Of a stretch of DNA of 64,000 bases, positions 1-64,000 are shown piece after piece; position 1 is the first letter of the stretch, and every line of letters begins with the position of its first letter. The DNA is taken from positions 2,102,501-2,166,500 of the forward strand of contig NZ_CP025611.1 in NCBI RefSeq assembly GCF_002868735.1, written 5' to 3'. Origin of the DNA: Niveispirillum cyanobacteriorum (GTDB lineage: Bacteria > Pseudomonadota > Alphaproteobacteria > Azospirillales > Azospirillaceae). The position numbers and the translations under genes are program-made. The notes beneath the pieces are model-generated. The model worked only from the letters and a program-made list of their open reading frames with translations, had not been told where the DNA came from and ran no database searches.

Positions 1-28
1 ACCGGGCAGGCGTAAAGGTAGGGGCGGT

Positions 29-54
29 GGAGGCGGGGTTCTAACCCCGCCTCC
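29..54 (-). terminator. Hairpin terminator after iron-binding protein gene
   Basis: A perfect 12-bp inverted repeat (arms 29-40 and 43-54) starts just past the stop codon of the minus-strand ABC binding-protein gene. There is no T-tract on the minus side, so it may end transcription weakly or mainly protect the mRNA 3' end. Confidence 0.55.
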
Positions 55-62
55 ATCAGTGC

Positions 63-1121
63 TTACTTCCACCCAGCGCGGTCCATGATCTTCAGCGCTT
101 CGGCATTATTCTGGCCATAGACGCTGGCGTTCAGGCTGTCGCGCTTGAAGTCGCCCCAGGCGGCGACCACCGGGTGGGATGGGATACCGGCCACCACGGG
201 GAATTCATAGTTGGCCTCGGCGAAGATTTTCTGCGCTTCTGGGGTGGCCAGGAATTCCAGGAACTTCACGGCTGTGTCACGGTTCGGGGCGTACTTGGCG
301 ATGCCGGCGCCGGAAATGTTCACATGCGCGCCGCGGTCCTTCTGGTTGGGGAAGAACAGGCCCACCTTCTGCGCCGCCGCCTTCTCCGTCGGGTTACTGG
401 AATTCAGCATGCGGGCGAAATAATAGGTGTTGGAGATGGCGACATCCCCCTCACCCGCCGCCACGGCCTTGATCTGGTCGATATCGCCGCCCTGCGGCTT
501 GCGCGCGAAATTGGCGGCCATGCCCTTGGCCCAGGCTTCGGTCTTCTCCGCGCCATGGGCGGCCAGGATCGAACCGGTCAGCGACTGGTTATAGACATTG
601 GTGGAAGACCGGACCAGCAGGCGGCCCTTCCATTTCGGATCAGCCAGATCCTCATAGGTCGACAGGTCCGACGGCTTCACGCTGTCCTTGTTATAGATGA
701 TGACGCGGGCCCGCGCCGACAGGCCGAACCAATAGCCATCCTTCTCCCGATATTCCGCCGGTACCGCCTTCTCCAGCACAGCACTCTTCACCGGCTGCAA
801 TACCCCGGCATCCTGTGCCCGCCACAAACGGCCTGCATCCACGGCCAGCAGGACGTCGGCGGGGCTGTTACGCCCTTCGGCCTTCAGGCGCTCGATCAGT
901 TCATCATCCTTGCCTTCGATGACATTGATCTGAATGCCCGTCTCCTTCTCAAACGCGGCATAGAGCAGCTTGTCGGCATCGTAATGGCGAGACGAATAGA
1001 TATTCACCTCTGCCGCGCCCGCGGCCAGGGTCGGCAGCGACAGCAGTGCGGCGCCCAGGCCGACGCAAGCCGCCTGGCGGGTCAGGGTGCGCAGCAGGGT
1101 ACGGCGGGCGAACATCTTCAT
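63..1121 (-). CDS. Fe(3+) ABC transporter periplasmic substrate-binding protein (FbpA/FutA-like)
   Basis: Class II periplasmic binding protein of the ferric-iron family, predicted to capture Fe(3+) in the periplasm for an ABC importer. A signal peptide with an N-terminal Arg pair is visible, followed by the opening VNIYSSRHYDADK typical of FutA/FbpA. The adjacent tyrosines Y233-Y234 in SNTYYFARML match the iron-ligand Tyr pair of the family. Length of 352 aa is normal. The ATG at 1121 is chosen because AGGAG lies 6 nt upstream; 1124 is an equal alternative and an upstream start at 1148 lacks a ribosome site. No permease or ATPase gene is adjacent on the visible side; they may lie beyond the left edge. 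A Fur-box-like sequence lies at 1206-1220. Confidence 0.85.
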   Translation of the reverse strand: MKMFARRTLLRTLTRQAACVGLGAALLSLPTLAAGAAEVNIYSSRHYDADKLLYAAFEKETGIQINVIEGKDDELIERLKAEGRNSPADVLLAVDAGRLWRAQDAGVLQPVKSAVLEKAVPAEYREKDGYWFGLSARARVIIYNKDSVKPSDLSTYEDLADPKWKGRLLVRSSTNVYNQSLTGSILAAHGAEKTEAWAKGMAANFARKPQGGDIDQIKAVAAGEGDVAISNTYYFARMLNSSNPTEKAAAQKVGLFFPNQKDRGAHVNISGAGIAKYAPNRDTAVKFLEFLATPEAQKIFAEANYEFPVVAGIPSHPVVAAWGDFKRDSLNASVYGQNNAEALKIMDRAGWK

Positions 1122-1205
1122 CATCGGCTCCTGGTATGGCTGGGCCATCGGCGGTTAAATCCGCCCGATATGTCGGCCCGCCTCCGCCACCTGTCAAGAT
1201 GCCAA

Positions 1206-1220
1206 TGAGAGCGATTCGCA
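1206..1220. promoter_or_regulatory. Fur-box-like site upstream of iron-binding protein gene
   Basis: The 15-mer TGAGAGCGATTCGCA is an imperfect 7-1-7 palindrome resembling alphaproteobacterial Fur boxes. It lies about 85 bp before the iron-binding-protein start. The core GATTCGCAA recurs at 3796-3803 in front of another gene. Assignment is by resemblance only. Confidence 0.4.
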
Positions 1221-1360
1221 AATCAAGTGGAATGTCGGCGTGGGGTGACCATCGCATACCTCTGTATGGCACTGAAATAATTGATTAATTCCCTCTGCGA
1301 CAGCTTGCCGCGCCTTGACGGAAACCATACTCTGCGGTTGCAACCAATCGGGGGGATGAA

Positions 1361-2614
1361 TTGACCAGCCTGCCTTTGAGCGACGAACCCACCACGCCCG
1401 GCAGCGACGGGACGCCACCCAGCAGCGACTGGCTGCAAGTGAATATCGACCGGGGTTCCCTGATCGCGCTGCTGCTGCTGAACACCTTCCTGACAATCAT
1501 CACGCTGGGCATTTACCGGTTCTGGGGCCGCACCAAGGTGCGCCAGCGCCTGTGGTCCGCCGTCACCCTGCGCGGCGACCGGCTCACCTATACCGGTACC
1601 GGCAAGGAACTGTTTGTGGGCTTTCTGGTGGCGCTGGTCGTGCTCTTGCCGTTCATGGGCATTGTTGTGCTGCTGAACAGCCTGATCCCGCCGACGGCAT
1701 TTTTGCAGCATCTGGCGATGCAGGTCGCCATCGGCCTGGGTGCCGGTCTGCTGGGCCTGATGGCGCTTTATTTCGCCCGCCGCTACCTGCTGACCCGAAC
1801 GCAATGGCGGGGAATCCATGGTGGGCAGGATCAGGTGTTGGGCCCGTACATGGCGGTGCATCTGAAAGCCTATATCCCTTCCCTGCTGACCGGCGGTTTG
1901 ATCCAGCCCTGGGCGGACGCCAAGACCTACAATTACCGGCAAAGCATCAGTTGGTTTGGGACGGCCCGTTTTGGTGCTGCCGCAAAGCCGGATGCGCTAT
2001 GGCACATCTGGATTCCTGCCTGGCTGCTGCTGGTGGTGGGCTATGCGACCATGATCGCCCTGACCCTGCCGCTGACGGAGTGGACCGAAGCTGCGCAGAC
2101 CGCACAGGCTGCCGGTCTGGCGCCGCCACCCCGGCCCGATATCAACCTGCCCGGCATCTTTGCCTGTTTCGGGGCGGTCGTGGTCGGTTTGGGCCTCTGG
2201 TTTGCCTATACAGTGCGCCGCACCGTGGTGTTTCTGGGCGCAACCTGGCTGGACGACATGCGCTTGGACCTGCCTGTGGGCTGGCGTCAGGTGGTGCATG
2301 TGCCGATCATGGCCTTTGTCTTTTCCGTTGTGTCCTACCTTGTCATCATCGGGGCGGCGGGGGTGGTTGGGACCATTTTCGGCAAGTCGTTGAACATCGC
2401 CGCCTTTGTGGTCGTTCTGACCTTTGTGATGCTGGCGCTGATCAACATCCTGTCGGTCGGCTGGGTGCAGGTGGAAATGCTGCGGATCATCGGCCTGCAT
2501 CTTCGTCTGCATAATGTCGGCATCCTGGATGATATCCTGAACCGTGGTCAGCCGGCTCCGACCCGGGGTGAAGGGCTGGCCGATGCCATCGGCGATATCG
2601 GGATTGGCGGGTGA
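1361..2614 (+). CDS. DUF898 (YjgN family) integral membrane protein
   Basis: Multi-spanning inner-membrane protein of the YjgN/DUF898 family; the function of the family is unknown. After a Pro/Ser/Thr-rich cytosolic N-terminus (to about residue 30), the characteristic LNTFLTIITLGIYRFWGRTK-type opening helix is seen, followed by repeated hydrophobic helices and a YFARRYLL/TKTYNYR pattern typical of the family. Start is TTG at 1361 with a GGGGGA ribosome site; the ATG at 1356 runs straight into a stop. It ends in a 4-nt overlap with the M48 peptidase gene, so the two are translationally coupled. DUF898-M48 pairs are common in proteobacteria, which suggests membrane-protein processing or quality control, but this is inference. 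Confidence 0.85.
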   Translation: MTSLPLSDEPTTPGSDGTPPSSDWLQVNIDRGSLIALLLLNTFLTIITLGIYRFWGRTKVRQRLWSAVTLRGDRLTYTGTGKELFVGFLVALVVLLPFMGIVVLLNSLIPPTAFLQHLAMQVAIGLGAGLLGLMALYFARRYLLTRTQWRGIHGGQDQVLGPYMAVHLKAYIPSLLTGGLIQPWADAKTYNYRQSISWFGTARFGAAAKPDALWHIWIPAWLLLVVGYATMIALTLPLTEWTEAAQTAQAAGLAPPPRPDINLPGIFACFGAVVVGLGLWFAYTVRRTVVFLGATWLDDMRLDLPVGWRQVVHVPIMAFVFSVVSYLVIIGAAGVVGTIFGKSLNIAAFVVVLTFVMLALINILSVGWVQVEMLRIIGLHLRLHNVGILDDILNRGQPAPTRGEGLADAIGDIGIGG

Positions 2615-3741
2615 CCTTGATCGACGCCACATATGAAGATCGGCGCACGGGCCGCACCCTGCCGGTCCAGCTCGATTTTCAGCACCCATTCCTGATCATC
2701 CATCGGGAAGGGGGCACTGAACTGGATCGCTGGAACTGGCGCGATGTGGCGCCGGTGCCCGGGCCCTTCTCCGATGACCGGCTGCGCCTGGGCCTGTCCG
2801 CTGATGCGCATGCCGTGCTGGCCGTGGCGGATGGCGACCGGCTGCTGACCCTGGCCCATGGGGCAGGCATGGTGCAGCCGGCCCATCGGGAACACCGGAC
2901 GCGGCGGGAGATACCGCTTTACGTCTGGATCGGCGGGGCCGTTCTGTCGCTGGTCATCATGCTGCGCGTCGTGCTGCCGGCCCTGGCCAGCACCCTTGCC
3001 CCGCATGTGCCGGACTGGCTGCAGGCCCGGATCGGGGATCAGGTGCAGATCCTGGCCACCGCCTTTCTGACGCGGGAGGGCGGGAACCGCCACTGCGCAG
3101 CCGCCGGCGGACGGGAGGCTCTGTTGAAGCTGGCCGGGCGGCTGCCCGACAGTCAGGGCCTGCGCCTGCACATCATCGACAGTGACCTGCCCAATGCCTT
3201 TGCCCTGCCCGGCGGTCATGTCAGCGTCACAACAGCCCTGATGGATAGGGCGGAAGGGCCCGATGCCGTCCTGGGCGTTCTGGGGCACGAAATGGGGCAC
3301 CTGCATCACGGCCATTCCATGGAACGGGTGATGCGCTACGGCCTCAGTTCCGCCCTGATCTCCATGGTGGTGGGAGATGTAGGCGGCGGTGTGCTGGCCG
3401 TGGGGGTCAGTCAGATGGTCGAATCGGAATTCAGCCGAGATCAGGAACGCCAAGCCGACCAATTTGCGCTGGATGCGCTGCGCCACGCCCGCGTGTCGCC
3501 CGCCGGCCTGTCCAAACTGTTCGCCGCGATCCGGGACGAGCATCCGGAGGCCGATGGCATACTGGCCGAATGGATGGGTAGCCACCCCACCCTGACGGAA
3601 CGGATCGCCGCGCTGGACCGCGCCGCCGCCAGCACCCGTACACAGGGCGAGACACTGAGCGGCGAGGAATGGGCAGCCCTGCGGGCCATCTGCAAACAAC
3701 TCGACCCGACTCTCCCCGCATCCGCCGCGAAGCCGGACTAA
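2611..3741 (+). CDS. M48 family membrane-anchored zinc metallopeptidase
   Basis: Zinc endopeptidase of family M48 (HtpX/BepA/Oma1 relatives). A variable domain with a single membrane helix near residues 102-124 precedes the catalytic domain. The zinc motif HEMGH is at 226-230 and the third ligand is Glu279 in ERQAD, so the site is complete. It starts at a GTG whose TGA overlaps the stop of the DUF898 gene, indicating coupled translation. The 376 aa length suits a single-TM M48C-type enzyme rather than the multi-TM HtpX. Likely role is turnover of membrane or periplasmic proteins together with its DUF898 partner; the substrate is unknown. Confidence 0.88.
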   Translation: MTLIDATYEDRRTGRTLPVQLDFQHPFLIIHREGGTELDRWNWRDVAPVPGPFSDDRLRLGLSADAHAVLAVADGDRLLTLAHGAGMVQPAHREHRTRREIPLYVWIGGAVLSLVIMLRVVLPALASTLAPHVPDWLQARIGDQVQILATAFLTREGGNRHCAAAGGREALLKLAGRLPDSQGLRLHIIDSDLPNAFALPGGHVSVTTALMDRAEGPDAVLGVLGHEMGHLHHGHSMERVMRYGLSSALISMVVGDVGGGVLAVGVSQMVESEFSRDQERQADQFALDALRHARVSPAGLSKLFAAIRDEHPEADGILAEWMGSHPTLTERIAALDRAAASTRTQGETLSGEEWAALRAICKQLDPTLPASAAKPD

Positions 3742-3787
3742 ACCGAGGCATCCACCTCGACGGCTTCCCCGTTTTCTGTCTTGCAAT

Positions 3788-3802
3788 TAAGAACGATTCG
3801 CA
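3788..3802. promoter_or_regulatory. Second Fur-box-like site
   Basis: TAAGAACGATTCGCA, inside a TTGC...GCAA frame (3781-3803), lies about 45 bp upstream of the orphan gene at 3845. It shares GATTCGCAA with the site at 1206-1220. It may mark iron control of the orphan gene. Confidence 0.35.
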
Positions 3803-3844
3803 ATAGCGTCATCGCTATCAAATCGGATGGCGTCGGAGGCGGTG

Positions 3845-4429
3845 ATGAACGAGATGGCATTATGGTGGCCGGACCTGGCAGCCGGCGCAGCGCAAGCGGG
3901 GCCGGAACAACCGGATGGCGCGCATATGGAGCGTGTGCGCCTGCTGGCCGGGTTACAGGAAGGGGGGACCGTCTTCACCCTGTCGCGGGGTGAACAGCTT
4001 CTGCTCTGGTCGGCACGGCGCTGGCGCCATGGCCGCTTCCGCTGGGATCAGGTGGAGATGGAGTTTCAGCGCCTGCTGCCCGAAGGCTGGCAGGACGCGG
4101 TCATCGCCTGGGAAGAGGTGATGGAACTGCTGCATCAATATCCGGCGGGTCGGCCCGATATCGGCAATGGCTGCCGCTCGGCCCTGTCGACCGACGAACG
4201 GGCGCTGCTGACCCTGGTGTCGCTGTTGCAGCGCGGGGCGCGGGGCCGGCCATCGGCGGCCTGGCTGTTGTCCCACCTTGTATCACCCGCACGTCAGCGG
4301 GATGTGGCCGCACCGCTGCTGGCGCTGGCCACTACTTTCCTGCTGGGAGGGGTGGAACTGCCGTTGCGCAGCCCCGCCCCGCCACACACAGGTCAAACCA
4401 AACTCACCGTTCGATCTGCAGGTAGCTGA
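3845..4429 (+). CDS. Hypothetical protein, no recognised domain
   Basis: A 194-residue protein that I do not recognise. It is soluble, rich in Trp, Arg and Leu, with several predicted amphipathic helices (for example [14 protein letters not shown] and [15 protein letters not shown]) and no signal peptide. Start at 3845 is preferred because GGAGG lies 5 nt upstream; the earlier in-frame ATG at 3827 has no ribosome site. The last 26 nt overlap the convergent gpt gene. A Fur-like box lies upstream. Codon use is typical of the window, which supports a real gene. Confidence 0.6.
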
Positions 4430-4889
4430 CAGGCAGCAGATCCCACGGGAAATAGATCCAGGTATCCTGGCTGACCTCAGTGATGAAGGTATCGACCAGG
4501 GGACGGCCCGCCGGCTTGGCATAGATGGTGGCGAAATGCGCGTTGGGCAGCAGCTTGCGCACATAGGCGGCCGTCTTGCCGGTATCGACCAGATCATCGA
4601 TCAGCAGCCAGTCCTTGCCGCCATCCGTAACCGCATCTGCAGCCTTCAGCACGCGGATTTCGCCCTGGGTCTGGTGGTCATAGCTCTTGACCGAGATGGT
4701 CTCCACGACCCGGATATCCAGCTCGCGGGCGATGATGGCCGCCGGAACCAGACCGCCACGCGTGATGGCGATGATACCCTTCCACTTGGTATGATCGGCC
4801 AGACGCCAGGCCAGTGCCTTGGCATTGCGGTGCAGCTCTTCCCAGGTGACGGGGAAATTCTTGTCGGGGTTCTGGATCTTGTTGGTCAA
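4404..4889 (-). CDS. gpt: Xanthine-guanine phosphoribosyltransferase
   Basis: Purine salvage enzyme that converts guanine, xanthine or hypoxanthine plus PRPP into the nucleotide. The PRPP-binding loop is clear as DDLVDTGKT (98-106), and the TRGG segment (43-46) and C-terminal FPWD element match XGPRT of the E. coli Gpt type. The length of 161 aa is close to the 152 aa of E. coli Gpt. It is transcribed alone, convergent with the orphan gene to its left, and followed upstream by the tRNA-Arg pair on the opposite strand. Confidence 0.93.
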
Positions 4890-5070
4890 GGCGGGCCTGC
4901 TATCATGGGTTTCGGGCAGGAATAGCCGATGCCGGGGCGGACGGCAATCACGTCAGATCGGCGTTGCACACAAGCCCCACAAAATCCCGTTGCAATCCCC
5001 ATCCGCATCGGATACAAGCGCCACCTCACCGGACGGCACCCCTAACCGGGTACCGGAAATCGGAAAATGC

Positions 5071-5147
5071 GCGCCCGTAGCTCAGCTGGATAGAGCACCA
5101 GACTACGAATCTGGGGGTCAGAGGTTCGAATCCTTTCGGGCGCGCCA
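5071..5147 (+). tRNA. tRNA-Arg (anticodon ACG), copy 1
   Basis: Full cloverleaf: acceptor GCGCCCG pairs with CGGGCGC, D arm GCTC/GAGC, anticodon stem CCAGA/TCTGG around loop CTACGAA (anticodon ACG), TTCGAAT T-loop, and encoded CCA at 5145-5147. A34 is normally edited to inosine, so it reads CGU, CGC and CGA codons. Confidence 0.97.
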
Positions 5148-5182
5148 TTCCGAATTCATCCAGACCGGTCGATCATGGCGAT

Positions 5183-5259
5183 GCGCCCGTAGCTCAGCTG
5201 GATAGAGCACCAGACTACGAATCTGGGGGTCAGAGGTTCGAATCCTTTCGGGCGCGCCA
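5183..5259 (+). tRNA. tRNA-Arg (anticodon ACG), copy 2
   Basis: Base-for-base identical to the copy at 5071-5147, including the encoded CCA, with a 35-nt spacer between them. The pair is a tandem duplication and is probably co-transcribed. Confidence 0.97.
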
Positions 5260-5274
5260 TTTTCCTCATACAAA

Positions 5275-6333
5275 CTATATGCTTCGTGTCGCTTCACTGG
5301 CGGCCATATGGTTACTCGTTCCTGCGCACCCGGACATCGCCAGCACGGCATCCGCGATTTGTGCGCCGGACAGGAAGGCGACCTCTACGCGCCCCTGACG
5401 AACCCAATCCCCGCACAGCGCGATGCGGCTCTTGGTATCGATCAGCGGATGATCCTGGCGGACGGGGTCGCTGTTCGCGTGCGGCCAGTGGTGAAGGGCG
5501 GCAAAGCGGGACCGCACTGGATGCCCACAGAGATCGGATAGCGCGTTCAACAGTGCCGCTTGGATATCCGCCGGGGGTTGGCCCTGCTTAGCGTCGGCCC
5601 AGGCATTAGCAGCCAAGGCGACAATGCCGGGCGGTCCATGATGTCCCGGTCGTGACTCCGTGACCGAAACCCAACTGATCGGTGCATCTTTCACCAGGGC
5701 GGCGTCAAATCCGGGATCAATGGCATCGTCCAGACCCACCATCAGGGCATAACAGGATCTCATCACCGCGGCATCGGCATAGGGGCGCAGAACGCTGTCG
5801 GCGGGCAGCAGATGCCGGGCGGCGGGTGCCGGCAGAGCCAGGATGACCAAGCCAAAAGGTCCTTGATCGGAGCCGTCATTCAGGGTCAGCCAAGTGCCCT
5901 CCGTGGTCCGCCGCAGACCTGTAGCCGGGCATCCCAAGCGCAGATCCAGGCCTGCCGACCAGCCGGCAACAATGGCGTCCATGCCGGCGACCCCGACATA
6001 GTGACCTGAAGCTGCGGTCCATTGCCGGCGCGTGGCGATGGCACCACCACGCACCTCCACAAATCGCGCAGGCCAGGGGGCGACCAGCCCCTGCTGCTCC
6101 AACTGTCGTACCGCTGACATGAACCGGGGGTGACGGGGTTTGAAGAACTGGGCACCATGATCAAAGGCGTGATCACCGACGCGGCATGTGGCCAGCCGTC
6201 CCCCGGCAACAGCCGCTGCTTCGAAAAGGATTGTCGGCAGGTGAGGCGACAACAGACGCGCCGCTGTCAGACCCGCGATACCGGCACCGACAATGGCGAC
6301 AGGCTGTCCTTCATCCAAGGCCGTCCTGCACAT
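5275..6333 (-). CDS. FAD-dependent amine-oxidase-like oxidoreductase (renalase-like)
   Basis: Predicted NAD(P)/FAD oxidoreductase with an N-terminal Rossmann dinucleotide motif GAGIAG (16-21), an ExxxxGGRL segment (FEAAAVAGGRLA) and a C-terminal ALCGDW FAD motif. This pattern matches the renalase/amine-oxidase-like group found in many proteobacteria. Start ATG at 6333 gives 352 aa and puts the Rossmann fold at the N-terminus; the upstream in-frame extension to 6495 is Pro/Gly-rich and overlaps the neighbouring gene. It lies 106 nt downstream of the cyanophycinase gene on the same strand and could be its distal operon member, but its substrate is unknown. Confidence 0.8.
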   Translation of the reverse strand: MCRTALDEGQPVAIVGAGIAGLTAARLLSPHLPTILFEAAAVAGGRLATCRVGDHAFDHGAQFFKPRHPRFMSAVRQLEQQGLVAPWPARFVEVRGGAIATRRQWTAASGHYVGVAGMDAIVAGWSAGLDLRLGCPATGLRRTTEGTWLTLNDGSDQGPFGLVILALPAPAARHLLPADSVLRPYADAAVMRSCYALMVGLDDAIDPGFDAALVKDAPISWVSVTESRPGHHGPPGIVALAANAWADAKQGQPPADIQAALLNALSDLCGHPVRSRFAALHHWPHANSDPVRQDHPLIDTKSRIALCGDWVRQGRVEVAFLSGAQIADAVLAMSGCAGTSNHMAASEATRSI

Positions 6334-6439
6334 ATCCGGCACTCTACCCACTCCCCTGCCCACGCCACCAGCGTACAAGGATATGGGGCACTGCGGCCCG
6401 GGGGCCAGCCCATCACCGGACAGCGGGGACGGGATCAGG

Positions 6440-7651
6440 TCAGGGACGAAGGGGACTGAACAGGGGATCGGCCATGCGCACGGGGGTGATGTCAATGGTG
6501 AGATTCAGGACCGTGATGCCATCACCGGCCCAGCCCCGGCTGTTGGCGTTGCGGGTCAGCAGCATGCGGAAGGCTGGGCGGGTGGCGGGGGTTGCGGCAT
6601 CGAATGCCAGACCTGTGGCCTCCCCCTTCCGGCTTTCCAGGACCTGCGCCATCAGCCGGCCGAACTGCCAGGGGGCCAGGATATCGCCCGTCGCCAGGGT
6701 CGCAGGCAATTCGGGATCGGGTTCGAAACCGGGACTGGTCGGCAGGATCGGGGCATCGGCGCGCGCGGAACCTGGCGTCACGTCACCAGTGGCAAGATCC
6801 ATCTGGTCGCCATCGCGCAGCAGAGACAGCACACTCCCAGTCTGCTCGAAGGGCCAGCCGGGTACCCGGCGGGCGGTGCGCGTATCGATCACGACCACGC
6901 CGCTGGCGCCCACCACCTCTGCCGTCTTGCGTTCGCGGATAATGATGGCGGTATTTTCATCCACGCCCAGACCGCGTGTATAGCCGGCGGAGTCCATGGC
7001 GACCAGGGTGCGGGCGAAGCGACCGCGCGCCAGAAAATGCTGATCCACGAACCAGTCGGGGCCGATGAACCCCAGTCCCGGCCCCAGGGTACGGCCCGCG
7101 ATGGGGCCGGTAGCCAGCAGGTCAAGCGTTTCGGGCGCGTCCTTGATCATGGTGGCGGACATGATGGCGGCCCCGGCGGAAGAGCCGGCGATGACGGCGC
7201 CCCTGGCGTGGGCCGTGCGGATGGCGGCCAAAAGCGGCGTGTCGGTTCCGTCGGCGCGCAGCAGAGCGGCGGTGTAGCGCGACTGATCCCCGCCCACCAG
7301 GAAGAAGCCGCCGGCATGGCGGGCGCGGTCGATCCAAACGGGATCGGTCACGATGTCCGCAGCAGGCCGATCAAAGCCCTTCTCGGCCAGCGGCAGCAGG
7401 ATGGCATTGGCGCCAAGGCCACGCAGATGCTCCACAATGCGCCCACCGCTGCCCACGGGATCGCCGCTGCCGGTCGGCAGGACCAGGATCGTCGCCCCCT
7501 TGCCGCCGGCCAGGTCCACCAGCCGGGGCCAGCCGGGGTTATCCAACCGGAAATCGCCACCGGCGATCAGCAGCGATCCCTTCACCTGTTCCGTCCAGGC
7601 AGGCAGGGCGGTCGCCAGAATTGCAAGCATACAAAGGACAAGGCGGCGCAT
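6440..7651 (-). CDS. Exported cyanophycinase (peptidase family S51)
   Basis: Serine exopeptidase predicted to cut cyanophycin into beta-Asp-Arg dipeptides. From the ATG at 7651 it begins with a Sec signal peptide (about residues 1-21). The nucleophile elbow is GSSAG with Ser158; the family elements GGDQ (120-123), DQHF with His205, and GVDENT with Glu232 supply the rest of the expected Ser-His-Glu site. At 403 aa it is longer than intracellular CphB (about 270 aa) and has a C-terminal extension from about residue 260, like extracellular cyanophycinases. An in-frame start at 7735 would hide the signal peptide and run into the hairpin. It follows the TonB receptor gene, so periplasmic or extracellular depolymerisation coupled to uptake is likely. 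Confidence 0.85.
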   Translation of the reverse strand: MRRLVLCMLAILATALPAWTEQVKGSLLIAGGDFRLDNPGWPRLVDLAGGKGATILVLPTGSGDPVGSGGRIVEHLRGLGANAILLPLAEKGFDRPAADIVTDPVWIDRARHAGGFFLVGGDQSRYTAALLRADGTDTPLLAAIRTAHARGAVIAGSSAGAAIMSATMIKDAPETLDLLATGPIAGRTLGPGLGFIGPDWFVDQHFLARGRFARTLVAMDSAGYTRGLGVDENTAIIIRERKTAEVVGASGVVVIDTRTARRVPGWPFEQTGSVLSLLRDGDQMDLATGDVTPGSARADAPILPTSPGFEPDPELPATLATGDILAPWQFGRLMAQVLESRKGEATGLAFDAATPATRPAFRMLLTRNANSRGWAGDGITVLNLTIDITPVRMADPLFSPLRP

Positions 7652-7685
7652 GGGGACGTCCGTGCGTGGGAGATGAAACGAAAAG

Positions 7686-7723
7686 GCGGTCTTGCGGGAA
7701 ATGTGCCCCTCCCGCAAGACCGC
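7686..7723 (-). terminator. Strong hairpin and T-run between TonB receptor and cyanophycinase genes
   Basis: A perfect 14-bp stem (arms 7686-7699 and 7710-7723) is followed on the minus strand by CCTTTTCGTTT. It lies between the receptor stop at 7744 and the cyanophycinase start at 7651. It should stop most receptor transcripts and let only read-through reach cyanophycinase, unless a promoter hides in the 35 nt after it. Confidence 0.8.
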
Positions 7724-7743
7724 GTCAGCGCTCAACCGCCGGA

Positions 7744-10700
7744 TCAGAAGACCAGACGGGTGCGCAGATAGTAGGACCGGCCGATGGCGGAAGCCGGACG
7801 GCCAATATCGCCATAGAACTGACCCTTGTTAGTCAGGTTGTTGACGCCGGCGGTGACCCGCACCTCTTCGGTCACCTGATAGGACACGGCCGCGTCATGC
7901 ACCCAGGCGGCAGGCGCATAGGCCTGAACGAAGGTGCTGGCCGTTTCCGTTTCCACGCCCGTCAGGGTCTGGCGCGACTGGTAGAAGCCGTACCAGCTGA
8001 CGCTCCAGACATCGTCGCTCCAGGTGACGCTGGGGTTCAGGTTCCATTCGGGGAACAGACGCTCACCCAGCGCATTGTTGGCGGCTGCCGTGTTGCTGGG
8101 GGTCTGGAAGGTCCGGTTCTTTTCGTTCCAGGTGCCCGTCAGGCCCAGTGTGACGCGGCCATTTTCACCCAACCCGATCTCCTCCAAATCCACGGGATAG
8201 ACCAGATCGAAATCGATACCGCTGGCTTCGAACCGGGCGAAATTGATCGTCGTCTGGTTCAGGGAATTGACAGCCAGGAAGGTGGGCGAGGTGCTGGTAC
8301 GGTTACGACCCACCTGCGAGCAGAAGGGATTATCCCGGCTGGGCGCGTCATAGCAGGCGTTCAGGATGTTCTGGCCGGTGACCTGGCTGATCGCATCCTC
8401 GATCTTGATGTTCCAGTAGTCGACGGCCAGCGAGAAGCGGGGCAGGAAGCTGGGCGTCAGCACCGCACCGACCGTGTAGCTGGTGGAGGTTTCCGGGTCC
8501 AGGTCCGGGTTGCCGCCGGTAAAGCCCGGTACGCGGGCGGTGCGGGTGTCCAGCCAGCCATTGGGGATGCCGTCAGCGGCGCAATTGGCGCGACGGTTGG
8601 CCGGGTTGGGGCCAGTGCCGATCTGACCAGCATCGCAGGGATCGACGACCGAGAACAGGGTGGACGAACGCGGGGCAAACAGTTCCTGAATGTTGGGCGC
8701 GCGGATGGTGCGGGAATAGCCGCCACGGGCGCGGATATCCTTCACCGGCGCATAGACGCCGCCCACCTTCCAGGTATTCACGCCACCCACCGTGCTGTAA
8801 TCGCCATAACGATAGGCACCGTCCAGCGACAGCAGCTCCACCCCCGGCAGATCGGCCAGCAGCGGGGCGTTCAGTTCGACAAAGCCTTCGGTGACGTCAA
8901 AGCCGCCGACCACGTTCTGACGACCGCCACGGTCGGTATAGTTCAGACGCTCCCATTCGGTCACTTCAAAGCGGCTGTCTTCCTTGCGATGTTCCAGACC
9001 TGCCGCAAAACCGATGGGACCGCCGGGCAGGGCCAGGGTTTCGCCCAGATCGCCGGTGACACTGGCGTTCCAGACCTGCTGCTTGATGGTGGACTTCACC
9101 GGATTGTCATAGGTGACGAAATCCTGTGCGGCTTCCGAAGGCGCACCCAGACCAAACAGGTTCAAGGGTTTGCACGAACCATCGCCGGCCTTGAACGTGT
9201 TGTAACCGGACCAGGAGAAGACCGGGAAGTCCGATACCGACGGGACCGAGGTGGGGTTCAGGTCCGACCGGCAAACGATCTGGCCATTGGGCGCGCGCAC
9301 CGCGTCGATGGCGGCGAAGAACCGGTCGTTCAGGCGGGTCGGGCGCTTGTCGGTGGCGTCGGTGCGACCGTAATTATAGGACGCCTCATAGGCCCAGCCA
9401 TTGTCCAATTCGCCTTCGAAGCCCAGCACGCCGCGATAGGTGTCGCGGGTGTTGCGGACGACGGGATCGACCACATCGGCATGGTCGCGGGTGATGATGA
9501 ACTGGTAGGTGTTGGCCAGCGCCGGTTCCGCCGCGATCTGAGCATTGGCGATGTCGCGCAGCTGCTGCGGGATGAAGGGATTGTCCAGCTTGATGCGGAT
9601 GCTGTCGTCGAAGGTGCGGATGCTTTCGACCTGACGGCTGGTGTTGCGGACGTACTTGGCCTCCACGAACGGCTTGAAGTAGGGGCTGACTTCATAGCGG
9701 GCGTTCAGGTTGGCCGTCTGCGTGGACAGGTCACCCACCAGGGTGGCGCGGTCCAGATAATCGGGCGTGCCATCGCCACCGAACTGATCATTATTGGCGA
9801 ATATGCCGTCCTGGAACGGGCGAATGCGGCCCGTGGCGGGATCGATGACCAGACAGCCATAGCCACGGCGCCCCGGATAGTTCTGCACGCAGTCGCGTAC
9901 GCCGTTGCTGTCCAGGTCGATGTTCGGCGCACGGCTGTTGGTGCCCGACACGGGGAAGCCCGTGCCGCGCGGGTCAAAGCCAATAATGCCGTAGATCGAA
10001 GACAGGCCGAAACGCTGGTTCGTTCCGAAGGTGCGGGCCTTTGCATTCGTGGCGCGGGCGATCAGGGTCTGGCCGGCAATGGCCTGATTGGCGGTGGACA
10101 GCGACAGAATGCGGGTGCCCGCCGTGACGCCCGCGGCGCGCAGGGCCGGGGTCAGGTCCGTTTCCTGAATGAACAGGTCGGGATTGGCCGTGTCATCGGC
10201 GATGCCATTGCCGCGCGACCATTTGCGGTCACCAAATTCCAGCGGTTTCTGATCCACCGACGACAGGGACAGGGTGATGTTGCCCTTGCCGTCGTCGAAA
10301 TTGCGGCCAATGGTGGCGGCAACATAGCGGCGGTCGGCATCGCCCTTTTCCGACAGGCCATATTGCGCCGTCAGGTCCTGGCCCTCGAAATCCTTCTTCA
10401 GGACAAAATTGACCACACCGGTCACGGCGTCGGAGCCATAGACGGCAGACGCACCGCCGGTCAGCACATCGACGCGTTCGACCAGGGCCGACGGGATGGT
10501 GGAGATGTCCACCGACGCCTCACCGGCGATGCCGGCCACATGGCGGCGGCCATTGACCAGCACCAGGGTGCGGGCGGCCCCCAGGCCACGCAGATTGGCG
10601 GTGGGGACGGGCGAGGCCGAGGAGAGCTGGTCGGACGACCTTGTGTTCTGCAGGGCCGGCAGGCGGCTCAGCGCGTCGGAAATGCTGGTGATGCCGCGTG

Positions 10701-10875
10701 AGGACAGTTCCGCCTCGCCCAGGGCCGTGACGGGCACGGGGCTCTGTTCGGCGGGCCGCGCAATGCGCGATCCGGTCACAACAATCTCTTCCAGCAGGCC
10801 GCTATCCTGCGCGATGGCGGGGCTGGCCAGCAGGGCCAGCGCGGTTGTGGTGGCCAGCAGATGCTTGGTGTTCAT
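7744..10875 (-). CDS. TonB-dependent outer-membrane receptor
   Basis: Ligand-gated outer-membrane transporter driven by TonB. A signal peptide (MNTKHLLATTTALALLASPAIA) precedes a plug domain that begins with the EEIVVTGSR motif and continues through AVYGSDAVTGVVNF; a long beta-barrel follows and ends in the aromatic terminus YYLRTRLVF expected for barrel assembly. Length of 1043 aa is typical of peptide or polymer receptors of this subfamily. ATG 10875 is chosen because GAGGGA lies 7 nt upstream; the TTG at 10890 would precede the signal peptide. Position between an ABC importer and cyanophycinase suggests that it imports cyanophycin fragments or the dipeptide; the substrate is inferred from context only. 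Confidence 0.93.
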   Translation of the reverse strand: MNTKHLLATTTALALLASPAIAQDSGLLEEIVVTGSRIARPAEQSPVPVTALGEAELSSRGITSISDALSRLPALQNTRSSDQLSSASPVPTANLRGLGAARTLVLVNGRRHVAGIAGEASVDISTIPSALVERVDVLTGGASAVYGSDAVTGVVNFVLKKDFEGQDLTAQYGLSEKGDADRRYVAATIGRNFDDGKGNITLSLSSVDQKPLEFGDRKWSRGNGIADDTANPDLFIQETDLTPALRAAGVTAGTRILSLSTANQAIAGQTLIARATNAKARTFGTNQRFGLSSIYGIIGFDPRGTGFPVSGTNSRAPNIDLDSNGVRDCVQNYPGRRGYGCLVIDPATGRIRPFQDGIFANNDQFGGDGTPDYLDRATLVGDLSTQTANLNARYEVSPYFKPFVEAKYVRNTSRQVESIRTFDDSIRIKLDNPFIPQQLRDIANAQIAAEPALANTYQFIITRDHADVVDPVVRNTRDTYRGVLGFEGELDNGWAYEASYNYGRTDATDKRPTRLNDRFFAAIDAVRAPNGQIVCRSDLNPTSVPSVSDFPVFSWSGYNTFKAGDGSCKPLNLFGLGAPSEAAQDFVTYDNPVKSTIKQQVWNASVTGDLGETLALPGGPIGFAAGLEHRKEDSRFEVTEWERLNYTDRGGRQNVVGGFDVTEGFVELNAPLLADLPGVELLSLDGAYRYGDYSTVGGVNTWKVGGVYAPVKDIRARGGYSRTIRAPNIQELFAPRSSTLFSVVDPCDAGQIGTGPNPANRRANCAADGIPNGWLDTRTARVPGFTGGNPDLDPETSTSYTVGAVLTPSFLPRFSLAVDYWNIKIEDAISQVTGQNILNACYDAPSRDNPFCSQVGRNRTSTSPTFLAVNSLNQTTINFARFEASGIDFDLVYPVDLEEIGLGENGRVTLGLTGTWNEKNRTFQTPSNTAAANNALGERLFPEWNLNPSVTWSDDVWSVSWYGFYQSRQTLTGVETETASTFVQAYAPAAWVHDAAVSYQVTEEVRVTAGVNNLTNKGQFYGDIGRPASAIGRSYYLRTRLVF

Positions 10876-10975
10876 GGTGAAGTCCCTCAACTGAAGTCTC
10901 CCGAGTGTCTGAATGGGGCTGCCCGTTTGCCGGGTCTCGCGCCCAGGGTGGTTTTAGGTGGCGTTTCGGACGGGT

Positions 10976-11770
10976 TCAGGCGTGGCCGGCGCGGTGCAGG
11001 CTGCTGGCCAGGAAGGTGCGCAGGCGGTCGCTCTGCGGGTTGGTCATCAGGTCGGCGGGCGCGCCCTGCTCCTCAATCCGGCCCTTGTGCAGGAAGACAA
11101 GCTGACTGCCGACATCGCGGGCGAAGGCCATTTCGTGGGTCACGACCACCATGGTCCGCCCCTCCTCGGCCAGGCCGCGCATGACACGCAGCACCTCGCC
11201 CACCAGTTCGGGGTCGAGCGCGCTGGTCGGCTCATCGAACAGCATCACGTCGGGTTCCATGGCCAGCGCGCGGGCAATGGCCACGCGCTGCTGTTCGCCG
11301 CCCGACAGATGGGCCGGATAGGCATCACGCCGGTGCAGGACACCGACACGGGCCAGATAATGCTCGGCCCGCTCTATCGCCTCTGCCTTGGACAGGCCGT
11401 TGACCCGGATCGGCGCCTCGATGACGTTGCGCAGAACCGTCATGTGGCCCCACAGGTTGAACTGCTGGAACACCATCGACAGTCGCGCACGCAGGCGGCG
11501 CAGTTGGGCGGGGTCGGTTGGGGACAGTTCGCCGGTACGGTCGGGGCGCAGGGCCAGCGTTTCGCCAGCCACCGTCAGGCGCCCGGCATTGGGCCGTTCC
11601 AGCAGATTCAGACAGCGCAGCAGGGTGCTTTTCCCCGATCCCGATGCGCCAATCAGGGCGATGACATCGCCAGCCTGAGCTTGAAGCGAGACATCATGCA
11701 GCACATCGATGCTGCCGTAACGTTTGGCGATATTGTCGGCTTGCAGCTTGATTTCCATGGGATGACTCAC
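10976..11770 (-). CDS. Polar amino acid ABC transporter ATP-binding protein (HisP/AotP-like)
   Basis: ATPase of a HisP/GlnQ-type importer. Walker A GASGSGKST is at 41-49, the signature LSGGEQQ at 155-161 and Walker B VMLFDE at 175-180; the ENLW-like segment FNLWGHMTVLRNV is typical of basic amino acid importers. Its start codon overlaps the stop of the upstream CphZ-like gene by 4 nt. With the two permeases and binding protein it completes one importer. Gene order binding protein, permease, permease, hydrolase, ATPase resembles the Pseudomonas aotJQMOP set, pointing to arginine, ornithine or beta-Asp-Arg as cargo. Confidence 0.92.
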   Translation of the reverse strand: MSHPMEIKLQADNIAKRYGSIDVLHDVSLQAQAGDVIALIGASGSGKSTLLRCLNLLERPNAGRLTVAGETLALRPDRTGELSPTDPAQLRRLRARLSMVFQQFNLWGHMTVLRNVIEAPIRVNGLSKAEAIERAEHYLARVGVLHRRDAYPAHLSGGEQQRVAIARALAMEPDVMLFDEPTSALDPELVGEVLRVMRGLAEEGRTMVVVTHEMAFARDVGSQLVFLHKGRIEEQGAPADLMTNPQSDRLRTFLASSLHRAGHA

Positions 11771-12882
11771 GGGCTCAACAGGTTGCCGGAACGGCGCAGG
11801 CGGGTGCCGGCCAGCTTGCCCAGACGGTTGCCGGGGAAGGCCATGCGGGTGGCGATACGGGCGAACAGCAGGCCACCACCCTGACTGGCGACGGGGACCG
11901 CTTGACCGGTAACGGGATCAATGATGTCCGCCACGATCTCCCCCGCCTCCACCGCGGCACCCAGCGGGCGGCGATAGACCAGGACGCCGGCGGCCGGGGC
12001 TGTCAGCGGCTCCACCGCTTCCAGCGGGGTCGGCTGACACAAGGCCGGCGGCAGATCGGGAACAGCGCCGGTCACAGCCCCGGCATGGATCAGGAACGCC
12101 ACCAGTGCCCTTGCATCGCGGTCGGCGAGATCATGGTCGACATCGGCCTGACCACGCAGTTCCACCGTGACTGACCGGCAGGCCAACGGGATCGGGTATT
12201 GGGGGAACCGCTGGCGCAGCACAGCCCAGGGGCGGCTCACCGCCTCGTCAAACGGGTGGTCACCGCTTTCATCGGCGGTCAACAGTGCCTGGGACCCCAG
12301 CAGCCGGGACAGCGGCTCTACCTCTTCAGCCAGCGGCGTAAGAGTATAGAGATGCATCACGGCCTCATGGTCGCAATGCAGGTCCAGCACCCAATCGGCC
12401 CCTACCGCCAGCGACATCAGCAGCACCTTCAGATGCTGGGCGGGCGATTGCGGGCGCATCTCCGACAGGGCATCGGCCAGGGCGGCCCGGATCAGGGCGG
12501 TGTTGCTGGCGGCATCATCGCCCAGCCGGCCCTGCACCCGCGCGGTGGCCGCCGGGACCAGCCAGGGGAAATCGCGGTTGAAATTGCGCCCATCGGTCAG
12601 GTCGAACCGGCCCAGCATGTCGCCCAGTACGGCCTGGGAGAGGCCGATCGGGTTGGCGATGGGGACCAGCACCACCTCGCCCACCAGCTTGCCCTCGGCC
12701 TCCAGCCGGGTCAGGTGGCGGCGCAGCTTGTCGGCCACCAGCATGGCGGGGATTTCATCAGCATGCAGGCTGGCCTGGATATGCACACGGGGGCGTCCGC
12801 CGGGGGTGCCAAAGCGCTGCACCGTCACGGTACGGTGGGTGCCTTGCGTCGTGCCGGGCAGGGACAGGGTTTCAGATCGCAC
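11767..12882 (-). CDS. Succinylglutamate desuccinylase/aspartoacylase-family hydrolase, probable cyanophycin dipeptide hydrolase (CphZ/AotO-like)
   Basis: Cytosolic zinc hydrolase of the M14-like AstE/AspA family. Numbered from the GTG at 12882, the zinc ligands are His40 and Glu43 (LHADE) and His169 (DLHCDH), and Glu241 in TVELRGQ is the probable base. AotO of Pseudomonas, encoded inside an arginine-type ABC operon, is a cyanophycin dipeptide hydrolase (CphZ) that splits beta-Asp-Arg into Asp and Arg; this protein is in the same family and the same genetic setting, with cyanophycinase nearby. A C-terminal biotinyl-lipoyl-like beta domain (GVLVYRRPLGAAVEAGEIVADI) is also typical of the AotO/DoeB branch. 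GTG 12882 has GAGGAG 10 nt upstream; the in-frame start at 12972 would overlap the permease gene by 76 nt. Deacylation of another N-acyl amino acid is the main alternative. Confidence 0.78.
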   Translation of the reverse strand: MRSETLSLPGTTQGTHRTVTVQRFGTPGGRPRVHIQASLHADEIPAMLVADKLRRHLTRLEAEGKLVGEVVLVPIANPIGLSQAVLGDMLGRFDLTDGRNFNRDFPWLVPAATARVQGRLGDDAASNTALIRAALADALSEMRPQSPAQHLKVLLMSLAVGADWVLDLHCDHEAVMHLYTLTPLAEEVEPLSRLLGSQALLTADESGDHPFDEAVSRPWAVLRQRFPQYPIPLACRSVTVELRGQADVDHDLADRDARALVAFLIHAGAVTGAVPDLPPALCQPTPLEAVEPLTAPAAGVLVYRRPLGAAVEAGEIVADIIDPVTGQAVPVASQGGGLLFARIATRMAFPGNRLGKLAGTRLRRSGNLLSP

Positions 12883-12896
12883 GATGGTGCCGCTCC

Positions 12897-13601
12897 TCAA
12901 GAGGCGCCGGCCGGGCGCGCCAGATGCCGCAGCAGGCGGCGCTCCAGCAGCCGGAACAGGCCGGTGATGCACAGGGTCAGGGCGAGATAGAACAGGGCCG
13001 CCGTGCCGAACGCTTCCACCGCCAACAAGGTGTTGGCATGGACGTCGCGGGCCACGCGGGTGATCTCCACCAAGGTCACCGCACTGGCGATGGAGGTGGC
13101 GTGCATCAGCATCACCAGCTCATTGCCATATTGCGGCAGGGCGCGGCGGACGGCGCCGGGGATCAGGATGCGGGTGTAGATGTCAAAGCCCGTCATGCCC
13201 AGGCTGCGCGCTGCCTCCACCTCTCCCGCCGGGGTGGCGCGCAAGGCACCAGCCAGCATTTCGGTCGTGTAGGCAGCCGTGTTCAGCGTGAAAGCGATCC
13301 AGGCGCAGAACCAGGGCTCACGCAGCAGCGGCCACAGGCTGCTTTCCCGGACCAGATCGAACTGTGCCAGTCCGAAATAGACCATGAAAAGCTGCACCAG
13401 CAGCGGTGTGCCGCGCAGCACATAGGTGAACAGGAAGACGGGCCGCGACAGGAACGGGTTGGCCGACACCCGCGCCACCGCCAGCGGCAGCGACAGCGAC
13501 AGACCGGCGGCCGCAGAGGCCAGCAGCAGCAGGATCGTGACGCGAGCCCCGTCCAGGAAGGCCGGCAGATTGTCCTGGATAATCTGAAGATCGATCATCA
13601 C
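12897..13601 (-). CDS. Polar amino acid ABC transporter permease (HisM/AotM-like)
   Basis: Inner-membrane permease of the His/Glu/Gln/Arg type, 234 aa. It shows the usual membrane helices, the FTYVLRGTPLLVQLF motif near residues 57-72 and the EAA loop (EVEAARSLGMTGFDIYTRILIPGAVR) that docks the ATPase. Its ATG overlaps the stop codon of the other permease gene by 4 nt, so the two permeases are made as a coupled heterodimer. Confidence 0.93.
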   Translation of the reverse strand: MMIDLQIIQDNLPAFLDGARVTILLLLASAAAGLSLSLPLAVARVSANPFLSRPVFLFTYVLRGTPLLVQLFMVYFGLAQFDLVRESSLWPLLREPWFCAWIAFTLNTAAYTTEMLAGALRATPAGEVEAARSLGMTGFDIYTRILIPGAVRRALPQYGNELVMLMHATSIASAVTLVEITRVARDVHANTLLAVEAFGTAALFYLALTLCITGLFRLLERRLLRHLARPAGAS

Positions 13602-14284
13602 AGCACCGCCTTGCGCACGCCGAGCGAGAAGCGCTTTTCAACCTGGCCAAGCGCCAAGATCGATACCGTCGTCACCGCCAGATAAATGGCCGCGACGGCG
13701 GCATAGAAGGTGAAGGGCTGGGCCGTGGCGGCGGTCGCTAGGCTGGCGCGGTGGACCATGTCATCCAGACCGATGATCGACACCAGGGCCGAGGCCTTGA
13801 CCATGACCAGCCAGTTATTGGCAAAACCGGGGATGGCGTGGCGGATCATCTGCGGCAGGGTGATGTGCCAGAGGACCTGAAACCCGCTCATCCCATAAGC
13901 CAGCCCGGCTTCGGCCTGTCCCTTAGGGATCGCCAGGAAGGCGCCCCGGAAGGTTTCCGTCAGATAGGCGCCATAGATGAAGCCCAGGGTCAGGCTGCCG
14001 GCCAGGAACGGATCGATATCAATATAGTCCCAGCCCAGACGCAGGCCGATATCATTGACCAGCGCCTGACCGCCATAGAACAGGGCCAGCATCAGCACCA
14101 GATCGGGAATGGAGCGGATCAGTGTGGTGTAGGTACCGGCAACAGCCTGTGCCCCACGCTCCGACGACAGCTTGGCCAGCGCGCCGGCCAACCCGAACAG
14201 TGAAGCGATGCTGAGCGACACCAACGACACCGATAATGTCGTCAGCAAGCCGTCAAGCAGGATGGGCAGATACTCGATCAGCAT
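13598..14284 (-). CDS. Polar amino acid ABC transporter permease (HisQ/AotQ-like)
   Basis: Second permease subunit of the same importer. The TLIRSIPDLVLMLALFYGG segment and the EAA loop (KGQAEAGLAYGMSGFQVLWHITLPQMIRHAIP region) match HisQ. The start is uncertain: ATG 14284 gives the usual short N-terminus (MLIEYLPILLDG), while 14290 or a GTG at 14305 would add two or seven residues. It follows the binding-protein gene after a hairpin-containing gap. Confidence 0.92.
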   Translation of the reverse strand: MLIEYLPILLDGLLTTLSVSLVSLSIASLFGLAGALAKLSSERGAQAVAGTYTTLIRSIPDLVLMLALFYGGQALVNDIGLRLGWDYIDIDPFLAGSLTLGFIYGAYLTETFRGAFLAIPKGQAEAGLAYGMSGFQVLWHITLPQMIRHAIPGFANNWLVMVKASALVSIIGLDDMVHRASLATAATAQPFTFYAAVAAIYLAVTTVSILALGQVEKRFSLGVRKAVL

Positions 14285-14364
14285 GGGCATGCAACCGGCG
14301 TTCACCCCCGGCAGGGCCGGGGATGGGAGGGAGGGGCAGTGGTGGAAAAAGGCGGGAACGGATC

Positions 14365-14383
14365 AGGGCGGGTTGGCCGCCCT
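14365..14383 (-). terminator. Intercistronic hairpin between binding-protein and permease genes
   Basis: A perfect 7-bp stem (14365-14371 with 14377-14383) directly follows the binding-protein stop codon. A TTTTT run follows about 13 nt later on the minus strand. Such hairpins often keep the binding protein more abundant than the permeases. Confidence 0.45.
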
Positions 14384-14388
14384 ATTCC

Positions 14389-15168
14389 TCAAGAGTTCCC
14401 GCCCGAGACATCGAAGGTGAAGTAGCGTTGGGCGATCTGCTGATAGCGGCCATCGGCCTTGATGGCTTTCAGGGCGGCGTTGATCCGGTCGCGCAAGGGC
14501 GTATCGCCCTTGCGCACGGCGATGCCGACATCACTGTCGCCCTTCAGGCGCAGCGGCTCGCCTACGGTGGCAAACCCCGCGCCCTCCGGCCGCTTCAGGA
14601 ACAAACCCTCCGCGATCACCGATGAACCGAGTGCGATATCCCCGCGCCCCGCGCGCAGTTCCAGGTAGACATCCGTCTCCTTGGCGACCAGCAGCAGGCG
14701 GCTGTTGGGGTATTTTTCCTTGGCATGTTTGGCGCGCGGGCTGTTACGCAGGACGATAATCGTCTTGCCCTTCAGCGCGTCGGGCGTAGGCTCCGTAAAG
14801 GCGCCCTGCTTGGCGACCCAGCGGGAGGGGACATCATAATAGACGTCGGAGAAATCGACGATTTTCGCCCGGTCGGCGGTGATCGTCATGGAGGCGACGA
14901 TCATGTCGAACTTACGGGTGTTCAGCGCCGGGATCATCCCGTCCCATTCCTGCTGCACCAGGGTGCAATCGACCTTCATTTCCGCGCACAGCGCGTTGGC
15001 GATGTCGATATCAAAGCCAGACAGTTTCCCGTCCGGACCAATCACCGAAAAGGGCGGATAATTGCCTTCCACCCCCACCCGCATGCGGGCGTTCTGCGCA
15101 TCAGCAGGTGCGGTCAGAAGCAACAGACTTGCGGCGAACCCCGCCGTCAGGGACATAAGACGCATCAT
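14389..15168 (-). CDS. Periplasmic amino acid-binding protein (LAO/AotJ-like)
   Basis: Solute-binding protein of SBP family 3 for polar or basic amino acids. The signal peptide (MMRLMSLTAGFAASLLLLTAPADA) is followed by the family opening RVGVEGNYPPFS, then GFDIDIANALC, the hinge DMIVASMTIT and an acidic pocket region. Mature length is about 235 aa, normal for LAO-type proteins. ATG 15168 has GGAAG 9 nt upstream; the in-frame ATG at 15237 would bury the signal peptide. As first gene of the minus-strand operon facing rpiR, it is the best place to look for the operon promoter. Confidence 0.9.
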   Translation of the reverse strand: MMRLMSLTAGFAASLLLLTAPADAQNARMRVGVEGNYPPFSVIGPDGKLSGFDIDIANALCAEMKVDCTLVQQEWDGMIPALNTRKFDMIVASMTITADRAKIVDFSDVYYDVPSRWVAKQGAFTEPTPDALKGKTIIVLRNSPRAKHAKEKYPNSRLLLVAKETDVYLELRAGRGDIALGSSVIAEGLFLKRPEGAGFATVGEPLRLKGDSDVGIAVRKGDTPLRDRINAALKAIKADGRYQQIAQRYFTFDVSGGNS

Positions 15169-15230
15169 GGCAACTGGCTTCCGGCACGTTTCGCAATGAT
15201 CGGCTCGATGGAATGGACAATGACACGTTA

Positions 15231-15255
15231 TTTTCATAAGATCAATCTATGAAAA
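15231..15255. promoter_or_regulatory. Inverted repeat overlapping rpiR start, candidate operator
   Basis: TTTTCATA and TATGAAAA form a perfect 8-bp inverted repeat with a 9-nt spacer. It sits in the short divergent region between the binding-protein gene and the RpiR regulator gene and covers the regulator's own ATG. Its AT-rich nature stands out from the flanks. A role as the RpiR operator is inferred. Confidence 0.45.
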
Positions 15256-16193
15256 AATCCTCTCAGGCTGATTTTCACGCCCCGGGCCAGGGCGACGTGC
15301 AAAGCCAATCCGCCCCCTCTACGGAGGTGGCGTTTGCCGATACCGACCTGGGCCGACGGCTGCTGGCGGTGATGGCGGATGGGACGGCGTCGAACCGGAC
15401 GATTGCGGAGCATCTGCTGCGCAATCCTGTCCGGATCACGGCGTGGAGCATCGAGGATCTGGCCGGTGCCATCGGCGTGTCGAACGCCACCTTGAGCCGG
15501 TTTGCACGTGCCGTTGGCTATGCTGGCTATCCCGACCTGCGAGCGGGCATGGCGGAGACGTTGCAGACGGTGCTGCGACCCGTTGAAAAGCTGCGCAGCA
15601 GTTTCGATCGTGCCGACCCGACCCAGGCCGCCATCAATGAGGGGCTGGAGGCGACGCTGTCGCACCTGTCACGGGTGGCCGATCAATTGGCAGGGGGGAC
15701 GCAGCTATCGGAACTGGTCACCCGGCTGAACGCGGCGCGCACCATCTATGTTATGGGTTTCGGCCTGTCGGCCCATGTCGCAGGGCTGCTGACCCTAGGG
15801 TTGCAGCCCTTCTGCGCCAATCTGGTCAATGTCGTGGAGTTTGGGGGCACGGAGGTCGCAGCGGGCCGATTGATGAATCTGGGCGAGGGTGATGTCCTGA
15901 TCGCCATCGCCTTCCCCCGCTATGCCCAAGCGGCACTGCACCTGACGAGTTTCGCCAAGTCGCGCAAGGCGCATGTGGTTGCCATTACTGACAGTCCCGT
16001 GTCGCCACTGGCGCAACGGGCGGACACCATCCTACTGGCCGAAAGTACGCATCCCGTCCTGTCCAGCAGCATGGCGGCGGCGGTGCTGATGGCAGAAACG
16101 CTGGTCACTGCCATGATGCTGTCCAACCGGGACAATGTCGCCCGCGCAGAAAGCCTGACCGACGCAATATCCAGCTATCTGCATAATCCGTAG
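15249..16193 (+). CDS. MurR/RpiR family transcriptional regulator
   Basis: Regulator with an N-terminal RpiR helix-turn-helix (about residues 40-95, WSIEDLAGAIGVSNATLSRFARAVGYAGYPDLR) and a C-terminal SIS sugar-phosphate-type binding domain (about 145-280). It is divergently transcribed from the amino acid importer/cyanophycin block and is therefore its likely regulator, replacing the ArgR found with the Pseudomonas aot operon. No ribosome site is visible before ATG 15249, and translation might start later, for example at GTG 15297. The effector is unknown; SIS domains usually bind phosphosugars, which would be unexpected for an arginine-polymer pathway. Confidence 0.88.
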   Translation: MKKSSQADFHAPGQGDVQSQSAPSTEVAFADTDLGRRLLAVMADGTASNRTIAEHLLRNPVRITAWSIEDLAGAIGVSNATLSRFARAVGYAGYPDLRAGMAETLQTVLRPVEKLRSSFDRADPTQAAINEGLEATLSHLSRVADQLAGGTQLSELVTRLNAARTIYVMGFGLSAHVAGLLTLGLQPFCANLVNVVEFGGTEVAAGRLMNLGEGDVLIAIAFPRYAQAALHLTSFAKSRKAHVVAITDSPVSPLAQRADTILLAESTHPVLSSSMAAAVLMAETLVTAMMLSNRDNVARAESLTDAISSYLHNP

Positions 16194-16197
16194 AAGG

Positions 16198-16236
16198 GCG
16201 GCAGGGCGGGGCGAGATCGTCGCCCCGCCCTGCCGC
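16198..16236. terminator. Bidirectional hairpin terminator between rpiR-type and tautomerase genes
   Basis: A perfect 17-bp stem (16198-16214 with 16220-16236) with a 5-nt loop lies 4 nt past the regulator stop and 17 nt before the end of the convergent tautomerase gene. It can serve both genes. Confidence 0.75.
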
Positions 16237-16253
16237 TTCAGCAAAACGCACTG

Positions 16254-16658
16254 TCAGCCCGGATATGCTGCCGCCCAGCGGCCATTCTGCGTCCGGCCAC
16301 CATATCCATAGGCATCGCCATTGGCTTCGTGGACATAGACGTAGCATTCTTCGTGAAGCGGCCCCAGAAGGTCCGCCATTCCCTGATAAGCTGCCTTCAC
16401 AAACGCCGTCGTTTCCGCCTTGGTGTTGGTGCCCGCCGTCACCTTGATATCCAGCCAGAAGGCCGACAGCCCTTCATCGGTCGGCCGATTGCCGGCGATG
16501 AACCAGCCACCGGGGTCCGCCGGCTCCACCAGCACCGCCGTCACGCCGGGATCCTTGCCCAGCTTTTCTGCCCCAAGCCGGGCAGCCAATCCAGCAATCT
16601 GAGCGCGCAGTTCGGGGCGTGGGTCGGGCGTTACATAGCGGACAATGATCATCGGCAT
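16254..16658 (-). CDS. Tautomerase-superfamily protein (4-oxalocrotonate tautomerase-like)
   Basis: Tautomerase-fold enzyme of about 134 aa, twice the size of 4-OT subunits, as in fused or cis-CaaD/MSAD-type members. Starting at ATG 16658 the protein begins MPMIIVRYV, so removal of Met would expose the catalytic amino-terminal Pro; this favours 16658 over the ATG at 16661. It is divergent from a LysR regulator gene, which probably controls it. The substrate cannot be predicted; keto-enol tautomerisation or dehalogenation are both seen in this fold. Confidence 0.75.
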   Translation of the reverse strand: MPMIIVRYVTPDPRPELRAQIAGLAARLGAEKLGKDPGVTAVLVEPADPGGWFIAGNRPTDEGLSAFWLDIKVTAGTNTKAETTAFVKAAYQGMADLLGPLHEECYVYVHEANGDAYGYGGRTQNGRWAAAYPG

Positions 16659-16753
16659 CACACATCTCCTGTTGGGGTTGGATGCCCATTTCTGCCCTTT
16701 TGGAATTCATTCGTGAACGCTATGATACTTGATCATTAACATAGTGATTTCAT

Positions 16754-17596
16754 ATGATGCTTGACCTGGAATCCGTCCGCCTGTTCGCCCTTGTCGCGGA
16801 ATATGGCAACCTCACCCGCGCCGCAGAGGCGGCAGGCACGGTACAGCCCGTTGTCAGCCAGCGCATCAAATCGTTGGAGGCGACCCTTGGCAGACGGCTT
16901 CTGGATCGCAGTCCCCGCCTTGTCCGCCTGACCGAGGCGGGAACAGCCTTTCTTGATCATGCGCGAAACTTGCTGGCGGCGCACGAGGCGGCGATTGCCG
17001 CTGTCGATATTGTGCCCTCACACATCACAATCGGGATCAGCGACCATGCTCTGGGTACACATCTCGATCTGGTGCTGAAGCGACTGCGGATGGCATTGCC
17101 GCCGCATGCGACTATGGCGGTTAATCTGGGCCAGTCGGCGGATATCCGGGATCGGTTTGAGAGCGGCCAGATTGATCTGGCCATTATCCGGCGGGAGCAT
17201 GGAACGGAAGGGGGTGAGGTGCTGGGCAGCGATGCGTTGCAATGGCGCGTCCCGTCTGGTTGGTCGTGGTCCGATGGCCCCCTGCCGCTGGTGCTTCTGC
17301 CCTCTCCCTGTTCCGTCCGAGCGGTGGCAATCCGGGTCCTTGATCAGGCTGGCATTCCATGGCGGGAGACGTTCACCGGCGGAAGTTGTCTGGCGCTGGC
17401 GGCGGCGGTGCGTGCCGGCCTCGGTGTGGCCCCGCTGGGCGATAGTATCGGCGGCGATCTGGCCATGGTCCCGGCATCCGCAGGATTGCCGACACTGCCC
17501 GCGTCACAGATCGTCATGCTGGCGCGCACGCCCAATCCTGCGACATCCGCTGCTGCGCGCGCGCTGGCGGCCAGTGTGCATGATCTGCTGGCCTGA
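16754..17596 (+). CDS. LysR family transcriptional regulator
   Basis: LysR-type regulator of 280 aa with the usual winged HTH at residues 1-60 (LTRAAEAAGTVQPVVSQRIKSLEATLGRRLLDR pattern) and a periplasmic-binding-protein-like effector domain after residue 88. It is divergent from the tautomerase gene with a 95-nt gap, the standard layout for LysR control of the neighbour. The domain after residue 240 looks slightly short but complete. Confidence 0.88.
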   Translation: MMLDLESVRLFALVAEYGNLTRAAEAAGTVQPVVSQRIKSLEATLGRRLLDRSPRLVRLTEAGTAFLDHARNLLAAHEAAIAAVDIVPSHITIGISDHALGTHLDLVLKRLRMALPPHATMAVNLGQSADIRDRFESGQIDLAIIRREHGTEGGEVLGSDALQWRVPSGWSWSDGPLPLVLLPSPCSVRAVAIRVLDQAGIPWRETFTGGSCLALAAAVRAGLGVAPLGDSIGGDLAMVPASAGLPTLPASQIVMLARTPNPATSAAARALAASVHDLLA

Positions 17597-17691
17597 AACC
17601 CCGCTTGCGCTCCGCCGCTGCCTGCCCCATATCCAGCAACGGCTTTATGGCCACCCTCATTGGATGTAAATCGCAGAGCAAGGTGAGAGAG

Positions 17692-19572
17692 ATGAGCGAG
17701 GAACGGCTCAGTTTCCAGGCCGAGGTCAGCCGCCTGCTGGATATCGTGGCGCATAGCCTCTACTCGGAGAAGGAAGTCTTCCTGCGGGAACTGATCTCCA
17801 ACGCGTCGGACGCGTGCGACCGGCTGCGCTATGCGGCGCTGACCGATGGGTCGCTGCTGGGGGATGACCGCGACTTCAAAATCCGCATCGTCGCCGATAA
17901 GGATGCCAAGACGCTGACCCTGATCGACAATGGCATCGGCATGAACCGCCAGGACCTTGTCGACAATCTGGGCACCATCGCCCGGTCGGGCACGTCGGCA
18001 TTCGTCAAGAACCTGTCGGGCGACAGCAAGAAAGATGTCAGCCTGATCGGCCAGTTCGGCGTCGGCTTCTATTCCGCCTTCATGGTGGCGGAAAAGGTCG
18101 AGGTGTTCAGCCGCAAGGCGGGTGAGGCCACCGGTTGGCGCTGGGTCAGCGACGGCCAGGGAAGCTTTACTGTCGCCGAGGATGAGGCCGCCCCTGCGCG
18201 CGGCACCCGCATCGTCATGCATATCCGCGAGGCGGAGACGGAGTTCCTGGAGGAGCATCGCCTGCGCCACGTCATCAAGACCTATTCCGACCATATTGCC
18301 GTACCCATCCTATTGGGTGCTGAGACGACCGACAGCGTGAATGCGGCGAATGCGCTGTGGACGCGCTCCAAGTCAGAGATTACGGAAGAGCAGTACAAGG
18401 AATTCTATCACCATGTCGGCCACGCCTTTGATGAGCCGTGGTTGACCCTGCATTGGCGTGCCGAGGGCGTGATTGAATATACGGGCCTGCTGTTCGTGCC
18501 ACAGCAGCGGCCCTTTGACCTGTTCGATCCGCGCCGCGCCCATCATGTGAAGCTGTATGTCCGCCGCGTGTTCATCACGGACGAGGCGGAAGGGCTGGTC
18601 CCGCCGTACCTGCGCTTCCTGAAGGGAGTGGTGGACAGCGAAGACCTGCCGCTGAATGTCAGCCGCGAGATGTTGCAGAACAACCCGGTGCTGACCAAGC
18701 TGAAGGCCGGGATCGTGAAGCGCGTGCTGGGCGACCTGAACAAGAAAGCCGCCGACCCGGAACAGGCCGCTGACTATGCCCGCTTCTGGGACGCGTTCGG
18801 GGCCGTGCTGAAGGAAGGACTGTATGAGGATTACGCCCACCGCGACGACCTGCTGAAGCTGCTGCGCTTCCGCACGACGGAAAGCAAGGGCGAGCTGGTC
18901 AGCTTGGCCACCTACATCTCCCGTATGAAGGAAGGCCAGGACGCCATCTATTACATCACGGGCGATGAGAAATCGGCCGTGGAGAAGAGCCCGCAGGTGG
19001 AAGGCTTCCGTGCCAAGGGCGTGGAGGTGCTGCTGCTGACCGATCCGGTGGATGAATTCTGGGTTGGGTCGGTGCGCGAGACCGATGGCAAGCCGTTCAA
19101 GTCCGTGACACGCGGCGGGGCCGACCTGTCTAAGATCAAGGGCGAGGAGAAGCCAGAGGACGAAAAGAAGGACAAGGCGTCGGATGGCGACCTGTCCGCC
19201 CTGACCGCCCTTTTGAAGTTGACGCTGGGCGAGGAGGTCAAGGATGTCCGCCGGTCGGAGCGCCTGACCGACAGTGCCGTCTGTCTGGTGGCCGATGATG
19301 GCGACATGGATATCCACCTGCAGCGACTGCTGAAGCAGCATGGGCAGTTGGGGGCCGATGCCGCGTCCAAGCGGGTGCTGGAGATCAACCCCGGCCACCC
19401 GCTGATCCGCCGTCTGGCGGAGAAGGCCACGCAGGACGGGGCGGCAAGCTCGCTGGAGGATGCGGCCTGGCTGCTGCTGGATCAGGCGCGTATCCTGGAG
19501 GGTGAGACCCTGCCCGACCCGCTGTCCTTTGCCCGCCGCATGGCGGCGTTTGTGGAGAAGGGGCTGGGGTAA
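17692..19572 (+). CDS. htpG: Molecular chaperone HtpG (Hsp90)
   Basis: ATP-dependent Hsp90 chaperone that remodels client proteins in the cytosol. The N-terminal GHKL ATPase shows SLYSEKEVFLRELISNASDA, DNGIGM and GQFGVGFYSAF; middle and C-terminal dimerisation domains follow, with SREMLQNN as the middle-domain hallmark. Length of 626 aa matches HtpG. ATG 17692 is preceded by AAGGTGAGAGAG and gives the canonical N-terminus; an in-frame start at 17605 is not needed. No heat-shock promoter element was identified with confidence. Confidence 0.97.
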   Translation: MSEERLSFQAEVSRLLDIVAHSLYSEKEVFLRELISNASDACDRLRYAALTDGSLLGDDRDFKIRIVADKDAKTLTLIDNGIGMNRQDLVDNLGTIARSGTSAFVKNLSGDSKKDVSLIGQFGVGFYSAFMVAEKVEVFSRKAGEATGWRWVSDGQGSFTVAEDEAAPARGTRIVMHIREAETEFLEEHRLRHVIKTYSDHIAVPILLGAETTDSVNAANALWTRSKSEITEEQYKEFYHHVGHAFDEPWLTLHWRAEGVIEYTGLLFVPQQRPFDLFDPRRAHHVKLYVRRVFITDEAEGLVPPYLRFLKGVVDSEDLPLNVSREMLQNNPVLTKLKAGIVKRVLGDLNKKAADPEQAADYARFWDAFGAVLKEGLYEDYAHRDDLLKLLRFRTTESKGELVSLATYISRMKEGQDAIYYITGDEKSAVEKSPQVEGFRAKGVEVLLLTDPVDEFWVGSVRETDGKPFKSVTRGGADLSKIKGEEKPEDEKKDKASDGDLSALTALLKLTLGEEVKDVRRSERLTDSAVCLVADDGDMDIHLQRLLKQHGQLGADAASKRVLEINPGHPLIRRLAEKATQDGAASSLEDAAWLLLDQARILEGETLPDPLSFARRMAAFVEKGLG

Positions 19573-19579
19573 GGTCCCA

Positions 19580-20140
19580 TTACTGCGGCGGCGGTTCCAC
19601 CTGTGGGGGCGCCGCCGCCCGTTCGGCACAGGCATCGCCGATGGCCTGATAGGCGCCGCCGCTGCCCGCCAGACTGAACGTGTCGGTGGTGCGGCTGCCG
19701 CGCAGGCTGGTGCCGCGCACCACCAGGGTCGATCCCTGGCGCAGCGCCTGGGCGATAGCGTGGTCCGTATCGGCCTCGCGCGCCCAGGCCTGCTCATCCT
19801 TGCTGAACAGTTTGAAGCTCTGCTTGCCGACCTGCACCTGTACCTCGGCATGTTCGGCGAACGGATATCCCGCGATGAAATTCACTACATCATAGGTCCG
19901 CTCGGCGGGCCGGTGGGTGATCATCAGAAAGACATCACCACGCTTGGTGAAATCGCCTTCCATCTTCTTGGGCCGCGACACCATCCAGCAGACGGGGCCC
20001 GACGGTTCCTCCAGCATGAAGGCATTCCAGTCGCGGAAAATCCCGATCAGTCGGGGCTCCGCCGACATGGCCGGCAGGGCCAGCAGCAGGGTGAGCGCCA
20101 ACGAGAAAAGCGTCAGGATCTGCCGTGCCGGTTGCTGCAT
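19580..20140 (-). CDS. Invasion-associated locus B (IalB)-family exported protein
   Basis: Small exported protein of the IalB family common in alphaproteobacteria. A signal peptide (to about residue 26) is followed by the family core: FRDWNAFMLEEPSGPVCWM, RGDVFLMITHRP, and a beta-sandwich ending with FSLAGSGGAYQAIGDAC. Two Cys residues could form a disulphide. A Pro-rich tail (PPQVEPPPQ) ends the protein. Its role here is unknown; in Bartonella IalB aids erythrocyte entry, but most relatives are in free-living bacteria. It ends 7 nt from the htpG stop, tail to tail. Confidence 0.8.
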   Translation of the reverse strand: MQQPARQILTLFSLALTLLLALPAMSAEPRLIGIFRDWNAFMLEEPSGPVCWMVSRPKKMEGDFTKRGDVFLMITHRPAERTYDVVNFIAGYPFAEHAEVQVQVGKQSFKLFSKDEQAWAREADTDHAIAQALRQGSTLVVRGTSLRGSRTTDTFSLAGSGGAYQAIGDACAERAAAPPQVEPPPQ

Positions 20141-20214
20141 GGGCCTGCGGTATGGTTGAGGGACCGGACTTCCCCTTTACCGGAATTGGCGCCGCAAACG
20201 AAGGGCGAAATGTT

Positions 20215-20814
20215 TCACGCCAACAACTTGACTGCCAATCCCCCCATCACCAGGGCAATCACCCCGTCCAGCACCCGCCATGCCGCTGGCCTGGCAAATA
20301 ATGGCCGCAGCAGGCGCGCACCGAAGCCGAGGGCGATAAAGAAACTGAACGACGCCACCACGGCCCCCAGGCCGAACCAAGCCTTCATTTCCCCAAAGCG
20401 GCTGGCCACCGATCCGATCAGGACGACCGTATCCAGATAGACATGCGGGTTAAGCCAGGTCAGGGCCAGACAGGTGGCGAGCGTGGCCGCCCGCCCCACC
20501 CCCTTCCCCGCAGCCGGGTTCAGTCCCGCCTTCGCCGTTAATGCCGACCACAGCGCCCGTAACGCATAGGCAAACAGAAAGGCCGCCCCCGCATAGCGCA
20601 GGACGGGAAGCAGCCCCGGCCAGCGTTCCACCAGCCAGCCCAGGCCCGCCACCCCGGCGGCGATCAGCACCGCATCCGACAGCGCACAGGTCAGCACGAC
20701 GGGCAGTACATGCTGCCCCCGCAATCCCTGACGCAGGACAAAGGCATTCTGCGCCCCGATGGCGATGATCAGGCTGAGCCCCAGCAGATAGCCAGACAGG
20801 ATGGCGTTGAACAT
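20215..20814 (-). CDS. argO: LysE/ArgO-type basic amino acid exporter
   Basis: Inner-membrane exporter of the LysE superfamily, 199 aa, with about six hydrophobic helices. Signature elements are the N-terminal GYLLGLSLIIAIGAQNAFVLRQG-like stretch and the TWLNPHVYLDTVVLIG stretch, both diagnostic for LysE/ArgO exporters of arginine, lysine and analogues. ATG 20814 has GGGAG upstream; the longer frame to 20853 is unlikely. It is divergent from an ArgP-like LysR gene, the classic argO-argP layout, so induction by excess arginine is expected. Confidence 0.9.
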   Translation of the reverse strand: MFNAILSGYLLGLSLIIAIGAQNAFVLRQGLRGQHVLPVVLTCALSDAVLIAAGVAGLGWLVERWPGLLPVLRYAGAAFLFAYALRALWSALTAKAGLNPAAGKGVGRAATLATCLALTWLNPHVYLDTVVLIGSVASRFGEMKAWFGLGAVVASFSFFIALGFGARLLRPLFARPAAWRVLDGVIALVMGGLAVKLLA

Positions 20815-20910
20815 GGGGGAACTCCCGTGGTGTGACGGGAACGGACCTATCATCCGACGATAATTAAGCGTAGTTAATGTTTCTTACTCTGATTAAGCGT
20901 TGCTGATTCC

Positions 20911-21789
20911 ATGCTGGACTATGCCCTGCTTTCCGCCCTGGCCGCAGTGGTGCGGGCAGGCAGTTTTGAACGTGCCGCACAGCAGTTGCACGTCACCCCG
21001 TCCGCTGTGTCGCAGCGGGTAAAGCTGCTGGAGGAACGGATGGGGGCGGTGCTGGTGGTACGCGGCAGCCCCTGTACAGCCACCCCGGCAGGGGCCCGGC
21101 TGTGCCAGCACGCCGAACAGGTCGCATTGCTGGAAAGCGAGCTGCCGGCCTCCCTTCCCGGTCTGGCGCAGGAGGGGCCCCGCCCGGTTCTGCGCATCGC
21201 GGTCAATGCCGACAGTCTGGCCACCTGGTTTGTGGCGGCCATGGCGGATATGCCCGACTGCCTGTTCGATCTGGTCCTGGATGATCAGGATCACAGCGCC
21301 GACTGGCTGCGCCGGGGAGAGGTGCTGGCCGCCGTGACGGCGGGCGGCGGGGCCGTCCCTGGCTGTGACAGCGTCACCTTGGGTGCCCTGCCCTATGTCG
21401 CTACGGCCAGCCCTTCGTTCATGCGGCGTCATTTCCCCGATGGGGTGACGGCAGAGGCGCTGACCCAGGCGCCGTGCCTGACCTTTAACGCCAAGGACCG
21501 GTTGCAGGCACAATGGCTGCGCCGGGTGGGGATGGAGGAGGCGGTGCCCACCCACTGGCTGCCCTCGTCGCAGGCCTTCATCGATGCGGCCCTGGCAGGG
21601 GTCGGCTGGGGCATGAACCCGCTTCCGCTGGCGGCAGCACATCTGGCGACGGGCCGGCTGGTGGAAGTACTGCCGGACCACGGGCTGAACGTGCCCCTGT
21701 TCTGGCAGCGCAGCCGCATGCCCAGCGCCACCCTGTCCCGCCTGACCAAGGCTGTGCAGCGGGCGGCGGCTTGTGTCCTCGTCCCTTAA
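20911..21789 (+). CDS. argP: ArgP/LysG-type LysR regulator of amino acid export
   Basis: LysR regulator of 292 aa with an N-terminal HTH (SFERAAQQLHVTPSAVSQRVKLLEERMG pattern) and the ArgP/IciA-type effector domain; the NADSLATWF segment is characteristic of ArgP/LysG proteins. Divergent orientation with the argO-like gene across a 96-nt gap supports control of arginine or lysine export. The gap is AT-rich compared with its surroundings and contains TTAAGCGTAGTTAATG/TTAAGCG repeats that could be LysR contacts. Confidence 0.88.
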   Translation: MLDYALLSALAAVVRAGSFERAAQQLHVTPSAVSQRVKLLEERMGAVLVVRGSPCTATPAGARLCQHAEQVALLESELPASLPGLAQEGPRPVLRIAVNADSLATWFVAAMADMPDCLFDLVLDDQDHSADWLRRGEVLAAVTAGGGAVPGCDSVTLGALPYVATASPSFMRRHFPDGVTAEALTQAPCLTFNAKDRLQAQWLRRVGMEEAVPTHWLPSSQAFIDAALAGVGWGMNPLPLAAAHLATGRLVEVLPDHGLNVPLFWQRSRMPSATLSRLTKAVQRAAACVLVP

Positions 21790-21995
21790 TGGATGGCCCT
21801 GCACACCCGTTCCATGTTAATGCTGTGCTTGGTCGGCAGTTCACCCAGGCGTCGCCAGCCCTTCACGGGCCGCTAAACCTGCCTTCTCACTGATTATCGA
21901 CCGTCACACCCACAAGGCGTGCCGCGTCGGCAAGATGGCGACCACCGACGGTTCCAATAAGGATCAAGGCGTGCCGTGAAACGGGATGTTGACCC

Positions 21996-22547
21996 ATGTC
22001 GAAGCAGGAATTGCCCTTTCAGGTCGCCGATATCGGCGCCTTGGCCAAATCACTGAAATCACAACTGGAAGCGCATGAGGGCCGGGCCGGCCATGTGCAG
22101 CTTCTGAACATGCTGGCGCGCGGCGCCGGCTATCGCAATTTCCAGCATTACCGGGCGCAGGCAGCAGCGCTTGACCAGTTGGAAAACCCGGCACCCGCCG
22201 CCCCGACGGTGGCGGTTGATCACGCCCGCGTGCGCCGGCTGATGCGGCATTTCGATGATGCCGGACAGTTGATACGCTGGCCCAACAAGTTCAACGAGCA
22301 GGCCACCTGCCTGTGGGTGATCTGGTCGCGCCTGCCGCCACGCGACAGCATGACGGAACAGCAGATCAGCCGGAAACTGAATGAGATGCACAGTTTCCGC
22401 GACTTCGCCCTGCTGCGCCGTGAATTGGTGGAACAGGGGCTGGTCAGCCGCACCCCCGATTGCCGCGATTACCGCCGCATCGAACGAGGGCCGCCGCCCG
22501 ACGCCCTGGCGCTGATCCGGTATCTGGCACAGCGTAAACCGCAATAA
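21996..22547 (+). CDS. DUF2087 domain-containing protein
   Basis: A 183-residue cytosolic protein. The C-terminal half (about 90-170) is a DUF2087 domain, shown by RWPNKFNEQATCLWVIWSRL, ISRKLNE, FRDFALLRRELVEQGLVSR and DYRRI. This domain often follows an HTH or methyltransferase module and is thought to bind nucleic acid. The N-terminal 75 residues contain an alpha-helical region with GHVQLLNMLARGAGYRNFQHYRA, reminiscent of glyoxalase-superfamily-type N-terminal tags in phage-related proteins but not assignable. It stands alone, followed by a strong terminator. Confidence 0.75.
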   Translation: MSKQELPFQVADIGALAKSLKSQLEAHEGRAGHVQLLNMLARGAGYRNFQHYRAQAAALDQLENPAPAAPTVAVDHARVRRLMRHFDDAGQLIRWPNKFNEQATCLWVIWSRLPPRDSMTEQQISRKLNEMHSFRDFALLRRELVEQGLVSRTPDCRDYRRIERGPPPDALALIRYLAQRKPQ

Positions 22548-22552
22548 ACAAG

Positions 22553-22580
22553 AAGGGGCGCCCCACCGGGGACGCCCCTT
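22553..22580 (+). terminator. Terminator after DUF2087 gene (shared with leuC)
   Basis: Stem AAGGGGCG-CCCC with its complement and one bulged A, ACC loop, followed by TTTT (22579-22582). It lies between the DUF2087 stop and the convergent leuC stop and may act in both directions. Confidence 0.85.
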
Positions 22581-22602
22581 TTCACTGCAACCTTGCCCAG
22601 GC

Positions 22603-24006
22603 TCAGCCCAGGGTGCGCACGTCGGTCAGGTGACCCTTGATGGCGGCGGCGGCGGCCATGGCAGGGCTGACCAGATGGGTGCGGCCACCGGGGCCCTGGC
22701 GGCTTTCGAAATTGCGGTTCGACGTGCTGGCGCAGCGTTCGCCGGGCTTCAGCTTGTCGTCATTCATGGCCAGGCACATGGAACAACCAGGCTCACGCCA
22801 GTCAAAACCGGCCTCAGTGAAGATTGTGTGCAGGCCTTCTTCCTCAGCCTGCTTCTTCACCAGACCGGAACCGGGGACGACCATGGCATAGACGCCATCG
22901 GCCACCTTGCGGCCCTTGGCCACGTCGGCGGCGGCGCGCAGATCCTCGATCCGGCTGTTGGTGCAGGAACCGATGAACACCTTCTGAACGGGCACCTGCG
23001 ACAGCGGCGTGCCCGGCGTCAGGCCCATATAGGCCAGCGAACGTTCGACGGCCTTGGCCTTGTGCGGGTCCTTGAAATCAGCGGGGCTGGGCACGTTGGC
23101 GGTGATCGGGGCCACGTCCTCTGGGCTGGTGCCCCAGGTGACCAGTGGTACGATGTCGGCGGCGTTCAGTTCCACGACCTTGTCATAGACTGCACCCTCA
23201 TCGCTGGGCAGCGACTTCCAATATTCGACCGCGCGGTCGAAATCGGCACCCTGCGGCGCGCGATTGCGGCCGCGCAGATAGTCGAACGTCTTCTCATCAG
23301 GGGCGATCAGACCGGCGCGGGCACCGGCCTCGATGGCCATGTTGCAGACCGTCATGCGGCCTTCCATGGACAGGTCGCGGAAGGCCTTGCCCGCATATTC
23401 GATGACATAGCCGGTGCCGCCAGCGGTGCCCAGCTTGCCGATCACGGCCAGCGTCAGGTCCTTCGCGGTGACACCCGGGGGCAGGTCGCCATCGACCTTC
23501 ACCAGCATGTTCTTCGACTTCTTGATCAGCAGGGTCTGCGTGGCCAGCACATGTTCCACGTCCGAGGTGCCAATGCCGAAAGCCAGCGCGCCAAAGGCGC
23601 CATGCGTGGCGGTATGGCTGTCACCGCAGACGATGGTCATGCCCGGCTGGGTCACACCCTGTTCCGGCCCCACCACGTGCACGATACCCTGGCGGATATC
23701 GCTCATGTCGAAATATTCAACGCCGAATTCCTTGGCGTTGATGGCCAGTTGCTCCACCTGGATGCGGCTTTCCTCGTTCTTGATACCGGCCAGACGGTCC
23801 TTGCTGGTCGGCACATTATGGTCGGCCACGGCCAGGGTCTTCTTGGGCTGACGCAACTGGCGCCCCGCGATGCGCAGACCTTCAAAGGCCTGCGGGCTCG
23901 TCACCTCATGCACCAGATGCAGATCGATATACAGCACGGCGGTGCCGTCTTCCTGACGGTGGACGGTGTGGCTGTCGAAGATCTTGTCATAGAGGGTGCG
24001 GGCCAT
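22603..24006 (-). CDS. leuC: 3-isopropylmalate dehydratase large subunit
   Basis: Large subunit of isopropylmalate isomerase, which converts 2-isopropylmalate to 3-isopropylmalate in leucine synthesis. The aconitase-fold 4Fe-4S ligands are visible as SCTNSR and GCSMCLAMN, and [10 protein letters not shown] plus [11 protein letters not shown] complete the family pattern. The 467 aa length is standard. ATG 24006 has AGGTGA upstream; a GTG at 24012 is an alternative. leuD and leuB are not adjacent in this window, so the small subunit must be encoded elsewhere. Confidence 0.97.
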
Positions 24007-24311
24007 GGTCACTCACCTGGGGGTCAAGGATCGAACCGCAAAGACGGGGGTGGCTTTACGGTCACATTGTTACGTGGTGGCGGAGCATAGCGGCACGCCC
24101 CGACCACGGCAAGCGGGTGCCGCCCATTCGCCGGGCGCCTGCATGCAACGCAGCGTTCAAGGGGGCGCATGATTGGTAGGATTTGTACCAGTCTGACAGG
24201 CACAGAGAGTGCGCGCTCCATCCTTAAGGATTAACCTATCGGGAAGACATACAGGGGTCGTCATGTTATGAGACGGGCGGCGAGAATTTTCTCCGCCAGA
24301 CGGAAAGCCTG
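24007..24311. other. Divergent intergenic region, leuC / diguanylate cyclase
   Basis: About 305 nt without a supported gene. I searched the leuC side for a leucine-rich leader peptide and attenuator and found none. Both promoters should lie here, but no convincing -35/-10 pair was identified. Confidence 0.5.
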
Positions 24312-25544
24312 ATGTTCCCGCTGGATATTGTCACCATTCTGGTGCTGTACAAATCTTCGCTGATCGCGGGCGCACTGGCTTTTATGCACATGCGCAGGCA
24401 ATCACATCGACAATCGGGCCTGCGCACCCTGATCATTGGTTTTGGACTGCTGATCGTCGGCTCCACCCTGGCAGGCTGGGGGGCGGCGGGCCAGATGGCG
24501 CTTGAGTTCTGGACCCTGACCAGCCTGATTTTCGGCACCCTGGGCTATGGCCTGATCTATCTGGGTATCCATTCGCTGAGCCGGCAGCGGCGGGCCCGGC
24601 AGGGATGGCTGATCCTGGTGCCGCCGGCCCTGTTCGTCTTGGCAGCCCTGGTCACAGGCTTTCACACCGATGACCGTATCCGGTCCTGCCTGTTCCATCT
24701 GCAGGCCGGCCTGTTCCTGGCGGTTGCCGCCTGGCCGGTCTGGCGTGACCGGCGGCATGACCCGCTGCCATCCCGTCTGCCGCTGGCCGTCGTGCTGGCG
24801 GCGTGCGCACTGGTGTTCGGCGTGGGGTCATGGGCGATCCTGGCAAGGCCGGACTATGTCGACTGGATCGCCCATGGTTTCGCGCTTCAGATATTGGGGA
24901 ATTTCGGCATCGCCGTCCTGGTCTGCGGCTTTGCCACGGACCGGGCCGAACGCAGCCTGCGGCAAGCGGCAGAGATCGACAGCCTGACCGATATCGGCAA
25001 CCGCCGCTGGCTGGAGGCAAGGATGCCCCCCATCATCCAGGCCGGCGACGCGCTGATCGTGCTAGACTTGGACCATTTCAAGCAGGTGAATGACCGTTAC
25101 GGCCATGCCGCCGGTGATGCAACCCTTGCTGCCACCGCTAGCACCCTGCGTCAGGCGTTACGCGCACAGGACCTGTCGGCCCGCATGGGGGGAGAAGAAT
25201 TCCTGCTGTTCCTACCGGGTGTGAAAGATCAGGCCCGCGCCGTCGCCGAACGTCTGCGCCTGCGTATTGAGGCGCAGACGGCCCTGCATCAGGATTATGC
25301 CATCACCGTCACCGCCAGCCTTGGCATCGCGGTCGCCCCGTCCGACGGCATGGGCTGGGAACAGCTTTATCAGGCCGCCGACGGCGCGCTGTACGAGGCC
25401 AAACGGCAGGGCCGCAACCGGGTGGTCGACCACGCCGACCTGACTACCCCCGCGGCAGCCGCGCCTCTGGCGTCGGCGGGTCCAGGTCTTCATACAGGGC
25501 CTGTGCCTCCGGTGCCGGCCCCCGACGCGCGGCCAGGGCCTTGA
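24312..25544 (+). CDS. Membrane-bound diguanylate cyclase (GGDEF)
   Basis: Makes the second messenger c-di-GMP from two GTP. About six to seven N-terminal membrane helices (residues 5-215) form an uncharacterised sensor region, followed by a short linker and the GGDEF domain (about 225-380). The active site is GGEEF at 293-297 and an intact inhibitory I-site RAQD lies at 284-287, exactly five residues upstream, so feedback inhibition is expected. A Pro/Ala-rich tail of about 30 residues overlaps the convergent Hsp15 gene by 101 nt. Probable role is sensing a membrane or extracellular cue and promoting biofilm or reducing motility. Confidence 0.9.
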   Translation: MFPLDIVTILVLYKSSLIAGALAFMHMRRQSHRQSGLRTLIIGFGLLIVGSTLAGWGAAGQMALEFWTLTSLIFGTLGYGLIYLGIHSLSRQRRARQGWLILVPPALFVLAALVTGFHTDDRIRSCLFHLQAGLFLAVAAWPVWRDRRHDPLPSRLPLAVVLAACALVFGVGSWAILARPDYVDWIAHGFALQILGNFGIAVLVCGFATDRAERSLRQAAEIDSLTDIGNRRWLEARMPPIIQAGDALIVLDLDHFKQVNDRYGHAAGDATLAATASTLRQALRAQDLSARMGGEEFLLFLPGVKDQARAVAERLRLRIEAQTALHQDYAITVTASLGIAVAPSDGMGWEQLYQAADGALYEAKRQGRNRVVDHADLTTPAAAAPLASAGPGLHTGPVPPVPAPDARPGP

Positions 25545-25788
25545 CCTTGATCACCCGGACATAGGCGCCCAAGGGAAAGGTCAGGACGTCACCCACCTTC
25601 ACCACCTGGCTGGCCTTGGACACGGGCGTACCGCCGATACGCAGGCTGCCCGACGTCGCCAGTTTGGCCGCCTGGCTGCGGGTCTTCAAAAAACGCGCGT
25701 ACCAGAGCCATTTATCCAGACGCAGCCGGCCCTTGGCCATTTCGGCGGCATCGGCGGGATCAAGGGCGGTGATGTCCTGGTCGGCCAT
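25444..25788 (-). CDS. S4-domain RNA-binding protein, Hsp15 family
   Basis: Heat-shock protein 15-type RNA-binding protein, which in E. coli binds stalled 50S subunits carrying a peptidyl-tRNA. The S4 fold is clear from about residue 21 to 80: RLRLDKWLWYARFLKTRSQA, then GSLRIGGTPVSKASQVVKVGDVL. Length is 114 aa. It is followed closely downstream by the esterase gene in the opposite-order arrangement on the same strand (7 nt from its stop), so the esterase and this gene may form a unit. Confidence 0.85.
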   Translation of the reverse strand: MADQDITALDPADAAEMAKGRLRLDKWLWYARFLKTRSQAAKLATSGSLRIGGTPVSKASQVVKVGDVLTFPLGAYVRVIKVKALAARRGPAPEAQALYEDLDPPTPEARLPRG

Positions 25789-25795
25789 GCGCGCC

Positions 25796-26806
25796 TCACC
25801 CGTTCAATGCGCGGACCAGGAAGGGCAGGCTTTCATCCATCCGGTAATCGACCGACGAATGGTCGTCGGGGAATTCCTCATACCGGTGTTTGATGCCCAA
25901 CGCTTCCAGACGGCGATGCAGGCGGCGGGCGCCGTGGACCAGATTATACTGGTCGCGGTCGCCGCAATCGATGAACAGACCCTTCAGACCGCGCAGAGAC
26001 TCGGCGTGTTGTTCCACCATGCGCACGGGGTCCCAGGCCAGCCAGTTGGCCCAACGCTCCTCAATCACTTCGCAAGTATCCGGTGTGACAGGCAGGCGGA
26101 TACCCAGGAACTGTGACGGGTCGGGATCATAGGTGGCGGCCATGCACAGGATCATCAGGACGTGGGTATCCTTGCCATCCACCTTGCGCGCCGTCTCGAA
26201 CGCGTTCATGAACCGCTCAATGGAGCCGCCATGGCGGGACAGGGAGCGCAGCACACCCGGCATATCGGGCAGGTAGCACAGCTCAAACCCCATATCCCCG
26301 GAATGGCAGGCGGAGGCGGCCCAGATATCGGGCCGCAGAAAGGCGTGCGCCATGGAGCCATAGCCACCGCTGCTTTTCCCGAAGATGGCCCGTCGACCGG
26401 TCCCGCCACAGCCGAACCGACCTTCGACAAAGGGCACCATCTCGTCACACAGGAAATCCATCCAGCGGCCCAGGGCGGCAGAATTGATATATTGGTTGCC
26501 ACCCAGGCGGGTGAAACAGTCGGGGAAGGCCACGACCGCCGGGGCCATGGCCCCGCTGTCGATCAGCCGGTCCAGCCGTTCAGGCAGATTTTCCCCGAAA
26601 TTCTTCCAGTTGGTGTGGGCGGGACCGCCCGCCGTATAGCCGACAATATCGACCAGCAGTGGCAGGTCGCGCCCATCATGACCCGCCGGCACATAGACAT
26701 GAACCGCGCGCGACGGATTGTCGCCCATCAGATTGCCGCGCAGCACCTGGCTTTCCAGCGTCAGGCGGTGGATGGTGCCCTGGGCGGCGGTCTGGGAACG
26801 GCGCAT
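25796..26806 (-). CDS. Alpha/beta-hydrolase esterase (esterase D/putative-esterase family)
   Basis: Serine esterase of the alpha/beta-hydrolase fold. The nucleophile elbow is GKSSG with Ser145; an oxyanion/Asp region (FIDCGDRDQYN) and the C-terminal His in FPDDHSS supply the triad. The N-terminus carries a beta-sandwich-like region with RAVHVYVPAGHDGRDLPLLVDIVGY, like enterochelin- or feruloyl-esterase relatives. No signal peptide is seen, so it is probably cytosolic. ATG 26806 is chosen because the longer frame to 26938 overlaps the upstream NUDIX gene. Substrate is unknown. Confidence 0.8.
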   Translation of the reverse strand: MRRSQTAAQGTIHRLTLESQVLRGNLMGDNPSRAVHVYVPAGHDGRDLPLLVDIVGYTAGGPAHTNWKNFGENLPERLDRLIDSGAMAPAVVAFPDCFTRLGGNQYINSAALGRWMDFLCDEMVPFVEGRFGCGGTGRRAIFGKSSGGYGSMAHAFLRPDIWAASACHSGDMGFELCYLPDMPGVLRSLSRHGGSIERFMNAFETARKVDGKDTHVLMILCMAATYDPDPSQFLGIRLPVTPDTCEVIEERWANWLAWDPVRMVEQHAESLRGLKGLFIDCGDRDQYNLVHGARRLHRRLEALGIKHRYEEFPDDHSSVDYRMDESLPFLVRALNG

Positions 26807-26865
26807 TCTGTCTCTGTCCGGCTGTTGGTCGCTTCTGCTGCGACTGTGCCCGGACAGGGCGGCGG

Positions 26866-27441
26866 TTACAAGCCCTCCACCGGTGGTGGCGGATTGGTAC
26901 CGGGCGCGAAGCCTGACTGGCCCGCCTTCTCCCGCCATTCATGCAGGGCCCAGACGACACTTGGAAAGGCCAGTTCGTCCCAGGGAATGTCCTTCCAAGC
27001 GAACATGCCGACCTCCAGGCTTTCCGGTCCCGCCGCGATGGCGGGATCGGAAAGTCGGGCGCGGTAGATCATCTGAACCTGGGAAATGCGGGGGATGTTG
27101 TAAACGGCGAGCAGGGCGTCGATTGCGATACAGGCGCCCGCCTCCTCCATCGCCTCCCGCGCCGCGCCGTGCTCCGTCGTCTCGTTCAGTTCCATATAGC
27201 CGGCGGGCAGGGTCCAGAACCCTTTGCGCGGCTGGATGGCGCGGCGGCAGAGCAGGAAACGGCCGGCATCGTCGGTCACCACGGCGCCGACAACGATCTT
27301 TGGGTTCTCATAGGCGATATAGGAACAATCTGGACAGACCAGCCGTTCCCGATCCTCCCCCGGTGGCACCATGCGTACGCGCGGGCCGTTGGTGGGCGGC
27401 GGCGGGGACAGGCGGGCGGGGTCGGCGGGGGGCGTGTTCAT
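26866..27441 (-). CDS. NUDIX hydrolase with N-terminal zinc-ribbon-like segment
   Basis: Nucleoside-diphosphate-X hydrolase. The Nudix box is complete at residues 81-103 (Gly81, Glu87, REAMEEAGA), coordinating Mg2+. An upstream CPDC pair (36-39) followed by [11 protein letters not shown] resembles the NudC-type arrangement, although only one Cys pair is present. Length is 191 aa. Likely substrate is ADP-ribose, NADH or a similar dinucleotide. It is co-directional with the esterase gene 60 nt downstream. Confidence 0.85.
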
Positions 27442-27488
27442 GGATCAACCATGCCGCCAAAGTCCCCGCCGGAGCAAGACGCACCAAA

Positions 27489-27635
27489 TTAATTCTTGGC
27501 ATCCTGGGCCGTATTCTCAATGGCCTTGCCGCCCGACTTCACGTCCTTGCCCACACCTTCAACCGTGTTGCAGGCCGACAGGGCGAAGGCGGAAAGCAGC
27601 AGGGGGATCGCCAGGGTCAGGGTACGCTTCTTCAT
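27489..27635 (-). CDS. Entericidin A/B-family small lipoprotein
   Basis: A 48-residue protein found by reading the minus strand between the NUDIX and nucleotidyltransferase genes. It has a lysine-rich signal peptide and lipobox LSAC with lipidated Cys22, followed by NTVEGVGKDVKSGGKAIENT, the entericidin signature. AGAGG lies 5 nt before the ATG. Entericidins are bacteriolytic or envelope-stress lipoproteins in enteric bacteria; many alphaproteobacteria carry single copies whose role is unclear. Confidence 0.85.
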   Translation of the reverse strand: MKKRTLTLAIPLLLSAFALSACNTVEGVGKDVKSGGKAIENTAQDAKN

Positions 27636-27708
27636 GATGTCCTCTCACATCGAAACCGGCATTCAGCCGGCGATGCGTGGGTAACAACCGAAGGAGGCGT
27701 TTGTTCCA

Positions 27709-28257
27709 TCACCCTCGTTCAACCAGCCAGGGCCAGCGGGCACGGTAGCTGTCGACCTTGATCCGGTACTGGGTCGGATTGTCGGTGCGCGGATTGGGGG
27801 ACAGGATACCGGCCGCCAACTCGTCCAACCCATAGGGTGCCACCACCTCACCCGCCGCCGACAGACCGACACAGGTGCAGCGGACCAGGAAGCCCGCGAT
27901 GCCGTCGCGGCTGCTCTCTAGGGCGGGGATCACCTTCCCGAATCGCTGCGGATACCAGAGATGGACGCGCGCCTGATTGCGCAGCTCCACCTCCACGCCC
28001 AGATCGGCAAACAGGCTGGCTGCCCGCAGGATGGCCGTATCTTCGGCCTCCCAGCTGGTGTCCGGGTCGTAATAGAACAGGTCGTAATCCTTCACGCCCC
28101 AACCGGGGGCGCGCCCGTCGTGGGCATTCCACACGGCCTGATATAGGCACCCCGCCACCAGATAGGCCTGTTCCAACCCCAGGGCGGGCAACCTTTCCAG
28201 GATGGTGGCGTTGAGGGGGTTGGCAAGCGCCAAGGCGCGGAACGTGTCAGGGGTCAT
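27709..28257 (-). CDS. Nucleotidyltransferase-family protein (NTP_transf_6-like)
   Basis: A 182-residue protein of the bacterial DUF925/nucleotidyltransferase family. Typical elements are YLVAGCLYQAVWN, the acidic KDYDLFYYD motif that corresponds to the metal-binding Asp pair, and WYPQRFG. The acceptor molecule is unknown for this family. It lies between cysK and the entericidin gene on the same strand, separated from cysK by a hairpin. Confidence 0.75.
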   Translation of the reverse strand: MTPDTFRALALANPLNATILERLPALGLEQAYLVAGCLYQAVWNAHDGRAPGWGVKDYDLFYYDPDTSWEAEDTAILRAASLFADLGVEVELRNQARVHLWYPQRFGKVIPALESSRDGIAGFLVRCTCVGLSAAGEVVAPYGLDELAAGILSPNPRTDNPTQYRIKVDSYRARWPWLVERG

Positions 28258-28281
28258 GAAACCGATGGTCCAGAAACGACA

Positions 28282-28307
28282 TCGCCCCGACCGTTTAGCC
28301 GGGGCGA
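28282..28307 (-). terminator. Hairpin after cysK
   Basis: TCGCCCCG and CGGGGCGA form a perfect 8-bp stem with a 10-nt loop, 22 nt past the cysK stop. The T-tract is weak, so termination may be partial. Confidence 0.6.
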
Positions 28308-28329
28308 CAGCGATTCTATCTGGAAAAGC

Positions 28330-29292
28330 TTACTCCAGCCCCTCGAACAGGGCCGTGGACAGGTAGCGCTCGGCGAAGCTGGGCAGGACGACGACGATCA
28401 GCTTGCCCTTGTTCTCGGCCCGCGCCCCCACCTCGAATGCCGCAGCCAAGGCCGCACCGGACGAAATGCCGACGGCGATGCCTTCGGTCTTGGCAGCGTC
28501 ACGCGACAGCTCAAACGCGCGAACGTTGGAGATGCGCAGCACCTCGTCGATCAGGTCCTTGTCCAGGATGTCGGGCACGAAGCCAGCCCCAATCCCCTGA
28601 ATCTTATGCGGGCCGGGCAGACCGCCGGAGAGGACGGGGCTGTCCTCCGGCTCCACCGCCACGACCTTGAAGCCGGGCTTGCGCTCCTTCAGCACCTGGG
28701 CCACGCCCGTCAGGGTGCCGCCGGTTCCAACACCGGAAATCAGGATATCGGCCTTGCCCGCCGTGTCGTTCCAAATCTCCTCCGCCGTGGTGGCGCGGTG
28801 GATGGCCGGGTTGGCCGGGTTCTTGAACTGTTGCAGGACGTAGGCGCCGGGCGTGCTGGCCAGCAGTTCCTCGGCCTTGGCGATAGCGCCCTTCATACCC
28901 TGCGGCGCGGGGGTGAGGACCAGCTCAGCGCCCAGCAGCTTCAGCATCTTGCGCCGCTCAATCGACATGCTCTCCGGCATGGTCAGGATCAGGCGGTAGC
29001 CCTTGGCGGCGGCGACGAAAGCCAGCGCGATGCCGGTATTGCCCGAGGTCGGTTCGATCAGGACGGTACGGTCGGGCGAAATCTTGCCCTCGGCCTCCGC
29101 CGCCTCGATCAAGGCCTTGCCGATACGGTCCTTCACGCTGGACAGCGGGTTGAAGAATTCCAACTTGGCAACGACATCGGCCACGACGCCATGCTTGGCC
29201 GCCAGCCGGTTCAGCCGGACCAGCGGCGTGGCGCCGATCGTGTCCAGAATGCTGTCATAGATCTTGCCACGGAATTCAGGGCTGGCAGACAT
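28330..29292 (-). CDS. cysK: Cysteine synthase A (O-acetylserine sulfhydrylase)
   Basis: PLP enzyme that makes cysteine from O-acetylserine and sulfide. The Schiff-base lysine is Lys54 in SSVKDRIG; the substrate loop TSGNTG is at 82-87, and the PLP phosphate-binding GTGGT is present in [11 protein letters not shown]. Length of 320 aa and motifs fit CysK rather than CysM. GGAG lies 7 nt before the ATG. An Rrf2 regulator gene is directly upstream on the same strand, and the intergenic region holds a consensus promoter and an inverted repeat. Confidence 0.96.
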
Positions 29293-29308
29293 TTCACATC
29301 TCCATTGT

Positions 29309-29327
29309 GGTATTTATCAGAAATACC
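29309..29327. promoter_or_regulatory. Inverted repeat GGTATTT-N5-AAATACC, candidate Rrf2-family operator of cysK
   Basis: A perfect 7-bp inverted repeat with a 5-nt spacer lies 17 nt upstream of the cysK start and just past the predicted transcription start (about +6 to +24). It is unusually AT-rich for this genome. The adjacent Rrf2-type gene makes it a probable repressor target. Confidence 0.6.
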
Positions 29328-29339
29328 GGGTCAATGTTG

Positions 29340-29368
29340 TGTATATAGGCAGGCGCAGTCGCTGTCAA
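29340..29368 (-). promoter_or_regulatory. Sigma-70-type promoter of cysK
   Basis: On the minus strand TTGACA (29368-29363) is separated by exactly 17 nt from TATACA (29345-29340). This nearly matches the vegetative consensus and places the start site near 29333. Confidence 0.7.
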
Positions 29369-29486
29369 AGTGCTGATGCCCGCTCGCGATGTCTTATCGC
29401 GGGTGGGTTGGCGCGTTGAGCGCCCGCGGCCCAATGGTCGCGTAAGCCAAGGCGGCGGATGCCGCCGCCCAGCGCATGAGCGACTA

Positions 29487-29942
29487 CTAAATGCTGAAAT
29501 CGAGTTTGGAAGCGGCCTCGCTGGCCACCCCGGCCTGATGGGCGCGCACGCACAGGTCTTCGATGCTGGTCTGTTCCAGGCGCGCCATCACCTCGTCCTG
29601 AAGCTCGGCCCAGAGGGGGCGCACCACCTGCCGGCCCAGTTCCGCGCCCACCTCTTCCTCAATCGGATCGGTGGCCTGTTCCAGGGCGCGGACGACGCGC
29701 ACAATCTCGGCCACCGTGATACGGCGGCGTTCCTTGGCCAGACGATAGCCGCCCTTAGGCCCGCGCACACCCGCCAGGACACCGGCCCGTACCAGGGCCT
29801 GTAACACCTGCTCAAGGTAGCGTTTGGGGATGCCCTGGCGCTGCGTAATCTCCGCCGACTGCACCGGCGCGGAACCGGCATTATAGGCGATGTCCAGCAC
29901 CGTCTCGATGGCGAACATCAGTTTCTTGGATATGCGCAGCAT
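29487..29942 (-). CDS. Rrf2 family transcriptional regulator (CymR/IscR relative)
   Basis: Winged-helix regulator of 151 aa. The Rrf2 signature is visible as the opening MLRISKKLMFAIETVLDIA, then QRQGIPKRYLEQVLQALVRAGVL and GPKGGYRLAK. It lacks the three-Cys cluster that holds Fe-S in IscR and NsrR; only one Cys is present (in DLCVRA), so it probably senses by another route, as CymR does through cysteine synthase. Position just upstream of cysK, which carries a matching operator-like repeat, suggests sulfur/cysteine control. The dut gene precedes it by 11 nt. Confidence 0.87.
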   Translation of the reverse strand: MLRISKKLMFAIETVLDIAYNAGSAPVQSAEITQRQGIPKRYLEQVLQALVRAGVLAGVRGPKGGYRLAKERRRITVAEIVRVVRALEQATDPIEEEVGAELGRQVVRPLWAELQDEVMARLEQTSIEDLCVRAHQAGVASEAASKLDFSI

Positions 29943-29953
29943 CCCCGTTCCCC

Positions 29954-30409
29954 TCAGCCCTTGGTGCCGGTTGATCCAAAACCGCCGGCCCCGCGCGCGG
30001 TTTCGTCAAGATTGTCTACTTCCGTCCAGACGGCCCGTTCATGCCGGGCGATCACCATCTGTGCGATGCGGGTGCCGCGCTCCACGGTAAAGGGCTGGTC
30101 GCCATGATTAATGACGATCACGCCGATCTCCCCCCGGTAATCGGCATCAATGGTGCCGGGGCTGTTAACCAGGCTGATACCGTTCTTAAGGGCCAGACCG
30201 GAACGCGGCCGGATCTGCGCCTCAAACCCTGCCGGCAGGGCGATGGCGATGCCCGTCGGGATCAGCTTGCGCTGACCCGATTCCAGGGTCACCGGCTCCG
30301 CAACGGCGGCCAGCAGGTCCATGCCGGCGGACAGGGCCGTAGCATACGCCGGCAGGGCCAGATCGGCGCCATGCGGCAGGCGGCGGATGGAAATGCTGAT
30401 ATCCGACAT
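29954..30409 (-). CDS. dut: dUTP diphosphatase
   Basis: Hydrolyses dUTP to dUMP, keeping uracil out of DNA and feeding dTMP synthesis. All five trimeric dUTPase motifs are present, including [28 protein letters not shown] and the C-terminal GAGGFGSTG. Length is 151 aa. It starts 2 nt after the coaBC stop codon, and is thus in the common coaBC-dut operon. Confidence 0.97.
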
Positions 30410-30411
30410 TC

Positions 30412-31659
30412 TTATTTCTTTCCGTTTACGAAATGATTGCTGATGGCGGCCGCCAGACGGCTTGCCACCTCGGTCTTGGCCAGGTTTTCCCAGGCTTCCT
30501 CTGTGCCGTCGGCGCGGATGACATGCACGGAATTGCGGTCGCCGCCGAAGGTGCCGGTGGCGGGTGAGACATCGTTTGCCACGATCCAGTCGCAGCCCTT
30601 GCGCAGCCGCTTGGCGCGGGCATAGGCCACGACATCATTCGTTTCGGCAGCGAAACCAACCACCAGTTCCGGGCGGTATGGTCCGGTGGTCGACAGGGTG
30701 GCCAGGATGTCGGGATTCTCGGTCAGGGTCAGGGCCGGCGGTCCGCCGCCATCCCGCTTCTTCAGCTTCTGGCCCGCCGCCTCCACCCGCCAGTCGGCGA
30801 CGGCGGCGGCGGCGACAAAGATGTCAGCGGGAAGTGCGGCACGGCAGGCGGTCAGCATCTCCGACGCCGTCTCCACCGCCACCACATTCACCCCCGCCGG
30901 GTCAGGCAGGCGCACAGGGCCACTGACCAGCGTCACGCGCGCGCCCAGCGCGGCCAGCGCCGCCGCAACCGCGTGGCCCTGCTTCCCGCTGGACCGGTTG
31001 GCGATGTAGCGCACGGGATCGATGGGTTCATGGGTGGGCCCGCTGGTGACTAGGGCATGGCGGCCGACCAGCGGCTTCGGCGCTGCCTGTGCGGCGAACC
31101 AGCCGGCCAGATGGTCGGCAATGGATAGCGGTTCCACCATGCGGCCCGGCCCATATTCACCGCAGGCCATGGCCCCGTCATCCGGGCCGATGATGCCGAC
31201 ACCACGCGCGGCCAGCAGGGCCAGATTGGCCTGGGTGGCCGGATGCTCATACATCCGCACATTCATGGCCGGCGCCACCAGCACCGGCTTGTCGGTGGCC
31301 AGCAGCACCGTAGTCGCCAGGTCATCAGCCAAACCATGGGCCATGCGGGCCAGGATATTGGCAGTGGCCGGGGCCACCAGCACCACATCCGCCGACCGCG
31401 AGAGCTGGATATGACCCATGGCCGATTCGTCGGTCAGGGACCAGAGATCCTGATAGACTGTGTCCTCCGAAACCGCCTGCAGGGTCAACGGCGTCACGAA
31501 CTGCGCCCCGCCATCGGTCAGCACCACGCGCACAGACGCCCCGCGTTCACGCAGACGGCGCACAAGGTCAGGTGTCTTGAACGCGGCAATCCCCCCCGCA
31601 ACGATCAGCAGGACGCGGCGGCCGGCGAGTGATTGCACAGGCGATTGCGCGGTGGACAA
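30412..31659 (-). CDS. coaBC: Bifunctional phosphopantothenoylcysteine decarboxylase/synthase
   Basis: Two steps of coenzyme A synthesis. The N-terminal flavoprotein CoaC domain (about 1-190) shows [11 protein letters not shown] and the [14 protein letters not shown] active-site segment, with the flexible Cys flap ([10 protein letters not shown]). The C-terminal CoaB domain (about 200-415) shows [22 protein letters not shown]. Length is 415 aa. One family residue differs: the usual PxMNxxMW has Tyr for Trp. The intergenic side carries two palindromes. Confidence 0.96.
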
Positions 31660-31708
31660 GGGCGATATCCCTTCGGCATCCCATTGGCCTTTGGGGCCAG
31701 ATAGATTG

Positions 31709-31720
31709 TTTACCGGTAAA
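31709..31720. promoter_or_regulatory. Perfect palindrome TTTACCGGTAAA upstream of coaBC
   Basis: A 12-bp perfect palindrome about 50 nt before the coaBC start. It could be a dimeric repressor site; the protein is unknown. Confidence 0.35.
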
Positions 31721-31726
31721 TCAACA

Positions 31727-31744
31727 CATTCTGCCGCCAGAATG
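31727..31744. promoter_or_regulatory. Inverted repeat CATTCTG-N4-CAGAATG upstream of coaBC
   Basis: Perfect 7-bp arms with a 4-nt spacer, 7 nt from the preceding palindrome. Spacing would place both in the coaBC promoter area. Function is inferred only. Confidence 0.35.
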
Positions 31745-32139
31745 CACGGCAGTCACGCTGTGAAATCAGGGATATTCCCAAACCGGGACGGATGCAAGCG
31801 CGCCGCCATGCGCAGGCGCGAGGGGATCGATGCCCCGGACGCCGGACAGCGCGACAGATTGTCCAGAAGCATGCGCTTCCCAACCGTTGGCGGGCCATGT
31901 ATATCGAACATCCGCGACCAGGGGTGCCTCTGGCCGCTCCGTTCGTGCTGGCCTTTCCCGCCTGTCGCCTCTTCCCTGCCACGCCGCATCCCCCGATGCG
32001 CGTTGTGCCGCAGTAGATGGGGGTGGAAAGACCTTCGGACAAGCCCAATTCAGCCCGGGTTCCCGGGTCCATATCGTTGTTTCAGTAAAAGGCGTCGGCC
32101 CGACGGGGGCCGCGTCCATTCGCCGAGGAGATGAGAGGT

Positions 32140-32685
32140 ATGGCGGACACCATGCATGCGGGCGACGGCCAGACCCGCCGCGACTTCATCTATCTGGCTG
32201 GCGCCGCCATGGGCGGTGTTGGTGCCGCTGCTGCTTTGTGGCCCTTCATCCACAGCCTGAACCCGGCCGCCGACACGTTGGCCCTGGCGACCATTGAGGT
32301 CGATCTGGCCCCGATCCAGCCGGGTCAGGCCATCAAGGCCATGTGGCGCGGCAAGCCGGTTTTCATCCGTAACCGCACCCAGGAAGAGATTGATGCCGCC
32401 CGCGCCGTTCCTACGGCCGAGCTGATCGATCCGCAGCCGGATCAGGCCCGTGTCAAGGAAGGCAAGGACAACTGGCTGGTGCTGGTCGGCGTCTGCACCC
32501 ATTTGGGTTGCATTCCGCTGGGCACCTCCTCGGGCGAATCGAAGGGTGATTTTGGCGGGTGGTTCTGCCCCTGCCACGGGTCGCACTACGACACGTCCGG
32601 CCGTATCCGTAAGGGCCCCGCGCCCTTGAACCTGCACGTGCCGGAATACGCGTTCCTGACCGACACCCGCGTCAAGATCGGCTAA
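32140..32685 (+). CDS. petA: Ubiquinol-cytochrome c reductase iron-sulfur subunit (Rieske)
   Basis: Rieske 2Fe-2S protein of the cytochrome bc1 complex, which passes electrons from ubiquinol to cytochrome c1. Cluster motifs are CTHLGC (119-124) and CPCHGS (143-148), giving ligands Cys119, His121, Cys143 and His146. An N-terminal anchor helix (17-40) carries a Tat-type TRRDF motif. ATG 32140 has GAGGAG 9 nt upstream; the in-frame ATG at 32131 has no spacing to it. First gene of petABC. Confidence 0.97.
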
Positions 32686-32712
32686 AAGACAGATCCAGTC
32701 AGGGAGTGCCAG

Positions 32713-33993
32713 ATGGCTCACGCCCCACAGTCCAATTTCGAGAACCCGGTGGTGAACTGGATCGACCAGCGCCTGCCGATCTTCACGATGATGAACAAGG
32801 AGTACGGGTCCTTCCCGACTCCGCGTAACTTCAATTATTTCTGGAACTTCGGCGCGCTCGCCATGTTCGTGCTGGTGACGATGATCGTCTCTGGCATCTT
32901 CCTGGCGATGCACTACACCAACAACACGTTGTATGCTTTCGACAGCGTCGAACGCATCATGCGCGACGTGAATTGGGGCTGGATGATCCGGTACATCCAC
33001 GCCAACGGCGCGTCGATGTTCTTTATCGTCGTCTATATCCACATCTTCCGCGGTATCTATTACGGTTCCTACAAGGCGCCGCGCGAACTGATCTGGATCT
33101 TCGGCGTCGTCATCCTGCTGCTGATGATGGGCACGGCCTTTATGGGCTACGTGCTGCCCTGGGGTCAGATGTCGTTCTGGGGCGCCACCGTGATCACAAA
33201 CTTGTTCTCGGCCATCCCGGTGGTGGGTGAGAGCATTGTGACCCTGCTCTGGGGTGGTTTCTCGGTCGATAACCCGACCCTGAACCGCTTCTTCGCGCTG
33301 CATTACCTGCTGCCGTTCGTGCTGCTGGCCGTCGTGGTCCTGCACGTCGCCGCCCTGCACATCACCGGGTCGAACAACCCGCTGGGTGTGGAGCCCAAGG
33401 GTCCGCAGGATACGCTGCCGTTCCACCCCTACTACACCACGAAGGACATTTTCGGCCTGACGGTCTTCCTGATCTTCTTCGCCTCCTTCGTGTTCTTCGC
33501 GCCGAACCTGCTGGGCCATCCGGATAACTACATTCCGGCCGATCCGCTGGTGACCCCGGCACATATTGTTCCGGAATGGTACTTCCTGCCGTTCTACGCG
33601 ATCCTGCGCTCCATCACCTTCTCCATCGGTCTGCCGTTTACCGACGTCGTGCTGATCCCGGCGAAGCTGGGCGGCGTGCTGGCCATGTTCGGCTCCATCG
33701 CGATCCTGTTCGTCCTGCCCTGGCTGGACAGCTCGCCGGTTCGTTCGGCCCGTTTCCGTCCGATCTTCCGCTGGTGGGTGCTGCTGTGCCTTGTGCCGGC
33801 CTTCATCATGCTGGGTTATGCTGGCGGCAAGCCCGCTGAGCAGCCCTACGTGCTAATCGGCCAGTTGGGCACGGTTATGTACTTCGCCTTCTTCCTGCTC
33901 CTGCCGATCATCGGCCGGATCGAGAAGCCGCTGCCGCTGCCGGCCAGCATCGCCAACCCGGTTCTCGGCGGCAACGCCGCCACCGCCAAGTGA
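32713..33993 (+). CDS. petB: Cytochrome b of the bc1 complex
   Basis: Membrane core of complex III with two b haems and the Qo and Qi quinone sites. Multiple transmembrane helices are present, together with the haem-ligand histidines (for example in HANGASMFF and HYLLPF), and the Qo-site PEWY motif (about residues 288-291, [15 protein letters not shown]). Length is 426 aa, standard for alphaproteobacteria. It lies 27 nt after petA. Confidence 0.98.
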
Positions 33994-34007
33994 TGGGAGA
34001 AGGCCTG

Positions 34008-34793
34008 ATGCGTCGTCTTCGTACCCTTATCGCCGCAGGCGCCATGACCATTGCTGGCCTGACCAGCACGGCCCTGGCCGCCGGCGACGCGCCCCTGCCC
34101 CCGGCCCAGACCTGGGCCCATGGCGGGGTGAACAGCTTCCTGTCCTTCTTCAAGGGCTATGATTACGCTTCCGTGCAGCGCGGCTTCCAGATCTACAAGG
34201 AAGTCTGCTCTGCCTGCCATTCGATGCACCTGCTGTCGTACCGCAACCTGCACGACGTCGGTTTCACCGAAGCTGAAGTGAAGGCCATTGCCGCAGCGCA
34301 GGAAATCAACGACGGCCCCAACGATCAGGGTGAGATGTTCACCCGTCCGGGCCTGCCGTCGGACCGTTTCAAGAACCCGTTCCCGAACAAGCAGGCCGCG
34401 GCGGCCGCCAATGGCGGTAAGGCTCCCCCGGACCTGTCGCTGATCGTGAAGGCGCGTGCCCATCACGAGGACTACATCTACGCGCTGCTGACCGGCTACA
34501 CAGACGCTCCTGCAGGCGTCGAACTGTCGCCGGGCAGCAACTACAACAAGTACTTCCCCGGCCACGCCATCGCCATGGCACAGCCGCTCTATGCCGATGG
34601 CGTGACGTTCACGGACGGCACCAAGGCGACGATTGAGCAGCAGGCCCATGACGTGACGACCTTCCTGGCCTGGGCTGCTGAGCCAAAGCTGGAAGAGCGC
34701 CGCCGCGTCGGCCTGATGGTCATGCTGTTCCTGGTGTTCTTCGCCGGCATCATGTACGCCGCGAAGCGTCGCCTGTGGTCGGAAGTCCACTGA
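34008..34793 (+). CDS. petC: Cytochrome c1 of the bc1 complex
   Basis: Membrane-anchored c-type cytochrome that takes electrons from the Rieske protein. A Sec signal peptide (1-25) precedes the haem motif CSACH at 67-71; the axial methionine side shows GHAIAMAQPL, and a C-terminal helix (VMLFLVFFAGIMYAA) anchors it. The ATG at 34008 is preferred because GGAGAAGG precedes it; an in-frame GTG at 33990 overlaps petB but would extend the signal peptide. A strong terminator follows. Confidence 0.97.
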   Translation: MRRLRTLIAAGAMTIAGLTSTALAAGDAPLPPAQTWAHGGVNSFLSFFKGYDYASVQRGFQIYKEVCSACHSMHLLSYRNLHDVGFTEAEVKAIAAAQEINDGPNDQGEMFTRPGLPSDRFKNPFPNKQAAAAANGGKAPPDLSLIVKARAHHEDYIYALLTGYTDAPAGVELSPGSNYNKYFPGHAIAMAQPLYADGVTFTDGTKATIEQQAHDVTTFLAWAAEPKLEERRRVGLMVMLFLVFFAGIMYAAKRRLWSEVH

Positions 34794-34818
34794 GCGGACG
34801 CTTGGTTCCGGTAGAATG

Positions 34819-34850
34819 AAAGGGCCGCACCGGCAACGGTGCGGCCCTTT
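34819..34850 (+). terminator. petABC intrinsic terminator
   Basis: A perfect 14-bp stem (34819-34832 with 34837-34850) closes on a stable GCAA tetraloop and ends in TTTT, 25 nt past the petC stop. Confidence 0.93.
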
Positions 34851-34877
34851 TCATATGAAGATACGATTGCCGATGCC

Positions 34878-35651
34878 ATGAACGAAGCCGATTTGCTTTC
34901 CCGCCTTCTTTACCGTGACGGCCTTATGCTGGTGCTGGACAAGCCGGCAGGCATCGCTGTGCATGCGGGACCGGACACGGCCAAGGGCAAGGGCGATAAT
35001 CTGGAGCGGCATTTCGATGTGCTGCGCTTTGGCTTTCCAAAGCCACCATCGCTGGCCCACCGGCTGGACCGCGATACCTCAGGCTGCCTGATCTTAGGCC
35101 GGCACCCCAAGGCGCTGCGCCGGCTGGGCATCCTGTTTCAGGAAGGCAAGGTCGCCAAGACCTACTGGGCCATTGCCCTGGGCCATATAGCCGACAATAG
35201 CGGCAAGATCGATGCCGGCCTGACCAAGGTCAGCGATGCACGGCGCGGCTGGCGCATGGTCATCGACAAGGAGAACGGGCAAGCCTCCGTCACGATCTGG
35301 CGGGTGCGCGGGCGTGGAGAGTTGCCGGGCATCGGCCCTGTCAGTTTCATGGAACTGAACCCCAAGACGGGCCGTACCCATCAGATCCGGGTACATATGC
35401 AGCATCTGGGGCACCCGCTGCTGGGCGACCCGATCTATCTGCCGCCTGGCGGGGCGGGCAAGGTGGGGGACATGCTGCACCTGCATTCCCGCGCCATCAC
35501 GGTGCCCATTCAGGCCACCAAGCCGCCCGTCACCATCACGGCCCCCGTCCCGCCCCATATGCGGGCAGCGCTGGCCGCCTGCGGCTGGGCGGGGGAGGAC
35601 GCAAGCAGTCTCAATCCTTCGGCCACGGCTGTGTCACCAGACCAACCCTGA
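34878..35651 (+). CDS. RluA-family RNA pseudouridine synthase
   Basis: Predicted to isomerise uridine in rRNA or tRNA. The catalytic motif HRLDRDTSGCLILG contains the conserved Asp, and RTHQIRVHMQHLGHPLLGDPIY is the C-terminal signature. No S4 domain is present, and at 257 aa it is like RluA or the YabO group rather than RluC/D. ATG 34878 leads directly into DKPAGIAVHAG; an in-frame start at 34839 would lie inside the upstream terminator. Its 3' end overlaps the convergent monooxygenase gene by 41 nt. Confidence 0.9.
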   Translation: MNEADLLSRLLYRDGLMLVLDKPAGIAVHAGPDTAKGKGDNLERHFDVLRFGFPKPPSLAHRLDRDTSGCLILGRHPKALRRLGILFQEGKVAKTYWAIALGHIADNSGKIDAGLTKVSDARRGWRMVIDKENGQASVTIWRVRGRGELPGIGPVSFMELNPKTGRTHQIRVHMQHLGHPLLGDPIYLPPGGAGKVGDMLHLHSRAITVPIQATKPPVTITAPVPPHMRAALAACGWAGEDASSLNPSATAVSPDQP

Positions 35652-35928
35652 CCACGGCGTCGCCCTGCGCTTCCCGCCATTTGCTCCAGTGCTGAAAATG
35701 CGCCGAGGCGTGATGGCTGCGCACCGCCGCTTCATCGACGAATTCCTCCCAGACATGGAAGATGGCGGGGCCACCCTCCTTCTCCTCGGAAGGGGAGCGG
35801 GCGGCACGGAACAGGATACAGCCCGGCTCCTGCCGGCTATGGCGCAGGTTATGGCCGAAATACTCCATGAACGCGTCCAGATGGGTCAGGGCGACCTCCA
35901 CCCGGATCAAGCGGCCTTCACGCACCAT
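35611..35928 (-). CDS. ABM-domain putative quinol monooxygenase
   Basis: Small (105 aa) dimeric alpha/beta-barrel protein of the antibiotic-biosynthesis-monooxygenase/YgiN type. The pattern GRLIRVEVALTHLDAFMEYF...EPGCILFRAAR...FHVWEEFVDEAAVRSHHASAHFQHW shows the usual His cluster. Substrate unknown; YgiN relatives oxidise quinols or handle reactive aldehydes. Confidence 0.75.
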   Translation of the reverse strand: MVREGRLIRVEVALTHLDAFMEYFGHNLRHSRQEPGCILFRAARSPSEEKEGGPAIFHVWEEFVDEAAVRSHHASAHFQHWSKWREAQGDAVVRVGLVTQPWPKD

Positions 35929-35946
35929 AACGGCTGTCCTCCCGGA

Positions 35947-36441
35947 CTATTCGGTTTCAGGCAGGGATTTGCCGTCAACCTGGACATCTTCCAACGCGAT
36001 ACCGCCCTTGCCGTCGAATCGCACCGCGACATCGACCCGCACCTTGGCATCACGCAACAGCGCCTCCAGCCGGACAGCCCGTTCCTGCGACTGGTAAAGC
36101 CGCAGTTCCCGTCCCGGATCGGCCAGCGGATAGGCGCAGGATGACAGAACGTCCGGGGTGCAGGCCGGTAGGGGGATGAAGCCGGGCCGGCCATCGGCAC
36201 CACCCGGTGTCAGGCAGACGCAATCCCCCGCGCCTGAGCGCCCCGGCTGCAGCCCGGCAATATCCAGCCGCGCCAGCAGATAATGACCGCGCAGCAGGTC
36301 GCGCGGATCAAACCCGGCCAGCCGGACCCGCATCATCGGCTCCGCCGCGCGCAGCAGCGGCAGCGATAAAGCCCAGCCTGCCAGAACCAGGGTCGGCAGA
36401 AGCAACAGGGCCACGCGCAGCAGCATCTCCTTGCGCATCAC
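35947..36441 (-). CDS. GDYXXLXY-domain membrane-anchored protein
   Basis: A 164-residue protein with an N-terminal membrane anchor (5-30) and the GDYXXLXY domain, seen as GFDPRDLLRGHYLLARLDI (His replaces the usual Asp). Three Cys residues lie in the middle. Its start overlaps the DUF2157 gene stop by 4 nt, the usual pairing for this family. Function unknown; the pair is thought to act together at the membrane. Confidence 0.8.
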   Translation of the reverse strand: MMRKEMLLRVALLLLPTLVLAGWALSLPLLRAAEPMMRVRLAGFDPRDLLRGHYLLARLDIAGLQPGRSGAGDCVCLTPGGADGRPGFIPLPACTPDVLSSCAYPLADPGRELRLYQSQERAVRLEALLRDAKVRVDVAVRFDGKGGIALEDVQVDGKSLPETE

Positions 36442-37595
36442 GCCCCCTCCCCCGGCTGCCGTGCGTCACCCCACGCCATGACCCGCCGCGCGGCAAAGGC
36501 CAACCCCAGGAGCACAGCCCCGGCCAGAACCAACCCGAAGCCGGTGGCCAGCAATCCACCCGTGGCATCCAGATAGGCGACAAAGACCCGTACCGCGATT
36601 AATGCAACGGCCAGGCGGAACCAACCCGGTCGTTCCGTCAGCAAGGCCAGCCGGGCCAGCGCGATCCAGTAGAGGCAGAACAGCACTCCCGTCACGATGG
36701 CGGCCAGGGTGCCATCCAGCAGAAAGGGCAAGACCGACAAGGGCGGGGCCAGGGCGAGCAGCCCGCCAAAGGCCAGCCGCACGCCCGTCCGGTCACCCGG
36801 CGACAGGGCATGGGCAGCGGCGATGGCCACCATGCCCACGGCCCCGCCAATGCCGGCATCCCACATCACATCAGGCTCCGGCACCCCGTCGATCAGGGGA
36901 CGCAGCACCAATAGCAGGATGGTCAGCCCGCCGATAAGCGCCGCCACCGCCACCTGCCCCAGATGGCGCGCCCAGACCGCTGGCACCGGCCGGGGCGACA
37001 GCCGCGCCAGATAAAGCAGCGCCAGAAACAGGACCAGAATGCTGGCTGACAGGCGTCTGTCATGCAGCCAATCCCAATGGTCGGACAGCAGGGCACCGGC
37101 CCAGGTGAAAAGGCCCAGGACCCAGACCCAGCGGTTGAGCCCACCGCGTGCCAGGGCCAGTGTAAAGGGGGTGGATAGCAGCAGCCATCCCCCCATCAGG
37201 CCGCTGGCGCTGCCCTGCAACTGAAAACTCTGTCCGATATGCGCGATCAGGGCCAGGGTGGACAGGGATAGCAGCAGCACCCCGCCTTCGACCCGCGTCC
37301 CCGGCCCCTCACGCTCGGCCCAATGCCAGACCAGGCCCCCCAAGACCAGATTGATCAGGATATGCAGGCCCAGGCGCGGGCCGATGGGGATGGCGTCCCA
37401 GTTGGCGGCGATGATGGCGATGATGCCGACACCGATGGTAAACGCCCCTAGCACCGCCAGAGCCAGAGCCAGCGCCAGCTTCGGGTTACCCCGGCTGGCC
37501 TCGAACACGGCGATGCGCGCAGCCTGATCATCGCTGATCAACCCTTCGCGCCGCCAATCGGCCAGCTTCGCGTCCACACCATAACCCCAGCCCAT
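36438..37595 (-). CDS. DUF2157 multi-spanning membrane protein
   Basis: A 385-residue protein with a short soluble N-terminus containing LADWRREGLISDDQAARIAVFEA, the DUF2157 hallmark, followed by about twelve membrane helices. It is translationally coupled to the GDYXXLXY protein. No transport or catalytic motif is visible. Confidence 0.85.
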   Translation of the reverse strand: MGWGYGVDAKLADWRREGLISDDQAARIAVFEASRGNPKLALALALAVLGAFTIGVGIIAIIAANWDAIPIGPRLGLHILINLVLGGLVWHWAEREGPGTRVEGGVLLLSLSTLALIAHIGQSFQLQGSASGLMGGWLLLSTPFTLALARGGLNRWVWVLGLFTWAGALLSDHWDWLHDRRLSASILVLFLALLYLARLSPRPVPAVWARHLGQVAVAALIGGLTILLLVLRPLIDGVPEPDVMWDAGIGGAVGMVAIAAAHALSPGDRTGVRLAFGGLLALAPPLSVLPFLLDGTLAAIVTGVLFCLYWIALARLALLTERPGWFRLAVALIAVRVFVAYLDATGGLLATGFGLVLAGAVLLGLAFAARRVMAWGDARQPGEGA

Positions 37596-37655
37596 TCCAC
37601 CTTTCCCGCAATCACGGCCCCAAGGTGGCGGAAACGGCCACCCGGCACAAGCAGA

Positions 37656-38816
37656 TCAGTCCGGCAGACGCGGCAGCAGGATCAACGTCGCTAGGCCCAC
37701 CGCCTGTACCAAAGCCACCGCCAGGGTCAAGGCCGGCAGGCCGAGAGTGATGAACGGAGCCAGCAGGGCGGTGCCTGCCGACGAAATGCCCGTGATGAAC
37801 AGGATCACCAGGGCCGATGCGCGGTCATCATCGCCGCCCCCCGCCATGATGGCCCGCAGGAAACCCGGCGGCCCGCGCAGGCCCAGCCCAATATTCATGG
37901 GCGCGAACAGCAGCGACAGCATCCAGACCGGCCCGCCGCCCGTCCAGCCGAAGATTAGCAGCAGGATGCCCGACAGAAAGGCCATGGCCGTGCCGATGCT
38001 GATCATGCGTTCGATCCCGAACCGTCGTGCCAGCCCGCCGGCCAGATTGGCGGTTACGGCGAACAGGGTGACGCCGATGGCCTGCATCACCACGAAATCG
38101 CCCATGCTGCCGCTCATGCCAGCGGTGATGGTGACGGGTGCCCCGAATACGAAGATCAGCAGCCCGCCCAGCACCCCGCCATGTGACAGGCCATAGCGCA
38201 GGAAGACGGGATCGCGCAGCAGCCGCCCATAGGAACCGCCCTGCCGCTTCTCCACCCGTCCGCCCGGCAGGATGCCCAGACCCGCCGTCAGGCAGACAAG
38301 CACCAGCAACGCCGCCAGGGCAATGGCCACGAATGGCGCCTGCCATCCCGCCCAGGCGATCAGGGCGGCACCGGCCAGCGGGGCCGCCCCCGGTGCAATG
38401 GCCTCAATCGAACCCAGCAGGGCCAGAGCGCGCATGGCCCCGACTTCATCAAACAGGCGGCGGATGATACCGGGGGCAAAGACGGCGGGGGCAGACCCGG
38501 CCAGCCCCTGCCCGGCACGCAGCACGATCAGCAGATCCAGATCGGTGACCAGCACGGATAGGCCCGACAGGACCCCGAATGCCGCCATGGCGCCCACCAG
38601 CAGAAAGCGCCGGTCAAACCGCGCCGCCAGGGTGCCGAACAGCAGCATCCCCGCCATGGCACCCACCACATAGGCGGCGATCACCAGCTGCGCACGCGCC
38701 GCATCACCCCCTGGCCAGCCGGCCAGCAGCGGCAGCGCCGGCAGGACCAGATCGATCCCCGCAAGCCCCAGAAGGGTGCCCATGACCAGCAAGGCGCAGA
38801 TCAGCATCCGCGTCAT
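37656..38816 (-). CDS. MFS transporter, Bcr/CflA-like drug efflux
   Basis: Major facilitator protein of 386 aa with 12 predicted helices. The motif A-like loop GTLAARFDRRFLLVGAM follows helix 2 and the second-half counterpart is GLARRFGIERM. The pattern is closest to the Bcr/CflA H+-antiporter group of multidrug exporters. Substrate not predictable. It is divergent from an HPP-family gene, across a region with repeated half-sites. Confidence 0.82.
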   Translation of the reverse strand: MTRMLICALLVMGTLLGLAGIDLVLPALPLLAGWPGGDAARAQLVIAAYVVGAMAGMLLFGTLAARFDRRFLLVGAMAAFGVLSGLSVLVTDLDLLIVLRAGQGLAGSAPAVFAPGIIRRLFDEVGAMRALALLGSIEAIAPGAAPLAGAALIAWAGWQAPFVAIALAALLVLVCLTAGLGILPGGRVEKRQGGSYGRLLRDPVFLRYGLSHGGVLGGLLIFVFGAPVTITAGMSGSMGDFVVMQAIGVTLFAVTANLAGGLARRFGIERMISIGTAMAFLSGILLLIFGWTGGGPVWMLSLLFAPMNIGLGLRGPPGFLRAIMAGGGDDDRASALVILFITGISSAGTALLAPFITLGLPALTLAVALVQAVGLATLILLPRLPD

Positions 38817-38854
38817 AGCCCAATTTCCTCTCTCCCAAAGCCCCCGTCGAATAA

Positions 38855-38879
38855 ATCCGAAATCGGATCAGTTCCGATA
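38855..38879. promoter_or_regulatory. Repeated ATCCGA/TCGGAT half-sites between MFS and HPP genes
   Basis: ATCCGA-AA-TCGGAT (38855-38868) is a perfect palindrome, and ATCGGA...TCCGAT (38862-38879) overlaps it, giving three related half-sites in 25 nt. They lie 40-60 nt before the MFS start. This may be an operator; no regulator gene is adjacent. Confidence 0.35.
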
Positions 38880-38996
38880 GGGCACATTCTGAACCACAGG
38901 CATGCGTGGTGATCAATCGAGCGACACGATAGAGATTGATTGCAAATTGTGCGATCTCGGGTCAGAAAACAGGCATCTATTGCACAGGATTTGCCC

Positions 38997-39509
38997 ATGC
39001 CGCGTCACCTGCTGGTCCGTCATGAAGCCCGCCACCCGCATCTGGCCGCCCATGTGAAGGCGGGTCTGGGGGCGGCGGTGACCATCGCGGCGGCGGGCTG
39101 GCTGGCCGGGGTGACGCATCTGCCGCTGCTGCTGGCGCCGTTCGGGGCCAGCGCCGTCCTGTTGTTCGCGCAGGCCGCCAGCCCGCTGGCACAGCCGGTG
39201 AACGTCATCGGTGGTTATCTGCTGGCCGGTCTGGTCACTCTGCTGGCCCATATGGCCCTGCCCGCCGACTGGTGGGTGGTGGGTCTGACGGTGGGAGCCG
39301 CCATCACCATGATGTCACTGGCCCGCCTGACCCATCCACCGGCGGGCGCCATGCCCGTGGTGGTAGCGGGATCAACCACCATGCCGGCCCTGGAGTTGCT
39401 GGCCATTGCGGTGGCCGGGGCCGCGGTTATGACCACCTACGCGGCCCTGCATCACCGTCTGCCGCCGCGTTTCGACTATCCCAAGCGCCCGGCCCCTGTC
39501 GTGAGCTGA
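38997..39509 (+). CDS. HPP-family membrane protein
   Basis: Integral membrane protein of about 170 aa with about four helices and the family-naming motif HPP in LTHPPAGAMPV. Plant and cyanobacterial HPP members are linked to nitrite transport, but most bacterial ones are uncharacterised. ATG 38997 is chosen over 38940 because AGGA precedes it and the protein then begins directly before the first conserved block. Confidence 0.82.
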   Translation: MPRHLLVRHEARHPHLAAHVKAGLGAAVTIAAAGWLAGVTHLPLLLAPFGASAVLLFAQAASPLAQPVNVIGGYLLAGLVTLLAHMALPADWWVVGLTVGAAITMMSLARLTHPPAGAMPVVVAGSTTMPALELLAIAVAGAAVMTTYAALHHRLPPRFDYPKRPAPVVS

Positions 39510-39642
39510 GGCATTTTGCCGGGTCGCACCCTGTCCATCAGACAGTGGTCCGATCCATGCAGCAAACCCCTGTTATGTCCGATGTCTTATGCTATGGTAG
39601 CGCCCCTTCCGGCCCTTGGCCGGGGGATTGGAAGAACATTGT

Positions 39643-39660
39643 CGTCCCCTTTCGGGGGAC
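39643..39660. other. GC-rich hairpin in the hpp-dnaN gap
   Basis: GTCCCC and GGGGAC pair around a TTTCG-type loop, 20 nt before the dnaN start. It could be the end of the HPP transcript or part of the dnaN leader. Confidence 0.35.
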
Positions 39661-39679
39661 CTAGCCGACCGGAACCAGG

Positions 39680-40798
39680 ATGAAGATCATCATCGAACGT
39701 GCCGCCCTGCTTCGCTCCCTCGGGCATGTGCAGAGCATTGTCGAACGGCGCAATACCATTCCGGTCCTGTCCAATGTCCTGTTGAACGCGGCCAATGGCG
39801 AATTATCGCTGACCGCCACCGACATGGACCTGGAGATTGTGGAAAGCGTGCCGGCGGAAATCGCCACGCCCGGTTCGGCAACCGCCCCCGCCCACACCCT
39901 GTACGACATCGCCCGCAAGCTGCCCGATGGCAGCCAGGTGGAGCTGGATGCGACGGGTGACGTGCTGACCCTGCGGTCGGGCCGCTCGCATTTCAAGCTG
40001 GGCACCCTGCCCATTGATGACTTCCCGCAGATGGCCCAGGGCGATCTAGCCCACAGCTTCACCCTGACGGTGAGCGAACTGAAGGCCCTGATCGACCGCA
40101 CCAAGTTCGCCATCAGCACCGAGGAAACCCGGTATTATCTGAACGGCATTTATGTGCATGCGACCAAGCCGAAGGGCGGCGACGCCCCGGCCCTGCGCGC
40201 CGTGGCCACCGATGGTCACCGTCTGGCCCGCGTGGAAGTGCCGCTGCCCGAGGGGGCGTCCGCCATCCCCGGCGTGATTGTGCCGCGCAAGACCGTTCTG
40301 GAAGTGCGCAAGCTTCTGGACGAGGTCGCGGGCAGCATCGATGTGCAATTGTCGGAAACCAAGGTTCGGTTTGCCTTTGACAATGTCGTCCTGACCAGCA
40401 AGCTGATCGACGGCACCTTCCCGGATTATGAGCGCGTGATCCCCGCCGGCAATGACAAGGTGCTGGAGGTCAACTCCAAGTCCTTCGCCGCCGCCGTGGA
40501 CCGCGTCGCCACCATTTCGACCGAGAAGTCGCGCGCCGTGAAGCTGTCGCTGGGCCGTGACCTGCTGACCCTGTCGGCCAGTTCCGCCGATGCCGGTTCG
40601 GCCACGGAAGAGCTGGAAATCGCATACGACAACACGCCCCTGGAAATCGGCTTCAACAGCCGTTACCTGCTGGACATTACCGGCCAGATCGAAAGCGGCA
40701 CTGCGCGTTTCCAGATGGCCGATGGCGGGTCCCCCACCATCGTCCGCGACGCCCAGGACGCTACGGCGCTCTATGTGCTGATGCCGATGCGCGTATGA
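39680..40798 (+). CDS. dnaN: DNA polymerase III beta subunit (sliding clamp)
   Basis: Ring-shaped processivity clamp. The three repeated clamp domains are present across 372 aa: MKIIIERAALLRSLGHVQSI at the start, the KFAISTEETRYYLNGIY element in domain 2, and the YVLMPMRV C-terminus that forms the peptide-binding pocket. dnaA is not adjacent, as in many alphaproteobacteria. A terminator follows, so it is not simply co-transcribed with recF. Confidence 0.98.
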   Translation: MKIIIERAALLRSLGHVQSIVERRNTIPVLSNVLLNAANGELSLTATDMDLEIVESVPAEIATPGSATAPAHTLYDIARKLPDGSQVELDATGDVLTLRSGRSHFKLGTLPIDDFPQMAQGDLAHSFTLTVSELKALIDRTKFAISTEETRYYLNGIYVHATKPKGGDAPALRAVATDGHRLARVEVPLPEGASAIPGVIVPRKTVLEVRKLLDEVAGSIDVQLSETKVRFAFDNVVLTSKLIDGTFPDYERVIPAGNDKVLEVNSKSFAAAVDRVATISTEKSRAVKLSLGRDLLTLSASSADAGSATEELEIAYDNTPLEIGFNSRYLLDITGQIESGTARFQMADGGSPTIVRDAQDATALYVLMPMRV

Positions 40799-40823
40799 GG
40801 ATAGTTGTGGTTTGAGTTTGTGG

Positions 40824-40855
40824 AACGCCCTGGCCGGGAAACCGGTCGGGGCGTT
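40824..40855 (+). terminator. dnaN terminator
   Basis: AACGCCC and GGGCGTT (40824-40830 with 40849-40855) flank an inner CCGG-GAAA-CCGG hairpin, with only wobble pairs between. TTCTGTTT follows. Confidence 0.8.
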
Positions 40856-40932
40856 CTGTTTAGGGCTGGAGCTTGCGCGGGGCACCGCTTTGCGTCACGC
40901 TGTTCAGGTGTTGATGATGGGGATAACGCCGG

Positions 40933-41166
40933 ATGGTACACCGGGCAATCATAGGGGAAGACCGCGCCTGGACGCGCAACATACGCCCTTATCTGCTTGG
41001 CACGCTGGCAGCAATGGCCTACTGGGGCGGTTGCATCGGAGTATTGTGGGATACGCGTCCCGACACCCTGCTTGTCCCTTACTTATGCGTTTTCAGAACC
41101 GAAATCATTGAAGAGCTCATGTACCCACCACCGCCTCAACCCAGGACCAGGGGCATGCCTGAATAG
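40933..41166 (+). CDS. Small putative membrane protein between dnaN and recF
   Basis: A 77-residue open frame with one clear membrane helix (YLLGTLAAMAYWGGCIGVLW, about 19-39) and a Pro-rich C-terminus (PPPPQPRTRGMPE). No family is recognised. Its third codon positions are clearly less G/C-rich than neighbouring genes, and the ribosome site is weak, so it may be recent, transferred or non-coding. Confidence 0.4.
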   Translation: MVHRAIIGEDRAWTRNIRPYLLGTLAAMAYWGGCIGVLWDTRPDTLLVPYLCVFRTEIIEELMYPPPPQPRTRGMPE

Positions 41167-41229
41167 TGGCAATGAATTCCAGCGTTGAGTGGACATCATT
41201 CTGCAACCGACCCGAACTGCCCCCATCTG

Positions 41230-42393
41230 ATGCACCCGCCCCCCACCCTGGCCGTCACCCGTCTGACGGTGACCCGGTTCCGTTCCTATGCCAGCGCGCG
41301 GCTTGAATGCGATGCGCGGCCTGTCGTGCTGACGGGGGAAAACGGGGCGGGCAAGACCAATATCCTGGAAGCGGTCAGCTTCCTGGCCCCCGGCCGCGGC
41401 ATGCGCCGGGCCAAGCTGTCGGAGATTGAGCGCATCGGCGACAGTTCGGCGGCGGAATGGACGGGCGGGCCGGGTTGGGCCATCGCGGCGTCGGTCACCA
41501 CCCCCTTGGGCCCGGTGGAGATCGGCACGGGCCGTGACCCGGCGGGCGGGGAAAGCGAGCGCCGTCTGGTCCATATCGATGGCCGCCCGGCCAAGGGCCA
41601 GATTGCGCTGGCCGAGCATGTCTCCGTCGTCTGGCTGACGCCGCAGATGGACCGGCTGTTCCTGGAAGGGGCGGCGGGGCGGCGGCGGTTCCTGGACCGG
41701 CTGGTCTTTGGGTTTGACAGCGGTCATGCCGGACGCCTGACCAAATACGAAAACGCCTTGCGCGAACGCGCCCGCATCCTGCGTGACGGCCCGGTCGATC
41801 CCGCCTGGCTGTCCAGTCTGGAAAGCCAGATGGCGGAAACCGGTATTGCCGTGGCCGCCGCCCGCGCCGATATGGCCGCCCGGCTGGAGGCAGCGGCGGC
41901 GCAAGGGGTGGGTCCCTTCCCGGCCCCCGGCATCGCCATTGTCGGGGCCGTCGACGCCATGCTGGCTGGCCGCCCCGCGCTGGAGGCCGAGGAGGCCTTC
42001 CGCAAGGCACTGGCCGAGGGTCGGCGGGCCGATGCGGCGGCGGGCGGGGCCACCATCGGGCCGCACCGGTCCGACCTTGCCGTCACCTACCGCGCCAAGG
42101 ACATGCCCGCCGAACTGGGCAGTACCGGCGAACAGAAGGCGCTGCTGATCGCCATCGTGCTGGCCAATGCCCGTCTGATGCGGGCAGAGACGGGAACCGC
42201 CCCGCTGCTGTTGCTGGATGAGGTGGCGGCCCATCTGGATGAGGGCCGGCGGCAGGCGCTTTTCGATGAGATTCTGGCCACCGGCAGCCAGGCCTGGATG
42301 ACCGGCACCGATGCCGGTATCTTTCGCCCGCTGGGTGCGTCGGCCACCCATGTTTCGGTTGCACAATCGCGATTGTGCCATGCGGAATTTTAG
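41230..42393 (+). CDS. recF: DNA replication and repair protein RecF
   Basis: SMC-like ATPase that loads RecA at gaps together with RecO and RecR. Walker A GENGAGKTN is at 36-44; the signature region and LLLDEVAAHLDEGRR Walker B/D-loop are near the C-terminus. Length 387 aa. ATG 41230 is chosen over in-frame 41185, since the first conserved block starts at residue 9. It precedes gyrB as in many bacteria. Confidence 0.96.
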   Translation: MHPPPTLAVTRLTVTRFRSYASARLECDARPVVLTGENGAGKTNILEAVSFLAPGRGMRRAKLSEIERIGDSSAAEWTGGPGWAIAASVTTPLGPVEIGTGRDPAGGESERRLVHIDGRPAKGQIALAEHVSVVWLTPQMDRLFLEGAAGRRRFLDRLVFGFDSGHAGRLTKYENALRERARILRDGPVDPAWLSSLESQMAETGIAVAAARADMAARLEAAAAQGVGPFPAPGIAIVGAVDAMLAGRPALEAEEAFRKALAEGRRADAAAGGATIGPHRSDLAVTYRAKDMPAELGSTGEQKALLIAIVLANARLMRAETGTAPLLLLDEVAAHLDEGRRQALFDEILATGSQAWMTGTDAGIFRPLGASATHVSVAQSRLCHAEF

Positions 42394-45003
<2,610 letters not shown>

Positions 45004-45009
45004 TGATGA

Positions 45010-45039
45010 AAGGGCGGGGCTGGCAACATCCCCGCCCTT
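45010..45039 (+). terminator. gyrB terminator
   Basis: AAGGGCGGGG and CCCCGCCCTT form a perfect 10-bp stem with a 10-nt loop; CTGCTTTTT follows. It lies 6 nt past the gyrB stop. Confidence 0.9.
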
Positions 45040-45084
45040 CTGCTTTTTGCTGCTGCTCTCTCGCACCTTGGCAACTGACCGACC

Positions 45085-46179
45085 ATGCTGTCCCTGCTCT
45101 ATCGCTGGTTCCGCTCCCCCCGGTCACACCTGCGTGAGGTGACGCTGGGTCGGCGTTTGGGCACGCTGGTGCTCTGGGTGGCCGCCGTCTGTGCGGCCCA
45201 TGTCAGCGCCATGATGGTGCTGGAAGGGATGGCGCTGCGCGACGCGCTGTGGCTGACCGCCACCACTATCGTGACCGTCGGCTATGGCGACCTGTTCGCG
45301 AAGACCGATGGCGGGCGACTGGCCACGGTCGGCTTCATGTATGTCGGCGGCATTTTCGTGGTGGCTAGTCTGGTTTCGGCCCTGGTCGACTGGCGCATGG
45401 ATCAACAGGAACGCAAGGCAAACGGGACCTGGGGGTGGAAATTGTCGAACCATCTGCTGCTGATTGGGGAACCCAGCGGCGACGCGGTCCAGCATATCTG
45501 CCGTCTGGTCGATCAGGTCCGCGCGCATGAGGATTGGCGCGACACGCCCGTCCTGCTGCTGACCCGCACATTCGAAGCCACACGCCTGCCGACGACACTG
45601 GTCGATCGGGGGGTGGTGCATGTCACGGGCGTTGCGGCTGATGCCACGGCGCTTGCCCATGCTGCGCCTGACCGGGCGCGGACCTCCCTGGTCTTTTCCA
45701 GCTCCGAAACCGACCGGGAGGCGACGGCCCGGGTGCTGGACACCGTCCTGCGCCTGCGGGAAGCGGGACAGACAACCGCCATCGTGGCTGAATGCGTGGA
45801 TGTGGCCGACTATGACCGTTTAGCGCGTCTGGGCGCGGCGCAGCCCATCCGTGTCATGCACGGCTATCCCGAAGTGGCGGCGCGCGCCATTGTCAGCCCT
45901 GGGTCCGAAGCGCTGATCGAACAGCTTTTCACGGCAGAAGGCGACGAATGCCGCCGTATCGACCTACCCCGCGTGTGGGAAGGAACTTGGCTGGACCTGT
46001 TGACACGCATCGCTGGGGCGGGCATCGGCACCCCCATCGGCTATCTCTGCGGCGATACGGGTTCGGTGCTGGCCAATCCGGTGGGACGATCCATCCGCGC
46101 CAAGGCCCTGTTCCTGATCGTGGGCGATGACCGGCAGGTCAATGCCGCCCGGGACACGATACACGCCCTGTCACTGTGA
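45085..46179 (+). CDS. Two-TM potassium channel with TrkA-N/RCK-type domain
   Basis: K+-selective channel. Two membrane helices (about 25-45 and 80-100) flank the selectivity filter TVGYGD at 64-69. The cytosolic remainder (about 115-364) is a tandem nucleotide-binding RCK-like region resembling Kch or GsuK-type ligand gates, though the GxGxxG motif is degenerate (LLIGEPSGDA). Tetramer formation is expected. Alone in its transcription unit. Confidence 0.88.
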   Translation: MLSLLYRWFRSPRSHLREVTLGRRLGTLVLWVAAVCAAHVSAMMVLEGMALRDALWLTATTIVTVGYGDLFAKTDGGRLATVGFMYVGGIFVVASLVSALVDWRMDQQERKANGTWGWKLSNHLLLIGEPSGDAVQHICRLVDQVRAHEDWRDTPVLLLTRTFEATRLPTTLVDRGVVHVTGVAADATALAHAAPDRARTSLVFSSSETDREATARVLDTVLRLREAGQTTAIVAECVDVADYDRLARLGAAQPIRVMHGYPEVAARAIVSPGSEALIEQLFTAEGDECRRIDLPRVWEGTWLDLLTRIAGAGIGTPIGYLCGDTGSVLANPVGRSIRAKALFLIVGDDRQVNAARDTIHALSL

Positions 46180-46305
46180 CGGCGCATCGCCGGCCTCGAC
46201 TGTCAAAACGATGGCAAGATGGATGCATTCCGCCACATCTGCCACTTCAATCCGGCGGTCCTTCCCGGCACAATCGCGGCAACCATTCTTCAAGGGACCG
46301 CCGTC

Positions 46306-48000
46306 ATGACTATGCCCGCCGCCACCGCCCCTGACACCGCCCGCACGGGCGCCCGCCTTCTGGTCGCGGCCCTGGAAGCCCAGGGGGTGAAGATGGTGTT
46401 CGGTGTGCCGGGCGAAAGCTACCTGCCGGTCCTGGACGCCTTGCATGACAGCGGCATCCGCTTCATCACCTGCCGGCAGGAAGGCGGGGCCGCCATCATG
46501 GCGGAGGCGCAAGGAAAGCTGACGGGTCGGCCCGGCATCTGCTTCGTCACACGCGGGCCTGGCGCCACCAATGCCTCCGCCGGCATCCACATTGCCCAGC
46601 AGGACGCCACGCCCATGATCCTGTTCGTGGGTCAGGTGGCGCGCGACATGCGCCATCGCGGGGCGTTTCAGGAGGTGGATTATAGCGCCGTCTTCGGCAG
46701 CATGACGAAGTGGGCCTTTGAGATCGACAATCCCGCCCGCATCCCGGAACTGGTCTCCCGCGCCTTTCGTGTGGCCTGCCAGGGCCGGCCCGGCCCCGTG
46801 GTCATCGCCTTGCCGGAGGATATGCTGGCGGAACTGGCCGATGTGGCCGACGCCGCCATCGTCCCCACCGTTGAGGCCTTCCCCGACCCCGCTGCCATCG
46901 ATGATCTGGCCCGCCGTCTGGCCGCGGCAGAACGCCCGCTTGCCATCCTGGGCGGCAGCAGCTGGACGGCAGAGACAGCCGCTGCCTTCACCGCCTTTGC
47001 CGAGGCACACCAGATCCCGATGGCTGTGGAGTTCCGCCGCCAGATGCTGGTGAGCGGGATGAGCGAGGCCTATGCCGGCGACCTGGGTTTCGGGGCCAAT
47101 CCGGCCCTGCTGGCTCGCGTGAAACAATCCGATCTGGTCCTGCTGCTGGGCGGCACCATGGGGGAGGTCCCGTCACAGGGCTATGAACTGCTGGGCATCC
47201 CCAATCCCGGCCTGCCCCTGGTGCATGTGCATCCCGGTCCTGAGGAGCTGGGCCGCGTCTATCAGGCCGCCCTGTCGATCCAGGCCAGCCCGCGCGCCTT
47301 CGTGACCGCCGGCCTGCCCGCCCTGACACATGCCGTCCCAACCGCGCGTGCTGCCTGGCGGGAGGCTGCGCGCACCGCCTATCATGCCTGGACAGATAAT
47401 GTGCCGGCCAATCCCGGCCCGGTGCAGATGGCGGAGGTCGTGGCCGCCATGCGCGCCCTTCCGCCTGATTCGGTAACGTGCAACGGCGCCGGCAACTACG
47501 CCATCTGGCTGCACCGGTTCCATCGCTATCAGGCCTATGGCACGCAGTTGGCGCCGACCAGCGGCTCCATGGGCTATGGCCTGCCCGCCGCCGTGGCCGC
47601 CAAGCTGCATCAGCCCGACCGCACCGTCGTGGCGCTGGCCGGCGATGGCTGTTTTCTGATGCATGGTCAGGAGTTTGCCACCGCGGTCCAGCATGGCGCC
47701 GCCATCGTGGCCGTGGTCATCGACAATGGCATGTACGGCACCATCCGCATGCATCAGGAACGCGAGTTCCCCGGCCGCGTCCTGGGCACACAGCTCTACA
47801 GCCCCGACTTTGCCGCGCTCGCCCGCGCCTATGGCGGCGTCGGCTTTACAGTGGAAAAGGCGGGAGAGTTCCAGGCCGCCTTCGAGGCCGCCCTGACAAG
47901 CGGCAAACCTGCCCTGGTGCATGTCCGCCTGGACCCCGAAGCCATCACCCCGACCAGCACCCTGTCCGGCATCCGGGCCAAGGCATTGGCCGGAGCGTGA
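46306..48000 (+). CDS. Thiamine-diphosphate-dependent enzyme, acetolactate-synthase-like
   Basis: Member of the POX/ALS family of ThDP enzymes. The catalytic Glu59 lies in RQEGG, the central FAD/ADP-like domain follows, and the cofactor motif runs from GDG (446-448) to DN (473-474). Length is 564 aa. The proper biosynthetic IlvB is usually followed by ilvN, which is absent here, so oxalyl-CoA-, benzoylformate- or sulfoacetaldehyde-type activity is possible; annotation as acetolactate synthase large subunit family is safest. ATG 46306 has AGGGA upstream; an in-frame ATG at 46219 would add a non-conserved leader. Confidence 0.82.
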   Translation: MTMPAATAPDTARTGARLLVAALEAQGVKMVFGVPGESYLPVLDALHDSGIRFITCRQEGGAAIMAEAQGKLTGRPGICFVTRGPGATNASAGIHIAQQDATPMILFVGQVARDMRHRGAFQEVDYSAVFGSMTKWAFEIDNPARIPELVSRAFRVACQGRPGPVVIALPEDMLAELADVADAAIVPTVEAFPDPAAIDDLARRLAAAERPLAILGGSSWTAETAAAFTAFAEAHQIPMAVEFRRQMLVSGMSEAYAGDLGFGANPALLARVKQSDLVLLLGGTMGEVPSQGYELLGIPNPGLPLVHVHPGPEELGRVYQAALSIQASPRAFVTAGLPALTHAVPTARAAWREAARTAYHAWTDNVPANPGPVQMAEVVAAMRALPPDSVTCNGAGNYAIWLHRFHRYQAYGTQLAPTSGSMGYGLPAAVAAKLHQPDRTVVALAGDGCFLMHGQEFATAVQHGAAIVAVVIDNGMYGTIRMHQEREFPGRVLGTQLYSPDFAALARAYGGVGFTVEKAGEFQAAFEAALTSGKPALVHVRLDPEAITPTSTLSGIRAKALAGA

Positions 48001-48013
48001 GCCGGAAACGACA

Positions 48014-48036
48014 ACGGCGCCCCGTTGGGGCGCCGT
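48014..48036 (+). terminator. Terminator after ThDP enzyme gene
   Basis: A perfect 10-bp GC-rich stem (48014-48023 with 48027-48036) lies 13 nt after the stop. T-tract is poor (CTGT). Confidence 0.6.
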
Positions 48037-48066
48037 CTGTACTGCCGGTCAAACCGGAAAAATCTT

Positions 48067-48140
48067 TGGAGCGGGTGAAGGGAATCGAACCCTCGTCGTA
48101 AGCTTGGGAAGCTTCTGCTCTACCATTGAGCTACACCCGC
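48067..48140 (-). tRNA. tRNA-Gly (anticodon CCC)
   Basis: Minus-strand cloverleaf: acceptor GCGGGTG/CACCCGC, D arm GCTC/GAGC, anticodon loop TTCCCAA (CCC), T-loop TTCGATT, encoded CCA. The anticodon stem has a G-A mismatch at its base (27-43). It reads GGG codons. Confidence 0.95.
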
Positions 48141-48225
48141 GCCGGGACCGTTCTTATATTGGGTTCCTGATGCCGAATCAAGGGTCTAATCGTCTCCTGA
48201 TCGTCCCGTGGCCGGCCCGCCCGGT

Positions 48226-48882
48226 TCAGCGCGCAGCGCGCCGCAGACGACGTCGGGACACCGGGGAGTCCAGGTCGGCCCCCTGGGGCAGGGCGGCGAA
48301 CAGCGGAAGCTTGGTAACCTTGGCAGCGGCGCGGGGGGCGGCAGACGTGACGGCAACAGCAGCCGTCCGAACCTTCGCCGGCTTGGCGCGGCCCACCATG
48401 CCGGTGACACCGGTCAGGGCACCTTCCACCAGTTCTAGCCCCTGGAACCGGGTCGGATCAACCGGACCGGGCAGGGACAGGCTCGCCACAAGATCCCGCT
48501 GGAAGCCGAAGCGCACATAATAAGGCGCATCGCCGACAAGGATGACGATACGATGACCCAGAGCCTTGGCGGCCTCCAGGCTATGACGGATCAGCTTACC
48601 GCCCAGACCTTCGCTGCGGTGAGCCGGATCAATGGCGATGGGGCCAAGCATCAGCGCCTGGACGCTGTTGCCCAGCATGACGGGCCAGTAACGGATGGTG
48701 CCCAGCAACACCTCGTTCCCCGCCTCGTCCGTATCGGTCGCGACAAAGCACAGGTCGGCCGCAGGGGCGACGTTCTTGCGCAGGCGATAAACGGTCTTGG
48801 TGTGGCGCTTGGGGCCGAAGGAGCTGTCGAGAAGCTTTTCGATGGCGGCGGCGTGAACCGGCAGCTCAAGCGTGATGTTCAT
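48226..48882 (-). CDS. GNAT-family N-acetyltransferase
   Basis: Acetyl-CoA-dependent transferase of the GNAT fold, close to the YhbS group. The acetyl-CoA loop appears as HRSEGLGGKLIRHSLEAAKALGHRIVILVGDAPYY, followed by YVRFGFQ. About 45 residues at the C-terminus are Ala/Lys/Arg-rich (VRTAAVAVTSAAPRAAAKVTK), unusual for the family and perhaps nucleic-acid or ribosome binding. ATG 48882 is chosen over 48924. Substrate unknown. Confidence 0.8.
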   Translation of the reverse strand: MNITLELPVHAAAIEKLLDSSFGPKRHTKTVYRLRKNVAPAADLCFVATDTDEAGNEVLLGTIRYWPVMLGNSVQALMLGPIAIDPAHRSEGLGGKLIRHSLEAAKALGHRIVILVGDAPYYVRFGFQRDLVASLSLPGPVDPTRFQGLELVEGALTGVTGMVGRAKPAKVRTAAVAVTSAAPRAAAKVTKLPLFAALPQGADLDSPVSRRRLRRAAR

Positions 48883-49275
48883 ACGATTGGGGTTTCCCGG
48901 CAAAATGAAATGTGGGGGAGACACTGTGAGAAGCGTCTGGCCGGGACCCCCACGCAGATGGCGTCAGGTCCCGTGCACAAGAACCGGCCGCCCATGGAAG
49001 GGGACCGAGATCTTTCGTCGTCGCAGGGGCGTGAAGCGCAACATCGCGCGGCTCATAAGCAGTTGACCGTGATTTGCTATATGAGGCCATCCGCCCCCCG
49101 ACGCAAGCGGCGTTTTCATGACGAAGGCCCCCCTGACCGGATGCGCCGGTAACCGCCCGGGATTGTGTGGGGACGGAACCGGCCTACAATGCTGATCTGC
49201 GGGCATCTTTCGCTTGTGGGCCATGATGAAATCCGGGATCAGATCATCGGATCGGAAATGGGACGGGAGGCCGAC
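48883..49275. other. Divergent intergenic region, GNAT / apaG
   Basis: About 390 nt with no supported gene. The frames on both strands here are short and lack ribosome sites. Promoters for the two flanking genes must lie within. Confidence 0.5.
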
Positions 49276-49668
49276 ATGTACAGCGACACGACACGCGCGA
49301 TCCGGGTGACGGTGGAGCCACGCTACCTGCCTGACCAGTCGCAACCCACGGAAAGCCATTATGTCTGGGCCTATCATGTGCGGATCGAGAATCTGGGAGA
49401 GGAGACGGTGCGCCTGCGCACCCGGCATTGGAAAATTACCGATGCGCGGGGCCGGTTGATGGAGGTGCGGGGGCCGGGCGTGGTGGGCGAACAGCCCCTG
49501 CTGCGGCCCGGCGAACATTTCACCTATACCAGCGGCACCCCACTTTCAACGCCGTCCGGCATCATGGTCGGCAGCTATGGGATGGAAAGCGAGGCCGGGG
49601 AGAGCTTTGACATCGCCATCCCGGCCTTTTCCCTGGACAGTCCGCATCAGGAACGGCGGCTGAACTGA
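49276..49668 (+). CDS. apaG: ApaG protein (Co2+/Mg2+ efflux-associated)
   Basis: Small beta-sandwich protein of 130 aa. Conserved segments include RVTVEPRYLPDQS, FAYHVRIEN-like YVWAYHVRIENLG, RLRTRHWKITDARG, VRGPGVVGEQP and FTYTSGTPLSTPSGIMVGSYGM. E. coli ApaG affects cobalt resistance and magnesium efflux; its mechanism is unclear. ATG 49276 has GGGAGG 5 nt upstream, whereas the in-frame starts at 49165 and 49258 do not. Confidence 0.93.
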   Translation: MYSDTTRAIRVTVEPRYLPDQSQPTESHYVWAYHVRIENLGEETVRLRTRHWKITDARGRLMEVRGPGVVGEQPLLRPGEHFTYTSGTPLSTPSGIMVGSYGMESEAGESFDIAIPAFSLDSPHQERRLN

Positions 49669-49889
49669 CGCCGTCACCGACGATCGGGGGACGGAAAATC
49701 CGCACGCCGGGGGGATATCTGAAATCGGCGCTTGAAACATTCGGCGAACAAGCCATCTGCTTCTCCTGCCGGGACTGACCTTGACCCTTCGAGGTAGCCC
49801 GGCCGGCCGGATCGGGGGAACTGGCCGGTGGCCCGCCCGACAAGGGGGCCGCATGCAAGCCGAACACATACATTGAGGAGTGCATCCCC

Positions 49890-50567
49890 GTGACCGTGCC
49901 CAAGAAGAATGACGACAAGGTCGTGCCGGGTCCCGTGCATGGCCGCCGCGCCGGCCCAGCCGCCACCAACCCCAATCTGGTTCGCCCCAGCAAGGCAGAG
50001 GCGGAAGCTGCCGTCCGCACCCTGATCCGCTGGGCCGGCGATGATCCCGACCGTGAGGGTCTGGTGGGCACGCCCGACCGCGTGGTCCGGTCCTATGAGG
50101 AGTTCTTTGCCGGATATGAGGTTGATCCCGTCGACCTTCTGGCCCGGACCTTCGAAGAAACAGACGGCTATGACGAGATGGTCGTGCTGCGCAATATCCG
50201 GCTGGAAAGCTATTGCGAGCATCATATGGTGCCCATCATCGGCAAGGTCCATATAGCCTATCTGCCGCGTAACCGCGTGGTTGGCATTTCCAAGCTGGCA
50301 CGCGTGGCCGAGGTTTATTCCAAGCGCCTGCAGATCCAGGAAAAGATGACAGCCCAGATTGCCAACACCGTCGATGAGGTGCTGGAGCCTCTGGGCGTTG
50401 CGGTCGTGATCGAGGCGACGCATCAATGCATGACGACCCGTGGCATTCACAAGCCCGGCGTCACGATGGTCACCAGCCGCATGCTGGGTGCCTTCCGCGA
50501 GGACGAGAAGACCCGGCGTGAGTTTCTGGCCATGATCGGCAACCCCGCCAGCAGCGGCGAGGGCTGA
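49890..50567 (+). CDS. folE: GTP cyclohydrolase I
   Basis: First step of tetrahydrofolate synthesis, converting GTP to dihydroneopterin triphosphate. The zinc site appears as [13 protein letters not shown] with Cys and His ligands, and the second Cys lies in [31 protein letters not shown] is also canonical. A 35-residue N-terminal extension is basic and Pro-rich. Start is GTG 49890 with GAGGAG 9 nt upstream. No riboswitch-like fold was found in the 220-nt leader. Confidence 0.97.
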
Positions 50568-50594
50568 TTCGTTCCATTGCGGAACGATGAAACG

Positions 50595-50624
50595 GGGGCG
50601 GCCCTTTTGGGACCGCCCCTTTTT
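50595..50624 (+). terminator. folE terminator
   Basis: GGGGCGG-CCC pairs with GGG-A-CCGCCCC (one bulge) around TTTT, followed by TTTTT at 50620-50624. The T-run reaches the stop codon of the convergent HTH gene. Confidence 0.92.
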
Positions 50625-50851
50625 CATGGGTTTGAGGCCGCACTGTCGCCTTGCCACTGAAACACGCTTTCCAGCGGCACCTGAAAGACCTGGGCAATGC
50701 GGAAGGCGGCCTCCAGGCTGGGCGAGTATTTGCCCTGTTCGATGGCCGCCACCGTCTGGCGCGTTACACCGATGCGATCCGCCAGATCCTGCTGCGTCAT
50801 CTCGCCGGCCTCAAACCGCAGGCGGCGGATATGGTTGGTGAAGGGCAGCAT
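50624..50851 (-). CDS. Small XRE-family HTH regulator
   Basis: A 75-residue Cro/CI-type DNA-binding protein. The HTH is MTQQDLADRIGVTRQTVAAIEQGKYSPSLEAAFRIAQVF (about 18-56). It starts 3 nt after the end of the membrane-protein gene on the same strand and probably regulates that pair. Confidence 0.88.
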   Translation of the reverse strand: MLPFTNHIRRLRFEAGEMTQQDLADRIGVTRQTVAAIEQGKYSPSLEAAFRIAQVFQVPLESVFQWQGDSAASNP

Positions 50852-50854
50852 GGA

Positions 50855-51286
50855 CTACCATCCCCGACGATACAGAAACACAGCCGTGCCCAGCCGCGAC
50901 AGTTCTGCCACCAACAGGGCGAACAGCATGTAGTTCACCATCTGGACGATCCGCGCGCCCATATGCAGGGTCAACATCGACAGGATGACACCCACTACCA
51001 GCACGTAAAAGCCGGTACGGGAGCCCAGCAGGCCAATCTGCCGATCCCGCTCATCCTTCGGGCTTTGCACCTCGCGCGGGTTACGCAGGGCTGACAGAGA
51101 CATGATCGTGGTGGCGATCGGCAACCCGATGAACAGGGTCACAACGCAGTAGATCATCCACCAGAATGATCCACCCGGCACATCCGCCACCCCCAGATAG
51201 GAGCCAAACACTGGGCCGAAATAAGCACCCCCAAAGCCGATCAGCGCGATCAGACGCAACCAGGTCAGCTTTTCCCGGAACGACAT
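50855..51286 (-). CDS. DUF2178-like membrane protein paired with HTH regulator
   Basis: A 143-residue protein with about four membrane helices and a basic, acidic loop (RNPREVQSPKDERDRQIG) that resembles the ERDRxI loop of DUF2178 proteins. The family often sits next to a tiny XRE regulator, as here. ATG 51286 has GGGGGA upstream; in-frame starts at 51304 and 51325 are less favoured. Function is unknown. Confidence 0.75.
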   Translation of the reverse strand: MSFREKLTWLRLIALIGFGGAYFGPVFGSYLGVADVPGGSFWWMIYCVVTLFIGLPIATTIMSLSALRNPREVQSPKDERDRQIGLLGSRTGFYVLVVGVILSMLTLHMGARIVQMVNYMLFALLVAELSRLGTAVFLYRRGW

Positions 51287-51440
51287 GTTATTTCCCCCAT
51301 TCATGATGTTATGTATTCTTAACATTTATCCCTCAGAGAACGGATAATGTCAAAGATTTTTAACATGAATTTCCCCTTTCCCGCTCTATTGCACCGCAAC
51401 ATACTGGATTGAGAAACATAGATGGCGGCAGGGGGATTTC

Positions 51441-51797
51441 ATGACTAGCGATACAAGCAGCAGCCTCATCACCTATGACGATTTCCAAAAGGTCGACATC
51501 CGGGCCGGCACCATCGTCAAGGCCGAACCTTTTCCAGAGGCGCGCCGCCCCGCCATCAAGCTGTGGGTGGATTTCGGTGACCCGGTTGGCATCCGCAAAT
51601 CATCCGCCCAGATCACGGCCCATTATCAACCGGACAGCCTGATCGGCCGGCAGGTCGTGGCCGTCACCAACTTCCCGCCCCGCCAGATCGGCAAATTCAT
51701 GTCCGAAGTGTTGGTGCTGGGCTTACCCAGCGCGACGGGAGAGGTGGTTCTTCTCTCCCCCGATCAACCCGTACCCAATGGCGGGCGGATGTATTGA
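51441..51797 (+). CDS. csaA: tRNA-binding-domain chaperone CsaA
   Basis: Dimeric OB-fold protein of 118 aa related to the C-terminal part of methionyl-tRNA synthetase. The signature FQKVDIRAGTIVKAEPFPEARRPAIKLWVDFG and VAVTNFPPRQIGKFMSEVLVLG are diagnostic. CsaA binds unfolded proteins or tRNA. Alone in its transcription unit, divergent from the membrane/HTH pair. Confidence 0.92.
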   Translation: MTSDTSSSLITYDDFQKVDIRAGTIVKAEPFPEARRPAIKLWVDFGDPVGIRKSSAQITAHYQPDSLIGRQVVAVTNFPPRQIGKFMSEVLVLGLPSATGEVVLLSPDQPVPNGGRMY

Positions 51798-51983
51798 CCA
51801 CAAAAGCCTGGGGAAGGCACTCCACAACCATTTGACATTGCTTGATCATCTCACTTGCTGGCAAGGCAAAGCACAGAAGGTCACTTCAGTTTCAGCCCTA
51901 TCCTTCTGGATTGTCCTTTCCCCACTGCCCCATCGCTGCATGCCGCGTACAATCTGTCCGTGCCCATTCAAGCAGACACGCGC

Positions 51984-52547
51984 ATGCATGATGTTTTCCG
52001 CCTCGATGACCTGACCAACGACACGCAGCATTATGCGCTGTCGCATTGGACCAGCATTGCCCGGCGGAACCCGGCGGTGCCGCTGGCCGATATGATGGCC
52101 TGCCGGCAAGCAGCAGAGACGGCGGATAATTGCATCCTGTTCAATCTGGAAGCCGGCAGCATCCGTGACGCGCGGGTGGAGAAGGTAGGGGCCGGGGTGA
52201 TGGCATCGCTGACCTTCGATCCGGCGGGCATGACGCTATCAAAGCTGATGCCGCCGGATTATGTGGCCGATATCATCCCGGCCTATGCCTTCTGCGCCGG
52301 TTCCTTCCGGCCCATGTCCAGCCTGGACGAGGTGACGCATGTCAATGGCGCCGTTGCCTTGGTCCGCCGGCTGATCCTACCGCTGGAGCGGCAGCCGCCG
52401 GGTGGCGCCTTCGCCGCGCGCTATCTGCTGATGATCTATGACAAGCTGTCGGGCGCTCCCGATGAAGCAGGCATGGGCCCATGTGCCGGGCCCGTGCGGT
52501 CCAACCGCACCCTGAGCGTGGCCGTGTTTCGCGACGGGCAAGGCTGA
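51984..52547 (+). CDS. PAS-like domain protein (PAS_5-type, tentative)
   Basis: A 187-residue soluble protein with the layout of alphaproteobacterial PAS_5-type sensors: a start HWTSIARRNPAVPLADMM, a central beta-rich core with GAGVMASLTFDPAGM, and a hydrophobic strand RRLILPLE. I do not see a chromophore-binding residue. Start uncertain: ATG 51984 is used, but a GTG at 51960 is possible and neither has a clear ribosome site. Function unknown. Confidence 0.5.
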   Translation: MHDVFRLDDLTNDTQHYALSHWTSIARRNPAVPLADMMACRQAAETADNCILFNLEAGSIRDARVEKVGAGVMASLTFDPAGMTLSKLMPPDYVADIIPAYAFCAGSFRPMSSLDEVTHVNGAVALVRRLILPLERQPPGGAFAARYLLMIYDKLSGAPDEAGMGPCAGPVRSNRTLSVAVFRDGQG

Positions 52548-52563
52548 ACCAGATCACGACGGA

Positions 52564-53151
52564 TCAGGCCGGCGGCAGGGGCACAGGTTCGGGGTCACCA
52601 TTCAGATCTGCGGCGGTACCAAGGGGGCGCCGTGCTGCCAACCGCTGCACAATGGCGGCCTTCGGGCTGGACACCTCTCCCTGTTCAAAGGCCACCACCT
52701 GCAATCCCTGCCCCATGGCCAGATGCAGCAGCTCCCCCTCGCGCAGCAGGAAAGCGGGGCTGGACGGGCGGCCATGGCGCTGATTGCCATTGGCGAAGGT
52801 TTCGTACAGCAGGAACCCACCCGGCTTTACGGCGCCCGCGATGGCGGGCAGAAGCGGGCGGTGCAGATAGTTGGTGACCACCACCAGATCAAAGTCCGAC
52901 AGGCTAGGCGGCCAACCATTCGGTCCCTCCAGGTCAGCCTGGATCAGGGTTACACCATCCATGCCCGTCAGGTCGGCGACACCGCGCAAGTCGATATCCA
53001 CACCCGTAACCGCCAATCCACGGTCCCGGAAATGCCGCAGATGCCGCCCACCGCCGCAGGCCACATCCAGCATACGCCCCCCAGGCCGCAGCAGCGGCGC
53101 AAAACGGGCGATCCAGGGTGACGGCGGGGAGAATGGCAGGACATGACTCAT
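52564..53151 (-). CDS. Class I SAM-dependent methyltransferase
   Basis: A 195-residue methyltransferase. Motif I LDVACGGGRH is at 28-37, followed by the acidic end of strand 2 (VTGVDID), and VVTNYLHRPLLPAI as motif IV. The set resembles TehB-type or short ubiquinone-like methyltransferases. Substrate unknown. It is tail-to-tail with the PAS-like gene. Confidence 0.82.
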   Translation of the reverse strand: MSHVLPFSPPSPWIARFAPLLRPGGRMLDVACGGGRHLRHFRDRGLAVTGVDIDLRGVADLTGMDGVTLIQADLEGPNGWPPSLSDFDLVVVTNYLHRPLLPAIAGAVKPGGFLLYETFANGNQRHGRPSSPAFLLREGELLHLAMGQGLQVVAFEQGEVSSPKAAIVQRLAARRPLGTAADLNGDPEPVPLPPA

Positions 53152-53228
53152 GATGCGGGATGCTACTGCAAACCCAGCCTTGTCAGAAGCCTGCCGGTGC
53201 CGGCCCGGCGTCCTTCAAGGGCAGCTTT

Positions 53229-53271
53229 GAGGCGTATGGATCAAAATCGACATTTCTGATCCATACGCTTC
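53229..53271. repeat. Long inverted repeat of moderate GC
   Basis: GCGTATGGATCA (53232-53243) is repeated inverted and perfectly at 53257-53268; wobble and Watson-Crick pairs extend the stem to 15 bp. The 13-nt loop is AT-rich. It lies between the methyltransferase start and the lipoprotein stop. It lacks a T-run on either side, so it is either a weak terminator of the lipoprotein gene or a protein-binding site for the methyltransferase promoter. Confidence 0.5.
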
Positions 53272-53292
53272 TTAACCACCACACCGGCAGCA

Positions 53293-54417
53293 TCACGCCG
53301 CCGGAGGCAGGGGGATGGGTGCGCCCAGCATGTCGCGGATTATCTTCAACATCTGTTCGCGGTTGGGCAGGGCGTCATAGCCGGCGATGACCTCCCCACC
53401 GCCGGGCGCATGCAGGCGCAGCACATATTTCGCCTTCGCGCCTTCCATCTCCAGGCCACTGGCAACACCGGGAGCGCATTCAAGGGCAATGCCGGCATCC
53501 CCCAGCGGGGCCAGCCAGCCCTTGGCCTTGCCATCCGCATCCTGTCGCCGCAGCAACAGGAAGGGGCGCCGCTCCTCCCTGCCCTCCAACTCGATGCACA
53601 CCTCACCAGCCGCTTCCGGTGGCCAGGTCCAGACATGGCCACCCGGCCCCAGAAGGGCGGCTTCGACGATGCTGCTGCCCATGTCCAGGGCGGTCTTGGT
53701 GGCCTGTGGCCCCTGCTGCGGGCTTGGGCAGGCTTGGGGCCGCAACTTTTCCGCCAGCACGGGAGACAGCTTTGTTTGGGGATCGACGCGAAGGCCGGCC
53801 AGCGCGGCCTGCGTCACCTGCTCCACACGGGCGCGGTCGGGACCGCTGACGCGCAGCTTAACAACCCAGTCACCGCCGCTTAGCGCCACCAGCGTGCTGG
53901 CCCGCCCGACCTCCTCCTGCCAAAGAAGCTGGCGCAGAACAGGTGTTGCGTCACCGCCAGGCAAGGATGCCGTCGTATCCAGGACCAGCCGCCGGCCCGG
54001 TGCCGACATGATGGCGGCCGATTGCGTGCTGGTCATTACCGTCAGATCGGCGTCAAACGCGCTGGCCTTATAGACGAACAAGGTCGCCCAGGTGCCCTGA
54101 CCGGCAGTGCCATATTGCACCAGGCCATCGATGTCGCGCCCTGGGCTGGCCCTGCGGCCCGACAAATTCATGCCCGCCACCTGACGCGGAACCAGGAAGG
54201 GGGCGTCGCCAAAGCGCAGGCCCGCCGCATCCGGGCTATCGACCCAGCCAACAGCAGCCTTCTGACCGGATTGCGCCGATACCCTTCCATCGGCGGAAAG
54301 GGTGAGCGTCGTGGATGTGTCGCGCTTCTCCTGCGCGGACAATTCGGTAGGCTTGGTCGTCTGGCAGGCGGCCAGCAGCAGTGGCAGCGCCAACAGCGCA
54401 GGAAGATGGCGGATCAT
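53293..54417 (-). CDS. Hypothetical lipoprotein
   Basis: A 374-residue protein with a lipoprotein signal and lipobox LLAAC (lipidated Cys18), followed by QTTKPTELSAQEKRD. The mature part is rich in beta strands and holds two later Cys residues (in QACPSP and EVCIELEG) and a final (ALECAPG). No family could be assigned. It is probably an inner- or outer-membrane-anchored periplasmic protein. Confidence 0.75.
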   Translation of the reverse strand: MIRHLPALLALPLLLAACQTTKPTELSAQEKRDTSTTLTLSADGRVSAQSGQKAAVGWVDSPDAAGLRFGDAPFLVPRQVAGMNLSGRRASPGRDIDGLVQYGTAGQGTWATLFVYKASAFDADLTVMTSTQSAAIMSAPGRRLVLDTTASLPGGDATPVLRQLLWQEEVGRASTLVALSGGDWVVKLRVSGPDRARVEQVTQAALAGLRVDPQTKLSPVLAEKLRPQACPSPQQGPQATKTALDMGSSIVEAALLGPGGHVWTWPPEAAGEVCIELEGREERRPFLLLRRQDADGKAKGWLAPLGDAGIALECAPGVASGLEMEGAKAKYVLRLHAPGGGEVIAGYDALPNREQMLKIIRDMLGAPIPLPPAA

Positions 54418-54650
54418 TGTACCTCCAGCGAAATAGGGGGATGGTCACCGCGCGCCATCTGATGATTGCGGGCTGAAAATGGATAAACCCTTAATAAAAT
54501 GGCATGGATAAAGGCGCACGCGTTTTTAGTGCAATGTCACTGGTTTCCACCCGCAAGCGGGCGAGACATGGCACACCGGATGGCAACAGGCTTGCCCCAC
54601 GGGCCCCGCCGGGCCATCTATCTGTCATCGTTCCTTCCGTCTTCTGTGCC

Positions 54651-55133
54651 ATGATCCTTTTCAACCTGAAATGCAGCCTGGGCCACCGGTTCGAGGGCTG
54701 GTTCCGTAACGGTGCCGCGTATGAGGCGCAGGCGGCTTCGCACGCCATCACCTGCCCCCTGTGCGGCGACGCCAAGATCGAGAAGGCACCAATGGCCCCC
54801 GCCATTGCCAAGGGTGGCCGGTCGCGCGACCGCGACGCGCCGCCCCCCGCACCGGCGGCGGATACCCCGGTGCCGGTTGAGGCACCACCTGTGCCCGACG
54901 CGGTACGCGAGGCGCAGGCCGAAATCCTGCGGCACCTGCGCGACCTGCGCACCCAGGTGGAAAAGAACGCCGATTATGTGGGCGACCGTTTCGCCGAAGA
55001 AGCCCGCAAGATCCATTATGGCGAGGTGGAAAGCCGCGCCATCTATGGCGAAACGTCGCCTAAGCAGGCCGAGGCACTGCGGGAGGAGGGTGTCCCCATC
55101 GCCAGCATCCCCTGGCTGCCGGTCGAGAACTGA
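54651..55133 (+). CDS. DUF1178 family protein
   Basis: A 160-residue cytosolic protein of the DUF1178 family, common in alphaproteobacteria. It opens with MILFNLKCSLGHRFEGWFRNGAAYEAQ and has a zinc-ribbon-like Cys arrangement (KCSLGH, TCPLCGD), then a Pro/Ala-rich linker and a conserved C-terminus (VGDRFAEEARKIHYGEVESRAIYG). ATG 54651 puts the family motif at the N-terminus; the in-frame ATG at 54504 does not. Function unknown. Confidence 0.87.
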   Translation: MILFNLKCSLGHRFEGWFRNGAAYEAQAASHAITCPLCGDAKIEKAPMAPAIAKGGRSRDRDAPPPAPAADTPVPVEAPPVPDAVREAQAEILRHLRDLRTQVEKNADYVGDRFAEEARKIHYGEVESRAIYGETSPKQAEALREEGVPIASIPWLPVEN

Positions 55134-55333
55134 GCCTGAGCCCGTCAGGGACGCAGCCATGCCCGGACAGGCGCGGAAATCCAAGGATTCCGCTTGACCG
55201 GAAGCCGGGTTTGGCGCATCAACCCACCCATATCGACGCCCGCCCGTGCGGGACCGTGCTGGACGACATCCCGGCACGGCCCCGTAACGCGTGGGCGCGT
55301 ACCCGTTCCGGGATACCGGAACCCGGTCGATAG

Positions 55334-55350
55334 GGCACCTTCGCGGTGCC
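55334..55350 (+). other. Hairpin in rpsO leader
   Basis: GGCACC and GGTGCC pair around TTCGC, 40 nt before the rpsO start. S15 represses its own mRNA in other bacteria; this could be part of that site, but only the small stem is visible. Confidence 0.4.
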
Positions 55351-55391
55351 GGGTGCGTTCACCCTCAATCATCTTAATGTGGAGACATCTG

Positions 55392-55661
55392 ATGTCGATC
55401 ACGGCTGAGCGCAAGACTGCGCTGATCGAAGAGTACAAGACCAAGGAAGGCGATACCGGTTCGCCGGAAGTTCAGGTTGCCATCCTGACCGAGCGCATCA
55501 ACAACCTGACCGAACACCTGAAGACCCACGCGAAGGATTTCCACTCGCGCCGTGGTCTGCTGGTGATGGTCGGTCAACGCCGCCGTCTGCTGGATTACGT
55601 GAAGGGCAAGGAAAAGGCTCGTTATGACAGCCTGATCCAGCGCCTGGGCCTGCGCCGCTAA
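55392..55661 (+). CDS. rpsO: 30S ribosomal protein S15
   Basis: Primary 16S rRNA-binding protein of the small subunit platform, 89 aa, the standard length. Diagnostic segments are [31 protein letters not shown] and [27 protein letters not shown] lies upstream of ATG 55392. It is followed by a terminator and then pnp, the conserved gene order. Confidence 0.98.
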
Positions 55662-56005
55662 GGCGGGCCGGTCGCGACGGTTACGGAACCGAACGCCCAA
55701 GGTGATGTTCGACGTGAACATGCAGCCCACCGCCCACGCCCCGTTCCACACCCGCTCCGGCGGTGGGGGATGGCGTGCCGGCGGCGGGCCCCTGGGCGGT
55801 AGGAACCGTCGGGACCCGCGTCAGAGTTAAGGTGTGGACGGCCAGCCGGGACCCCTTCCGGCTGGCCGTTTTCCCATGCGCGCCGTGCGGAATGCGCAGA
55901 AATGCTGTACTGAAGGGGCAAGAAACAGGCGGGGCCGTCCGAACGGGCCCCGGCCCGGCCGCCCAATCCGGGGTGTTGCGGGTTTCGGATGGAAGGATCG
56001 ATACG
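55662..56005. other. rpsO-pnp intergenic region
   Basis: About 344 nt. It holds the rpsO terminator at 55838-55869 and, beyond it, about 135 nt that must contain the pnp promoter or leader. No -35/-10 pair was confidently seen. Confidence 0.55.
55838..55869 (+). terminator. rpsO terminator
   Basis: A perfect 12-bp stem (55838-55849 with 55858-55869) is followed by TTTTCCC. It separates rpsO from pnp, like the t1 terminator of E. coli. Confidence 0.9.
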
Positions 56006-58129
56006 ATGTTCAAGGTATTCCGCAAGGAAATGGAATGGGGCGGTCGCAAGCTGGTCATCGAGACCGGCAAGATCGCCCGTCAGGCCGATGGCGCCGTCAT
56101 GGTGAGCTATGGCGACACGGTGGTGCTGGCCACTGCCGTCGGCGCCAAGTCGCCGAAGCCGGGCGTGGATTTCTTCCCGCTGACGGTGAATTACCAGGAA
56201 AAGGCCTTCGCCGCGGGCAAGATCCCCGGCGGCTTCTTCAAGCGTGAAGGCCGTCCGACGGAAAAGGAAGTGCTGGTCAGCCGCCTGATCGACCGTCCGA
56301 TCCGTCCGCTGTTCGTCGATGGCTATCGCTGCGAGACGCAGGTCGTCTGCACCGTGCTGAGCCACGATCTTGAGAATGATCCCGACATCGTCGCCATGAT
56401 CGGCGCGTCCGCCGCGCTGACCATTTCCGGCCTGCCCTTCCTGGGCCCCATCGGTGCCGCCCGCGTCGGTTATGAGGATGGCAAGTTCATCCTGAACCCG
56501 ACCGCCGACCAGATGGAAAACGCCACCCTGGATCTGGTTGTCGCCGGTACGCAGGAAGGCGTGCTGATGGTCGAGTCCGAGGCCAAGGAACTGTCGGAAG
56601 AGATCATGCTGGGCGCCGTCACGTTCGGCCATGCCCAGTTCCAGCCCGTGATCGACCTGATCATCTCCCTGGCCGAGGATTGCGCCAAGGAACCCCGCGA
56701 CATCGCCCCGCCGGCCTTTGACAAGGCTGCCGTCAAGGCCCGCATCCTGGAGGTTGCCGGTGCCGACGTGAAGGCCGCCTATTCGATCCTGGTCAAGCAG
56801 GAGCGTTATGCCGCCGTGGGTGCCGCCAAGGACAAGGCCAAGACCGCGCTGAAGGAAGAGTTCGCGCCCGAAGCCATTTCCGAGATGTTCAAGGAAGTGG
56901 AAGCCGATGTTCTGCGCGGCGCCGTTCTGGAGACGGGCAAGCGCATCGACGGCCGCTCCACCGTGGACATCCGCCAGATCGTGGCCGAAGTTGGTATCCT
57001 GCCTCGCGCCCATGGTTCGGCCCTGTTCACCCGCGGTGAGACTCAGGCCCTCGTGGTCGCCACCCTGGGCACGAACCAGGACGAGCAGATCATCGACGCG
57101 CTGGAAGGCGAATACCGCGAAAGCTTCATGCTGCATTACAACTTCCCCCCGTACAGCGTGGGTGAAGCCGGTCGCATGGGTTCTCCGGGCCGCCGTGAAA
57201 TCGGCCATGGCAAGCTGGCCTGGCGCGCCATCCACCCGCTGCTGCCGTCCAAGGAAGATTTCCCCTACACGCTGCGCGTCGTGTCAGAAATCACGGAATC
57301 GAACGGTTCCTCCTCCATGGCCACGGTGTGCGGCACGTCGCTGTCGCTGATGGATGCCGGCGCCCCGCTGGCCCGCCCCATCGCCGGCATCGCCATGGGC
57401 CTGATCAAGGAAGGCGACAAGTTCGCCGTCCTGTCCGACATCCTGGGTGATGAAGATCACCTGGGCGATATGGACTTCAAGGTCGCCGGCACCGAAGCGG
57501 GCATCACCGCCCTGCAGATGGACATCAAGATCACCTCGATCACCGAGGAGATCATGAAGATCGCGCTGGCGCAGGCCCAGAAGGGCCGCATCCATATCCT
57601 GGGTGAGATGAACAAGGCGCTGAACACCGCGCGCGGCGAAGTGTCGGGCAACGCCCCGCGCATCACCGTCATCAACATCCCCAAGGAAAAGATCCGCGAC
57701 GTCATCGGTTCGGGCGGCAAGGTCATCCGCGAAATCGTGGAACAGACCGGCGCCAAGATCGACATCGAAGACGATGGCACCGTCAAGGTGTCGGCGGTCG
57801 ACAGCAAGTGCTCCGACGCCGCCATCAAGTGGATCAAGGGCATCGTGGCCGAAGCCGAAGTGGGCGAGATCTATGACGGCAAGGTCGTTAAGGTCATGGA
57901 TTTCGGCGCCTTCGTGAACTTCCTGGGCAGCCGCGACGGTCTGGTCCACATCTCCGAACTGAAGAACGAGCGCGTGGCCAAGGTCACCGACGTCGTGAAG
58001 CAGGGCGATGCGGTCAAGGTCAAGGTCCTGGGCTTCGACGATCGCGGCAAGGTCAAGCTGTCGATGAAGGTCGTCGATCAGGTGACCGGCGAAGACCTGT
58101 CCAAGAAGGCAGAGGCCACCGAGGGCTGA
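56006..58129 (+). CDS. pnp: Polyribonucleotide nucleotidyltransferase (PNPase)
   Basis: Phosphorolytic 3'-5' exoribonuclease of the degradosome. Two RNase PH-like domains, a helical linker, KH (about 555-615, [23 protein letters not shown]) and S1 (about 622-690, [22 protein letters not shown]) domains occur in the normal order. The active-site loop includes [18 protein letters not shown]. Length of 707 aa is standard. ATG 56006 has GGAAGG upstream. Confidence 0.98.
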
Positions 58130-58174
58130 TGCCTGAGGGGGACTTCCCGGCTTTCGGGATGATGTGAGTAAGGA

Positions 58175-58204
58175 AAAGGCTGTCGGGGCAACCCGGCGGC
58201 CTTT
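58175..58204 (+). terminator. pnp terminator
   Basis: AAAGGC/GCCTTT with inner CGGG-GCAA-CCCG and only wobbles between, followed by TTTTT (58202-58206), 45 nt past the pnp stop. Confidence 0.9.
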
Positions 58205-58369
58205 TTCGTTGTGGGGCTGGTGCCAGAAGTTGGTTACATTGCGATTAATTACTTCAGCCCCCTTGCACGTCCCGCCTGTCATCCAAACATTTTTTGCAAT
58301 TTCCGGCGCGCTCTCGTAGCGTGCGGGCAAATGCGTGGCCTGTGGGCGCCCATAAGGAGCAACGGATCG

Positions 58370-58762
58370 ATGTTCGAGACCCTGCCGCTTTACCTGACCT
58401 TTGTCGGCGCCTCGGTGGCGCTGCTGGCCCTGGCCTTGCTGGCCTATACGCTGATCACGCCTTATCGCGAGTGGGCCTTGATCCGGCAGGGCAATTCGGC
58501 GGCTGCGACCAGCATGGGCGGGACCGCCATCGGCATGGCCATCGCCCTGTCATCGGTGGCGCGGGGCACCTACTCGGTCGCCGAGCTGCTGATGTGGGGT
58601 GGGTTGGCGTTGGTCTGTCAGTTGCTGGTGTTTGTCGCCGTCTGTTTCCTGCTGCCCGGTTTCCGGCAGGGGATTGAGGCGGACAAGCTGGGCTATGGCG
58701 TCACGCTGGGCACCTTGTCCATTGCCATGGGAATTTTGAATGCCGGGGCGCTTTCGGTTTAA
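58370..58762 (+). CDS. DUF350 membrane protein (YjfL-like)
   Basis: A 130-residue protein with four membrane helices; DUF350 is a duplicated two-helix unit, visible as two related halves. It starts the cluster that encodes PspA-like, DUF1190 and ATP-grasp proteins. An AAGGAGC element lies about 11 nt before ATG 58370. Predicted to act as a membrane scaffold or channel; activity unknown. Confidence 0.85.
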   Translation: MFETLPLYLTFVGASVALLALALLAYTLITPYREWALIRQGNSAAATSMGGTAIGMAIALSSVARGTYSVAELLMWGGLALVCQLLVFVAVCFLLPGFRQGIEADKLGYGVTLGTLSIAMGILNAGALSV

Positions 58763-58847
58763 ACCCGGCCTCCCCATCTCTGATTAACCCCGCCCGGCTG
58801 TGACCGGCGGGGCCGTTCTGCTTGGTCTTGAGGAGCCAGTTCCAATG

Positions 58848-59669
58848 ATGCAGTTCTTCCGCACGCTGTTGGGCGTGAAGGGTGAGAAGGTGGGCCGCCA
58901 GGTGGTGGATGCCCTGGTCGCCATGGACCCCAAGAGCGCGTCCGTTGCCCAGTTGCGGGTCATGGAAGCCGATCTGGACAAGGCCGGCAAGCTGCTGACC
59001 AACCTGCGCGTCGATATGCAGCGTGAGCGCAAGGAAGCGGTCGAAGCGCGGGAGAATTATGACCGCCGTCTGGCCGCTGCCGAGCATCTGAACAACCTGC
59101 TGGCCACCGCCGAGGGCGAGCGTCTGGCCAGCCTGGAGGCCAGCCTGGCCAAGCTGCTGGCCCAGTTGGAGGAACTGGAAGGCGAGGTCGCCATCGAGGA
59201 GCGGGAGGCCGACGAGGCCGAGGCCCTGGTCGCAGAAGCAGAGGTCGCTTATCGCGAAAAGGCCCGCGCCCTGACCGAGGCCAAGTCGGCCCTGGCCAAG
59301 GCCGAGCGCGACATGCAACGCGCCAGCATCCAGGAGGAGCGTGAGCGCGAGCGTGCCAACCGCGCCGCCCAGGTGGCCGGCCTGCGTGATGATGGCGGAT
59401 CGAAGCTGAACACCGCCATCGATGCCATGACCCGCCGCGCCAATGAGGCCCGCGCAAATGCCGAAGCGGCGCGAATGAAGGCCCAGGCCCTGGGCGATCT
59501 GTCGCGGAAGTCCGCCGATGATATGGGCGATGCCGATATCCAGGCGGCCCTGGCCGCCGTGGGCAAGGGCGGGGCACCCGCCCTGTCGGTGCAGGAACGT
59601 TTGGCCCGCCTGAAGGGTCCGTCGCCCGCCGCCGCCCCGCTGGCCATCACCGACAAGTGGAGCAAGTAG
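58848..59669 (+). CDS. PspA/IM30-like coiled-coil protein (YjfJ-like)
   Basis: A 273-residue protein that is almost entirely alpha-helical, with charged heptads (for example KEAVEARENYDRRLAAAEHLNNLLATAEGERLA) and a short N-terminal amphipathic helix (MQFFRTLLGVKGEKV). It resembles the YjfJ branch of the PspA/IM30 membrane-remodelling family, which protects or repairs the inner membrane. ATG 58848 or 58845 fits. Member of the DUF350-DUF1190-ATP-grasp cluster. Confidence 0.82.
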   Translation: MQFFRTLLGVKGEKVGRQVVDALVAMDPKSASVAQLRVMEADLDKAGKLLTNLRVDMQRERKEAVEARENYDRRLAAAEHLNNLLATAEGERLASLEASLAKLLAQLEELEGEVAIEEREADEAEALVAEAEVAYREKARALTEAKSALAKAERDMQRASIQEERERERANRAAQVAGLRDDGGSKLNTAIDAMTRRANEARANAEAARMKAQALGDLSRKSADDMGDADIQAALAAVGKGGAPALSVQERLARLKGPSPAAAPLAITDKWSK

Positions 59670-59725
59670 GGCCGCAACGCCCCTGACTGCAACCGTTACC
59701 CGCCACCATCGCCATCCGGGCCGCC

Positions 59726-60364
59726 ATGACCGACCAACAGCGCAAACGCCGCCGTTCCGCCCATGTCTCCACCCTGCTTGTCGGGGGGGCGGCGGCCCTG
59801 ATGCTGTCGGGCTGCGGCGGCGATGACGTGCAGGAGACAGAGGCCCGCATCTTCCCGACGGTGGAGGCGTGTCTGGTGGAGTTCAGCCAGCAGGAATGCA
59901 ACAGCGCCTTTGAACAGGCCAAGCAACTGCACCTGCAATCCACCCCACGCTTCGACACGGCTGCGGCGTGCGAGGCCAGTATGGGCAATGGTGCCTGTCA
60001 GCCCATGGTCCTGTCGCAGCCGGATGGCAGCCTGAGCAACGTCTTCGTGCCGGCCCTGATGGGCTTCATGCTGGCCAAGGCCTTGCAGCCGCCCCCGCAA
60101 TATGGCGCTGGCTATATCGGGGCCGGCGGCGGTTACTATTACCCGCGCCCCATCTATATCGACCGTGACGGGTTCATGTATAGCGGTCGCGGTAGCCTGG
60201 GCCGCGCCCCGGTCAGCCGCGACAGCTTCACCCAGGGCAAGACTGGCTTTGGCATGAAGACCGAGGTACGGGGCAAGTCGGCGCAGGTGGGGACCACCAC
60301 CAAATCCACCAGCCGCGGCGGCTTTGGCAAATCGTCGGCCCGGTTCGGCGGCGGCGGTTCCTGA
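59726..60364 (+). CDS. DUF1190 lipoprotein (YjfM/YgiB-like)
   Basis: A 212-residue lipoprotein with a basic N-terminus and lipobox LSGC (27-30, Cys30). The DUF1190 core follows: FPTVEACLVEFSQQECNSAFEQAKQLH, four paired Cys residues, then a Tyr/Pro/Gly-rich segment (GGYYYPRPIYID) and a Gly/Ser/Lys-rich tail ending GGGGS. YgiB/YjfM relatives are usually next to a glutathionylspermidine-synthase-like ATP-grasp gene, exactly as here, and the Cys-rich region could be its substrate or partner. Confidence 0.87.
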   Translation: MTDQQRKRRRSAHVSTLLVGGAAALMLSGCGGDDVQETEARIFPTVEACLVEFSQQECNSAFEQAKQLHLQSTPRFDTAAACEASMGNGACQPMVLSQPDGSLSNVFVPALMGFMLAKALQPPPQYGAGYIGAGGGYYYPRPIYIDRDGFMYSGRGSLGRAPVSRDSFTQGKTGFGMKTEVRGKSAQVGTTTKSTSRGGFGKSSARFGGGGS

Positions 60365-60419
60365 CCACAGATCCTCGTCCCCTTACCGTCCAGCACCCAT
60401 CAGCACAGCGGATAGCGCC

Positions 60420-61721
60420 ATGCATCGCCAATCCATCCGACCGCGTCCCGATTGGAAAGCCCGCATGGAAGCGCTGGGCTTTGATTTCCACACCATCCCA
60501 ACCGACGAGGACCCAAGCGGCGTCTATTGGGATGAGAGTGCCTGCTGGGTATTCAGCGAGGCGGAGATCGATCTGCTGGAAGAAGCAGGCAACGAGTTGC
60601 ACAAGATGTGTCTGGCCGCCGCCAAGCGCATCATCGATGAACGGCTCTATCCGCTGCTGAACATCCCCGCCCATTCCATCCCCGCCATCGAAGCGTCCTG
60701 GCAGCGCCATCAGCAAGGCCAGGAATTCTCCCTTTATGGCCGTTTCGATCTCGCCTATGGCGGGGCGGGGCACGGCGATGGAATGCCCAAGTTGCTGGAA
60801 TATAACGCCGACACGCCCACGGGCCTCTATGAGGCGGCGGTAGCGCAATGGGCCTGGCTGGAGGATGTATTCCCCGACGGGGACCAGTTCAATTCCATCC
60901 ATGAGGCCCTGGTCGATCAGTGGAAGGCCCTGCTGCGCGCCGACCGTCTGCTGGCCGATGACAGCGACCGGCGCGGCGAGTGGGAGGCGGGGCGCGCCCT
61001 GCACCTGACCTGCGCCATGCCGCATACGGAGGATGAGGGCACGCTGCGCTATCTCCAGGACACGGCCATTGAGGCCGGGCTGGCGACCAAGAGCATTGCC
61101 CTGTCCGACATCGGCTGGACAGAGGAGCAGGACCACCTGAACCGCCGCACCCGTAGCTATTTCACCGACCTGGAGGAACAGGAGATCAAGTGCCTGTTCA
61201 AGCTGACCCCCTGGGAATGGCTGGTGGCCGATGATTTCGGCGGCAACCTGCTAACCCTGACACAGCGCAATGATATCCGGGTCGTGGAACCAGCCTGGAA
61301 GATGCTGCTGTCCAACAAGGGGCTGCTGGCGGTTCTGTGGGAAATGTACCCACACCACCCCTATCTGGTGGAAGCACATTTCGACCGCCGGGCCTTTGCC
61401 GCCGGTACCCGCGTGGTGGCAAAGCCACTGCTGGGCCGGGAAGGCGCCAATATCAGCGTCGTCACGATGGGCCCCGATGGCCGCCCCACCACCCGCGAAC
61501 TGGACGTGGCTGGACCTTATGGCGAAGAGGGCTATGTCTATCAGGCCTGGTCGCCGGTGGTGTCGGCGCGGGGGCCGGACATCAAGGGCGTGACGCGTGA
61601 CCATCATGCCGTGATCGGCGCCTGGATGGTGGGCGATGAATGCCGGGGTATCGGTATCCGTGAGGACAGCACCGCCGTCACCCGCGACACATCCCGCTTC
61701 GTGCCGCATCGGTTTGAGTGA
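60420..61721 (+). CDS. Glutathionylspermidine synthase-like ATP-grasp ligase (YjfC/YgiC)
   Basis: A 433-residue ATP-grasp amide ligase. Family blocks include YWDESACWVFSEAEIDLLEEA, LLEYNADTPTGLYEA, the ATP-site lysine region (VAKPLLGREGANISVV) and the C-terminal GDECRGIGIREDSTAVT. Trypanosomal and E. coli enzymes join glutathione to spermidine, but YjfC/YgiC lack the amidase half and their substrates are not settled; a peptide tag on a membrane lipoprotein has been proposed. It follows the DUF1190 gene by 55 nt. Confidence 0.85.
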   Translation: MHRQSIRPRPDWKARMEALGFDFHTIPTDEDPSGVYWDESACWVFSEAEIDLLEEAGNELHKMCLAAAKRIIDERLYPLLNIPAHSIPAIEASWQRHQQGQEFSLYGRFDLAYGGAGHGDGMPKLLEYNADTPTGLYEAAVAQWAWLEDVFPDGDQFNSIHEALVDQWKALLRADRLLADDSDRRGEWEAGRALHLTCAMPHTEDEGTLRYLQDTAIEAGLATKSIALSDIGWTEEQDHLNRRTRSYFTDLEEQEIKCLFKLTPWEWLVADDFGGNLLTLTQRNDIRVVEPAWKMLLSNKGLLAVLWEMYPHHPYLVEAHFDRRAFAAGTRVVAKPLLGREGANISVVTMGPDGRPTTRELDVAGPYGEEGYVYQAWSPVVSARGPDIKGVTRDHHAVIGAWMVGDECRGIGIREDSTAVTRDTSRFVPHRFE

Positions 61722-61786
61722 GGGCTGGCGGCAGGGTCAGGGTGGCTGGGTCGTATCAGGCACAGACCCACACCCGGAGCATGCCC

Positions 61787-62824
61787 ATGCAGAGCCGCCG
61801 TCTGTTTCTGTCCAGCCTTGCCGCCGGCCTGTTGCTGCCGTTTCCCACCGCTGTCGCCCTGCCCGTCGATCCGACATCGCCGGACCTGCCGCGGGTGACG
61901 GCGCTGATAAAGGATGCCATCCGCCGGCATCGGCTGGACGGGGTGGCGGCCATCGCGCATCAGGGGGAGCGCGTGCTGTATCGCGGCTATTTCGGCGATA
62001 TCGGTCCCGGCACCGCCATTGATGTGGCGTCGGCCAGCAAATGGGTGGCGGGGCTTGTGATCATGGCGCTGGTGGGCCAGGGGCGGCTGCGGCTGGACAT
62101 GACCTTGGCTGATGCCGGGCTGGTCAGCACTGGGCCAAAAGCCGGCATCACGCTGGCTCAGTTAATGAGCCATACCTCGGCCCTGCCGGACACCGGCCCC
62201 TTCTGGCAGGATCGCCGCTATCCCACCCCGCAGGCGGCGGCGGCAAAGCTGACGGATATGGACCTGATCGGAGAACCTGGGCAGGTCTTCGCTTATGCCG
62301 GGGTGTCGATGGAAGTGGCGGCGTTCATGGCCGAACAGGCGGGCGGGGCTGATTGGAACAGCCTGTTCCGCCGTCTGATTGCCGACCCGCTGGGCCTGTC
62401 GCCCGCCTGTCGCTGGGGCGACCGCTGGGGGGTGGCCGGTGGGTTGATCGCCAGCCCAGACGATTTCGAGCGGATTCTGCTGCTGATTGCGCGGCAGGGC
62501 GTGATGGCAGACGGGCAGCGCCTGTTGCCGGCAGACATCTTCCCGGTCATGGAGCATGACCAGATCGGGGACGCCCGGCGCAAGCAACAGCCAAACGCTG
62601 CCGCAGCCATGCAGGGTTACGGCATTGGCATGTGGTGCGAACAGCGAGAGGCCGGCGGTGCCTGCCCCACGATCTCCAGCCCTGGCTATTTCGGTACCTG
62701 GCCGCGTATCGACCGCAGCCGCGACCTCACCATTCTGCTGATGGTGAAATCGCGCCTGCGCACGGTCATTGATGACTGGCAAGCGATTATCCAGGCACTG
62801 AGCAGCGCGGCAGCGCCCGGATAA
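61787..62824 (+). CDS. Exported serine hydrolase (class C beta-lactamase family)
   Basis: Beta-lactamase-fold hydrolase of 345 aa. The N-terminus MQSRRLFLSSLAAGLLLPF carries a twin-arginine motif, so Tat export is likely. The nucleophile is in SASK (Ser82, Lys85). The usual YxN motif appears as YAG in FAYAGVSM, without the Asn, which suggests esterase or D-Ala-D-Ala-peptidase-like activity rather than an efficient beta-lactamase. ATG 61787 has GGAG 7 nt upstream; a GTG at 61718 overlaps the ligase stop and would hide the Tat signal. It is the last gene of the cluster. Confidence 0.83.
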   Translation: MQSRRLFLSSLAAGLLLPFPTAVALPVDPTSPDLPRVTALIKDAIRRHRLDGVAAIAHQGERVLYRGYFGDIGPGTAIDVASASKWVAGLVIMALVGQGRLRLDMTLADAGLVSTGPKAGITLAQLMSHTSALPDTGPFWQDRRYPTPQAAAAKLTDMDLIGEPGQVFAYAGVSMEVAAFMAEQAGGADWNSLFRRLIADPLGLSPACRWGDRWGVAGGLIASPDDFERILLLIARQGVMADGQRLLPADIFPVMEHDQIGDARRKQQPNAAAAMQGYGIGMWCEQREAGGACPTISSPGYFGTWPRIDRSRDLTILLMVKSRLRTVIDDWQAIIQALSSAAAPG

Positions 62825-62833
62825 TCGGGAGTG

Positions 62834-62995
62834 TCAAAGCTGCCGACCGGTGCCATCTGTGCTGGCAAAGACACTGTGCAGGAACCACAGAATGAAGGTG
62901 GCCAGCAGCATGAAGCCACCCCATTGACGACTGACGGTCATGACACCGCCCGCCGCAAGCAGGGCGGTGGCGTAGAAGAACAGAGACTTTTTCAT
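62834..62995 (-). CDS. Small two-helix membrane protein
   Basis: A 53-residue protein with two hydrophobic helices (SLFFYATALLAAGGVMTV and GFMLLATFILWFLHSVFA). Convergent with the serine hydrolase. ATG 62995 is used; a longer frame to 63055 begins with an Arg/His-rich leader. No family is known. Ribosome site weak. Confidence 0.55.
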   Translation of the reverse strand: MKKSLFFYATALLAAGGVMTVSRQWGGFMLLATFILWFLHSVFASTDGTGRQL

Positions 62996-63072
62996 GATTA
63001 AGGACTTTCCGGCATGAACGCAGGGGTGGGCATCGGCCACGCGTGCCCTGCGCATTCAAAGATCAGGATGGA

Positions 63073-63510
63073 TCAGACGGAAAGTTCGGTGGGCGGACCG
63101 GTCGGCATGCGGGCGGCATGGCCAGCGCGGGCCATGACAGGCCCCATGATAACCGGCGGCAGGGACGATCTGTCCAGGGCAACCGGGACCGGCATCCAGG
63201 GTGGGCTGGCCGCCACGATCTTGACCGGCGGTGGGTCATCCCCGCCAGACAGATCGGCACGGCGCTGCCCATCAGGCAAGGCGGCCAGCGCGGCCGGCGC
63301 CTCCGACAGGGTGGCGCGCAGACCGGGACCACTGGCCGTCAGTCCTTCGCGCGCCCGATCCCCCTCACCCCCGCCCAGCCCGGCCAGAACGCCGGCACAG
63401 GCAAGCAGCACCAGCAGAGTCAGCGCCTTTACCCGGTCAGACCATTGGCCGATGGCCCCGCGCGGGCGCGGGTCGGCAAGGTCAGAGTGCGGGTGGGCGG
63501 GATCGGTCAT
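63073..63510 (-). CDS. Hypothetical single-TM protein
   Basis: A 145-residue protein with one membrane helix (about 27-48, VKALTLLVLLACAGVLAGLG) and a Pro/Ala-rich periplasmic part. No family recognised. ATG 63510 is preferred; a TTG at 63558 would overlap the haemoglobin stop by 4 nt and cannot be excluded. Confidence 0.55.
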   Translation of the reverse strand: MTDPAHPHSDLADPRPRGAIGQWSDRVKALTLLVLLACAGVLAGLGGGEGDRAREGLTASGPGLRATLSEAPAALAALPDGQRRADLSGGDDPPPVKIVAASPPWMPVPVALDRSSLPPVIMGPVMARAGHAARMPTGPPTELSV

Positions 63511-63554
63511 GACGTCAAGATGGGGGGTGGCGGGGCCGGACGCAAGGCCCGGCT

Positions 63555-63953
63555 TCAATCGTCGCGCGCCATGGCAATGCCCTGCTGCAACGCCTCACCC
63601 ATCCGGGCGGCCTTGTCACGCAGGAAGGCGGCGGCAGGCGGGGTGAACAGCCGGTCCGTGCTTTGTGCGAACAAGTCCAGCCAGCGCTGGAAATGCGTGG
63701 CATCCAGGCCGGGAATGCCCGCATGCACCTGCATGGGTCGGCCCCCATATCGCCCCGTGCCCATGGTCACCGACGACCAGAAATCATGTACCCGGTGCAG
63801 ATGGGCGGCCCATTCCTCATCCCCATCCCCCACCATGGTCTGGAACAGGGGCCCCAGCAGCGGGTCCAGGCGGGCAGCGGCATAGAATTCGATGAGCAGC
63901 ACTGTCAGGCTGTCATCATCGATGCGGGCATAGGGCGGGCGGGTGGTTATCAT
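63555..63953 (-). CDS. Group III truncated haemoglobin
   Basis: A 132-residue 2-on-2 globin. The proximal haem ligand is His77 in RPMQVHAGI, with conserved FWSSV and TMGTGRYGGRPM before it and the FQRWLDLF helix after it. Group III trHbs are thought to handle O2, NO or peroxide under low oxygen. It is the first gene of a two-gene minus-strand unit with the single-TM protein. Confidence 0.9.
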   Translation of the reverse strand: MITTRPPYARIDDDSLTVLLIEFYAAARLDPLLGPLFQTMVGDGDEEWAAHLHRVHDFWSSVTMGTGRYGGRPMQVHAGIPGLDATHFQRWLDLFAQSTDRLFTPPAAAFLRDKAARMGEALQQGIAMARDD

Positions 63954-64000
63954 GACACGATCCTAACCCGCCGCGATTTCCCCCAGCTTTGTCCGCGCGG
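63954..64000. other. Right end of window
   Basis: 47 nt upstream of the haemoglobin gene; nothing recognisable. Confidence 0.6.

Follow-up and report, generated by a model that had tools for sequence, protein, structure and literature searches.

The main new result of this study is a conserved C-terminal tail of DUF1190 lipoproteins, RGGFG followed by about 10-12 residues and then Gly/Ser. The tail is encoded beside the ligase in bacteria and phages and names a candidate substrate for YgiC and YjfC, whose natural substrate was not found named in the literature searched. The locus lies in a 64,000-nucleotide stretch of Niveispirillum cyanobacteriorum DNA (contig NZ_CP025611.1, positions 2,102,501 to 2,166,500; hereafter the window). 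The five same-strand genes outlined in a preliminary description of this DNA were confirmed by profile matches for four of them and by a coiled-coil open reading frame for the other. The features, in window positions, are as follows.

45085..46179, + strand: ion-channel homologue adjoining gyrB; in G004 and G022 its relatives follow the ligase immediately on the 3' side
58370..58762, + strand: DUF350 membrane protein (YjfL family); PF03994, 104.6 bits, 5.6e-30, the sole PF03994 match in the genome
58845..59669, + strand: coiled-coil protein, possibly of a very diverged PspA/Vipp1 type; no Pfam match
59726..60364, + strand: DUF1190 lipoprotein, candidate ligase substrate; PF06693, 96.3 bits, 3.1e-27
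59804..59815, + strand: lipobox LSGC of the DUF1190 protein, recognised by eye from translation and alignment
60314..60361, + strand: C-terminal tail RGGFGKSSARFGGGGS of the DUF1190 protein; conserved motif and Gly/Ser terminus
60420..61721, + strand: ATP-grasp ligase of the GSP_synth family (YgiC/YjfC type), without amidase domain; PF03738, 433 bits, 1.4e-129
61781..62824, + strand: PF00144 serine hydrolase with predicted Tat-type export; 109.9 bits, 1.9e-31
62030..62041, + strand: SxxK motif of the hydrolase, S84-K87, from motif alignment
62294..62302, + strand: Y172-A-G174 of the hydrolase, replacing YxN, from motif alignment
62678..62686, + strand: SPG third motif of the hydrolase, residues 300-302, from motif alignment; identical in 5tgf

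The conserved tail and the core operon

The DUF1190 protein, which carries the LSGC lipobox, exceeds the PF06693 cut-off of 22 bits with its score of 96.3 bits, and the lipobox cysteine C30 as well as C49, C58, C82 and C91 are invariant among 14 aligned DUF1190 proteins. In a dereplicated set of 44 such proteins, GFG is retained in 43 and the final residue is Gly or Ser in 42 (95% at position -1, 89% at -2), against a background of 57% at positions -2 to -11; the binomial P for the Gly/Ser terminus is 1e-8 when relatives are treated as independent. The tail of the Niveispirillum protein itself ends in Ser, not Gly. The tail may be mentioned by Iyer et al. 2009, on amidoligases, or by Pederick 2023. 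It goes unmentioned in the available portion of Ravi et al. 2024 (PMC11237479) and in the title of the other DUF1190 paper found.

Of 72 ligase loci, 51 have a match to a strict tail pattern no further than 3 kb from the ligase; among 16,797 background open reading frames there are 12 matches, two of them in DUF1190 genes. No tail was found at seven of the 72 loci (L183, L187, L191, L192, L207, L208 and L215). Because the pattern was widened after earlier inspections of tails, only the plasmid and phage loci L221-L232 (n = 12) count as held out; among these, the preset pattern was present in eight and a looser reading raised this to 11, with no tail at L230. The carriers are not uniform. In actinobacterial membrane proteins encoded beside the ligase, the tail is the only part in common with DUF1190; the three that were scanned (L210, L212 and L221) gave no Pfam match, and hhalign links L222 to DUF1190 through the tail alone. 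The Acinetobacter-type carriers, for their part, may be distantly related to DUF1190. The ligase was found in 127 of 50,697 phage records, and phage Motura encodes an annotated homospermidine synthase, a tailed lipoprotein, the ligase and DUF350 inside 4 kb.

Within 3 kb of the ligase, DUF1190 is present in 44 and DUF350 in 33 of the 53 loci outside Niveispirillum, and hence this operon grouping is not due to chance. Ligase, DUF350 and DUF1190 occur together in an operon type already described in the literature (Ravi 2024, group 3). Upstream of DUF350, no promoter pattern was common to the nine loci compared and no sigma-54, ECF15 or RpoH pattern was matched; a block in this region is common to our locus, G010 and G008.

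The coiled-coil protein had been described as PspA-like. None of ten members of its family matches PF04012 at E<=1, whereas E. coli YjfJ does so at 5.3e-58, and hhalign of the protein to YjfJ gave a probability of 1.3%, by which a PspA identity at the sequence level was ruled out. Two PF04012 genes are present in the genome, both outside the cluster. What stood of the earlier assignment is a remote similarity of predicted fold: the six best Foldseek matches of the predicted model (pLDDT 70, pTM 0.48) are all Vipp1 chains, with a best E of 5.5e-3, none at or below 0.001, and TM scores of 0.31-0.39 for those six.

The ligase and its possible substrate

The assignment of the ligase as glutathionylspermidine-synthase-like was borne out by its PF03738 score of 433 bits, against a curated cut-off of 29.3 and with the whole domain covered. 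It is nearer to YgiC (289 bits), which is also its best PDB match, than to YjfC (230 bits). Eight residues of E. coli Gss (R316, D318, E330, N332, K498, K533, R538 and R598), which we take to be ATP- and metal-binding residues, align with R108, D110, E127, N129, K300, K335, R340 and R414 of the ligase, and C539 and D610 of Gss are replaced in the alignment. YgiC and YjfC bear the RefSeq product name peptide-spermidine ligase, and Pederick 2023 reportedly described both as such.

We tentatively favour, at somewhat short of an even chance and on the strength of sequence comparisons, a model in which the ligase of the core operon caps the C-terminal tail of a carrier protein with a polyamine. The core is a reduced version of the known envelope operon that centres on a peptide-polyamine ligase of YgiC/YjfC type. 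Using ATP, the ligase would attach a polyamine by an amide bond to the terminal carboxyl group of a carrier protein anchored in the membrane, which in this cluster would be the DUF1190 lipoprotein. Recognition would be through the tail RGGFG-x(10-12)-[GS][GS], which may be either substrate or docking site. Capping would take place in the cytoplasm, ahead of export, and therefore the tail of the periplasmic lipoprotein would be capped and positively charged, while DUF350, the coiled-coil protein and, elsewhere, the ion channel may stabilise the membrane or respond to it. What we infer comprises the modification itself and its site, as well as the amine, the timing and the physiological role. 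The ligase is cytosolic and the C-terminus of the carrier is exported, which poses a timing problem for the tail model. A Gly/Ser-rich tail could also serve a role other than that of ligase substrate.

Alternatively, the ligase may make small free peptide-polyamine conjugates, with the tail put to another use, for example as a binding site for the conjugate, for polyamines or for a membrane partner. This reading, which we consider possible but rather unlikely, agrees with the textbook reaction of Gss on free glutathione, with the reported activity of YgiC and YjfC on peptides, and with a topology that separates the ligase from the mature lipoprotein. However, it does not sit easily with the strongest constraint of the tail region falling on its extreme C-terminal residues, nor with the tail being the sole part common to the actinobacterial carriers.

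As for the amine of the capping model, host-made spermidine via SpeE or NspC was rejected, since neither gene was found in the genome (no match to PF01564 or TIGR01047). The amine may therefore be homospermidine; homospermidine or an imported polyamine would be likelier here than self-made spermidine. If capping is true, bacteria would have, in polyamine-capped lipoprotein tails, a protein modification that ties polyamines to envelope stress and that phages carry too. Of the membrane-stress or protein-tagging system proposed earlier, a membrane-associated, ligase-based modification is well supported by the ligase relatives and the DUF1190 tail offers a concrete site, but the part given to the hydrolase finds no support beyond the genus.

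The serine hydrolase

The hydrolase carries the twin-arginine motif SRRLFL, with RR in all eight Niveispirillum orthologues, and has SxxK and a catalytic Tyr within a class C beta-lactamase fold. The YxN and KTG/HxG third motif of canonical serine beta-lactamases and DD-peptidases are absent, with YAG and SPG instead. The Asn earlier noted as missing is indeed missing, but this is a subfamily trait rather than a peculiarity, as 12 of 81 aligned relatives have YxG and 37 have YxN. The best fold match is 5tgf (TM 0.76).

Seven Niveispirillum genomes have both genes; in five of them the hydrolase is no more than 5 kb from the operon, on either side, and on the same strand, in two orders, and the outer contexts are pnp (our locus, G010 and G001) or hslVU (G009 and G002). 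In the remaining two, G003 and G008, it is unlinked and adjoins a Trypsin_2/PDZ protease. G006 has the hydrolase without the ligase, and G004 and G007 the ligase without the hydrolase. A role in protein quality control, as the hslVU and Trypsin_2/PDZ contexts might suggest, was rejected, the contexts differing between lineages. When an HMM built from the 81 relatives was run over the fetched stretches, the hydrolase was found within 3 kb of the ligase at none of 53 loci outside Niveispirillum, and anywhere in the fetched stretch at one; conversely, the operon is near one of 80 hydrolase relatives, and that one is from Niveispirillum. The hydrolase was thus rejected as a conserved system component outside the genus: the co-occurrence looked for holds inside Niveispirillum but not beyond it, and the proposed role in the modification finds no support past this one genus. 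A globin-like gene is also found near the hydrolase, in two arrangements.

The hydrolase is probably a local, genus-level accessory and not part of the core; in the capping model it would be a fast-evolving periplasmic accessory of Niveispirillum. We think it somewhat probable that it is a periplasmic esterase or peptidase with a part in envelope upkeep but no relation to the operon, similar to EstG of Caulobacter, and that it sits beside the operon by chance. The two genes are unlinked, or one is absent, in five of the ten Niveispirillum genomes having either, no association with the ligase is seen outside the genus, and, of the fold matches that follow 5tgf and SurE, EstG structures are among the best. 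The substrate of EstG is given as a cyclic glucan in the available portion of its source (PMC11389396). Against coincidence, re-association by chance on both sides and in two contexts is unlikely, at an estimated 0.2% or so per independent event (about 10 kb in 5.5 Mb).

It is improbable, in our judgement, that the hydrolase is a periplasmic eraser or trimmer of the polyamine or of tail residues, replacing the amidase half of Gss. The recurrent same-strand linkage in two orders and two contexts, the agreement between hydrolase and core gene trees, purifying selection on the hydrolase (dN/dS 0.14-0.27), the lack of an amidase domain in the ligase and the presence of amide hydrolases such as 6-aminohexanoate-dimer hydrolase among PF00144 folds would all fit such a function. 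However, the unlinked and unpaired congeners, the absence of the pairing outside the genus and the faster evolution of the hydrolase than of core genes argue against it, and, given the globin-like gene in its two arrangements, local shuffling alone may explain the linkage. By itself the hydrolase has little significance outside Niveispirillum.

In the widest, and doubtful, form of the capping model, YgiC/YjfC-type ligases would be writers of a C-terminal modification common to Proteobacteria, Actinobacteria and phages, polyamine-capping the RGGFG...[GS] tails of membrane-anchored carriers, different carriers having converged on one tail; homospermidine would be used where SpeE is absent, and Niveispirillum would have recruited its Tat-exported hydrolase to remove or trim the cap.

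Comparison with known systems

The ligase shares the ATP-grasp fold and aligned catalytic residues with Gss, the bifunctional glutathionylspermidine synthetase/amidase, but unlike Gss it has no amidase domain and has C539 and D610 replaced. The hydrolase has its best solved relative in 5tgf, an uncharacterised PF00144 protein of Bacteroides dorei, which has equivalent YGG and SPG motifs at 27% identity.

The third PspA group of Ravi et al. 2024, in the available portion of that paper, comprises a CesT/Tir-PspA dyad, a K+ channel, DUF350, DUF1190, DUF2491 and a GspS-like ATP-grasp ligase, and includes variants without the dyad (PMC11237479). Here, DUF350, DUF1190 and the ligase are likewise adjacent, and an ion channel adjoins the ligase locus in G004, G022 and Rhizobium johnstonii (L220). 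In contrast, this cluster has no CesT/Tir (DUF2170)-PspA dyad and no DUF2491, its coiled-coil protein fails PF04012, and its channel, a putative member of the ligase system, lies beside gyrB, 12 kb away. The added serine hydrolase is a further difference, a PF00144 hydrolase being unmentioned in that portion of the group description.

The gene order had been said to mirror the yjf genes of E. coli, which is not the case: the E. coli order is yjfI(DUF2170)-J(PspA)-K(DUF2491)-L(DUF350)-M(DUF1190)-C, and DUF2170 and DUF2491 are absent here. Nevertheless, yjfIJKLM-yjfC and ygiBC encode a homologous ligase, DUF350 and DUF1190, and YjfM (RGGYG...GG) and YgiB (RGGFG...GG) carry the same type of tail as the Niveispirillum DUF1190 lipoprotein.

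The gene cluster, its ligase and its coiled-coil protein

The five cluster genes proposed in the preliminary description were confirmed at 58370-62824 of the window, which spans 2102501-2166500 in the 6.05 Mb Niveispirillum cyanobacteriorum genome. All are on one strand, and the gene upstream of them is one that we take to be pnp.

58370-58762, same strand as the other four, DUF350 protein
58845-59669, same strand as the other four, coiled-coil protein of 274 aa
59726-60364, same strand as the other four, DUF1190 lipoprotein
60420-61721, same strand as the other four, ATP-grasp ligase (PF03738)
61781-62824, same strand as the other four, PF00144 serine hydrolase

The intergenic gaps are short (55 bases between the DUF1190 and ligase genes, 59 between the ligase and hydrolase genes), and a promoter and terminator scan gave no excess of sites over shuffled sequence. 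The ligase matches PF03738 with 433 bits, and among solved structures it is closest to YgiC (E 4.9e-85) and YjfC (4.8e-67), Gss being more distant. The ATP- and metal-binding residues R316, D318, E330, N332, K498, K533, R538 and R598 of E. coli Gss are conserved in the aligned ligase, which differs from Gss in having no amidase domain. The RefSeq product name for both YgiC and YjfC is peptide-spermidine ligase, an activity that Pederick reportedly described for them in 2023.

The coiled-coil protein had been described as PspA-like, for which its sequence gives no support. None of ten members matched PF04012 at E<=1, as compared to 5.3e-58 for E. coli YjfJ, and hhalign gave a probability of 1.3% against YjfJ. 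With a predicted model of middling quality (pLDDT 70, pTM 0.48), the six best Foldseek matches were all Vipp1 chains, the first with a probability of 1.00 and an E of 5.5e-3, and none reached E <= 0.001. The modelled fold thus suggests a very diverged PspA/Vipp1 relative. Two true PF04012 genes lie elsewhere in the genome (L158 9239-9913 and L159 9600-10304), one of which, by eye, adjoins pspF- and pspB-like genes.

A C-terminal tail beside the ligase

RGG[FY]G near the C-terminus is almost invariant in aligned DUF1190 proteins, including E. coli YjfM and YgiB. Within the last 60 residues, 39 of 53 loci have the strict motif and 46 a relaxed form, against 0.135 occurrences expected in total over the 53 loci after shuffling. 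After removal of near copies, 43 of 44 DUF1190 proteins contain GFG, the motif mostly being followed by 10-12 residues, and 42 end in Gly or Ser, as compared to 57% Gly/Ser at positions -2 to -11 (binomial P 1e-8, relatedness ignored). No tail-like ending was found in the ligase, DUF350 or coiled-coil proteins of the loci surveyed. DUF350 ends in Tyr in 20/42 loci, possibly another constrained C-terminus.

Defined as R[GSQA]G[FYL]G within 40 residues of the C-terminus, with G or S as the terminal residue, the tail is encoded by an ORF at most 3 kb from the ligase in 51/72 loci, against a background of 12/16,797 ORFs elsewhere, two of the 12 being DUF1190 genes. Among the 21 pattern-negative loci, 14 have a DUF1190 protein with a variant tail or a DUF1190 gene more than 3 kb away. 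The other seven (L183, L187, L191, L192, L207, L208, L215) have no DUF350, DUF1190 or tail nearby; their ligases are mostly low-scoring, diverged or second copies, and possibly form a subfamily with another substrate.

In Nonomuraea, Nocardia and Arthrobacter, a tailed protein that, judged by eye, has either a membrane segment or a lipobox is encoded directly 5' of the ligase; Pfam gave no match for the Nonomuraea and Arthrobacter proteins, the scan covering these two. When a Pseudarthrobacter carrier was compared with DUF1190 by hhalign, the tail alone aligned; carriers in Acinetobacter may be distantly related to DUF1190. Small tailed lipoproteins beside the ligase in Arthrobacter (L212 4368-4874) and Pseudarthrobacter (L222 3001-3498) carry the annotation tRNA-dihydrouridine synthase, apparently in error.

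With the pattern fixed beforehand, the tail was found in 8 of twelve held-out loci from four plasmids and eight phages (6/8 in the first batch, 2/4 in the second). In three more the tail departs from the pattern at one point (KGGFG, or Ala as last residue), and in L230 (DSS3_VP1), whose record ends shortly past the ligase, it was not found. Of 50,697 phage records, 127 contain the ligase. In Achromobacter phage Motura (L226 1803-5396), genes for an annotated homospermidine synthase, a tailed lipoprotein, a YgiC-type ligase, a small protein and DUF350 are consecutive, which amounts to a compact form of the system in a phage. A phage ion channel directly precedes the ligase in L230 (2415-3401) and the tailed lipoprotein in Aeromonas phage 4_4572 (L231 2576-2950).

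In the best-fitting reading, the ligase would recognise the tail of the carrier and join a polyamine by an amide bond to the C-terminal carboxylate before the carrier leaves the cytoplasm; topology is the main difficulty of this reading. We infer the tail to be the substrate from its association with the ligase and its conservation; alternatively, it could be a docking or binding element, the ligase products being small free conjugates. Searches of the host genome at E<=0.001 found neither spermidine synthase (PF01564) nor carboxynorspermidine decarboxylase (TIGR01047). Homospermidine synthase is present in many alphaproteobacteria (PMC4725965), and homospermidine is our candidate for the amine joined in this host. 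The tail was not found described in the literature searched, most subscription papers being outside the reach of that search. That different carriers, different phyla and phages share it makes the tail the finding that most deserves pursuit.

The serine hydrolase

The hydrolase is a genus-level accessory. Among 119 relatives searched, it matched at 1e-10 in 10, namely 8/11 Niveispirillum and two distant genomes; the ligase search hit 64, including 9/11 Niveispirillum. The expected co-occurrence of the two stood inside the genus, where seven genomes have both genes, but not outside it: with fetched stretches of 3 to 20 kb, none of 53 ligase loci gave a hydrolase-HMM match at 3 kb or less, and one gave a match elsewhere in the stretch, ~5.5 kb away. 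Conversely, the operon lies near hydrolase relatives in 1/80 loci, that of Niveispirillum G002.

The hydrolase gene immediately follows the ligase gene in N. cyanobacteriorum and G010; it is directly 5' of DUF350 in G001 and G009, 5' of the operon with two genes intervening in G002, and away from it, adjoining a Trypsin_2/PDZ protease, in G003 and G008. G006 has the hydrolase without the ligase, G004 and G007 the ligase without the hydrolase, and G005 neither. The outer context is pnp in N. cyanobacteriorum, G010 and G001 and hslVU in G009 and G002; in N. cyanobacteriorum, hslU is ~258 kb from the operon. Hydrolase and core trees are concordant within the genus, and the hydrolase has a dN/dS of 0.14-0.27, as compared to 0.03-0.14 in the core genes. 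Three small genes follow on the minus strand (62834-63953), two of which recur by the hydrolase in G002 in a different arrangement. The last (63555-63953) is globin-like by eye, for which a Pfam search gave no confirmation; since it also lies near the hydrolase in N. cyanobacteriorum, G010, G009 and G002, regional shuffling has to be reckoned with.

SxxK is present in 78 of 81 hydrolase relatives; YxG occurs in 12 and YxN in 37, 23 being gapped in that column. The nearest structure, the uncharacterised 5tgf, shares YGG and SPG motifs with the hydrolase, and this YGG together with the YxG relatives marks the missing YxN Asn as a subfamily trait. The Tat-exported hydrolase had been proposed to remove or process the modification. 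It could undo the modification, in Niveispirillum alone, but it is more likely to have an envelope function unrelated to the operon, comparable to that of EstG, a glucan-acting esterase (PMC11389396).

Relation to known operons

An operon group of CesT/Tir-PspA, potassium channel, DUF350, DUF1190, DUF2491 and GspS-like ligase, and variants without the CesT/Tir-PspA pair, are described by Ravi et al. 2024 (PMC11237479). Annotation shows the complete set in Rhizobium johnstonii, and the set also in Aureimonas, where the channel is absent from the stretch shown. An ion-channel homologue lies at 45085-46179 of the window, adjoining gyrB, and its relatives immediately follow the ligase in G004 and in G022, whose ligase locus matches Indioceanicola profundi. 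In heat-evolved E. coli strains, yjfIJKL expression was raised (PMC12492005). The Niveispirillum cluster contains no DUF2170 or DUF2491 gene, and the operon studied here belongs, in reduced form, to a known kind.
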